DNA of 31,039 bases from a virus: positions 1-31,039 of IMG/VR virus record IMGVR_UViG_3300034093_000500, one strand, 5' to 3'. The translations under genes and the position numbers were made by a program. The notes beneath the pieces were generated by a model, which had not been told where the DNA came from, searched no databases, and worked only from the letters and a program-made list of their open reading frames with translations. Positions 1-31,039 of the stretch are shown here, in pieces (the first letter of the stretch is position 1; each line of letters opens with the position of its first letter).

Positions 1-60
1 CTGAGGGAAATTCCAACCAACAAATGCACCTAATGCAAACCAAAATAAAGTTTCTAACAT
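1..60 (-). CDS. Small hydrophobic protein, N-terminal fragment
   Basis: Twenty codons from an ATG at 58-60 run off the left edge of the window. The visible part (MLETLFWFALGAFVGW...) is hydrophobic and could be a single membrane segment. A strong Shine-Dalgarno sequence (AAGGAGGG) lies 6-13 nt upstream, and a late-type octamer lies at 89-96, which supports a real start. Function is unknown and the length cannot be judged. Confidence 0.6.
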   Translation of the reverse strand, partial: MLETLFWFALGAFVGWNFPQ

Positions 61-88
61 AATACACCCTCCTTAAAAAGTGTATATG

Positions 89-96
89 TATTTATC
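89..96 (-). promoter_or_regulatory. Late-type promoter octamer GATAAATA
   Basis: GATAAATA on the minus strand, 28 nt before the ATG at 60, with a Shine-Dalgarno sequence between. It resembles the T4 late promoter TATAAATA recognised by gp55. Assigned by motif and position only. Confidence 0.5.
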
Positions 97-99
97 GGT

Positions 100-291
100 T
101 TATTTTGTCTCTTTTCGTGCGTTTTTTGTTGCTGTTACATCGTTGCGTGTTTCTTTACACAGCTTGGCTAGCTCTTGTAAGTGCTTACGAACTCTAGTAC
201 CTGCGGCACCAACTTCTTTATCGTAAAACTTTTCAAAATCGCTTTCCATTGCTTCTACGATTGCTGTGAACTCTGAATATTTGTTTGACAT
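100..291 (-). CDS. Histone H1-like (Hc1 family) DNA-binding protein
   Basis: 63 residues, lysine/arginine rich and probably helical. The core AAGTRVRKHLQELAKLCKE closely resembles the small bacterial Hc1/histone H1-like family, whose members carry an AAGTRxRK...L..L sequence after a short acidic helix. Family members bind DNA and compact nucleoids; the role in a phage could be host nucleoid remodelling or condensing the phage genome (inference). The start is supported by AAAGGAG 5-6 nt upstream. It lies between two small membrane-protein genes on the same strand. Assignment is from remembered family sequence, not a search. Confidence 0.65.
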   Translation of the reverse strand: MSNKYSEFTAIVEAMESDFEKFYDKEVGAAGTRVRKHLQELAKLCKETRNDVTATKNARKETK

Positions 292-317
292 AATAGTCTC
301 CTTTGTTATATTAGTTA

Positions 318-485
318 TTACCAGTGTCGAATTACACCAGCAATAATGAAACAGTTTGTTACAATGTATGTAATAATAATTACTGTTCGAATTATGGCTA
401 CTTGATCTGCTTCTTGTACAGTTCTACCTGCTTTTTCACCAATTGATTTTGCCCAAAGTCTCCAACCTTTACGCAGTGATTCTTT
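318..485 (-). CDS. Small single-pass membrane protein
   Basis: 55 residues from the ATG at 485, chosen over an in-frame ATG at 533 because GGAAAG sits 6-7 nt upstream. The shorter form also limits overlap with the HAD gene to 17 nt. The N-terminal half is basic (KESLRKGWRLWAKSIGEKAG); the C-terminal half is one hydrophobic segment (VAIIRTVIIITYIVTNCFII) ending in a short tail. No family recognised. Inner membrane location is inferred from the hydrophobicity. Confidence 0.6.
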   Translation of the reverse strand, partial: KESLRKGWRLWAKSIGEKAGRTVQEADQVAIIRTVIIITYIVTNCFIIAGVIRHW

Positions 486-1053
486 CATAGATGTCTTTCC
501 AATTCTTGACTCTAGGAATTTTTGGATCATCAAAGTCCATATTGTGACCGTGTTCCATCAATAAACTATTAAGTCCCAGGCTAGTGCCGACCTGACAATT
601 TACAATTTTATCCTCTATCCACCATAGACCACTATCTCGATATTGTTCAAGTACTTGATCTTTATCGGCGCCAGTACCTAAGAATATAAACTTCTCAAAT
701 GCTGTAGCACCAAATAGTTTACGTAGATTCATGCGCCTAAGTTCTTGTGCGTTTTCATCTGTGCTTAGGCTAGTAATACAGTGAAATACATATCCGTGTT
801 CTTCGTGAAGTCGTTTAACGTAGAACATGGCATCACGTAGCGGAGGGAGAAATCCCATGTGAGCCGATTCGTTAAAAATTTTGATTAAGCGTTTACCTTG
901 TTCAATATCAATACCATATCGAGCTCCGATATTGTATTTTAGATTGCCACCATCTTGTTTGGTAAAGCCGTGTTGTTGCATGTATACATCAAAGGCATAC
1001 TCCCAATCAAGTAGTACACCGTCTGCGTCTGTAAGTATGATTTTATTTTTCAT
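469..1053 (-). CDS. HAD-superfamily phosphatase
   Basis: 194 residues. The N-terminal ILTDADGVLLDW gives the HAD motif I DxD (D9, D11) after a hydrophobic strand. ITSLST near residue 93 fits motif II, and the later WWIEDKIVNC fits the acidic motif IV. Length and layout are like 5'(3')-nucleotidases and other small phage HAD phosphatases, so a role in nucleotide turnover is plausible but the substrate cannot be read. A consensus sigma70 promoter (1060-1088) ends 6 nt before the ATG and there is no Shine-Dalgarno sequence, so the message may be leaderless and early. Confidence 0.8.
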   Translation of the reverse strand: MKNKIILTDADGVLLDWEYAFDVYMQQHGFTKQDGGNLKYNIGARYGIDIEQGKRLIKIFNESAHMGFLPPLRDAMFYVKRLHEEHGYVFHCITSLSTDENAQELRRMNLRKLFGATAFEKFIFLGTGADKDQVLEQYRDSGLWWIEDKIVNCQVGTSLGLNSLLMEHGHNMDFDDPKIPRVKNWKDIYERITA

Positions 1054-1059
1054 ACTCGT

Positions 1060-1088
1060 ATTATACTAGATATTTTGAACTATGTCAA
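1060..1088 (-). promoter_or_regulatory. Consensus sigma70 promoter for the HAD gene
   Basis: TTGACA (1083-1088), 17-bp spacer, TATAAT (1060-1065), all on the minus strand. The -10 box ends 6 nt before the ATG at 1053, so the predicted start site falls at or next to the start codon. Confidence 0.8.
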
Positions 1089-1390
1089 CCAGCAAATACA
1101 TCAGGAGAACCTGCGGTTATGGCGCCACCGTCAGTTGAGTCGCCGACTCTTGCAACTGGTATTTGTCCTACAAATACGCTACCCGAACCTACATTGATTG
1201 CTGCACTATGCGGGACGCATACGATACCGGCTATTATCGTATGCGGACTTGTAGGATTACCCTTGCATTCTACGGCAATATTATTAGCATAAACTTTGGC
1301 GCTAGCACCGGTGGGACCTGTGACAGTTGTAGTGCCGTCACATCCGTGCCCGGTTGTTGTTGGATCGCCCTGTCTGGCTATTGCTGGCAT
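1085..1390 (-). CDS. PAAR-domain tail spike tip protein
   Basis: 101 residues spanning one PAAR domain. It opens with MPAIARQGDPTTTGHGCDG and has repeated short strands, SPHTIIAGIVCVPHS and later VGQIPVARVGD. PAAR proteins (T4 gp5.4 and type VI secretion tips) sharpen the end of the gp5-like spike with a bound metal; His and Cys residues here could bind it. SD AGGA lies 9 nt upstream of the start. It is the last gene of the ribonucleotide reductase-glutaredoxin run, and the HAD promoter lies at its 3' end. Confidence 0.85.
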   Translation of the reverse strand: MPAIARQGDPTTTGHGCDGTTTVTGPTGASAKVYANNIAVECKGNPTSPHTIIAGIVCVPHSAAINVGSGSVFVGQIPVARVGDSTDGGAITAGSPDVFAG

Positions 1391-1394
1391 AATA

Positions 1395-1712
1395 TTATCC
1401 TGTTACAATACTGCCGGCACTGACTTGTTGGATGCCAGTGGTTTGAAACAAGTATTGATCTGCAATTTCTTTAACTGTTGATCCATGAAATAAGATTACC
1501 GATTTAGTAATCGTATAGTCGTTATCCGGATTAACGGTCATCATCACTGGTGCCATTGCTGGACCTTTTTGTGTCATTGCCAACATCACTGGTCTAGCAA
1601 CAGTAAAACAAGTCATATCTTCTTTTACATATTTTCCAATTACTTCGTCGCCACTTACTAGTTTAAAACTAACAATGTCGCCTTCGGTAAATTTTGATTT
1701 TTCTAATAACAT
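1395..1712 (-). CDS. Small Sm/SH3-like beta-barrel phage protein
   Basis: 105 residues. The first 45 (FTEGDIVSFKLVSGDEVIGKYVKED) look like an Sm/SH3-type barrel strand pattern seen in many small conserved proteins of T4-like aquatic phages. The middle is methionine rich (MTQKGPAMAPVMMTVNP). Start supported by AAAAGGA upstream. It lies 4 nt before the PAAR gene and 2 nt after glutaredoxin, so it is cotranscribed with both. Nucleic-acid or protein binding would be a guess. Confidence 0.65.
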   Translation of the reverse strand: MLLEKSKFTEGDIVSFKLVSGDEVIGKYVKEDMTCFTVARPVMLAMTQKGPAMAPVMMTVNPDNDYTITKSVILFHGSTVKEIADQYLFQTTGIQQVSAGSIVTG

Positions 1713-1714
1713 GA

Positions 1715-1957
1715 TTATCCTTTTAATTGTTCAAAAAACTCTGTTGGTTTACCTGCTAGACCTTGATATCCACCTTCTAACAACGTATCACCGTTAAAAA
1801 TTTGGGGAACTGATCTTAGTCCTTGGTCAACTAAAAATTGTCGAGCTTCTGGTTGTTGTCCTACATTTATTGTATTATATTGTACGCCCTTATTTTCTAA
1901 TAGTGCTTTTGCACGATCACAAAACGGGCAATTATCTTTCGTATATACTGTTAACAT
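1715..1957 (-). CDS. Glutaredoxin
   Basis: 80 residues with the redox motif CPFC (C10, C13), the SVPQIF segment that gives the cis-proline, and GGYQGL near the C-terminus: a complete glutaredoxin/NrdH-size protein. Next to nrdA and nrdB it most likely re-reduces ribonucleotide reductase, whose C-terminal CEACKL cysteines are the natural partner. AAGGAGA lies 6 nt upstream of the start. It may also have its own promoter inside the end of nrdB (1974-2003). Confidence 0.9.
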   Translation of the reverse strand: MLTVYTKDNCPFCDRAKALLENKGVQYNTINVGQQPEARQFLVDQGLRSVPQIFNGDTLLEGGYQGLAGKPTEFFEQLKG

Positions 1958-1973
1958 TATTTCTCCTTGCTGT

Positions 1974-2003
1974 ATTATAGCATAGGTAATTCGTCATAGT
2001 CAA
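1974..2003 (-). promoter_or_regulatory. Possible sigma70 promoter for glutaredoxin
   Basis: TTGACT (1998-2003), 18-bp spacer and TATAAT (1974-1979) on the minus strand, overlapping the 3' end of nrdB. The predicted start gives a leader of about 10 nt containing AAGGAGA. Confidence 0.4.
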
Positions 2004-3075
2004 CAGCATCACTCATTACTCCAATAACATAATTAGTTGACTCACTTTCTTGTAAGGCTGTTTGTTTTTTACTTGTATCGCTATGTTTGTTAAACCAAGG
2101 AATAGGTGTTGACTTAGGGGCAGGGTTATTGTATTTGATGCCAATATCCTTTAATGCTCCTGCAGCTGTAAAATCAACAAAGTCTTGTAGGATATTTGCA
2201 TTCAATCCAATAACTGGACCCATCTTAAATAGATACGTTGCCCATTCTTTCTCTTCACGAATAACATCCATGTACAATGCATATACTTCTGCTTGACATT
2301 CGTCTCGAGCTTCAGCAAACCTAGAGTCTTCTTTAACCACTTGATTGATCAAGTAAGCAGTCCATCCCTTGTGTAGCAATTCGTCTTGTAGAATCAAACT
2401 GATGATGTTGCCATTACCAATAAAGATTTTGTTCTCAACCATAGCCAGGCTGGTGGCAAATGATACCATAAAGCGGAATGCCTCTAGTGCATAACTGGCA
2501 TGCAATGCCATGTAGATTGCTCGAATGTGTTCTTTTTCAGTAACTGCCTCGCCTAGTTGTTTACGGCAATTGACTACGTGTAATGCTTCATAGTAGTTGC
2601 CCACACTACTTGCCATGTCTACAATTTCTTTGGTGTCGTGAATAGTGTTGAACACATCCTTGGGCACGTTGTAAATGTTACGTATGATATGACTATAGCT
2701 TTTGCTGTGGATATTGGTTTCAAAGAATGTCCAGTTGTAAACTAATGCTTCTAGTTCGGGCAACGATATTACAGGCATAAAGATTTGACTTGGTCCACGG
2801 CCTTGCAAACTATCCAATGCTGTCTGACGCAACAAGTTGCTGGTAAAGATATGCTTAACTGCGTCACTGGCGTCCTTGAAGTCGTTTGAATCTTTTGTCA
2901 GACTGATCTCTTCTGGTTGCCAAAAGAACCCACGTGCGGTAGCTTCAAAGTCTGCAATCTTTTTGTACTTGACTTCTTCAAAACGTTGAATGGTCACTGG
3001 CCCTGCTGGATCCAAGAACATCTTGCGATTAAGATAGTCTGTCTTTGTGTTTAAGTTGTATTGTGCTTTGCTCAT
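1975..3075 (-). CDS. nrdB: Class I ribonucleotide reductase beta subunit
   Basis: 366 residues from the ATG at 3075 (AGGAAA 8 nt upstream); an ATG 21 nt further up overlaps the aldolase gene. It supplies the diiron-tyrosyl radical for NrdA. By alignment with E. coli NrdB from memory, ligands are D88 (TALDSLQGR), E119, H123, E198 (ALEAFRF), E232 and H235 (DELLH), with radical Y127 (HSKSY). Oddly, the first Glu-His pair reads ETNIH, spaced ExxxH instead of ExxH, because one residue is inserted between E119 and H123. The protein ends in acidic DYDELPML, the usual R1-binding tail. It follows the aldolase gene by 1 nt. Confidence 0.95.
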   Translation of the reverse strand: MSKAQYNLNTKTDYLNRKMFLDPAGPVTIQRFEEVKYKKIADFEATARGFFWQPEEISLTKDSNDFKDASDAVKHIFTSNLLRQTALDSLQGRGPSQIFMPVISLPELEALVYNWTFFETNIHSKSYSHIIRNIYNVPKDVFNTIHDTKEIVDMASSVGNYYEALHVVNCRKQLGEAVTEKEHIRAIYMALHASYALEAFRFMVSFATSLAMVENKIFIGNGNIISLILQDELLHKGWTAYLINQVVKEDSRFAEARDECQAEVYALYMDVIREEKEWATYLFKMGPVIGLNANILQDFVDFTAAGALKDIGIKYNNPAPKSTPIPWFNKHSDTSKKQTALQESESTNYVIGVMSDAVDYDELPML

Positions 3076-3076
3076 T

Positions 3077-3727
3077 TTAATATTTTCCTGATGCAAGTAC
3101 TATCTTGCAAATGTGTTCTAATCGTTCTATATGTTCGTATGCTCGCCATGGACTTGTGTCAATAGCTACAACTCCGTGGCCTTTAATACCTACAATATCA
3201 TAGGCAATATTGCCAGCGTTGTCTAATTGTAACATCTTATGGCATTCATCTGCAAGCTCTTGGCTAATAGGAGCAACATCGCCCACGTTGGGTGCTACTT
3301 TGGTATAACGATTTAATTCTGGAAAGTCTGCACTTACAGTACTCAAATCAATGCCGGCATGCATGGCCGCAATACAGTAAGTAGGATGAACGTGTACCAC
3401 CACACGGACCTCTCCTGTATGCTGTCCCATTTCCTTTTGTAATCCAAAGTGTAATGGTAGTTCACCACTAGGCTTTAAGTTAGCACTAATCTCAGTGTAC
3501 TCTAACTCTTTGATTGCATGATACAATCGAGGAGGTTGATCATAGTAGCCTTTCTCAATGCCAATCTTCTTAAACTGATCCGGCTGAAGTGTTTGTTTAC
3601 GCACACCACTTGGTGTAATGTAAAAGTGGTCACGGTCGTGATGTCGTATACTTACATTGCCATCACGACTGGTTATCCAGTTACGCTTATAAGCGTCTAC
3701 CATTATGTCACATATAGTTTCTAACAT
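3077..3727 (-). CDS. Class II aldolase/adducin-family protein
   Basis: 216 residues, the usual length of the AraD/FucA family. The zinc-site residues are all present: HxH at H112/H114 (VVHVHPTYC), H184 (KGHGVVAI), and acidic E89 (PSGELPLHF). The GNVSIR and ITPSGV segments near residues 23-42 bind the phosphate in FucA-type enzymes. It should therefore be an active metal aldolase or epimerase, substrate unknown. The start overlaps the nrdA stop as TAATG and nrdB starts 1 nt after it, so it is translated as part of the reductase operon, which is an unusual setting. Confidence 0.85.
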   Translation of the reverse strand: MLETICDIMVDAYKRNWITSRDGNVSIRHHDRDHFYITPSGVRKQTLQPDQFKKIGIEKGYYDQPPRLYHAIKELEYTEISANLKPSGELPLHFGLQKEMGQHTGEVRVVVHVHPTYCIAAMHAGIDLSTVSADFPELNRYTKVAPNVGDVAPISQELADECHKMLQLDNAGNIAYDIVGIKGHGVVAIDTSPWRAYEHIERLEHICKIVLASGKY

Positions 3728-6063
3728 TATAGTTTACATGCCTCGCAATCTTCATCTTCAATTAATTCACGTTCGTTATGGAATCCGTTATAGTGTACTT
3801 CGGGTGTTGGTTCTTCTAGAGCCTTGCTACCAGCTTTATTAATCAAGCTGTAATAGAATGTCTTCAAACCCCACACATGAGCTTGCATCAAGTTTTTAGC
3901 AATCAACGTAGTCGGTACTTTACGATCTGCCCAATGTGCCGGATTGTAGAATGTGTTAGTTGAAATACTTTGATCAACGTATGCTGCTATCACTGATGCA
4001 GTTTTTAAATAACCCACACAATCTTTTTGTTCCCACATCATTTGATATTTGTTTTTAAGTTTTGTATATTCTGGAACAACTTGTACAAATGATCCAGCTT
4101 TAGATTCCTTAACTGAGATTAGACTCATAGGCATCTCTATACCATTAGTGCTGTTAATTACAACACTACTGCTTTCAACTGGTGCTACTGCCATCTGTGT
4201 AGCGTTACGTACACCATACTCTTTCATTTGTGTGCGTAGTGTTTCCCAGTCCAGTTCAGGTGTGAAGTCTGCTAGCTCGTTAACACCATTAGCACGTAGT
4301 TCCCATGGAAACGTGCCTTGTCCGTAACGTGTCTTTTCACTGTGCAGGCAGGCCCCGCGCTCTTTAGCCAGTTCAACTGATGCTTCTGTTAAGTAATAAC
4401 TTTGATGTTCCATCCAACTTTTAACTTCTGCTAGAGCATCCTTCTCACCGTACCTGAGGCTTCTCTTGGCGTGCCAGTAGGCAAGGTTGGTAATACCGAT
4501 TCCAAGCGGTCTGATTTCGTCGTTGGATAATTTAGACTGGATGGAAAGAAAGTCTTGATAGTCAAGAATGTTATTGAGGCTACGATGCAGTATACGACAA
4601 GCACGGCGCATATCTTCTGGGTTACGGAACGCACCCCAATTGATTGAGCCCAAAGTGCAAAGTGCGATACGACCATCGCTGTCATCCAAACGTTTAAAGG
4701 ACTTAGTAGGTAAAAGTATTTCACAGCAAAGATTACTCTGGTAAATGGTATGATATTCAGGATCAAATGGTCCTTGGTTCATGACATTGTCAATAAACAC
4801 AAGATAGATACGTCCTGTATCAGTACGCTCTTTTAATATGCCCGACTTGAATACTTCTTCAGCTGACATAGTTTTTGTACGTAAGTCTTTACGCTTTTCG
4901 TACTTGACATACAATTCTTCAAAGCGTTCAGTGTTTTGATAAAACGCTTCGTATAGATCTGGAACTTGATTTGGATCAAAGAAAGTTATGTCTTCTTTGT
5001 TTCTGAATCTTCTCCAGAAGAAAGCACTAAGCACAACCCCATAATCCATATGACGGACTCGGGTTTCTTCGGTTCCTTGGTTGTTCTTAAGTACGATAAG
5101 ATCATCAAACTGATGATGCCAAATGGGATAAAATACTGTAGCACTAGCATTACGAATGCCTCCTTGTGAACATGAGCGTAAATCTCCAAACCATTTCTTT
5201 AAGAATGGGATCATACCTGTATGCATGATCTCACCACCTCGAATGGGACTACCCAATGGACGTAGTCGTCCAATCTCTAAACCAATGCCAGCACGTTTGC
5301 TGGCATACTTGGCCATCATTTCTCCGCTAGCAAATATACTGTCAAGATCATCGTCGCTACGAATAAGGACACAGGATGAGAATTGCTTTGTTGGAGTTCC
5401 AAGACCAGCAAGAACAGGAGTAGCAAGAGTAAATAGGCCATCACTAGCCGCGTTATAGTATTCTTTAATATAGCGCATACGGGCACTATTAGGTTCTTCT
5501 TTATGGAAGACAGTCGCGGCTGCAACCATGTATCTAATTTGTGGGGTTTCATAAATTTCTTTTGTTGCACGATTCTTTACTAGATATTTCTCAATCAATT
5601 GTTCAATAGCAGCGTATCCGTACTGTTCATCTTTCTCATGATCCAGCATGTCATTCATCTTATTCCAGTCGTCTTCGGTGTACCACTCTAGTAGTTCTTG
5701 GGTGTATAGACCAATTTCGACATTCTTTTTAACGATACTGTAAAGGTGGGGAGGTTCGTAACTACCATACACATCCTTACGCAACATACTAAGACGTTGC
5801 TTACCTGCTACGTACTGATAGTTAACATGACCAATGTCTGGGTTGTGTTCAATGTTGATTAAATCAACAATCGCTCTTAGAGTAATCTCGTCAATTTCTT
5901 GTGTTGTGATGCCGTCATAAAAGTGTGGCTGACTTTTAATCTCAATCATTGATTGACTTACATCTGCTATACCTTTACATACTTTTGCAATCTGAGTTTG
6001 CCACTTTTCAATTGTTAATGGTTCTTTCTTGCCGCTTCGTTTAATTACAGTAATGTTTATCAT
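3727..6063 (-). CDS. nrdA: Class I ribonucleotide reductase alpha subunit
   Basis: 778 residues, full length. An ATP-cone allosteric domain occupies about residues 1-95. The catalytic barrel has C231 (FSSCVLI), the N444-x-C446-x-E448 triad (SNLCCEI) holding the thiyl radical cysteine, the radical-transfer pair Y737-Y738 (TFYYS) and a redox C-terminus C773-x-x-C776 (CEACKL). All residues needed for reducing NDPs are present. An intein or intron is not evident. Only a weak GAG precedes the ATG. The operon continues with the aldolase, nrdB, glutaredoxin, Sm-like and PAAR genes. Confidence 0.97.
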   Translation of the reverse strand: MINITVIKRSGKKEPLTIEKWQTQIAKVCKGIADVSQSMIEIKSQPHFYDGITTQEIDEITLRAIVDLINIEHNPDIGHVNYQYVAGKQRLSMLRKDVYGSYEPPHLYSIVKKNVEIGLYTQELLEWYTEDDWNKMNDMLDHEKDEQYGYAAIEQLIEKYLVKNRATKEIYETPQIRYMVAAATVFHKEEPNSARMRYIKEYYNAASDGLFTLATPVLAGLGTPTKQFSSCVLIRSDDDLDSIFASGEMMAKYASKRAGIGLEIGRLRPLGSPIRGGEIMHTGMIPFLKKWFGDLRSCSQGGIRNASATVFYPIWHHQFDDLIVLKNNQGTEETRVRHMDYGVVLSAFFWRRFRNKEDITFFDPNQVPDLYEAFYQNTERFEELYVKYEKRKDLRTKTMSAEEVFKSGILKERTDTGRIYLVFIDNVMNQGPFDPEYHTIYQSNLCCEILLPTKSFKRLDDSDGRIALCTLGSINWGAFRNPEDMRRACRILHRSLNNILDYQDFLSIQSKLSNDEIRPLGIGITNLAYWHAKRSLRYGEKDALAEVKSWMEHQSYYLTEASVELAKERGACLHSEKTRYGQGTFPWELRANGVNELADFTPELDWETLRTQMKEYGVRNATQMAVAPVESSSVVINSTNGIEMPMSLISVKESKAGSFVQVVPEYTKLKNKYQMMWEQKDCVGYLKTASVIAAYVDQSISTNTFYNPAHWADRKVPTTLIAKNLMQAHVWGLKTFYYSLINKAGSKALEEPTPEVHYNGFHNERELIEDEDCEACKL

Positions 6064-6128
6064 TTATTATTCTCAGTGTCTTTCTTTCTTGCCAATGCGG
6101 CATACTCTTTATCTGTTAGAAAACTTAT

Positions 6129-6563
6129 TTAGTGAAGAGGCGTCATGCTATAGATCTTTAAATTCATCAGCGTTTTTGGTAGTGTTTTGGCTGGGATCCA
6201 GCCGGTTTCATCGTAGCCGTAGACCTTATCATCTATGAATAACAAATAATATACTGTTTTATTGATTTTGTCTAGTGTAATGGTAATCGTGGGTATTACA
6301 TTTTTAAATTGATTACTTAGTTGAAGAGTATAACACATTGCCAATATAATGTTAAACGGACAATATTCGTTTTCATTAATTAGTTCCCAAGCTGTTGGCC
6401 AAGTAGATTGATCGTAAGGATCAGTGTATATTTTTACTCGAGGTACAGTTTGGAAGTATTGATCTACATCAGCTAACGGGCTAGCTGATGTGTCTAGCTG
6501 TTGTCTAAAATTATACCAATCGAGTAACCGTTGGTTAGAATTTCTTTCGACGGTTTTATACAT
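6129..6563 (-). CDS. Unrecognised 144-residue phage protein
   Basis: 144 residues, no family recognised. It is tyrosine and tryptophan rich with predicted alternating strands (PTITITLDKINKTVYYLLFID, DDKVYGYDETGWIP), resembling a compact alpha/beta protein. Its ATG overlaps the tail spike stop as TAATG, so it is translationally coupled to the spike and could be a spike chaperone or assembly factor (inference). After its TAA (6129-6131) the same frame stays open for another 22 codons and ends in an ATGA overlap with the nrdA start; see findings. Confidence 0.7.
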   Translation of the reverse strand: MYKTVERNSNQRLLDWYNFRQQLDTSASPLADVDQYFQTVPRVKIYTDPYDQSTWPTAWELINENEYCPFNIILAMCYTLQLSNQFKNVIPTITITLDKINKTVYYLLFIDDKVYGYDETGWIPAKTLPKTLMNLKIYSMTPLH

Positions 6564-8521
6564 TAACTAAGTGCGTTATATGTGTAGGTAAATGTGTTAG
6601 TTCCAATTGTGGTACTTGTGTACTGTACAACTATTGATTTGATTCCATCAACTTGTTTAATTACAGCAGAGAATACTAAATTAGTATCGCTACCTGAAGT
6701 TCCGATAAATTCATATTCGTCTACTATTTGAACAGCCGTATTGTGTGCTAACCGTTCAGTATCAACAGCTAGGTGAAGTACACCCCTACGCATTTGTGAA
6801 AGTGTGTTACTTCTAAACACATAGTTAACTTCAAATCCAGATACATCATTGAGTGGTAATCTAAATGCTGCCGTTGTGCTCGCACCTGATGTAAGTTGGA
6901 TAGTTGTTGGTGCTACTTCTTGCTTGTATGCATGTCCTTGAATTTCTGATACATAGGCTACAGACGTTCTTATTCTAGCAATGTCGTCATTGTTTAGATT
7001 AGCATCGTTATCAGTAAATGGTCTAGCTCTATCAAAATTATCTTGTATCGAACTGTTACCCGGCGATGTAAACTTAATACATCCTACTAAGGTAGTTGCA
7101 TTGCCGCCCTGGTCGGCTCCTACATTGATAAAGGTGTTGGCCTTTGATCGATTGCCGTAGCCCTTGTTTACTATGATACCCTCGAGACTAATGTCTTCAA
7201 ATAGACTTTCTGTAATAATATTTTTTCTGGGGCCGTTATCAGTAGTATCAGTAGTGTTTAGTTCTTCGCCAAAACTAATGCCTTTATATAATGATCTAAA
7301 AATACAATCATCAAATGCATTATGTTCAATGGCTGTGTTAGAGTATGCACCGTAGGTAAATCTTTCTGCGTGTATCTTAATAAATTTATTTCTTGCGCAG
7401 ATACCACTGCCAACAGTGGTTAGGTCTAACATAATACTATTGGTATATGTATCCTCGTCTGAACCAGATACGTCCCATGCTCCGGTTGCTTTAATATTAT
7501 TAAATTCACTATCTCGTACGTTGGTAATATTAAACACTCGAATATTATCGTTGTTAACTTCAACTGTAAAATCTTTTAGTACCATGTTCTTAGCTTGGTT
7601 AGATAATGAAGTGCTTGATGTATTTCTACTAGCTCTAGTTGAAGAGTCATTTATAAATTCAAATACTGTGCTAGTTCCGAACACGGGATAGTCATGTGAT
7701 CCAGTTTCAGCGTTGGTAACAGTAATTACTAGGTCGTTAGTGATATTAGTGCCGCCTAACAAACTTCCCAGTACTCTAATTTGATCACCACTTACATAGC
7801 CACCGCCACCGCTTACAAATGTTACTTGGGTTCTAGTAGCGTATCCGTTATTACTTGCACTAGTAGTAACTGATACAACGGCGCCACCACCTGTAGCGGA
7901 AGTTGTAGTTGTAGCTAGATTAGTATATGTACCGGCTGCACCAAGTGCCGCCGTTCCGGATAATGTCTTAGTTGCTCCGTAATTAACAGCACCGTTGACA
8001 AAGCTGAATGCTGTTGAGTCTTTACCTGCACCGTACAATCTTACGTTGCTAGGAATGTACAGTGTACCCGAAACTAAGTATTGTCCAGGGTCAAACTCTA
8101 ATGCTACTCTGTTAGTCGAAGTTGTAGTAAGATATAAACTCCAAATTGCATTTTGAATAAGTTCTGTTTGATCAATACTTACATCTGTATTAGTAATGCC
8201 GAAGCTTGCTGCATTTACACTACCATCATCTAGTCTAGCCTGCAATCCTCTACGAGTAACATCGCCGTTTAGACCTGTTGTAATACTAGGGTCAGATGAC
8301 TTGTATTGATACTGATTTAATAAATCTAGTATGTTATCTTGTTCTGTTAGGACTTTTGTATTGCCTACAGCAGGTGCACCTTCGCTTACTGCACCGTTTC
8401 CAATGAATAGCTCTTGGGTGTCAATTGCCCATGCCATTTCGCCACTGGCGAGTTGAGGTAAGCCAGTTTCTAGCTTTTTTCCTCTGCGAAGCTGAATTTT
8501 TGAGATCTGTACGACAGCCAT
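6563..8521 (-). CDS. Tail spike/fibre with beta-helix domain
   Basis: 652 residues. The first about 75 (QISKIQLRRGKKLETGLPQL...GEMAWAIDTQELFIGNG) match the short virion-attachment module found at the start of many phage fibres (as in Mtd and hyaluronidase N-termini). It is followed by LDDGSVNAASFGI, typical of the start of a pectate-lyase-type right-handed beta helix, then repeats rich in N, T, S and G to about residue 520 and a beta-rich C-terminal cap. Likely role: host surface binding, perhaps polysaccharide cleavage; no catalytic residues can be named. SD GAGGA and a late octamer 20 nt upstream fit late expression. Confidence 0.85.
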   Translation of the reverse strand: MAVVQISKIQLRRGKKLETGLPQLASGEMAWAIDTQELFIGNGAVSEGAPAVGNTKVLTEQDNILDLLNQYQYKSSDPSITTGLNGDVTRRGLQARLDDGSVNAASFGITNTDVSIDQTELIQNAIWSLYLTTTSTNRVALEFDPGQYLVSGTLYIPSNVRLYGAGKDSTAFSFVNGAVNYGATKTLSGTAALGAAGTYTNLATTTTSATGGGAVVSVTTSASNNGYATRTQVTFVSGGGGYVSGDQIRVLGSLLGGTNITNDLVITVTNAETGSHDYPVFGTSTVFEFINDSSTRASRNTSSTSLSNQAKNMVLKDFTVEVNNDNIRVFNITNVRDSEFNNIKATGAWDVSGSDEDTYTNSIMLDLTTVGSGICARNKFIKIHAERFTYGAYSNTAIEHNAFDDCIFRSLYKGISFGEELNTTDTTDNGPRKNIITESLFEDISLEGIIVNKGYGNRSKANTFINVGADQGGNATTLVGCIKFTSPGNSSIQDNFDRARPFTDNDANLNNDDIARIRTSVAYVSEIQGHAYKQEVAPTTIQLTSGASTTAAFRLPLNDVSGFEVNYVFRSNTLSQMRRGVLHLAVDTERLAHNTAVQIVDEYEFIGTSGSDTNLVFSAVIKQVDGIKSIVVQYTSTTIGTNTFTYTYNALS

Positions 8522-8541
8522 GAAATATCCTCGTTATACGA

Positions 8542-8549
8542 TATTTATC
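8542..8549 (-). promoter_or_regulatory. Late-type promoter octamer GATAAATA
   Basis: 20 nt before the tail spike ATG (8521), with GAGGA between. It overlaps the stop region of the nuclease gene. Confidence 0.55.
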
Positions 8550-9234
8550 AGTTTAGCTTGTAGTATTCTTCCACACGTTTGCACCAACGTTCAGTCCAAT
8601 AGTCAAAATCTGCGGGTTCTAGGATAAACTCTTGATATTCGAAGTCTTTGCTACACATTAGAATAACACCCTTGCGAATTTTAGTTCCATGTACTTCATT
8701 ATGCGCCATAGCATAGGCTGTAAGCTGAATAAAGTAGTCGTCGATGTATTCACGCTTCTTGGGCTTGTTGGTCTGCTTAAAGTCTAGAATTGCTTCATCT
8801 CCTGCGTGTACACCTACACAGTCAGTAGTACCCGCATACAGTTCCGGAAAGTATAACGGTACTTCACTGCCCCAGACTTCGCTAACATTCTTCATACCTT
8901 CTGCAATAACAATTTTAGCCATTTTTTGACTTTGCTGTGCAAATGGATTAGAAATGCTTTCGTTCATAGGCTCACCTTTAACATAGTCCTCTAAGAACTT
9001 GTGCATACGTGTGCCTCTGTTAGCAGCTTCTGTTGTGATTGCTTGTGCCTTAGCTTCGCCTACTGCTTTGCGCCAGTTAGCCAATGCAATACGACTTTCT
9101 TCTGGTTTAGTTTTGTCCAGTATAGTCGTGACACTAGGGACCTTATGGCCCTGAGGAGTGGCATATAACCGCTTCCCCGAGCTTTCGTCCCTAGTTAGTT
9201 TTTCGTAATTGAATTTATTGATTAAAAGTGTCAT
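8548..9234 (-). CDS. PD-(D/E)XK nuclease (Cas4/RecB-like)
   Basis: 228 residues. Motifs in order: GTRMHKFLEDY (H78), YAGTTDCVG (D138), AILDFKQT (D151-F-K153, the D/E-x-K catalytic core) and QLTAY (Q170-x3-Y174). This is the RecB/Cas4-type arrangement. T4-like aquatic phages commonly carry such a protein; roles in recombination, repair or host DNA degradation are all possible. The gene has its own near-consensus sigma70 promoter ending 5 nt before the ATG and no Shine-Dalgarno sequence, so it is probably expressed early from a leaderless message, unlike its late-type neighbours. Confidence 0.85.
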   Translation of the reverse strand: MTLLINKFNYEKLTRDESSGKRLYATPQGHKVPSVTTILDKTKPEESRIALANWRKAVGEAKAQAITTEAANRGTRMHKFLEDYVKGEPMNESISNPFAQQSQKMAKIVIAEGMKNVSEVWGSEVPLYFPELYAGTTDCVGVHAGDEAILDFKQTNKPKKREYIDDYFIQLTAYAMAHNEVHGTKIRKGVILMCSKDFEYQEFILEPADFDYWTERWCKRVEEYYKLN

Positions 9235-9239
9235 AGTAC

Positions 9240-9268
9240 ATTATATAGCACTATGTCACGAAAGTCAA
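9240..9268 (-). promoter_or_regulatory. Near-consensus sigma70 promoter for the nuclease gene
   Basis: TTGACT (9263-9268), 17-bp spacer and TATAAT (9240-9245). The -10 box ends 5 nt before the ATG at 9234. The -35 region reaches the 3' end of the preceding gene. Confidence 0.75.
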
Positions 9269-9576
9269 CCTATCATTTTGGCAGCTGCTCGTTTTGCAGC
9301 TGTTTTTACATTAGCCATGGCTTTGTCTTTATCTCCAGGTTGTCCTGGTTCTTTGACTTTATTTTTTGTTTTGATTGTAATGCCATTCTCGTCAAACTTG
9401 TCAACTAGACTTTTCATTTGAGGATTAGCATCGAATTGTGATTTGAATGCATCGTAGTCAACTTCTTGGCCAGTTGTATTCTGCATCATTTTAGATATTG
9501 CCGGCCAGCTAAATTGTGCTGATGTATTTTTTGAGTCTGCTCGGCTTTGCAAGTTAGTTAAGATGCGGATAACCAT
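9265..9576 (-). CDS. 103-residue protein, probably the frameshift extension of the 304-residue protein
   Basis: As a separate ORF it starts at an ATG (9574-9576) lying in the loop of an 11-bp hairpin and has no convincing Shine-Dalgarno sequence. Upstream of that ATG the frame stays open (V N E D A D) back to the A-run of the previous gene, so a -1 shift there would join both proteins into about 413 residues. The first half is helical (ILTNLQSRADSKN...), the tail is lysine/alanine rich (KAMANVKTAAKRAAAKMIG) and may bind nucleic acid. No family recognised. See the frameshift feature and finding. Confidence 0.65.
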   Translation of the reverse strand: MVIRILTNLQSRADSKNTSAQFSWPAISKMMQNTTGQEVDYDAFKSQFDANPQMKSLVDKFDENGITIKTKNKVKEPGQPGDKDKAMANVKTAAKRAAAKMIG

Positions 9577-9600
9577 ATCCGCATCTTCATTTACTTTTTT
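9560..9600 (-). promoter_or_regulatory. Programmed -1 ribosomal frameshift signal
   Basis: On the minus strand the heptamer A AAA AAG (9594-9600) is in the zero frame of the 304-residue gene and is followed at once by its TAA stop. Six nt later comes an 11-bp perfect stem (9577-9587 with 9560-9570, GC-rich centre GCGGAT/ATCCGC) and a 6-nt loop (9571-9576). Slippery sequence, spacer and stem match the standard bacterial and phage -1 frameshift architecture. The -1 frame is open through the next ORF. Confidence 0.6.
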
Positions 9601-10505
9601 TTTGAACTTAGAATATTGCCTAATCTACGGCTATACTGAATGCTTTCGCGCTTCATGCGGCCTGCAGCTTCGTCACCGCCAGTTGCTGGTTCGCTTGCTG
9701 CAAATTCATCACCCATAGCTTCGTCGCCTGGCTCGCCCATTGTGGCTGGCATTTCTGCACCAGCCATAGTTGGTGCAGGTGCTGCACCGCCTGGGCCTTC
9801 TTCGCCTGTTAAGATTGAAACTGCCTGAGCCATTGTTGTACGATGCGTTTCTAAAGACTTATATAAATCTTCTAATGCTGGTTTGACTGTGTCGTTAAAT
9901 TGCTGAGAAACATCGCTACCCATTTCGTCTCTTATAGAGTCTACCAACTCTAACATGCTTTCAGCCTTCATGCTGGATACATCTTCTAACCAACCTGTAA
10001 TACGATCAACCATATCACGTGCTGACATAATTAGAGCTGCTTTTTCTTCTTCGCCTTCTAGCAATGTGCGCTCAGTTAGTACGCCACGCAATACTTCCAT
10101 TGCTTCATCCATTGACTTCTTCTTGGCCATTTTAGTTGCTGTGGCGTGTTTAACCTTTTCAGCATCTTTACCGTATTTTTTCTTGAAAGTTGAATCTGCC
10201 TGTTTCATGCCTTTGACAAACTTTTCTTTCTTGGCTTTTTCTTCTGGATTAAGAGTACGTTCTTTTAATGCTTGACGGATTACATCCAGCATAGCACGAT
10301 GCTTTTGATACTCGTTGTTTTCCAACACGCTGTCAAAACTGTTAGTCTTTTCAAAAGTTGATACTTTTTCTGACAACTGTGAATGTGCCTGTTGTAGCTG
10401 TGATTCTGTAAATTTATTAAGGCTTAGTTTATAGCCAAACTTTTTAGCTAAACTCTCGTTAAGCACATCACTGCTCATTTTGTTCGATAATTCTCTGATT
10501 TGCAT
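9591..10505 (-). CDS. Structural/head-associated helical protein with CTS-like N-terminus
   Basis: 304 residues. It begins MQIRELSNKM...VLNES, like a T4 capsid-targeting sequence with a possible gp21-type LxE cleavage site. Residues 60-135 are charged and helical with many lysines (KAKKEKFVKGMKQADSTFKKKYG). Residues about 150-230 form a second helical region, and 233-282 are a low-complexity Ala/Gly/Pro/Glu linker. The end RESIQYSRRLGNILSSKKK runs into the frameshift site. It resembles scaffold or internal head proteins of T4-like phages in composition, but no family is certain. A perfect TATAAATA lies 28 nt upstream and TAGGA precedes the ATG. Confidence 0.75.
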   Translation of the reverse strand: MQIRELSNKMSSDVLNESLAKKFGYKLSLNKFTESQLQQAHSQLSEKVSTFEKTNSFDSVLENNEYQKHRAMLDVIRQALKERTLNPEEKAKKEKFVKGMKQADSTFKKKYGKDAEKVKHATATKMAKKKSMDEAMEVLRGVLTERTLLEGEEEKAALIMSARDMVDRITGWLEDVSSMKAESMLELVDSIRDEMGSDVSQQFNDTVKPALEDLYKSLETHRTTMAQAVSILTGEEGPGGAAPAPTMAGAEMPATMGEPGDEAMGDEFAASEPATGGDEAAGRMKRESIQYSRRLGNILSSKKK

Positions 10506-10533
10506 AGTAGCATCCTAATAGACTTGTTATTAT

Positions 10534-10541
10534 TATTTATA
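10534..10541 (-). promoter_or_regulatory. T4 late promoter consensus TATAAATA
   Basis: Exact T4 late octamer, 28 nt before the ATG at 10505, with TAGGA between. One of two perfect matches in the window. Confidence 0.7.
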
Positions 10542-10973
10542 TCAAAACATCGATTTAAACTTAGACGCGATTTCTAGTTTTGTAAACTTTGCTCTCGAGT
10601 CTGTAATTTCCCAGCGCCATAGGGCTAGATCTCTGCGATCGATGTCTTTAACTGTTTGATATCTATATTTAAAAATGCTAGCATCTGTAGCATTTTGTTG
10701 ATAAGCAACATCTAGATTCTTAATTTGATTATATGCGGTAATGTTATTAACTGAGTAATGCTTTGCAGCCATTAAGGCACAGGCCTTGAGATTGAATGAA
10801 TCAATCTCAAATCCGCCGACTTTAAACAAATTCCATAAACCTTGCTTGTCTTGTTTAATTTTAAAATTCTTGTAGACTACGCTTTTGTCAGGTAGTACAA
10901 GGATAGGAAGCTCGCGTTTAAATTCGTCTTCTAAGTATTTTTCTAGTTTTTCTGCGTGTCGTTTAAAATTCAT
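10542..10973 (-). CDS. Unrecognised 143-residue protein
   Basis: The ATG at 10973 is preferred over an in-frame TTG two codons earlier. It is a basic, mixed alpha/beta protein. The N-terminus is helical (FKRHAEKLEKYLEDEFKREL), followed by strands (PILVLPDKSVVYKNFKIKQD) and a tryptophan-rich segment near residue 120 (LALWRWEITDSRAKF). It overlaps the preceding small gene by 11 nt, so the two are probably translated together. No family recognised; position in the head-cargo block suggests a virion or assembly role. Confidence 0.7.
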   Translation of the reverse strand: MNFKRHAEKLEKYLEDEFKRELPILVLPDKSVVYKNFKIKQDKQGLWNLFKVGGFEIDSFNLKACALMAAKHYSVNNITAYNQIKNLDVAYQQNATDASIFKYRYQTVKDIDRRDLALWRWEITDSRAKFTKLEIASKFKSMF

Positions 10974-11163
10974 TGGCAATTACTCTAGGATTGTGGTCTC
11001 CTATCTTAATTACCAAACTCTTACGGACCAGCCCCTCAATTATGAAACGATCACGTTCTGAGAAACTGTTGAGATACGATGCACTCTTTAGGCGCTCTAA
11101 GATAGCATCTTCTTCACGACTAGTGAATATAGTAAAATCGCTGATAAGTTCGTTTATTTTCAT
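10963..11163 (-). CDS. Small 66-residue protein
   Basis: Starts at the ATG at 11163, one base after the TAA of the upstream gene (TAATATG), so it is probably translated by reinitiation. The N-terminus MKINELISDF fits the M-K-x-x-E-[FL] pattern shared by many proteins in this block. The rest is a charged helical region (SREEDAILERLKSASYLNSF) and a short beta end. It has a winged-helix-like length, but this cannot be assigned. Confidence 0.65.
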   Translation of the reverse strand: MKINELISDFTIFTSREEDAILERLKSASYLNSFSERDRFIIEGLVRKSLVIKIGDHNPRVIANEF

Positions 11164-11164
11164 A

Positions 11165-11749
11165 TTATTTACTAAATGGTCTATCAACTAGATTAGGGTT
11201 TCTAGGCTTTGTTTTAGTTAAGTCAGTTGCCATCTTATCAAACGCACTAGCACCCGGTGTAGGTGTTGCAGGAACAGGCGCATCTTTACTAAATGGTTTG
11301 TCAACTAGATTAGGATTTTTAGGTGCGGTTGATGCCGCTTTAGTAGTTGCTGTTGTAGCTGCTTTCTTAGCAATCTCTTCTTTGACTTTACCTTCGAACG
11401 TAGTTTTTGCCCAAGCTCCAAACTTTTGCTGAACGCTAACAGGGATCAAGCTGATTAATTCTTTAGCTGACTTTATTCCTGATTTTGCTGTTACATACGT
11501 TAGCGCCACATAAGCAGCTGCTTCAAACCAGGCTAATGCATCCATCTTATCAAGATCATATTGATTCTTTTCAAATACTTCTACAAAGGCCTTGACTAAG
11601 TCATAGACTGAATAAACAGTAAAACTAGTCCAAAATATTTTCCATAGTGCAGTATTGCCGATTGCAATTCCTAAAGCCTTGATTGCAGGAGGAATGAAGA
11701 ACCACTCGTCTAGTTTTTGTCGTTCAGCTAAAAACTCTTTGGCTCTCAT
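11165..11749 (-). CDS. Membrane-active candidate head protein with duplicated C-terminal motif
   Basis: 194 residues. It begins MRAKEFLAERQKLDEW, close to the T4 internal-protein targeting peptide MKTYQEFIAE. Residues 17-60 and 85-105 are hydrophobic (FFIPPAIKALGIAIGNTALW; WFEAAAYVALTYV), enough for two or three membrane passes. The C-terminal third is Ala/Thr/Pro rich and contains two copies of NPNLVD[KR]PFSK, one ending the protein. ATGA overlap with the preceding nucleotidyltransferase-like gene. A protein delivered with DNA that inserts into the host membrane would fit, but that is inference. Confidence 0.7.
   Translation of the reverse strand: MRAKEFLAERQKLDEWFFIPPAIKALGIAIGNTALWKIFWTSFTVYSVYDLVKAFVEVFEKNQYDLDKMDALAWFEAAAYVALTYVTAKSGIKSAKELISLIPVSVQQKFGAWAKTTFEGKVKEEIAKKAATTATTKAASTAPKNPNLVDKPFSKDAPVPATPTPGASAFDKMATDLTKTKPRNPNLVDRPFSK
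11168..11322 (-). repeat. Diverged direct repeat encoding NPNLVD[KR]PFSK
   Basis: Two copies of a roughly 36-bp sequence (11168-11203 and 11285-11322) differ at a few bases and both encode NPNLVD followed by K or R and PFSK. The second protein copy ends the ORF. Confidence 0.8.
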
Positions 11750-13212
11750 TTAGATAGTCCAGCTAATCTACTGATGTGATTTAAGTCTTCAGCTGTTGCG
11801 ATTCGTATCTGTTGACCAGCTTGTATTTTGTCTTGTTGTTCTTGTCCAGGCTGTGTTGGTGCTCCAGGCATACCAGCAACTGGCTTACCTAACGATAAGT
11901 TACCTTGCGGATCTTTTGTTAATCTAGCCAGGGGCGCAATAGTCTTAGTTCCGTCGGGATTGTCAATGGTCACATCCTTGGCTGTCGCTTGGCTAACCTT
12001 GCCCATTGTTTCTTCTTCTGCTAACCCCTGTTCGTTTTCTGGCAATACACCCTTGGGTCCTGTTCGCTTAATATCATAGGCATAAGACTTGCTCATTCCA
12101 ACTTTATCACCTGGGTATGTTTTTTTATAAACTTGACCTTGTTTGTTTTGTTTCGCGTATTCTTCACGATTTTTTAATGGGTCCGACTCCAACACACTTT
12201 CGTTGTTTGCTTTTGCCTTAGCTTCTTCTCTACTAGGACTGAACCCTTTTTCCATTGCTTGTTGTACTTGATTAGGGTAGACAGATACTTTAAACATCTT
12301 ACCATCTTTAACAATGTACCACTCCGATGGATCTAAATCGTGACGTTCATCGTTGCCACCACCGTCTTGACTGTAGGCGTAAGAGTCACGTTTGCCCATA
12401 CCCGCCACGCTGCTGTCGTAGTCACGTTGGTAAGAATCTCTACGATTGCGCATTTCTACAACTCCTTGCTGATTACTAACAACTTGATTAATTTTCATAT
12501 TTTGTTCTCCGAGGCTCAGTGCTTGATCCTGTAACTTGTACAAGTGCTGTTGCAACTGTCCTATAAATCCTTTTGCTCTTAATACTTTAAATGCTACGTT
12601 TTCAATACTAAACTCACCATTCTGTTCTAGGCCTGACTGACGTAGTTTTTTTAGTTCTTGTTGCACTGCCTTAACAGTGTCAATACTAGTGCTGGTTAGA
12701 GCTTGTATTATCTTATTTAAGTAATTTTCAACCTTGACTTCAACATCTCCGTCATCTATTTTGACGGTTGCCATAGTGGGTTCTTTGATCCATTTGTTAT
12801 CTAGTATACTATATATGCCCAGACTGTGATGATCTTGATCTTCTGATTGTACATAGACTTCTACATCTATGCCCTTGATCTTAATGTCATGTATAAAATT
12901 ATACTGGTTTTTCTTGGCATCGTAAAGCGGTTTGAGCAGGACTTCTCGTTCCGGAGGTACTGTCACAATCAAATGTAGATCTATGTCGCTTTGTTGGGTG
13001 TAGGAATATGCTGCGTTAGAACCAGAGATTGTTATGTCTGTTAACAACAATTCTGGAATATCTATAAAGTTTACAAAGTGCTTGGCAATTTGAAGAAGTT
13101 TAAATCTAACTTGGGGATTAAGAACTGCGCCTTGCCATAGGAGAGGATTAAGCTGTTTATGAAATTGTACAGCTGAGTCGACTATACCTTCTGAAAATTC
13201 GCGAATATACAT
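11746..13212 (-). CDS. Nucleotidyltransferase-fold protein with CTS-like N-terminus
   Basis: 488 residues. Residues 55-125 hold the pol-beta-type pattern: ITISGSNAAYSY (G64-S65), SDIDLHLIV (D76-x-D78) and IDVEVYV (third acidic residue, D116 or E118). The rest is helical, then disordered: QRDYDSSVAGMGKRDSY, low-complexity charged stretches, and a Pro/Gly region before ISRLAGLSK at the end. The start MYIREFSEG resembles the capsid-targeting peptides of its neighbours. A late-type octamer GTTAAATA ends 7 nt before the ATG and there is no Shine-Dalgarno sequence. Substrate unknown; tRNA or protein nucleotidylation, or antitoxin-like action, are possible. Confidence 0.7.
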   Translation of the reverse strand: MYIREFSEGIVDSAVQFHKQLNPLLWQGAVLNPQVRFKLLQIAKHFVNFIDIPELLLTDITISGSNAAYSYTQQSDIDLHLIVTVPPEREVLLKPLYDAKKNQYNFIHDIKIKGIDVEVYVQSEDQDHHSLGIYSILDNKWIKEPTMATVKIDDGDVEVKVENYLNKIIQALTSTSIDTVKAVQQELKKLRQSGLEQNGEFSIENVAFKVLRAKGFIGQLQQHLYKLQDQALSLGEQNMKINQVVSNQQGVVEMRNRRDSYQRDYDSSVAGMGKRDSYAYSQDGGGNDERHDLDPSEWYIVKDGKMFKVSVYPNQVQQAMEKGFSPSREEAKAKANNESVLESDPLKNREEYAKQNKQGQVYKKTYPGDKVGMSKSYAYDIKRTGPKGVLPENEQGLAEEETMGKVSQATAKDVTIDNPDGTKTIAPLARLTKDPQGNLSLGKPVAGMPGAPTQPGQEQQDKIQAGQQIRIATAEDLNHISRLAGLSK

Positions 13213-13219
13213 TATGCAT

Positions 13220-13227
13220 TATTTAAC
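13220..13227 (-). promoter_or_regulatory. Late-type octamer GTTAAATA, 7 nt before ATG
   Basis: Upstream of the nucleotidyltransferase-like gene starting at 13212. No Shine-Dalgarno sequence between it and the ATG. Confidence 0.4.
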
Positions 13228-13239
13228 AGAATTATAAAC

Positions 13240-13593
13240 CTAGGAACCTATTCCGAAGAACTTAAGAATGTGCGGAAAATTAATAGCATTGATCCAACCA
13301 GCGCCGGCTGCAAACGCTAGGCCAATCATGGCATACATTATGAATTTGCTTTTAATTTTTTCCAACTCATTGATCTTTTGATACAAATCACTGTGTTGTG
13401 CGTCAGATGCCACTGCCATTTCTGATAATTTTTCAGCGAGTAAATCGCGAGTATTATCTAGACAGTCGTGCATTTCTTTGACGCCTACTTTGAGTTCGTC
13501 AAGTTTTTCTTCTATTTGGTCTATTTTAGTTTCAACTATCGCTACTCGCTCAGGTAGTGCGGCTAGTTGTGCTACAGCTTCTTTTGTGGCCAT
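13240..13593 (-). CDS. Coiled-coil protein with C-terminal membrane segment
   Basis: 117 residues from the ATG at 13593 (GGAGAG upstream; a start four codons earlier lacks this). Residues 12-80 are heptad-like (RVAIVETKIDQIEEKLDELKVG...), followed by a helix with a hydrophobic segment at about 85-108 (FIMYAMIGLAFAAGAGWINAI). This is the layout of small phage membrane proteins such as XhlA-type holin accessories, but no specific family match is claimed. A lysis or superinfection role is possible. Confidence 0.65.
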   Translation of the reverse strand: MATKEAVAQLAALPERVAIVETKIDQIEEKLDELKVGVKEMHDCLDNTRDLLAEKLSEMAVASDAQHSDLYQKINELEKIKSKFIMYAMIGLAFAAGAGWINAINFPHILKFFGIGS

Positions 13594-13694
13594 TAGGCTC
13601 TCCAATGTTATAAGTCAAGCGCTCGCTCCGAGCTATGTGCCTATTTTATGATTGAATGCCTGGGTGTGTTACTGTGCCTATTAATTACATGTAT

Positions 13695-14096
13695 TTAGTT
13701 TTTTACGTAGAAAACAATATTCTTCCCAGGATCGTGTGTGCTGAATACAGGATACTGTTGTGTCATCATTTCGTCAAGACCGCCAATATAGGGCACTAAA
13801 TGGAAGTCTTGTTCTAGGAACCCTACTGAATTATCATTTACTGAATATAGGTCATGTTCGGTTGCCCAGTCAAAACGCCAAACTCTAATAACTTCGTCTG
13901 TGTCAAAGCCTACTATTCGACCAACAACTTCGATTACTTGCGGACTTAACTCATAGTAGATATTTGATCGTAACCCTAGTGTGTGTAACACAGTGTTAAA
14001 GTTCTGTTCTTTATTCCATAACTGCTCTTTGCCAAGTTCGTGTCGATGTTGACCAGTTCGAGTAATATCAACCAAAGTGTATAGTTTATAATTCAT
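13695..14096 (-). CDS. Conserved-type phage protein of unknown function
   Basis: 133 residues, aromatic and acidic. The N-terminus MNYKLYTLVDITRTGQHRHE is followed by NFNTVLHTLGLRSNI and a run of beta strands (IVGFDTDEVIRVWRFDWATEHDLY). I recall similar proteins in T4-like cyanophages but know no function. A GTTAAATA octamer ends 4 nt before the ATG with no Shine-Dalgarno sequence. Confidence 0.75.
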   Translation of the reverse strand: MNYKLYTLVDITRTGQHRHELGKEQLWNKEQNFNTVLHTLGLRSNIYYELSPQVIEVVGRIVGFDTDEVIRVWRFDWATEHDLYSVNDNSVGFLEQDFHLVPYIGGLDEMMTQQYPVFSTHDPGKNIVFYVKN

Positions 14097-14100
14097 TGTG

Positions 14101-14108
14101 TATTTAAC
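14101..14108 (-). promoter_or_regulatory. Late-type octamer GTTAAATA, 4 nt before ATG
   Basis: Upstream of the gene starting at 14096; no Shine-Dalgarno sequence, so a leaderless transcript is predicted if it is a promoter. Confidence 0.4.
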
Positions 14109-14128
14109 TTAGCCTAACAAGTTGATAT

Positions 14129-14578
14129 TTAAACAAGATTAGTTGAAAGACTTATTCGATTTCCTTGAGATAAATTTGGTAGTACCCTATGGTCTAGTGT
14201 TCCGGGAAACACTAATAATGTTCCGTGTTCGGGAGTTATTGTTTTAGATATGTTGCCTTGTCTAAACTCAATGTCTCCTGAATTTAATGGAACATCAATA
14301 TATAACACTGCCGCGTAACAGTTGAAAAAATGACGATGCCAATCGTTAAAATGACCAGGGCCGTTTACATTAAACCAAAATCTTTCAGTTTTCTTTTTAG
14401 TTAGCTGTTCAATGTCGCGCCTAACAGATTCAACCCAGTTTATCTGTTGATCGGTTATTACTCCTTGCCAACCTCCCTTGTTGCTAAGGCCAACTGCTGA
14501 AGGAATAATGTTTACTAATTCTAATACTTTATCGACTAGGTCATCGGCAAGAGCCATTTGATATGTTTGTATATGCAT
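14129..14578 (-). CDS. 2OG-Fe(II) oxygenase-like protein
   Basis: 149 residues from the ATG at 14578; longer in-frame starts run through the terminator of the previous gene. The C-terminal half has the jelly-roll pattern of the small phage 2-oxoglutarate/Fe(II) oxygenase family: NDWHRHF (H81/H83), YIDVPLNSGDIEF, HGTLLVFPGTLDHRV (H130) and NRISLSTN (R141, binding 2-oxoglutarate). The iron ligands are likely H81 or H83, an acidic partner and H130; the assignment of the acidic ligand is uncertain. Such proteins are common in T4-like aquatic phages and their substrates are unknown. GTTAAATA ends 5 nt before the ATG. Confidence 0.8.
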   Translation of the reverse strand: MHIQTYQMALADDLVDKVLELVNIIPSAVGLSNKGGWQGVITDQQINWVESVRRDIEQLTKKKTERFWFNVNGPGHFNDWHRHFFNCYAAVLYIDVPLNSGDIEFRQGNISKTITPEHGTLLVFPGTLDHRVLPNLSQGNRISLSTNLV

Positions 14579-14583
14579 AATTA

Positions 14584-14591
14584 TATTTAAC
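14584..14591 (-). promoter_or_regulatory. Late-type octamer GTTAAATA, 5 nt before ATG
   Basis: Same octamer as at 13220 and 14101, upstream of the oxygenase-like gene. It lies just past the terminator of the preceding transcript, so the oxygenase needs its own promoter. Confidence 0.45.
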
Positions 14592-14597
14592 AGTCGC

Positions 14598-14620
14598 AAA
14601 AAAGCACCCCGAAGGGTGCT
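14598..14620 (-). terminator. Rho-independent terminator with UUCG loop
   Basis: On the minus strand: AGCACCC, loop TTCG, GGGTGCT, then a run of T. It lies 27 nt after the stop of the 14647-15108 gene and ends that transcript. Confidence 0.9.
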
Positions 14621-14646
14621 TAGTCTTCCCATCCCGAGAAAGTCGA

Positions 14647-15108
14647 TTAAGCTACAGTAGTACCTACTAGTGCAACACGAGTAACTGTACATGTGCCGCC
14701 AACCGCATCAGTAATAGCTGTTTCTAAAATACTGAAACCACCACCTGTTTCACTGATAGCTAATTGTGCGCTGCCAGCAACTGACACATTACCTGCGTTG
14801 GTGTTGAAGTCTGGTGCTAAGAAGCAGAATGTGCTGTCGCCTTCAGTTGTGCTAGGAGCAAAAATTGCAAATACTTCTGAAGTTACTTGCACTGCACGAA
14901 CAACTTTGCTCCAGGCGCTGTTAGCTGCCGCTGGTGTTGCTGTTAGATCTTCACCTGTAACTACAACTTGAAACAAACGTAAGTTTGGTGTGTTGAAAGT
15001 TAAAAGTGGGTATGCGCCACTTGCGTCTAGACCTGATAGGGCTGCGCCTGGGCTTTGCTTAACTACTAAGTAGTTTGCTGCTACGTCTGTTCCGATTAAA
15101 CTTGGCAT
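14647..15108 (-). CDS. Probable abundant structural (decoration-type) protein
   Basis: 153 residues, nearly all beta strand with small residues: Ala/Thr/Ser/Val/Gly rich, almost no lysine. It starts MPSLIGTDVAANYLVVKQSP and ends TCTVTRVALVGTTVA. Composition and size suit a head decoration or tail tube-like structural protein; no family is certain. It sits in its own transcription unit: a late-type octamer, a leader hairpin, AGGAGA 8 nt before the ATG and a strong UUCG terminator downstream, which together indicate high expression. Confidence 0.75.
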   Translation of the reverse strand: MPSLIGTDVAANYLVVKQSPGAALSGLDASGAYPLLTFNTPNLRLFQVVVTGEDLTATPAAANSAWSKVVRAVQVTSEVFAIFAPSTTEGDSTFCFLAPDFNTNAGNVSVAGSAQLAISETGGGFSILETAITDAVGGTCTVTRVALVGTTVA

Positions 15109-15135
15109 AATAATATCTCCTCTGATTTATGCTTT

Positions 15136-15155
15136 AAGCCACGACTCTGTGGCCT
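15136..15155 (-). promoter_or_regulatory. Leader hairpin of the abundant structural gene
   Basis: Inverted repeat GCCAC/GTGGC extended to about 7 bp with one G-U pair and a 6-nt loop, close to the predicted 5' end of the transcript. Probably protects the mRNA. Confidence 0.45.
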
Positions 15156-15164
15156 TTGTAATAT

Positions 15165-15172
15165 TATTTAGC
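15165..15172 (-). promoter_or_regulatory. Late-type octamer GCTAAATA
   Basis: 56 nt before the ATG at 15108; the leader between holds the hairpin and the Shine-Dalgarno sequence. Confidence 0.45.
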
Positions 15173-15207
15173 CAGACTGTCCAAAAACTATTAGATACGG
15201 CCGGTTT

Positions 15208-15798
15208 TTAGCGATCAAAAGTCAGCTTGCTAGACAAGTGTTGCGACAGATCGTTCATCAAATCAAACATGGGCATACGATTCCTAAACTCGTTAAGTAT
15301 GCTGTAGGACAAGGAAGTTATGTCAGATTCTGACGGATTGTGATGACTTATCATTCTACGTATTTCTTTAGATCCGTGATTAGTAATGCCCAGGGCCTGT
15401 TCTACTCGCATGATAAAATAAATGTCTCGATTTCCCGAATTAGTTAAGCTATTTAAATACCCATTTAATGCCATTAGCGGTAAGTGTGTGCGCTGGCGCT
15501 GTTCTTTAGCATGGGGACTATTAAAAATGTGTTCTACTTTTGCGGGATCAGCACTGACGAAATACATTAAGTTGTGTAGGTCAGTACCGTTGCTTCTAAA
15601 CTCACTATAAGGATAGTAAGAAGTTGTTTGTTTAGCATAGCGTTCTGCCAGTGCTTTAGTTTGTTTATTGTGAGCTAGGAATTCTAAAGTCAACAAGACT
15701 AGATATAGATTTTCACAAGTTTCTGTAAAGGTGAATTTTAGATCAGATTCTTTGTAGATCATTCGAGCTTCTTTGAGCTCGCGTATAAAATCCATCAT
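15208..15798 (-). CDS. Unrecognised 196-residue helical protein
   Basis: Starts at the ATG at 15798 in an ATGA overlap with the ligase-like gene; earlier in-frame starts overlap further. The N-terminus MMDFIRELKEARM has an LKE-A site like the capsid-targeting peptides nearby. The rest is mostly helical (TCENLYLVLLTLEFLAHN..., EQALGITNHGSKEIRRMISHH). I recall similar conserved proteins in T4-like cyanophages, without function. It is the last gene of the minus-strand operon starting at 18374. Confidence 0.7.
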   Translation of the reverse strand: MMDFIRELKEARMIYKESDLKFTFTETCENLYLVLLTLEFLAHNKQTKALAERYAKQTTSYYPYSEFRSNGTDLHNLMYFVSADPAKVEHIFNSPHAKEQRQRTHLPLMALNGYLNSLTNSGNRDIYFIMRVEQALGITNHGSKEIRRMISHHNPSESDITSLSYSILNEFRNRMPMFDLMNDLSQHLSSKLTFDR

Positions 15799-16958
15799 GT
15801 TGGTGTCCATCGTTTTCTTGGTACAAGTTTTACATTGCCAAATTTCTTACCAGCGCCTGCATAACGTACACGACCTTCACCTTGTGTATCCCATATCTCG
15901 CCTTGTGCTCCGGATTCAATTTGCTGTATGATCGAATCTTTTAGATTCATAATCTGTTTAACCAACGTGAATATAGCAATCAGCGGTTGTTGATTAGCGC
16001 CGGCAAGTTCTCTTATCTTTGCCTGTTTGTTTGCGCTGACTTTACTAGTTTCAAGCCAACTAAAAAATGGTTGTGCTCCTAGGCTGTCTAGTTGTTTAGC
16101 CTTGGCAGTTTGATTGACGTAGGTGTAGAGGATGTCTTTAAGATCACTTAGACCTGGAGTATCCATTAGAAAATTGTCAATTTCCTGTGCATGTTGTTGT
16201 AGGTATGCTTCTACTTTGTCTATGGCCTTGGTATTGATAGTTACCGGAGTTGAGTTATAAACTGGACCTTGAACTACCAGTTCTCTTGTGCCGTTGAACA
16301 TTGAAAAATCGTCTATTGGTTTCTGCGCACTGTCGTCCATACCAAACTGTGGGAAGAACGCATGTCCCACTACCATTACCTGCGCCTGCGCTATTCGTGA
16401 TCCTAGTTCACTATCGGCCTTGACATGATAACATGTTTGACTCTTAGGATTCGGACAGAATGTATAGGCACCTTCTTGGTCAATTGATGGGCGTTTTAAA
16501 AATAGTCCGTCTGCATAGACAAAGCCCACAAAGTCTCTAGGTGTAGCACGATCAAACAATGGATACAAGTTGGCAAACTCCTGTGCAAATGAGTTACGGG
16601 CTTGTTGTTCTTCAGGTGTCTTAGGTTTACCGCTTTGATTGGCAATGAAGTCTTTTACAGCTTCTGGATTATCTGTTTTAGCACCACGGCTCCAACCGTT
16701 GTGACCTGCTAGAATTAGGGGACCGTTTTTCTTTTCTCTGCCCCAATAGATTTGAGGATTGCCGTCCCACTTCATACGAATACTCTGTGAACCTTCTTGC
16801 GTGGCAATTTCTTTAATGTGTTGTAGTGCTTCTAGTGTGCCGTCACTTCCGTTGAAGAATACTAGATCTTCTAAATGGTTAAAGGTTCGGCCAAGTTTCT
16901 TTTTCTTTGCGGCCACTACAGCAGCTTCGGCTTCTTTTAGGAATTCATTTATTCTCAT
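15795..16958 (-). CDS. KxDG-motif ligase/nucleotidyltransferase-like protein with CTS-like N-terminus
   Basis: 387 residues. The N-terminus MRINEFLKEAEAAVVAAKKKK is a very good match to a T4 capsid-targeting peptide with a gp21-type cut (FLKE/A). SIRMKWDGNPQIYWGR (K63-W-D-G66) looks like motif I of ATP-dependent ligases and capping enzymes, where Lys takes AMP. FVGFVYADGLF and EGAYTF could be motifs III and IV, and KLVPRKRW near the C-terminus a motif V-like lysine segment. I recall this as a domain of unknown function in T4-like phages, so ligase activity is a hypothesis. SD AAGG lies 8 nt before the ATG. Confidence 0.6.
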   Translation of the reverse strand: MRINEFLKEAEAAVVAAKKKKLGRTFNHLEDLVFFNGSDGTLEALQHIKEIATQEGSQSIRMKWDGNPQIYWGREKKNGPLILAGHNGWSRGAKTDNPEAVKDFIANQSGKPKTPEEQQARNSFAQEFANLYPLFDRATPRDFVGFVYADGLFLKRPSIDQEGAYTFCPNPKSQTCYHVKADSELGSRIAQAQVMVVGHAFFPQFGMDDSAQKPIDDFSMFNGTRELVVQGPVYNSTPVTINTKAIDKVEAYLQQHAQEIDNFLMDTPGLSDLKDILYTYVNQTAKAKQLDSLGAQPFFSWLETSKVSANKQAKIRELAGANQQPLIAIFTLVKQIMNLKDSIIQQIESGAQGEIWDTQGEGRVRYAGAGKKFGNVKLVPRKRWTPT

Positions 16959-16963
16959 TGCTA

Positions 16964-18124
16964 TTACCTTAATCTTGCAATAGTCAACATTGCTGTTAGT
17001 TCAGGAGACTCTTTAACCGCTGTGGGATTTTGCTTTTGAAACTTAGCAAACTTTTTAGGGTCAACACCACGTGCGGCTGCAATATCTGCCGTTGGCATCA
17101 TTTGATGTGCTGCCGCAAGGGTTGCGTCGGTGTCAGTTCCGTCTCCAACTCTTGGAGCAACTTCGGTTGATCGAATGCCACTTACATGATCATTATTATG
17201 GCTAAGTTTGGCGGCACCTAAGTCGTAAGCCGTTGTGGTCTTGATCGGGCGGCCTTGGGCATCTACTTTTTGTGTAGATTGCAAAGGACCTTGATTATAG
17301 TCTGTAGTTTGACTACCATCTGCGTGTTTAGTTTGTTGTACACCTGCAAAGCGTGGACTAACAACATCGGCTTCTTTCATGCCTGCCAACTTTTTCATTC
17401 TATTAATAGATTCGAAGTGAGTATCTTCTGCTGGTTTCTTTTCAACCCAGTTAGGGTCTTGTCGGGCACGATCCAACAATGCGGCGGCTTCGTTATCGGG
17501 TAGTCCTTTCATGATGCCTTCTACGCTGCTTAAATTTGAAGAATTAGCCTGTGGTCCCATTAACACTTTTGCAATCTCGTCTAGGTCATCGGACACAAAG
17601 TTACCCTTCTTACCTTCAGGATTACGATCAAATAGTCCTTGCCAAGCTGACCACATATAGCCTTTGCTCTTGGCTAGCATAGCCAACATTAATTGTTTGT
17701 TGACGCCTTTGAATGGACTGCCTTGCGGAATATCATGTGTATGAAACTTTGCCACTCGGGGAGCATTACCCGTAACCATAATGTCAACTTGATGGTGCTG
17801 ATCGCCTACTGGTACATTTACATGTACATTGATGCCGCTTTGTGCTGTTTCTAATCCTTTGCCAGTAATGTAGTCATTAAGTGCTTTTCTAGCACTCTTA
17901 GCATCCTTAGCTTTGAAAAAATCTAATACTGTTTTTTCGTCTACAATAACGTCCATATCGCCGCTTTGCTGGCCGGGGCGGGGAGTTGCTGCAGAACCTA
18001 CAGGAATAGCTTCAATCCCCGTGCCTTGTAGAGTACCGTTAATTGTTTTTAGTATTGACGGAACATCTTTGTGATCAAATGGTTCTGCATTGGCAAATAC
18101 ATTGCCGCCTTCATTGAGTATCAT
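16964..18124 (-). CDS. Second nucleotidyltransferase-fold protein
   Basis: 386 residues from the ATG at 18124 (AGGAAG about 9 nt upstream); a start 23 codons earlier would overlap the previous gene by 83 nt. Pol-beta-type motif: VGSAATPRPGQQSGDMDVIVD (G43-S44, D56-x-D58) and HHQVDIMV (D114). Residues 115-230 are helical and may recognise the substrate; 242-252 reads RMKKLAGMKEA, and the C-terminal third is low complexity. The start MILNEGG could itself be cut after LNE. Next to another nucleotidyltransferase and a ligase-like gene, a nucleic-acid end-modifying set is conceivable. Confidence 0.7.
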   Translation of the reverse strand: MILNEGGNVFANAEPFDHKDVPSILKTINGTLQGTGIEAIPVGSAATPRPGQQSGDMDVIVDEKTVLDFFKAKDAKSARKALNDYITGKGLETAQSGINVHVNVPVGDQHHQVDIMVTGNAPRVAKFHTHDIPQGSPFKGVNKQLMLAMLAKSKGYMWSAWQGLFDRNPEGKKGNFVSDDLDEIAKVLMGPQANSSNLSSVEGIMKGLPDNEAAALLDRARQDPNWVEKKPAEDTHFESINRMKKLAGMKEADVVSPRFAGVQQTKHADGSQTTDYNQGPLQSTQKVDAQGRPIKTTTAYDLGAAKLSHNNDHVSGIRSTEVAPRVGDGTDTDATLAAAHQMMPTADIAAARGVDPKKFAKFQKQNPTAVKESPELTAMLTIARLR

Positions 18125-18374
18125 TATTCTTATCTTCCTGTATCTTTTTAATGCCACGCTTAAATTTAGCAGGCTCGGCTGTTCTAATGGCATTTAGGAA
18201 CCTACGCTCTAGTTCAGCGGCTGTTTCTAAGTCGTAGTTTTCGCGGATTAGAGAAATGAGATTAATAGCACTTTCAATTAGATTGGTGCCGCGACTTTCT
18301 ATTACTAAATCTTTATTACGATTAACGCCTAAATCGCTTAATTCTTGTAGTATCGATCTTGTGCTTTTTCTCAT
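18111..18374 (-). CDS. Small helical protein, first gene of operon
   Basis: 87 residues from the ATG at 18374 (AAGGGAT upstream). It begins MRKSTRSILQELSDLG and is helical throughout (LIESAINLISLIRENYDLETAAELERRFLNAIR), with a charged end. No family recognised. It overlaps the next gene by 14 nt. Both a sigma70 promoter and an exact late octamer precede it, so the operon 18374-15208 may be transcribed early and late. Confidence 0.65.
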   Translation of the reverse strand: MRKSTRSILQELSDLGVNRNKDLVIESRGTNLIESAINLISLIRENYDLETAAELERRFLNAIRTAEPAKFKRGIKKIQEDKNNDTQ

Positions 18375-18394
18375 TATTTGCAATCCCTTTGCTA

Positions 18395-18402
18395 TATTTA
18401 TA
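18395..18402 (-). promoter_or_regulatory. T4 late promoter consensus TATAAATA
   Basis: Exact late octamer 20 nt before the ATG at 18374, immediately downstream of the -10 box of a sigma70 promoter. Confidence 0.7.
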
Positions 18403-18404
18403 GC

Positions 18405-18433
18405 ATTATACATTCTATTTCAAAGTTAATCAA
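18405..18433 (-). promoter_or_regulatory. Sigma70 promoter of the 18374 operon
   Basis: TTGATT (18428-18433), 17-bp spacer, TATAAT (18405-18410). The predicted start site falls within the overlapping late octamer, giving a leader of about 24 nt. Confidence 0.6.
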
Positions 18434-18464
18434 GTGGCATTTTATATTGCATCTGCACAACTAG

Positions 18465-18472
18465 GATAAATA
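18465..18472 (+). promoter_or_regulatory. Late-type octamer GATAAATA (plus strand)
   Basis: 44 nt before the ATG at 18517. With the minus-strand promoters at 18395-18433 it makes this a divergent control region. Confidence 0.45.
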
Positions 18473-18516
18473 TATTAGTAGAAACCATGAGTAGCTACAA
18501 ACACACAGGGAATAAA

Positions 18517-18693
18517 ATGAAATATCTATCAGACAGAATGTTATCCATCCTAGAACGTTTAACCGAAATGTTCCCAGGAGACACATATCAAACCCGCTTA
18601 GATTATTATCTAGCAGACAAAGGCATTACCGATGCCGCACAGTTGGAAAACTACATCCGACAATTTAATTCTCAAAAGGAAACTTATCTATGA
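18517..18693 (+). CDS. Small 58-residue protein
   Basis: Starts at the ATG at 18517 (AGGGA 6 nt upstream) rather than the in-frame ATG at 18487. Charged and helical: MKYLSDRMLSILERLTEMF, then PGDTYQTRLDYYLADKGI and DAAQLENYIRQF. No family recognised. Its stop overlaps the next start as ATGA. First gene of the plus-strand island. Confidence 0.6.
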   Translation: MKYLSDRMLSILERLTEMFPGDTYQTRLDYYLADKGITDAAQLENYIRQFNSQKETYL

Positions 18694-18821
18694 ACTCAAT
18701 CTTAAACTCAATCTTAAACTCAATCTGGTCAGTACTCGAATCATTTGCACAAGCCCGTGCTGCTGCCGTTCTTGCTCGTCAAGGTCGCATTGAAGAAGCC
18801 AAAGCAGTCTACGGAAATTAA
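18690..18821 (+). CDS. 43-residue protein with N-terminal NSIL repeats
   Basis: ATGA overlap with the previous gene. The first 12 residues come from a 12-bp tandem repeat (three copies of NSI followed by L, L, W), giving an amphipathic hydrophobic start. The rest is a helix ending RAAAVLARQGRIEEAKAVY. It could lie on a membrane surface or form a small helical hairpin. Function unknown; too short for confident ORF prediction, but the overlap and codon pattern support it. Confidence 0.6.
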   Translation: MNSILNSILNSIWSVLESFAQARAAAVLARQGRIEEAKAVYGN

Positions 18822-18827
18822 TAAATA
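18820..18827 (+). promoter_or_regulatory. Late-type octamer AATAAATA, 5 nt before ATG
   Basis: Overlaps the stop of the 43-residue gene and ends 5 nt before the hydrolase ATG at 18833; no Shine-Dalgarno sequence in between. Confidence 0.4.
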
Positions 18828-18832
18828 TTGGC

Positions 18833-19408
18833 ATGAACTTGGTGTATATTCACGGGGCTAATGCCACTAGCGAGAGCTTTAATTATATTAAGAGTAAACT
18901 AGGGAATGGCCTAGACATTAACTACGATAGTCGTAATGGGTTTGAAAATAACCTAAAAGACATGCGATCAACCCTGCAGAACTATAAGAATCTAGTGTTT
19001 GTTGCACACAGTCTAGGTGGCATTTACAGCCTGCATTTGGCCAACTCGATGCCCGAGTCTGTTAAGGGTGCTGTAACATTAAGCACTCCGTATGGTGGCG
19101 CCGAAGTAGCAGATTATGCTCAATACTTTTTACCGTTTAGTAGGCTAATGCGTGACATTGGTCCTAGTTCGTGGGTAATGAAGCAGGCTAGGAACATTAA
19201 GATACAGCATCCTTGGACTAATATAGTAACAGTCAAAGGACAAAGTCCGTTTATGCATGAGGCAAATGATGGTGTTGTAACTATTGCCAGTCAGAAGCAT
19301 CATGAAGATATGGAACTAGTAGAAGTAGAATGTAACCACTATGAGGTTGTGCTCAGTGACGTAGTGGTTAAACTTATCAAGGAACGAGTAAACAAGTTCA
19401 AGAAATAA
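18833..19408 (+). CDS. Alpha/beta hydrolase (lipase/esterase type)
   Basis: 191 residues, compact. Oxyanion motif YIHGANAT near residue 5, nucleophile elbow VAHSLGGIYS (S60), acid D146 (EANDGVVT) and H169 (ECNHYEVV) form a complete Ser-Asp-His triad. The closest general match is small lipases and acylhydrolases; the substrate is unknown. It is followed directly by a phasin-like gene, raising the idea of a polyhydroxyalkanoate- or lipid-granule-related role (inference). No SD; an AATAAATA octamer ends 5 nt upstream, so the message may be leaderless. Confidence 0.85.
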   Translation: MNLVYIHGANATSESFNYIKSKLGNGLDINYDSRNGFENNLKDMRSTLQNYKNLVFVAHSLGGIYSLHLANSMPESVKGAVTLSTPYGGAEVADYAQYFLPFSRLMRDIGPSSWVMKQARNIKIQHPWTNIVTVKGQSPFMHEANDGVVTIASQKHHEDMELVEVECNHYEVVLSDVVVKLIKERVNKFKK

Positions 19409-19409
19409 G

Positions 19410-19438
19410 TTGCTTTTTTATCGCAGAGCATATATAAT
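19410..19438 (+). promoter_or_regulatory. Sigma70 promoter for the phasin-like gene
   Basis: TTGCTT (19410-19415), 17-bp spacer, TATAAT (19433-19438). The -35 box begins 2 nt after the hydrolase stop. The leader contains an inverted repeat TACAAC/GTTGTA (19441-19462) and AGGAGA before the ATG. Confidence 0.7.
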
Positions 19439-19492
19439 AGTACAACAGCAGAAGTTGTTGTAACACACAAACATAACACACAGGAGATTAAT

Positions 19493-19735
19493 ATGTTTAC
19501 ATCATTTGATACAATCATCGACACCGTTCAAGGTGCTCAAACTAAGTTCGTAGAAACCTACGTTACAGACAAAAAGATTCAAGCAGAGCTAGTTAAGCTA
19601 ACAGAAGCACAAGCTAAGTTTGCCAAAGGATCTTATCAAACTACCCTAAGTATTGCCGAAGCTGTATTTAAAACAACTAGCGATGCTGTTCAAACGCAAG
19701 TTAAGAAAGCAACTACTAAGAAGGAAACTGTATAA
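19493..19735 (+). CDS. Phasin-like protein
   Basis: 80 residues, one amphipathic helix bundle: MFTSFDTIIDTVQGAQTKF, then AELVKLTEAQAKFAKGSYQTT and FKTTSDAVQTQVKKATTKK. Alanine, glutamine and lysine content and periodicity match the phasin family, which coats polyhydroxyalkanoate granules; it is shorter than bacterial phasins (usually 100-190). I recall similar small proteins in T4-like cyanophages. AGGAGA sits 6 nt before the ATG. It is coupled to the next gene by TAATG and has its own strong promoter, so it is probably highly expressed. Confidence 0.6.
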   Translation: MFTSFDTIIDTVQGAQTKFVETYVTDKKIQAELVKLTEAQAKFAKGSYQTTLSIAEAVFKTTSDAVQTQVKKATTKKETV

Positions 19736-20004
19736 TGTCTGAATTCAATACACCAAAGCTACCAGAAGTAAAGTTCAGCAAGAACGGTTACGAAATCCGT
19801 ACAGATGTGTTGGCCATGGCCAAAGACGCTGTTATGGAAGAATATCATTCTAAGTTTCGTGGTTGGGAAATGTCAGTTGCCAAGGATGAAAAGACTGGGC
19901 AAGTTGTTACCAGAGTAGATATGCCAGAGTTTCCGGGTCTAGACAAGATTATGGAAGCAGCTGAAAAGTTTTATGGCTTCGTTAATACTGGCGCTAAAAA
20001 ATAA
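19735..20004 (+). CDS. Conserved-type small acidic protein, partner of the phasin-like gene
   Basis: 89 residues with an EF-x-x-P-K-L-P-E-V-K-F-S-K-N-G-Y-E-I-R-T start, a short helix (DVLAMAKDAVMEEYHSKF) and a C-terminal helix (FPGLDKIMEAAEKFYGFV). I recall near neighbours in T4-like cyanophages next to the phasin-like gene, without a known function. The stop of the phasin gene overlaps its start (TAATG). Followed 48 nt later by the bidirectional terminator. Confidence 0.7.
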   Translation: MSEFNTPKLPEVKFSKNGYEIRTDVLAMAKDAVMEEYHSKFRGWEMSVAKDEKTGQVVTRVDMPEFPGLDKIMEAAEKFYGFVNTGAKK

Positions 20005-20052
20005 ATTATATACTCGCATAGCGAACATTTAAGTTATAATATTATAAACAAA

Positions 20053-20076
20053 AAGGACTCTTCGGAGTCCTTTTTT
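20053..20076. terminator. Bidirectional rho-independent terminator
   Basis: 8-bp stem AAGGACTC/GAGTCCTT with TTCG loop; T6 follows on the plus strand, and an A-run before the stem gives T5 on the minus strand. It ends the plus-strand island (18517-20004) and the minus-strand fibre operon, whose stop codon (20075-20077) overlaps the T run. Confidence 0.9.
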
Positions 20077-20710
20077 ATTCATACGTTACTGTATCACTAT
20101 CGCCAAGCCGCCACTTGGGATTAGTTTCAACCACCCACTTCTTAGTGGCCACTTTAAAATCTGGATGTAACATTTCTTTAGGGTTGCTGGCAGCATCTAA
20201 AAACACACAGCGATTATTAGGCTGTGCGGCATACTGTCCGTTATCTAGTTCAATAAAGTTAAAACTCTTATGATCCTCTGGCCACTCGCTGTAACTTGTA
20301 TCAATAGTGTTAAGGTCTGGACTGGCATTATCCACAGTGAATAGATAGTTGCCTTGATAAAACTTCCTGTCTTTGGCGTAGACTTTACAGCTGAGATTGC
20401 GTAAGAATGCTTTCTGTATCACAGCAATGTCATAGCTAAAGCAGTCCCATATCTGTAGTGTGTCAAGTGACAGGAACTTGTCTGGTGCTAGATTGTCCTT
20501 CCGACTTACATAAGCGTGTAGGGGCAGCTTGTCATATAGCGCACCGTATCTAGGCAAATAGGATTCTATACGAAATGCTTGGCTACGCAGGCTTTTGATT
20601 GAAACCCATATGCAGGGCTCATACTCCCCGTGCCCACTTTTAAAATCATATAGAAACTCTCTGCGTACAAAGCAATGTATTGGAGGAAGGTTGGCTACTA
20701 GAAAACTCAT
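20075..20710 (-). CDS. Unrecognised 211-residue protein, last gene of fibre operon
   Basis: Mixed alpha/beta, aromatic rich, basic: starts MSFLVANLPPIHCFVRREFLYDF, with strands EPCIWVSIKSLRSQAF and later HAYVSRKDN. A globular cytoplasmic or assembly protein is likely. I recall conserved homologues beside fibre genes of T4-like cyanophages. The ATG overlaps the fibre stop (TGATG). A fibre chaperone or assembly catalyst is a reasonable guess from position only. Confidence 0.75.
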   Translation of the reverse strand: MSFLVANLPPIHCFVRREFLYDFKSGHGEYEPCIWVSIKSLRSQAFRIESYLPRYGALYDKLPLHAYVSRKDNLAPDKFLSLDTLQIWDCFSYDIAVIQKAFLRNLSCKVYAKDRKFYQGNYLFTVDNASPDLNTIDTSYSEWPEDHKSFNFIELDNGQYAAQPNNRCVFLDAASNPKEMLHPDFKVATKKWVVETNPKWRLGDSDTVTYE

Positions 20711-22872
20711 CAGTTATGCTCTTGCCAGTTTACAATGCCCACAGCATCATCGTTGTTGGTAGTGGCTATCGCTGCCAAACACCATATGTCTGACACACCT
20801 GCTATGGTTCTGCCCAACTGTTGGCTAAAGTCTATTTCATTGCTAGTAACCATAGCAGATCCGCCCTTGTTAGATCCTACAAACACACCTTGTGTTATTA
20901 CTTTGCCGCCAGATAATGCAGTAGCAGATAAGTCGTACTCTACGGTGCTGTCTGTGTCAGCACTGGTCCAACTGGCTCCAGTCAATGTGGGATTGAGAAT
21001 AATGCGATAGGCAAATGCTGCCAGTTGTAGTCCATATACATCAAATGCTGTGGGCACTACAATAGAGTCTAAGGCTGTTGACTTCATACGCAAACAGACT
21101 AATGGTCTGTAGGCAGTGTCACTGAGATTCTTACCAGTTAGGGCTGTTCCTATGGCACGGGTAAAACTGCGATTACTATAACCGCCTTCTGACATAACTG
21201 TACTACAGATTGCTCGCATTGTGGCTGCGGGTCCAGTGCTGATTAGTTCATATCGCAAGGGTAATGTAGCACTGGTCATGTAGACTTTGTTTAATATATT
21301 AGCATGGTGAAAACTGTGACAAACGATGAACTGTCCGTTCATCACAAATCCACAACGTACTGTTCCTACACCTAACCATTCTATGTCTGTCCAGAAGATT
21401 TGTGATTTGGTTACATCTAATGTTATTCCGCTGGCTCCGGTCCCATCTAACTTATCACCATTCCACAAATTTTGTGGAAATTTTTCTGTAGTGTCATCTA
21501 CTGAACCAGAAGTGGATTTTCTAATAACTAGATTTTTTGTAGTGCCAGCCACTTCAAAGTAAACACCATTCTCTGCTCCAAAATAGCCTGCTCGTTGTGT
21601 AATGCCCGCGGTAGGAGCGTTCATAACAAAGGTCAACAGAACCAATAGACTCTTACCAGGCTGGTAGGAGAATACCTGTTTAGTCTGACGAATGGCCGAT
21701 CCTGCTCCTGTAGCATTCATCAGTATAGAACTTTCATTAGGTAAGAAAGTGGAAACGGCAGAGCCTGTGTCCACTTGGTCCCACTTGTATGTGTTGTCAA
21801 AATAACGCAGTCCGCCATCAAACAGTGTATAGGGATTGCTTACACGCAGTCTACCAAACGCATCAGTAGCCGCCGCTCCTAAAGTTACGGCGGCAGTGCC
21901 AGTTAGGGTAGCATTTACATTACCACTGATAGGTATAGGATTGCCTGAATCGTTTTTAATCTCTACTTCTGGTATAGTGCCAATGTTGACTGTAGGTGTT
22001 CCACTGATAGTAACTGTGGTATTCTCTAATGCTGACAATGTGCTAGCACCTAACTCTACTGTACCTGACACAGTTGCTGATACGGCACCGTCTACTGTGA
22101 TACTGCCGCCACCATCTTGTACTGTGACGGTGCCAGTAACTCCTACATTCTCTAATGCTGATAACGTAGTAGTGCCTAGCTCTACTGTGCCACTAACTGT
22201 AGCACTAATGTTTTCCAATGCCGATAGTGTGTTGGCATCTAATGCTACAGTACCACTTACTTGTTGCGTAGTTGGAAATGTTACATTAGCTGTTACTGTA
22301 CCATCTACTGTAATAGTATTGCCGCCGTCTTGTATAGTAACTGTACCACTAACTGGTTGTGTTGCTTGCCAGAATGTTCCAGTTACAGGAGTAGTAGGCA
22401 TTGTGGCAATACTAACTGGTTGTGTTGCTTGCCAGAATGTACCTGTCACTGGAGTAGTTGGCATTGTGGCTATTGATACTGGTTGTGTTGCTTGCCAAAA
22501 TGTTCCTGTTACTGCTTGGGTAGCTGGGAAGTTGCTTACACTTACGCTACCGCTTACTGTGATGTTCTCTAATGCTGATAGTGTGTTTGCCGATAAACTA
22601 ACTGTGCCGTCTGAGCCAATACTTACTGTGCCTTGAATAGGCATATAAGGTACAGCAAGTAAGCCACTGGTTCCTATTTCTGTGATATGTATATGAACAG
22701 GATCTTCTGGTGTGGAATTAACCGTAACAGTATCGACTAGATTCACATCGCCAGTAATGGTAATGTTATCACTGCCTAATGTAACACGAAGGTGTGGTAA
22801 GTCATCAACAAGCTCCATAGCATGATGGAGATTGTTTAAGTTTGGATCTCGATTGTTATGTTGGTAAGCCAT
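20710..22872 (-). CDS. Repeat-rich tail fibre protein
   Basis: 720 residues. Residues about 90-310 are built from short beta repeats: V-T-G-T-F-W-Q-A-T-Q-P-V units of 21 residues, and at least four TLSALEN units linked by VSGTV strands. This composition (Gly, Thr, Val; low charge) is typical of trimeric triple-beta-helix or beta-prism fibres. The C-terminal 380 residues (from about FDGGLRYFDNTYKWDQVD) form a globular domain with no recognised family, possibly receptor binding. Translationally coupled with the PA14-like gene (TAATG). Late virion protein. Confidence 0.8.
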   Translation of the reverse strand: MAYQHNNRDPNLNNLHHAMELVDDLPHLRVTLGSDNITITGDVNLVDTVTVNSTPEDPVHIHITEIGTSGLLAVPYMPIQGTVSIGSDGTVSLSANTLSALENITVSGSVSVSNFPATQAVTGTFWQATQPVSIATMPTTPVTGTFWQATQPVSIATMPTTPVTGTFWQATQPVSGTVTIQDGGNTITVDGTVTANVTFPTTQQVSGTVALDANTLSALENISATVSGTVELGTTTLSALENVGVTGTVTVQDGGGSITVDGAVSATVSGTVELGASTLSALENTTVTISGTPTVNIGTIPEVEIKNDSGNPIPISGNVNATLTGTAAVTLGAAATDAFGRLRVSNPYTLFDGGLRYFDNTYKWDQVDTGSAVSTFLPNESSILMNATGAGSAIRQTKQVFSYQPGKSLLVLLTFVMNAPTAGITQRAGYFGAENGVYFEVAGTTKNLVIRKSTSGSVDDTTEKFPQNLWNGDKLDGTGASGITLDVTKSQIFWTDIEWLGVGTVRCGFVMNGQFIVCHSFHHANILNKVYMTSATLPLRYELISTGPAATMRAICSTVMSEGGYSNRSFTRAIGTALTGKNLSDTAYRPLVCLRMKSTALDSIVVPTAFDVYGLQLAAFAYRIILNPTLTGASWTSADTDSTVEYDLSATALSGGKVITQGVFVGSNKGGSAMVTSNEIDFSQQLGRTIAGVSDIWCLAAIATTNNDDAVGIVNWQEHN
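22351..22512 (-). repeat. 63-bp tandem repeats in the fibre gene
   Basis: Units starting at 22351, 22414 and 22477 share the aactggttgtgttgcttgcca core and encode TGTFWQATQPVSIATMPTTPV-like 21-residue units. Period exactly 63 bp, in frame; likely site of copy-number change. Confidence 0.85.
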
Positions 22873-23618
22873 TAGAATCCGTTAGTGGCAGTATTGTAGA
22901 ACAGTTTTCCTGTCCAAGTCGATGTTTTAGCCTGTGTACTAGATGCCCAACTAACTGTCATTGTTCCCGGGCCTGTTAGGTTACCAAACATAACACGGAA
23001 AGGATAATAGATGTTCGCTGTCATTGCAACGGTTCCGCTCACTTCTACAGGACCGTGAAGACCACCGTTCTGTACAACGGCATTGGTATGAGTATATCCT
23101 GTAATAGCATCTGGACCTATCCACATATAACTAGCATCGTCTGTGCTAGTGTAGAATGTATAGGTATCTGTAGTAGGTGCTAAGAAGTATCCTGTTAACA
23201 TAATACTACTATACTCTGGTAGACTAGATAAGTTTAAACTTGTGTAAACACCTTGAGAAGTGGCAGCATAGGTATCAAAGAATGTTAGATCGTCGTTTGC
23301 CGGGATAAAATCTACACCAAAATAGCCATTAGCATTTGTTGTGCCAGTTACTGTGTGATGATAAACTCCAGATGTAAATGTAATAGCTGCAACGTTGATC
23401 CACGGACGTCCTAATAACAGCCCGTCAGGATTTGCATTATCAACTATTGTGTTACCTGAATACTTTGTAGGTAGATTATCTACATCGTAGGTATTGTTTA
23501 CACGATAATAAACTTGAGAAGTGTCACCGCTTGCTTGTCGTTTAGCCTGAGCTAGGTCTAATTTGGCTTTTTGTCTAGCTTCTTTAGTTGTTAGTGTTGA
23601 AATTCCATTTAGTGCCAT
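22872..23618 (-). CDS. PA14/GLEYA-like adhesin, fibre or baseplate associated
   Basis: 248 residues. The C-terminal 150 follow the PA14-type pattern: SSIMLTGYFLAPTTDTYTFYTSTDDASYMWIG, and later YYPFRVMFGNLTGPGTMTVSW. This fold binds carbohydrates, often through Ca2+ held by adjacent Asp residues (SDDAS-like here is TDDAS). The N-terminal 80 residues are helical then a short beta region (ARQKAKLDLAQAKRQ). A sugar-binding role at the host surface is likely. CAGGAG precedes the ATG; the stop overlaps the fibre start (TAATG). Confidence 0.8.
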   Translation of the reverse strand: MALNGISTLTTKEARQKAKLDLAQAKRQASGDTSQVYYRVNNTYDVDNLPTKYSGNTIVDNANPDGLLLGRPWINVAAITFTSGVYHHTVTGTTNANGYFGVDFIPANDDLTFFDTYAATSQGVYTSLNLSSLPEYSSIMLTGYFLAPTTDTYTFYTSTDDASYMWIGPDAITGYTHTNAVVQNGGLHGPVEVSGTVAMTANIYYPFRVMFGNLTGPGTMTVSWASSTQAKTSTWTGKLFYNTATNGF

Positions 23619-23619
23619 A

Positions 23620-23916
23620 TTAATACTCCTGTTGTCCAGGATGCTGACTTGGATCTTTTACACGTAGATCGTGTGGATGTTTTGGGCCATTTACGCCGCC
23701 ACCAGCATGAATAGTAACGCTGTCTATGTCAGCGTATTCTTCTTGCGGTGTATTTTCAAGTTCGCCGCGTCGCTCTTTAGAAACTAAATCCATTATTTGT
23801 CTAAATCTATTAGGATCGTCGTTGGCTAGAGGACTCATTTCTCCTGGTATGCTGTCGGGTTGATCTGCTTGATCAATGATGTCAGCGAACTGACGTAATA
23901 AGTCTGCTATTCTCAT
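23620..23916 (-). CDS. Small acidic 98-residue protein, first gene of the fibre operon
   Basis: Begins MRIADLLRQFADIID, in the same N-terminal style as the cargo proteins, then acidic and proline-rich (QPDSIPGEMSPLANDDPNRFRQ) and ends with a His/Gly/Pro tail (KHPHDLRVKDPSQHPGQQEY). CGGAGAG lies 6-7 nt before the ATG, with a GATAAATA octamer 17 nt upstream. The next gene begins 1-2 nt after its stop. Unrecognised; it could be a small structural or assembly protein. Confidence 0.7.
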   Translation of the reverse strand: MRIADLLRQFADIIDQADQPDSIPGEMSPLANDDPNRFRQIMDLVSKERRGELENTPQEEYADIDSVTIHAGGGVNGPKHPHDLRVKDPSQHPGQQEY

Positions 23917-23933
23917 GTAACTCTCCGTTATGA

Positions 23934-23941
23934 TATTTATC
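23934..23941 (-). promoter_or_regulatory. Late-type octamer GATAAATA
   Basis: 17 nt before the ATG at 23916. It is divergent from the plus-strand sigma70 promoter at 23948-23976. Confidence 0.55.
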
Positions 23942-23947
23942 GATAGA

Positions 23948-23976
23948 TTGACAATGTTTAAATAAGAGTATATAAT
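23948..23976 (+). promoter_or_regulatory. Perfect sigma70 promoter, leaderless start
   Basis: TTGACA (23948-23953), 17-bp spacer, TATAAT (23971-23976): a full consensus. Only 5 nt separate it from the ATG at 23982, so transcription should begin at the start codon. Confidence 0.85.
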
Positions 23977-23981
23977 GTAGT

Positions 23982-24272
23982 ATGCGTATCGAACCTGATG
24001 AAACTTACGAAAGTTGGGCTAAAAGAGTCCAAATGTACGAGTACGGTGTTGCCTTACAGCAAGTTGCTCAAGGTAAGGATTTTGACGAAGTTTTAGAACA
24101 AATGGCAGCTCGTATCAATCAAAAGATGTTGCATCCCATTATAAAAGCATTACAAGACACTGCGGTAGATCAATCTCAACTCGACGCTTCAAAAAAATCA
24201 TACGAAGAAAACTATATTAAACGATATGGTCCCAAGGCGGATCACGTCTCCGATGACGTTAATACAGACTAA
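23982..24272 (+). CDS. Small helical protein with early-type promoter
   Basis: 96 residues, charged and helical: MRIEPDETYESWAKRVQMYEYG, then VLEQMAARINQKMLHPIIKAL and a hydrophilic C-terminal tail. I recall similar small proteins in T4-like cyanophages, function unknown. The ATG follows a perfect consensus sigma70 promoter by 5 nt and no Shine-Dalgarno sequence is present, predicting an early leaderless mRNA. Its last 14 nt overlap the tail of the convergent gene at 24259. Confidence 0.75.
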   Translation: MRIEPDETYESWAKRVQMYEYGVALQQVAQGKDFDEVLEQMAARINQKMLHPIIKALQDTAVDQSQLDASKKSYEENYIKRYGPKADHVSDDVNTD

Positions 24273-24489
24273 TCAGTTGTGTAATACCAAAAACTAGAGC
24301 TGCACGGGCTTGTTGGTCAGCGGCAGCTTCTTCTAGCTTGTCTGTACTAATTAAGTCTTGTAGTATTTCTTTAGCTTCGCTTGGACTTAGTTGTCCAGCA
24401 CCCACAGCTTCGTGAACTTGTAACGCATACTGGGCACGTTCTGCTGCCCAACTATTACCACTATTCATTAATTCAGCTAGTACGCTCAT
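24259..24489 (-). CDS. Small helical protein downstream of lipoprotein
   Basis: 76 residues, mostly helical and alanine/glutamate rich: MSVLAELMNSGNSWAAERAQYAL, HEAVGAGQLSPSEAKEILQDL, ending ARAALVFGITQLISLY. No family recognised. Its ATG overlaps the lipoprotein stop (TAATG). Convergent and overlapping by 14 nt with the plus-strand gene. Confidence 0.7.
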   Translation of the reverse strand: MSVLAELMNSGNSWAAERAQYALQVHEAVGAGQLSPSEAKEILQDLISTDKLEEAAADQQARAALVFGITQLISLY

Positions 24490-24875
24490 TAGAATCTCCC
24501 CTGTACAGATTTAGCCAGTATGTCTGCTTGTTGTTGTATAATCTTCTTCTTAAGATCACAATACAACGGGCTTACTGGACCTTTGGCAACACGATCTTGT
24601 AGTTCGTTAACAGTATTGGTCATAGTGCCTGTTAACTTGGCAATATCGCGTGTGGGTTTTGTTTTAGCATAGATATCAAACCACTCCACGTCTTTGGCCA
24701 GTTGATCAACTTGTGGTTTTAAATCTGCCTTACAATCAAAATGTCTTGCCCGTTGTTGGATATCTGTTATTACCTTGGCTTGGTTAACGTCCCATCCGCT
24801 AGGAATATATTCCATAATACTAGCACAGCCTGTTAGACCTAACGTTACTACTGCTATTACTATTAGTCGTTTCAT
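24489..24875 (-). CDS. Lipoprotein
   Basis: 128 residues. The first 17 are a lipoprotein signal with lipobox LTGC (C17): MKRLIVIAVVTLGLTGCAS. The mature part is helical and charged with two more Cys residues that could pair (FDCKADLKPQVDQLAKDVEWFDIY; PLYCDLKKKI). An outer-membrane spanin subunit or superinfection-exclusion protein are possible because it sits next to a secreted nuclease and lysis-type genes. AAGGAAA precedes the ATG. No specific family match. Confidence 0.75.
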   Translation of the reverse strand: MKRLIVIAVVTLGLTGCASIMEYIPSGWDVNQAKVITDIQQRARHFDCKADLKPQVDQLAKDVEWFDIYAKTKPTRDIAKLTGTMTNTVNELQDRVAKGPVSPLYCDLKKKIIQQQADILAKSVQGRF

Positions 24876-24884
24876 AATATTTCC

Positions 24885-24959
24885 TTACACTGGACTATAG
24901 GGATTACGTGGACGATCAGTACCATCGTCCTCTGGGTATACTGGGTATTCGTTTTCCAT
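24885..24959 (-). CDS. Tiny 24-residue acidic ORF
   Basis: The ATG overlaps the nuclease stop (TAATG), and the ORF stop runs into the AAGGAAA ribosome site of the lipoprotein gene. The peptide is acidic with many Pro and Tyr (MENEYPVYPEDD..., ends NPYSPV). No homologue known to me. It could be a real micropeptide or a coupling device; evidence is the junction only. Confidence 0.4.
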   Translation of the reverse strand: MENEYPVYPEDDGTDRPRNPYSPV

Positions 24960-25399
24960 TACTGGCACCAACTTTGTTTGGCATCGCCGTAGTACTCGCG
25001 AGCATGACCATTACTGATAAGTCCCTGTCGAATGCTCTGTCCGTTTACCAAGATATCTCCCAATATACGGCCACCAAACTTATCCCATCCATAGATAATA
25101 ACTTGGTGCTTTGGGTGAGATTGAATGGCTTGGGTTGTAAATTTACTCGCCAGTTGTGCTCTTTGATCTTCTTGGGGGCATTGAGCTCTAAATCCTTTTT
25201 CTGGCGTGTCGACTCCGTAGATTCTAACAGCAAGCTCTGGTTTAAGTGGTAATGGTAGAAAGGGGGCGGCGATTACAATAGTATCGCCATCACTCACTCT
25301 AATAATTTGTGCGTCATAAGTTGCTGACTTTGATGGCATCTTGCCTTGTGCTAGTGCCAATGCCGGGACTAACAATAATAGGGCTAATAATTTTTTCAT
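24959..25399 (-). CDS. Secreted staphylococcal-nuclease-like nuclease
   Basis: 146 residues. A cleavable signal peptide (MKKLLALLLLVPALALAQG) precedes an SNase domain. Visible sites: SDGDTIVI (D37-G-D39-T40), R59, YGVDTPEKG (D64, E67) and KFGGRILGDI (R111), matching the calcium-binding and catalytic residues of nuclease. The end has paired cysteines (QCPQED and SWCQ). Function: DNA/RNA degradation in the periplasm or outside. AACACGGAG precedes the ATG, and AATAAATA lies 21 nt upstream. Confidence 0.85.
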   Translation of the reverse strand: MKKLLALLLLVPALALAQGKMPSKSATYDAQIIRVSDGDTIVIAAPFLPLPLKPELAVRIYGVDTPEKGFRAQCPQEDQRAQLASKFTTQAIQSHPKHQVIIYGWDKFGGRILGDILVNGQSIRQGLISNGHAREYYGDAKQSWCQ

Positions 25400-25420
25400 G
25401 TATACTCCGTGTTAACAGAG

Positions 25421-25428
25421 TATTTATT
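25421..25428 (-). promoter_or_regulatory. Late-type octamer AATAAATA
   Basis: 21 nt before the nuclease ATG (25399), just past the terminator of the agt transcript. Confidence 0.5.
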
Positions 25429-25429
25429 C

Positions 25430-25457
25430 AAAAAAATAGGATCTATATAAGATCCTA
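25430..25457 (-). terminator. Rho-independent terminator after agt
   Basis: 7-bp stem TAGGATC/GATCCTA (25451-25457 with 25437-25443), 7-nt loop, followed by T7 on the minus strand. Ends the plcP-agt transcript before the nuclease promoter. Confidence 0.8.
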
Positions 25458-25523
25458 GCTAGCTACTTGTCCTATTATACGCCGCTAGCCCGGCGAGTAC
25501 ATTATTATTTACACAAATAAGTA

Positions 25524-26525
25524 TTATGTTTTTGTTACAAGATTGTCACGAAATATATGCCAAGCACGTTCCCATGTCCAACGTTGACTGCCTGCCAACA
25601 CTGTATCTCTATCTAATAGTAGAGCACCTGTAACAGCTTGGACTAAGTCCTCATTCATACAGCCTGTAATGCCTTCGTCAACTACGTCCAACGGTCCTTG
25701 ACATGGGTATGCAGCAACCGGAGTTCCACAAGCCATTGCTTCAATCATAACAAGTCCAAATGTTTCCCAACGACTTGGAAACACAAACACATCTGCCATA
25801 GCAAAGTATTTGGCTAGTTCTTGTCCGCGTTTGGCACCTACAAATTTTACATCAGGATAGTTTTCCTTGTACTCTTCCAACATAGGGCCATCGCCTACCA
25901 TGAACTTGACACCTTCATAGGGCATTTCAAAGAAGGCTTCTAGATTCTTTTCTTTACTGACTCTGCTAACACAAACTAGAATAGGACCGTTAACTACTGT
26001 AGGTACACGATGACTCGGATTGAATATACTACGGTCAACTCCCCTAGTCCAAGAAATAACATCTCCATCAAAACCATGTGACCGTAACTCTTGAACCATT
26101 GTGTCAGTTGTGGTTAGTACCTTGCCACTGTGCTTGTGGAACCAGCGAACTAGAGGCCAAGTAATGGCTTCAGGTATTCCAAATAAAGCACGGAGTCCTT
26201 CAGGAAACTTAGTATGATAAGCAGTATTGTAGCGAAGATTATGTTTTGAAAGATATTTTCTAGCACACAGACCAACAGGACCCTCTGTGGCGATATGGAT
26301 ATAATCCGCACTGACCTCCTCAATCTTCTTGCCCATCGCCCTTGGATAGGCAATCTTGACTTCGTTGTAGCCAGGACAATCAAAGTAGCGGAAGTCCCGG
26401 GGAGTAATGTAAACAACGTGATAACCATCCAAAACCGCACAAGTCTCAATATTTTTATATGTTGTGACCACGCCATTGATCTGCTCCGGTAAGTTATCAG
26501 TTATGATTAAGATTGTTTTTGACAT
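25524..26525 (-). CDS. agt: Agt-like lipid glycosyltransferase (GT4)
   Basis: 333 residues, whole GT-B enzyme. Visible: QINGVV (acceptor side, 16-20), YHTKFPEG, SRVSKEKN (R188, K193 for the sugar-nucleotide phosphates), VGDGP, and the ETFGLVMIE E-x7-E motif (E254, E262). The layout (PxxFRxxxCPxYxE, IHIATEGPxGL, WTRGVD) closely resembles bacterial Agt, which adds glucose or glucuronic acid to diacylglycerol. Agt works with PlcP in the phosphorus-saving lipid remodelling of proteobacteria. It follows plcP by 21 nt here, the same partner order as in bacteria. The resemblance is from memory, not a search, and the sugar is unknown. Confidence 0.75.
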   Translation of the reverse strand: MSKTILIITDNLPEQINGVVTTYKNIETCAVLDGYHVVYITPRDFRYFDCPGYNEVKIAYPRAMGKKIEEVSADYIHIATEGPVGLCARKYLSKHNLRYNTAYHTKFPEGLRALFGIPEAITWPLVRWFHKHSGKVLTTTDTMVQELRSHGFDGDVISWTRGVDRSIFNPSHRVPTVVNGPILVCVSRVSKEKNLEAFFEMPYEGVKFMVGDGPMLEEYKENYPDVKFVGAKRGQELAKYFAMADVFVFPSRWETFGLVMIEAMACGTPVAAYPCQGPLDVVDEGITGCMNEDLVQAVTGALLLDRDTVLAGSQRWTWERAWHIFRDNLVTKT

Positions 26526-26546
26526 GTTGCTATTACTTTAAATGAA

Positions 26547-27431
26547 TCAAACTTCAACCAACTGGTCATTGTTTTTCTTGCTTGTTCGCAGTCTGTCTGA
26601 TTCGGAAATGCTAGGGTCACCCTGCCCGGAATGTCCTTCGGATCGTTTACGTGCATTGCTAGTATTATCAGTATCCACATTATCCTTCTCCTTGGTCCAG
26701 GTGATTATTTCCCACTGCCCACTGTGATGTTCTACAAGTGCGGTACAAGATTCAACCCAGTCGCCATCATTCATATATATTATGCCGTCTATCTCTTTAA
26801 TCTCTGCGTGATGTATGTGGCCGCATATGACACCGTCAAAACCACGCTTCTTGCAATAGGCCACTAAATTGCGTTCAAATTGAAATATAAAGTCCACTGC
26901 TTTCTTAACTCGTGCTTTGAGATACTTGCTTAGACTCCAATAGCCAAAACCCATGCGGTGACGTAGCCAATTAAACTTACTATTGGCAGATAGTATAAAG
27001 TCATATGCTTTATCGCCAAGGAACGCTAACCAAGGAGCAAGACGGGTAATACCGTCGAACAAGTCTCCATGCGTGACTAGGTAGTGTTTAGTGTCTACAC
27101 CAATGTGTTCAAATTGATTAACCACTTCTACATTGCCAAAGTTAATGCCATAAGGCATAAGTGGTCGGAGAAATTCATCGTGATTACCTGCTACGTAGAT
27201 TACTCGTGTACCACGTTTAGCGTGTCCAAGTATACGTCTTACAACGTTGGTATGACTTTGCTTCCAACGCCATTTATTTTGTTGTATGCGCCACACATCT
27301 AATATATCTCCAACGAGATAAAGTGTTTCGCATGTATTGTGTTTGAGAAAGTTGTTTAGCTTGTCAGCTTGACTATCTCTAGTTCCTAAATGTACATCAC
27401 TAACAAAAATAGAGCGATAAGTTTTTAGCAT
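26547..27431 (-). CDS. plcP: PlcP-like phospholipase C / metallophosphoesterase
   Basis: 294 residues. Calcineurin-type metallophosphoesterase: SDVHLG (D12, H14), GDILD (D42), GNHDE (82-86), VTHGDLFD (H121), GHIHHA (H205, H207). The family is COG2908 (LpxH-related). Beyond the motifs, LVGDILD-x-WR, KGxRVIYVxGNHDEFLR, FNWLRHRMGF-YWSLSKYLK and NDGDWVESCTALVEHH match the bacterial PlcP subgroup I remember better than LpxH. PlcP splits phospholipids into diacylglycerol and phosphate head group. The C-terminal about 48 residues are a hydrophilic extra tail. Its late-type octamer ends 6 nt before the ATG with no Shine-Dalgarno sequence. Confidence 0.75.
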   Translation of the reverse strand: MLKTYRSIFVSDVHLGTRDSQADKLNNFLKHNTCETLYLVGDILDVWRIQQNKWRWKQSHTNVVRRILGHAKRGTRVIYVAGNHDEFLRPLMPYGINFGNVEVVNQFEHIGVDTKHYLVTHGDLFDGITRLAPWLAFLGDKAYDFILSANSKFNWLRHRMGFGYWSLSKYLKARVKKAVDFIFQFERNLVAYCKKRGFDGVICGHIHHAEIKEIDGIIYMNDGDWVESCTALVEHHSGQWEIITWTKEKDNVDTDNTSNARKRSEGHSGQGDPSISESDRLRTSKKNNDQLVEV

Positions 27432-27437
27432 AGCTAA

Positions 27438-27445
27438 TATTTATC
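27438..27445 (-). promoter_or_regulatory. Late-type octamer GATAAATA, 6 nt before plcP ATG
   Basis: Ends 6 nt before the ATG at 27431 with no Shine-Dalgarno sequence. If used, it would give a leaderless plcP-agt mRNA. Confidence 0.5.
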
Positions 27446-27476
27446 GCTCTAGAGTGTGTGTAATGTTACAGTTGTG

Positions 27477-27635
27477 TTAAATCTGCACCAGCGTCCATTT
27501 GTGTGTAAATGGTTTGCCTTCGGCCTTGTGTTTCAGTATCTTAGCGAACTCTTTTTTCTTAAGTTCGGAAACCGTTTCTGTATCGTGGTCGACGCAAGCC
27601 CTGTACAGTTTAGCTAATAGCTTTTTCTGTTTCAT
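27477..27635 (-). CDS. Small basic 52-residue protein
   Basis: ATG at 27635 with strong GGAGGA 8 nt upstream and an AATAAATA octamer 20 nt upstream. Mostly helical, lysine rich: [38 protein letters not shown], ending [10 protein letters not shown]. No family recognised. It lies between the DUF454 and plcP genes and may be part of the same lipid-remodelling set or an unrelated late gene. Confidence 0.75.
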
Positions 27636-27655
27636 GGTTGTGTCCTCCTGACAAG

Positions 27656-27663
27656 TATTTATT
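27656..27663 (-). promoter_or_regulatory. Late-type octamer AATAAATA
   Basis: 20 nt before the ATG at 27635; it touches the stop of the DUF454 gene. Confidence 0.5.
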
Positions 27664-28084
27664 AGAAATTATTGTTGAACCAACCTATTTTGCGGCCTGC
27701 GGCGATGCGACGATCGTGCTCTTCTACACTGCTAGGATAGCGCCATGCCCATATAGCTGTGCAAGCCATAAAGATAGCAGTGTAAACTATACCTTTTGTT
27801 GACACATTCCCTACAATCATTAAGATTAAACTAAATGACATAGATGCTAGCATAAAGAATTTAAGCTTCAATGGAAATACCCTGCGCCGATTCCAATTAT
27901 TAATAAATTTGCCAAAGATCTTGTGGTTCATTATCCAGGCATGCATTCTAGGACTACTTTTTGCAAAACAATACGCAGAAAATACCACAAATGGACTGTA
28001 AGGAATGCCCGGAGTAATAACTCCTATATAGGCAAACCCCAGACTAATGAATCCCAGTATCTTCCACCACAGTTGTTTTATCAC
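27662..28084 (-). CDS. ybaN: YbaN/DUF454 inner-membrane protein
   Basis: 140 residues starting at GTG 28084 in a GTGA overlap with the HNH stop and with GGAG 6 nt upstream. The N-terminus is [27 protein letters not shown], then [16 protein letters not shown], two hydrophobic segments near the middle and C-terminal half, and a soluble charged end. This matches the DUF454/YbaN family of small membrane proteins in size and in the GxxxPxxP..FxxxSxYCFAKSS pattern. Function of the family is unknown. In a phage next to plcP-agt, a membrane-lipid role is a reasonable inference. Confidence 0.75.
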
Positions 28085-28590
28085 AAGTACTCCAACCAAG
28101 CATCGTGTCGTACTTGAAATGGCAACCGCTTACGCTTGTTAACAAGTTCGTAAAAGTCTGGCTTGTAAGGTTTGTACTTAGGCTTGTACTTAGTACTAGC
28201 ACCTTTATTAGCATTGCAGGTTGCACAGGCAGTTACTGTGTTTTCAAAAGTAGTTTTGCCGCCTTTGCTCACAGGTAACACGTGGTCTAATGTACAGTCT
28301 TTTTTCTGTAATACATCTTCACAGTATAAACAAGTATATAGATCTCGTAAGAATACATTGCTCTTTGAGAAACGCACAGTAGTTTTGGCTTTCATATATT
28401 CTTTTAATATGATAACACTTGGCACAGGAGTTTCCCAACGAGCTGATCTTACAATCCAATCGTCATGCCATGCCAGTACATGGGCCTTGTCTAAGACCAT
28501 GTACTTGATAGCTTCTTGCCAATCAATTGTTGAGATTGGTAAGAAACTGATAGGTGCGCCATCGGCGTTGAGTACGAGACAATCTGACAT
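28081..28590 (-). CDS. HNH endonuclease
   Basis: 169 residues. The C-terminal half has the zinc-binding HNH core: TCLYCED (C87, C90), LDHVLPVSKGG (D102-H103), ENTVTACATCNANKG (N117, C122, C125, N126). The N-terminal about 75 residues carry the conserved pre-domain seen in bacterial HNH proteins of this type (MSDCLVLNADGAPISFLP). It may nick DNA for packaging or act on host DNA, or be a homing-like nuclease; the neighbours do not decide it. It has its own sigma70 promoter, with a 33-nt leader lacking a clear Shine-Dalgarno sequence. Confidence 0.85.
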   Translation of the reverse strand: MSDCLVLNADGAPISFLPISTIDWQEAIKYMVLDKAHVLAWHDDWIVRSARWETPVPSVIILKEYMKAKTTVRFSKSNVFLRDLYTCLYCEDVLQKKDCTLDHVLPVSKGGKTTFENTVTACATCNANKGASTKYKPKYKPYKPDFYELVNKRKRLPFQVRHDAWLEYL

Positions 28591-28623
28591 GTTGTTATTT
28601 CTATAAAGTTACCATAAAACTGT

Positions 28624-28652
28624 ATTATACAGTCTTATTTGTATTTAAGCAA
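28624..28652 (-). promoter_or_regulatory. Sigma70 promoter for the HNH-ybaN operon
   Basis: TTGCTT (28647-28652), 17-bp spacer, TATAAT (28624-28629). Same -35 hexamer as the phasin promoter. The leader to the ATG at 28590 is about 30 nt. Confidence 0.65.
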
Positions 28653-29193
28653 GAACGGATTGAGCGAATTCACTACCTGAATGCTCAATTGCTTCGGTCC
28701 ATTGTGTTTGGCTATCTAGCTCAAATATAATCTGTTGAGATCCGGATGCAATTAGCCAACTGTTATTATGATTGTACGGAGGATTACCTTGTAATTCGTT
28801 TTCAAGTTGTCCCGATGTCCATCCACACAGGCCCACAAATAATCTCCATACTTTTGGAATGTTGCCCATAGCAAGGTTAGTTAAAATGTCAGGGCTAGAA
28901 CTTAGACTAAATTTATCGTTGATACTCATTGTGTTCCCACAACTCCATTCGGAACTGTGTAGCATAGTAAGTGCTTTAACATTAACTGGGCCGCCAACAT
29001 GGATATAGCCCGAGATATCTAAATTAATATTATGCTGGCTAGCAAATTCTGTAATAGTCATTTGACTTTGCTTGTTAAGCACTAATCCAACAGCACCGTT
29101 CTTGTGATGTTCTGTTAAAAAAATCACTGTCTTTTGCCAAAAGTTTCCTCTCACATTAGGAGGTGCGATTAGTAAGTTTCCTGTTAGATTCAT
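28645..29193 (-). CDS. yqgE: YqgE/AlgH-family protein (DUF179)
   Basis: 182 residues from the ATG at 29193, which overlaps the lysozyme stop (TAATG); the 33 codons upstream in frame are the shadow of that gene. Matches YqgE: starts MNLTGNLLIAPPNVRGNFW, then HKNGAVGLVLNKQSQM, YIHVGGPV, LCGWTSGQLENEL and SWLIASGS. Family function is poorly known (regulatory roles reported in Pseudomonas under the AlgH name). YqgE-like genes occur in T4-like aquatic phages; any host effect is unknown. Confidence 0.85.
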   Translation of the reverse strand: MNLTGNLLIAPPNVRGNFWQKTVIFLTEHHKNGAVGLVLNKQSQMTITEFASQHNINLDISGYIHVGGPVNVKALTMLHSSEWSCGNTMSINDKFSLSSSPDILTNLAMGNIPKVWRLFVGLCGWTSGQLENELQGNPPYNHNNSWLIASGSQQIIFELDSQTQWTEAIEHSGSEFAQSVLA

Positions 29194-30617
29194 TATACTG
29201 TAGCCGTTGATGGTAATAACGCAGCGGCATTGGCCACTCGTTGACTTGTGTGTAATCCAGCACTGCGTTCGTAATACTTGTCGAACACCCATGCCGCTTC
29301 ATCTGTAGTCTTGGCTCGCTTGAGCCAACTTGAAGCCTTGGATTCGGTGTTGTCTAACTCCCACTGGATAAATGCTAACTGATCTTCTAGCGTTGATCCT
29401 CTTATATTCTTGCCATAGGCTTTAGTAAAGTTTGCTTGTCTAGGAGGGTGCCACTGGGCTATTCCGTAGGCAAGGCCACCGTCACCAACGGCATCAATTT
29501 TTAAGTTTGCACCAGACTCTGCTTGTAGGTTTCCTACAATGCCAGCAGACTGTTCCGGAGTCCAGCCTTTAGCTATAAAATATTCTACAGCTTTCTTAGC
29601 ATTACCTGTCGAACCAGCGGCCGCACCCGATCTACCTGCACCGGAACCAGGTTGATAACCGATATCTGCTAGTGTGCTTTGCTTCAACTTACCAGCTACT
29701 TCAGGTTTAGATTTTAAAATATCATTTAACTTTGCAACAGTTTCTTTATTTGGTTCGCCGCTAGATTCTAAACTGTTATCAGCTTGAAACTTTTTAATTG
29801 CACCATTAGTTTCTGGTCCACGAATACCGTCAACACCGTGACGTGGCAGATCATATCCTAGTGCCATTAATGCTTTTTGCATATCTGCAACTTCGGGACT
29901 TCTCTTTGATGTAGGAACAGTTACATTGAATGCTGTTGGCGCTGCCGGAGTTGCGCCAGGTGCACCTGCTGCACCTGTAACAGGTTTAACTATTGGAGAT
30001 CCATCTCGTTTGAATCCTGCAATCTTATCTAGGTTAGGTCCCGATGACTGTGCTGCCGGTGGAGCTACCGCCGATCCAGCTTGTTTTAATTTTGTATAGC
30101 CGCCGTAAGGGTGTATACCATCGCCTCGTCCCGAATTAAGTCCTGGGTCAAAGTCTTCTAACGGTCCTAGAAACTTAGCGCCATTTGCTGCTGCCGACGC
30201 TGCAAGTTTTTCATTTATTTTTTCACCTTCAAAATTTACAAAATATGTTCCATACTGATTGGTAAATGTTTTAGATTTAGCACTGCCTGTTCCTACTAGT
30301 GCTACACTGGCACCGGCATCTTTTAGTAATTTTAGTTGCTGATCAATTGGACCCATGTTCAGGGTTTGCTTCTGTCCGTTAGGTCTTTCGTAGGTACCGT
30401 TACTAGCGCCACTACTTAATATTACAGTAGCGCCTTTGGCTTTGCCGCTTTGTACAAATGTCTGTACAAATCCCAATACCTGCTGTGGACTTGCGCCACC
30501 TACAGCTCTTCCTGGTACTGTTTGGCCGCCGTTGATACCAACAGCAATACTATCGCCAATAACTACAACATTGTTTTCAGCTTCTTTTAAAACTGTTTTA
30601 AATTCTTTAAATCTCAT
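29193..30617 (-). CDS. Fused SGNH hydrolase, peptidoglycan-binding and tail lysozyme protein
   Basis: 474 residues, three domains. Residues 16-175: SGNH hydrolase with GDSIAVG (S23), SGASNG (N74) and DGIHP (D166, H169). Residues 239-283: PG_binding_1 pattern (SPEVADMQKALMALGYDLP, DGIRGPETNGAIKKFQ). Residues 341-460: phage tail lysozyme-type domain (AVEYFIAKGWTPEQSAGIVGN, LQAESGAN with E367). Low-complexity linkers join them. The start MRFKEFKTVLKEAENN resembles a T4 capsid-targeting sequence with an LKE/A cut. The SGNH part may be a peptidoglycan O-acetylesterase clearing the way for the lysozyme. Confidence 0.85.
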   Translation of the reverse strand: MRFKEFKTVLKEAENNVVVIGDSIAVGINGGQTVPGRAVGGASPQQVLGFVQTFVQSGKAKGATVILSSGASNGTYERPNGQKQTLNMGPIDQQLKLLKDAGASVALVGTGSAKSKTFTNQYGTYFVNFEGEKINEKLAASAAANGAKFLGPLEDFDPGLNSGRGDGIHPYGGYTKLKQAGSAVAPPAAQSSGPNLDKIAGFKRDGSPIVKPVTGAAGAPGATPAAPTAFNVTVPTSKRSPEVADMQKALMALGYDLPRHGVDGIRGPETNGAIKKFQADNSLESSGEPNKETVAKLNDILKSKPEVAGKLKQSTLADIGYQPGSGAGRSGAAAGSTGNAKKAVEYFIAKGWTPEQSAGIVGNLQAESGANLKIDAVGDGGLAYGIAQWHPPRQANFTKAYGKNIRGSTLEDQLAFIQWELDNTESKASSWLKRAKTTDEAAWVFDKYYERSAGLHTSQRVANAAALLPSTATV

Positions 30618-30856
30618 TTGCGTGTGCCCCAGTCTGGAATCTTGCCACCGTATTTGTTGCCCTTAACTTTATGGCCGCCCATAGTCATTCTACTCTTAGA
30701 GTCTTTGCCCATTAAATGGCTTTTTTTACCATCTCTTGCGCGAAGACCTTGACTCTTGCAACTGGCTAGGTTACTAGCACCTAGATCTGAATCAGGTTTA
30801 GTACTGATGCATAAGGCTCGTGAGGCTTTTTCTGTAATAATTTCATAAACTTTCAT
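30614..30856 (-). CDS. Small basic CTS-type protein
   Basis: 80 residues, lysine/glycine rich, with two Cys (ALCISTKPDSDLGASNLASC) and a charged tail (SKSRMTMGGHKVKGNKYGGK). The start MKVYEIITEKASRA resembles the T4 internal-protein peptide MKTYQEFIAE. I recall near identical small proteins in T4-like aquatic phages, of unknown function. It overlaps the lysozyme start (ATGA). AATAAATA ends 5 nt before its ATG without a Shine-Dalgarno sequence. A packaged DNA-binding protein fits. Confidence 0.7.
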   Translation of the reverse strand: MKVYEIITEKASRALCISTKPDSDLGASNLASCKSQGLRARDGKKSHLMGKDSKSRMTMGGHKVKGNKYGGKIPDWGTRK

Positions 30857-30861
30857 ATATG

Positions 30862-30869
30862 TATTTATT
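30862..30869 (-). promoter_or_regulatory. Late-type octamer AATAAATA, 5 nt before ATG
   Basis: Upstream of the small basic CTS gene; it overlaps the stop codon of the preceding gene. No Shine-Dalgarno sequence between it and the ATG. Confidence 0.4.
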
Positions 30870-31039
30870 AGCTTTCTAGGTCAAGCCATTCATATACATT
30901 TAGCCACGGTCTTTTTCCCACTGTTTCTTTTAAATGATGCAGATCTGCACAGGTTTTGCTACGAAAACGTGATAGTTCTTGTTGCGAAACTGGTTCGTAC
31001 TCTATTTCTACACCTTCTTGTTCTGCTATGTACTCGGCA
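30868..31039 (-). CDS. Unrecognised protein, C-terminal fragment
   Basis: About 56 residues in frame from the right window edge to TAA at 30868-30870. Acidic then basic (YIAEQEGVEIEYEPVSQQEL, RSKTCADLHHLKETVG), ending KRPWLNVYEWLDLES. It continues beyond the window. The real start is outside, so nothing can be said about the family. Confidence 0.6.
   Translation of the reverse strand, partial: AEYIAEQEGVEIEYEPVSQQELSRFRSKTCADLHHLKETVGKRPWLNVYEWLDLES

Follow-up and report, generated by a model that had tools for sequence, protein, structure and literature searches.

In bacteria, PlcP and Agt are tied by experiment to glycolipid synthesis under phosphorus stress, and their genes are paired in SAR11 HTCC7211, Agrobacterium and Sinorhizobium (PMC4796936, PMC8231724). 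In the type 3/5 plcP loci a different glycosyltransferase follows plcP (PMC4796936). Among phages, PlcP homologues occur in two cultured T4-like phages, Pelagibacter phage Mosig EXVC030M and Synechococcus phage S-SRM01, where they are annotated as LpxH and have neither agt nor a GT2 gene as neighbour. A survey of phage phosphorus-acquisition genes (pstS, phoD, ugpQ and others) makes no mention of plcP, lpxH or glycolipid (PMC10987575). A viral metatranscriptome from Lake Baikal lists lpxH as an auxiliary gene (PMC9611531), which possibly belongs to the same family as phage plcP. A regulatory precedent comes from T4, in which hairpins of the late-promoter kind block translation of e, soc, I-TevI and other genes on early read-through transcripts, while late transcripts begin inside the hairpin and thus escape the block (PMC2988022, PMC3014915).

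We analysed an IMG/VR fragment of 31,039 bases (IMGVR_UViG_3300034093_000500), hereafter the window, which by its proteins is a T4-like phage. An earlier note on this DNA had proposed that two adjacent genes at 25524-27431 form a PlcP–Agt pair for lipid remodelling. The open reading frames lie exactly there, on the minus strand: a plcP-like metallophosphoesterase gene (26547..27431, 294 aa, Pfam Metallophos) comes first and an agt-like GT4 glycosyltransferase gene (25524..26525, 333 aa) follows 21 bp downstream. Judged by sequence, the interpretation as a lipid-remodelling pair is supported. The phage pair shares families, gene order and direct adjacency with the bacterial PlcP–Agt pair, and its catalytic and diacylglycerol (DAG)-site residues are largely identical. 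It differs in its location in T4-like phages behind a putative phage late promoter and start-site hairpin, in an Asp256 to Glu replacement, and in that phage agt is exchangeable for a GT2 gene. The phages with plcP and GT2 resemble the type 3/5 loci, but no curated model comes close to their GT2, a protein of about 238 aa. The window's PlcP-like protein is 47.5% identical to that of Mosig and 36.5% to that of S-SRM01. The phosphorus benefit presumed for the phage phosphorus-acquisition genes would be alike, and pstS co-occurs in some plcP loci; the plcP route, in contrast, would draw phosphorus from membrane lipid and rebuild the lipid.

The plcP–glycosyltransferase pair in viral and cellular genomes

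The search of virome contigs suggested in the earlier note found the pair to be widespread. Two scans yielded at least 595 plcP and at least 464 agt relatives, of which we retained the best 80 each. In these retrieved IMG/VR loci, whose ranking followed their similarity to the window and which are therefore no unbiased sample, plcP lies upstream of all agt genes with contig room (84/84), and a glycosyltransferase gene lies downstream of all plcP genes (139/139; agt in 94 and an unrelated GT2 in 45). The GT2-family gene is non-homologous to agt, sits in the agt slot 22-97 nt after plcP (L004-L081) and reaches at best 60.6 bits against a curated-model cut-off of 182. The secreted nuclease-like gene that lies downstream of agt in the window comes after GT2 in L041-L046, and the cassette therefore appears to have been swapped in place. 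The number of exchanges is uncertain, since parsimony on a quick plcP tree counts 16 changes and the well-supported branches force two.

When the PlcP of Mosig, which shares 48% identity with that of the window, served as query in a third scan, a divergent viral set was retrieved in which 57 of 77 plcP loci carry agt (43) or GT2 (14) homologues. In five plcP loci of this set a PstS relative is encoded no more than 4 kb away; four of the five were tested with Pfam, and PstS was confirmed in all four. All genes are on the same strand in the orders plcP–agt–pstS (L406), pstS–plcP–GT2 (L400) and pstS–porin–plcP–agt–(123-aa ORF)–family B DNA polymerase (L390). In Mosig, similarly, plcP adjoins a phosphate ABC transporter gene. 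PstS was seen only in the divergent set; a search of the 13 large contigs that belong to the same group as the window gave none. PhoH is encoded in 10 of these 13; it is frequent in phages and is weak evidence. No record matched both the plcP and the agt queries in a collection of 50,697 phage records.

The closest cellular plcP relatives (50-60% identity) come from Alphaproteobacteria, Betaproteobacteria and Campylobacterota. In most of them, and likewise in SAR11, agt lies directly behind plcP. The campylobacterotal copies adjoin psiE/pstC-like or phoB-like genes, as judged from the sequences without a profile test.

Other arrangements were met along the way. An alternative oxidase gene (L434 5728-6333, PF01786) adjoins plcP-agt in one viral contig, and an ORF resembling alternative oxidase does so in another (L408 3267-3881). 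In one record of 524,565 bp (IMGVR_UViG_3300027749_002876) plcP occurs twice, once with GT2 behind it (184 kb) and once with agt (82 kb); a jumbo phage could account for this, and so could a joined assembly.

An Agt-like glycosyltransferase

The agt-like gene encodes the Pfam domains Glyco_transf_4 and Glyco_trans_1_4, and its product is probably a diacylglycerol glycosyltransferase. Its AlphaFold (AF2) model (pLDDT 92) has a GT-B fold, and the nearest PDB folds are the GT4 enzymes BshA and MshA. The protein is 38-45% identical to cellular copies. The E. coli GT4 outgroup sequences of lipopolysaccharide (LPS) and colanic-acid synthesis (WaaG, WaaB, WcaC, WcaI and WcaL) had branches of 6-10 changes per site, too long to place them, and the tree was therefore rebuilt without these rows. 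In the rebuilt tree the glycosyltransferase falls in the Agt clade, as had been proposed: the viral copies form a single clade (100/100) beside SAR11 Agt (97/93). One SAR11 subgroup (L239, with the related L320 and L325) has Cys at the position of the catalytic His104 of GTcp, so not every SAR11 sequence in the tree is GTcp-like.

GTcp, the SAR11 enzyme, was characterised by mutagenesis (PMC8231724). Its donor and DAG residues G16, G82, G85, H104, R163, R190, K195, T257-G259, E264 and W320 are kept in the window, and with the exception of Asp256 all of its donor and DAG residues are kept in 100 of 100 viral copies. The signature Asp256 (TDTFG) is Glu254 (WETFG) in the window. Thus the full motif set described in the earlier note holds for PlcP and fails at this one position for Agt. 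Of 100 viral copies, 98 have Glu preceded by Trp; Asp is retained by two basal viral copies (L066 and L080) and by 42 of 43 cellular ones. Because of this replacement we call the protein Agt-like rather than Agt.

The replacement of Thr-Asp by Trp-Glu raises the possibility that PlcP yields diacylglycerol and that the Agt-like enzyme takes another donor or acceptor, giving a glycolipid unlike the product of SAR11 or Agrobacterium Agt. The near-uniform viral motif and the Asp of the two basal copies fit such a shift, and in GTcp the change D256E costs more than 90% of the activity, so the donor or acceptor may differ (PMC8231724). On the other hand, Glu is normal at this position in other GT4 enzymes, for example the structurally solved MshA (PMC8231724), and the remaining donor and DAG residues are all conserved. 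We regard a different donor or acceptor as possible, without favouring it. In L406, a UDP-glucose/GDP-mannose dehydrogenase-like gene (278-1105) lies upstream of plcP-agt-pstS and could be a source of UDP-glucuronate as sugar donor.

A late-promoter octamer and a covarying hairpin at the plcP start

The late-type octamer reported previously is present: a T4-type late-promoter octamer, GATAAATA, lies at 27438..27445 on the minus strand, 6 nt ahead of the plcP ATG, and has one mismatch to the T4 octamer TATAAATA. Of 104 distinct viral regions upstream of plcP, 56 contain a T4-type octamer (expected 0.016 per region), mostly GATAAATA and mostly 9-16 nt before the plcP start.

Folding and covariation point to a hairpin that spans the plcP start (27410..27451, minus strand). 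Its 5' arm, TAGAGCGATAA at 27451-27441, takes in part of the octamer; its 3' arm, TTATCGCTCTA at 27420-27410, is formed by plcP codons 4-8, and an inner stem TTAGC/GCTAA encloses the ATG. In 35 distinct sequences, for whose selection the octamer pattern counted and no pairing score was used, the hairpin has 94.8% of its cells paired, compared with 26-55% in slid controls. Double-changed cells number 48 in the same sample, compared with 15.3 +/- 2.7 in shuffles, none of which reached this value (0/500). The covarying changes include serine-codon switches (TCT, AGT, AGC) that are matched in the upstream arm. Among the 56 octamer-bearing starts, 40 have at least 6 of 7 pairs beyond the octamer, compared with 32% for swapped partners, a control that is high because sequence variants are shared; pairing is weak or absent in the other 16 (about 29%). 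A protein-bound DNA palindrome in place of an RNA hairpin would produce similar covariation.

The arrangement resembles the T4 hairpins of gene e, soc, I-TevI and segB, in which the late octamer lies in the 5' arm and the start is hidden (PMC2988022, PMC3014915). Unlike in these, the 3' arm at plcP lies within the coding sequence and there is no evident Shine-Dalgarno sequence: no clear one was seen before plcP in the window, where the start codon is itself enclosed by the hairpin. Late plcP transcripts may be leaderless. By analogy with T4, we infer that the hairpin would silence early read-through transcripts of plcP.

The dedicated terminator of the earlier description also has a counterpart. 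After agt lies an intrinsic-terminator-like hairpin with a T run (25427..25457, minus strand; 8-bp stem 25457-25437). A consensus terminator scan alone found 2, with 2.2 expected from shuffles; a terminator-like site lies within 140 nt of the agt stop in 18 of 76 relatives, compared with 1% of shuffles. Elsewhere in the window, the start of the gene at 9265-9576 is spanned by an 11-bp inverted repeat (AAGATGCGGAT / ATCCGCATCTT) without an octamer.

Predicted role of the cassette

We consider it likely that plcP–agt is a phage-borne unit, expressed late, for the exchange of phospholipid for glycolipid, with the released phosphorus going to phage DNA; both the activity and the benefit are predictions. 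On early and middle read-through transcripts the hairpin would bury the plcP start and nothing would be made. Once the late octamer is in use, a shorter transcript without the 5' arm would allow translation of plcP and agt, a sequence of events modelled on T4. PlcP is predicted from homology to cut host phosphatidylglycerol or phosphatidylethanolamine into diacylglycerol and a soluble phospho-headgroup. The Agt-like GT4, or GT2 in sister phages, would then add sugar from a UDP-sugar to the diacylglycerol, so that the membrane bulk would be preserved and phosphorus freed for phage DNA.

Several lines of evidence argue for this exchange. The phosphoesterase belongs to the PlcP clade and not to LpxH (see below), agt follows plcP directly in most cellular relatives, and all GTcp donor and DAG residues but one are conserved. 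The pairing is complete in the retrieved loci even where a non-homologous GT2 replaces agt. In Mosig, moreover, plcP adjoins the phosphate transporter gene. The late timing is suggested by the octamer and the covarying hairpin, which match the T4 mechanism (PMC2988022, PMC3014915).

The main rival accepts the same chemistry and gives it another purpose, a late change of membrane charge or curvature that serves superinfection exclusion, protection of the cell until assembly is done, or preparation and timing of lysis, with phosphate release as a side effect. The octamer and start-site hairpin favour such a purpose, as T4 controls its lysozyme gene e and soc in this way (PMC3014915, PMC2988022), and the exchangeable glycosyltransferases suggest that the nature of the product matters. 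Late timing is also less obvious for phosphate supply than for an assembly or lysis gene; early expression would fit better. Against this purpose stand the pstS genes beside plcP-agt or plcP-gt2 in several viruses, the transporter gene in Mosig, and the psiE, pst and phoB-like neighbours of bacterial plcP relatives. The pstS neighbours in divergent viruses speak for the phosphorus role, and we think a mainly membrane-directed purpose the less likely one.

More broadly, we see an even chance that the cassette is a modular one in a large group of aquatic T4-like phages, consisting of a phospholipase C and an interchangeable GT4 or GT2, joined in some cases by pstS and a porin, whose translation would be delayed by the hairpin to late infection and which would replace phospholipids by glycolipids and recycle lipid phosphorus into virions.

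The phosphoesterase groups with PlcP and apart from LpxH

The predicted activity of PlcP is the hydrolysis of phospholipid to diacylglycerol. An LpxH-like phosphoesterase acting with the glycosyltransferase on lipid A or LPS is the reading implied by database records, which name such phage genes UDP-2,3-diacylglucosamine hydrolase. The phylogeny with which the earlier note proposed to decide between the two families placed the phosphoesterase with PlcP: a maximum-likelihood tree separates the 12 LpxH rows, including that of E. coli, from every PlcP row (100/100) and puts the window's viral group among the latter. The window's plcP product scores far under the cut-offs of two LpxH models (43.6 bits against 134 and 30.9 bits against 190). 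Among 46 genomes from the class of Cupriavidus, true LpxH proteins score 207-333 bits on the LpxH model, and the PlcP paralogues found in a dozen of these genomes about 37-56 bits (window 42), bar two cases, a short fragment of 26 bits and an 85-bit protein that is a piece of a split LpxH. LpxH and the PlcP family are thus present side by side in single genomes. The metal-ligand motifs SDxHLG, GDxxD, GNHD, HGD and GHIH are invariant or nearly so in 28 viral and cellular PlcP relatives, and GNHD is GNRD in E. coli LpxH.

The protein consists of a core (residues 1-250) and a dispensable, disordered C-terminal tail (about 248-294), inside which some relatives have a stop codon. Its AlphaFold model is of moderate quality (pLDDT 74; tail below 50). 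LpxH structures are the top matches to this model; no PlcP structure turned up, and the match is what the common fold would lead one to expect. Scores, tree and the GNHD motif lead us to reject an LpxH identity for the phosphoesterase and, with a glycosyltransferase of the Agt clade beside it, a role in lipid A or LPS is highly improbable.

Phage identity of the window and host signals

The window encodes phage tail lysozyme, virion structural protein, NrdA/NrdB and RecB-like exonuclease families. Its ribonucleotide reductase subunits are closest to those of T4-like phages of Xanthomonas and Stenotrophomonas (NrdA 52-59%). The T4 major capsid protein gp23 was found in 7 of 14 records, comprising the window and 13 large contigs of its group, and is absent from the window itself. 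That bacterial DNA was misclassified as viral is scarcely credible, even though the window is a fragment without a packaging gene and two 'phage' records met in passing (MT836169 and Acinetobacter 'phage' MD-2021a) are bacterial, given these phage families, gp23 in half of the records, the family B DNA polymerase right behind agt in L390, and the clades of their own formed by viral plcP and agt copies.

The first of the two rejected records, MT836169.1 (labelled Bacteriophage sp.), encodes a PlcP homologue with a different glycosyltransferase and genes resembling polyphosphate kinase, exopolyphosphatase and tyrosyl-tRNA synthetase. The second, CAKLQH020000017.1 ('Acinetobacter phage MD-2021a'), carries the bacterial housekeeping genes nagZ, prc, ndk and iscX.

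Host signals conflict. NrdA points to phages of Xanthomonas and Stenotrophomonas, agt to SAR11 and plcP to a Methylotenera gene, which is the nearest cellular sister (99/93) to the viral plcP group that includes the window. This gene, on a 669-kb contig of a Methylotenera MAG (L165), is a solitary plcP without a glycosyltransferase neighbour.

Other genes of the window include one of the class II aldolase family (3077-3727), flanked by the phage nrdA and nrdB, a DUF454 (YbaN-like) membrane protein gene (27662-28099) and an AlgH/YqgE (PF02622) gene (28645-29292) that is also present in another plcP-agt phage (L434 1041-1586). Directly 3' of plcP-agt lies a gene for an SNase-family nuclease (24959-25399) whose N-terminus resembles a signal peptide; an octamer precedes it.

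Significance

The earlier note knew of no characterised phage system of this kind. This stands for the pair, and we found no description of a phage plcP–glycosyltransferase pair, of the GT4/GT2 exchange or of late-hairpin control in the open literature (subscription papers and preprints lay outside this scope). It does not stand for PlcP alone, which cultured phages already encode, labelled as LpxH; nor is either enzyme family new. What appears to be new at the level of control is the covarying hairpin over the plcP start, whose 5' arm contains a T4-type late octamer. As the pair is common in virome contigs and yet labelled LpxH, published lists of auxiliary genes may misfile it under lipid A biosynthesis. 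Phage Mosig and its host Pelagibacter HTCC1062, which are in culture, would allow part of the idea to be tested directly.

Phosphate-uptake genes are known in phages. Membrane phospholipid is a substantial pool of cell phosphorus, and phage production is phosphorus-hungry. If the proposed exchange is true, the conversion of host phospholipid to a non-phosphorus lipid would be a different route to phosphorus for these phages, and it would alter the envelope of the infected cells.
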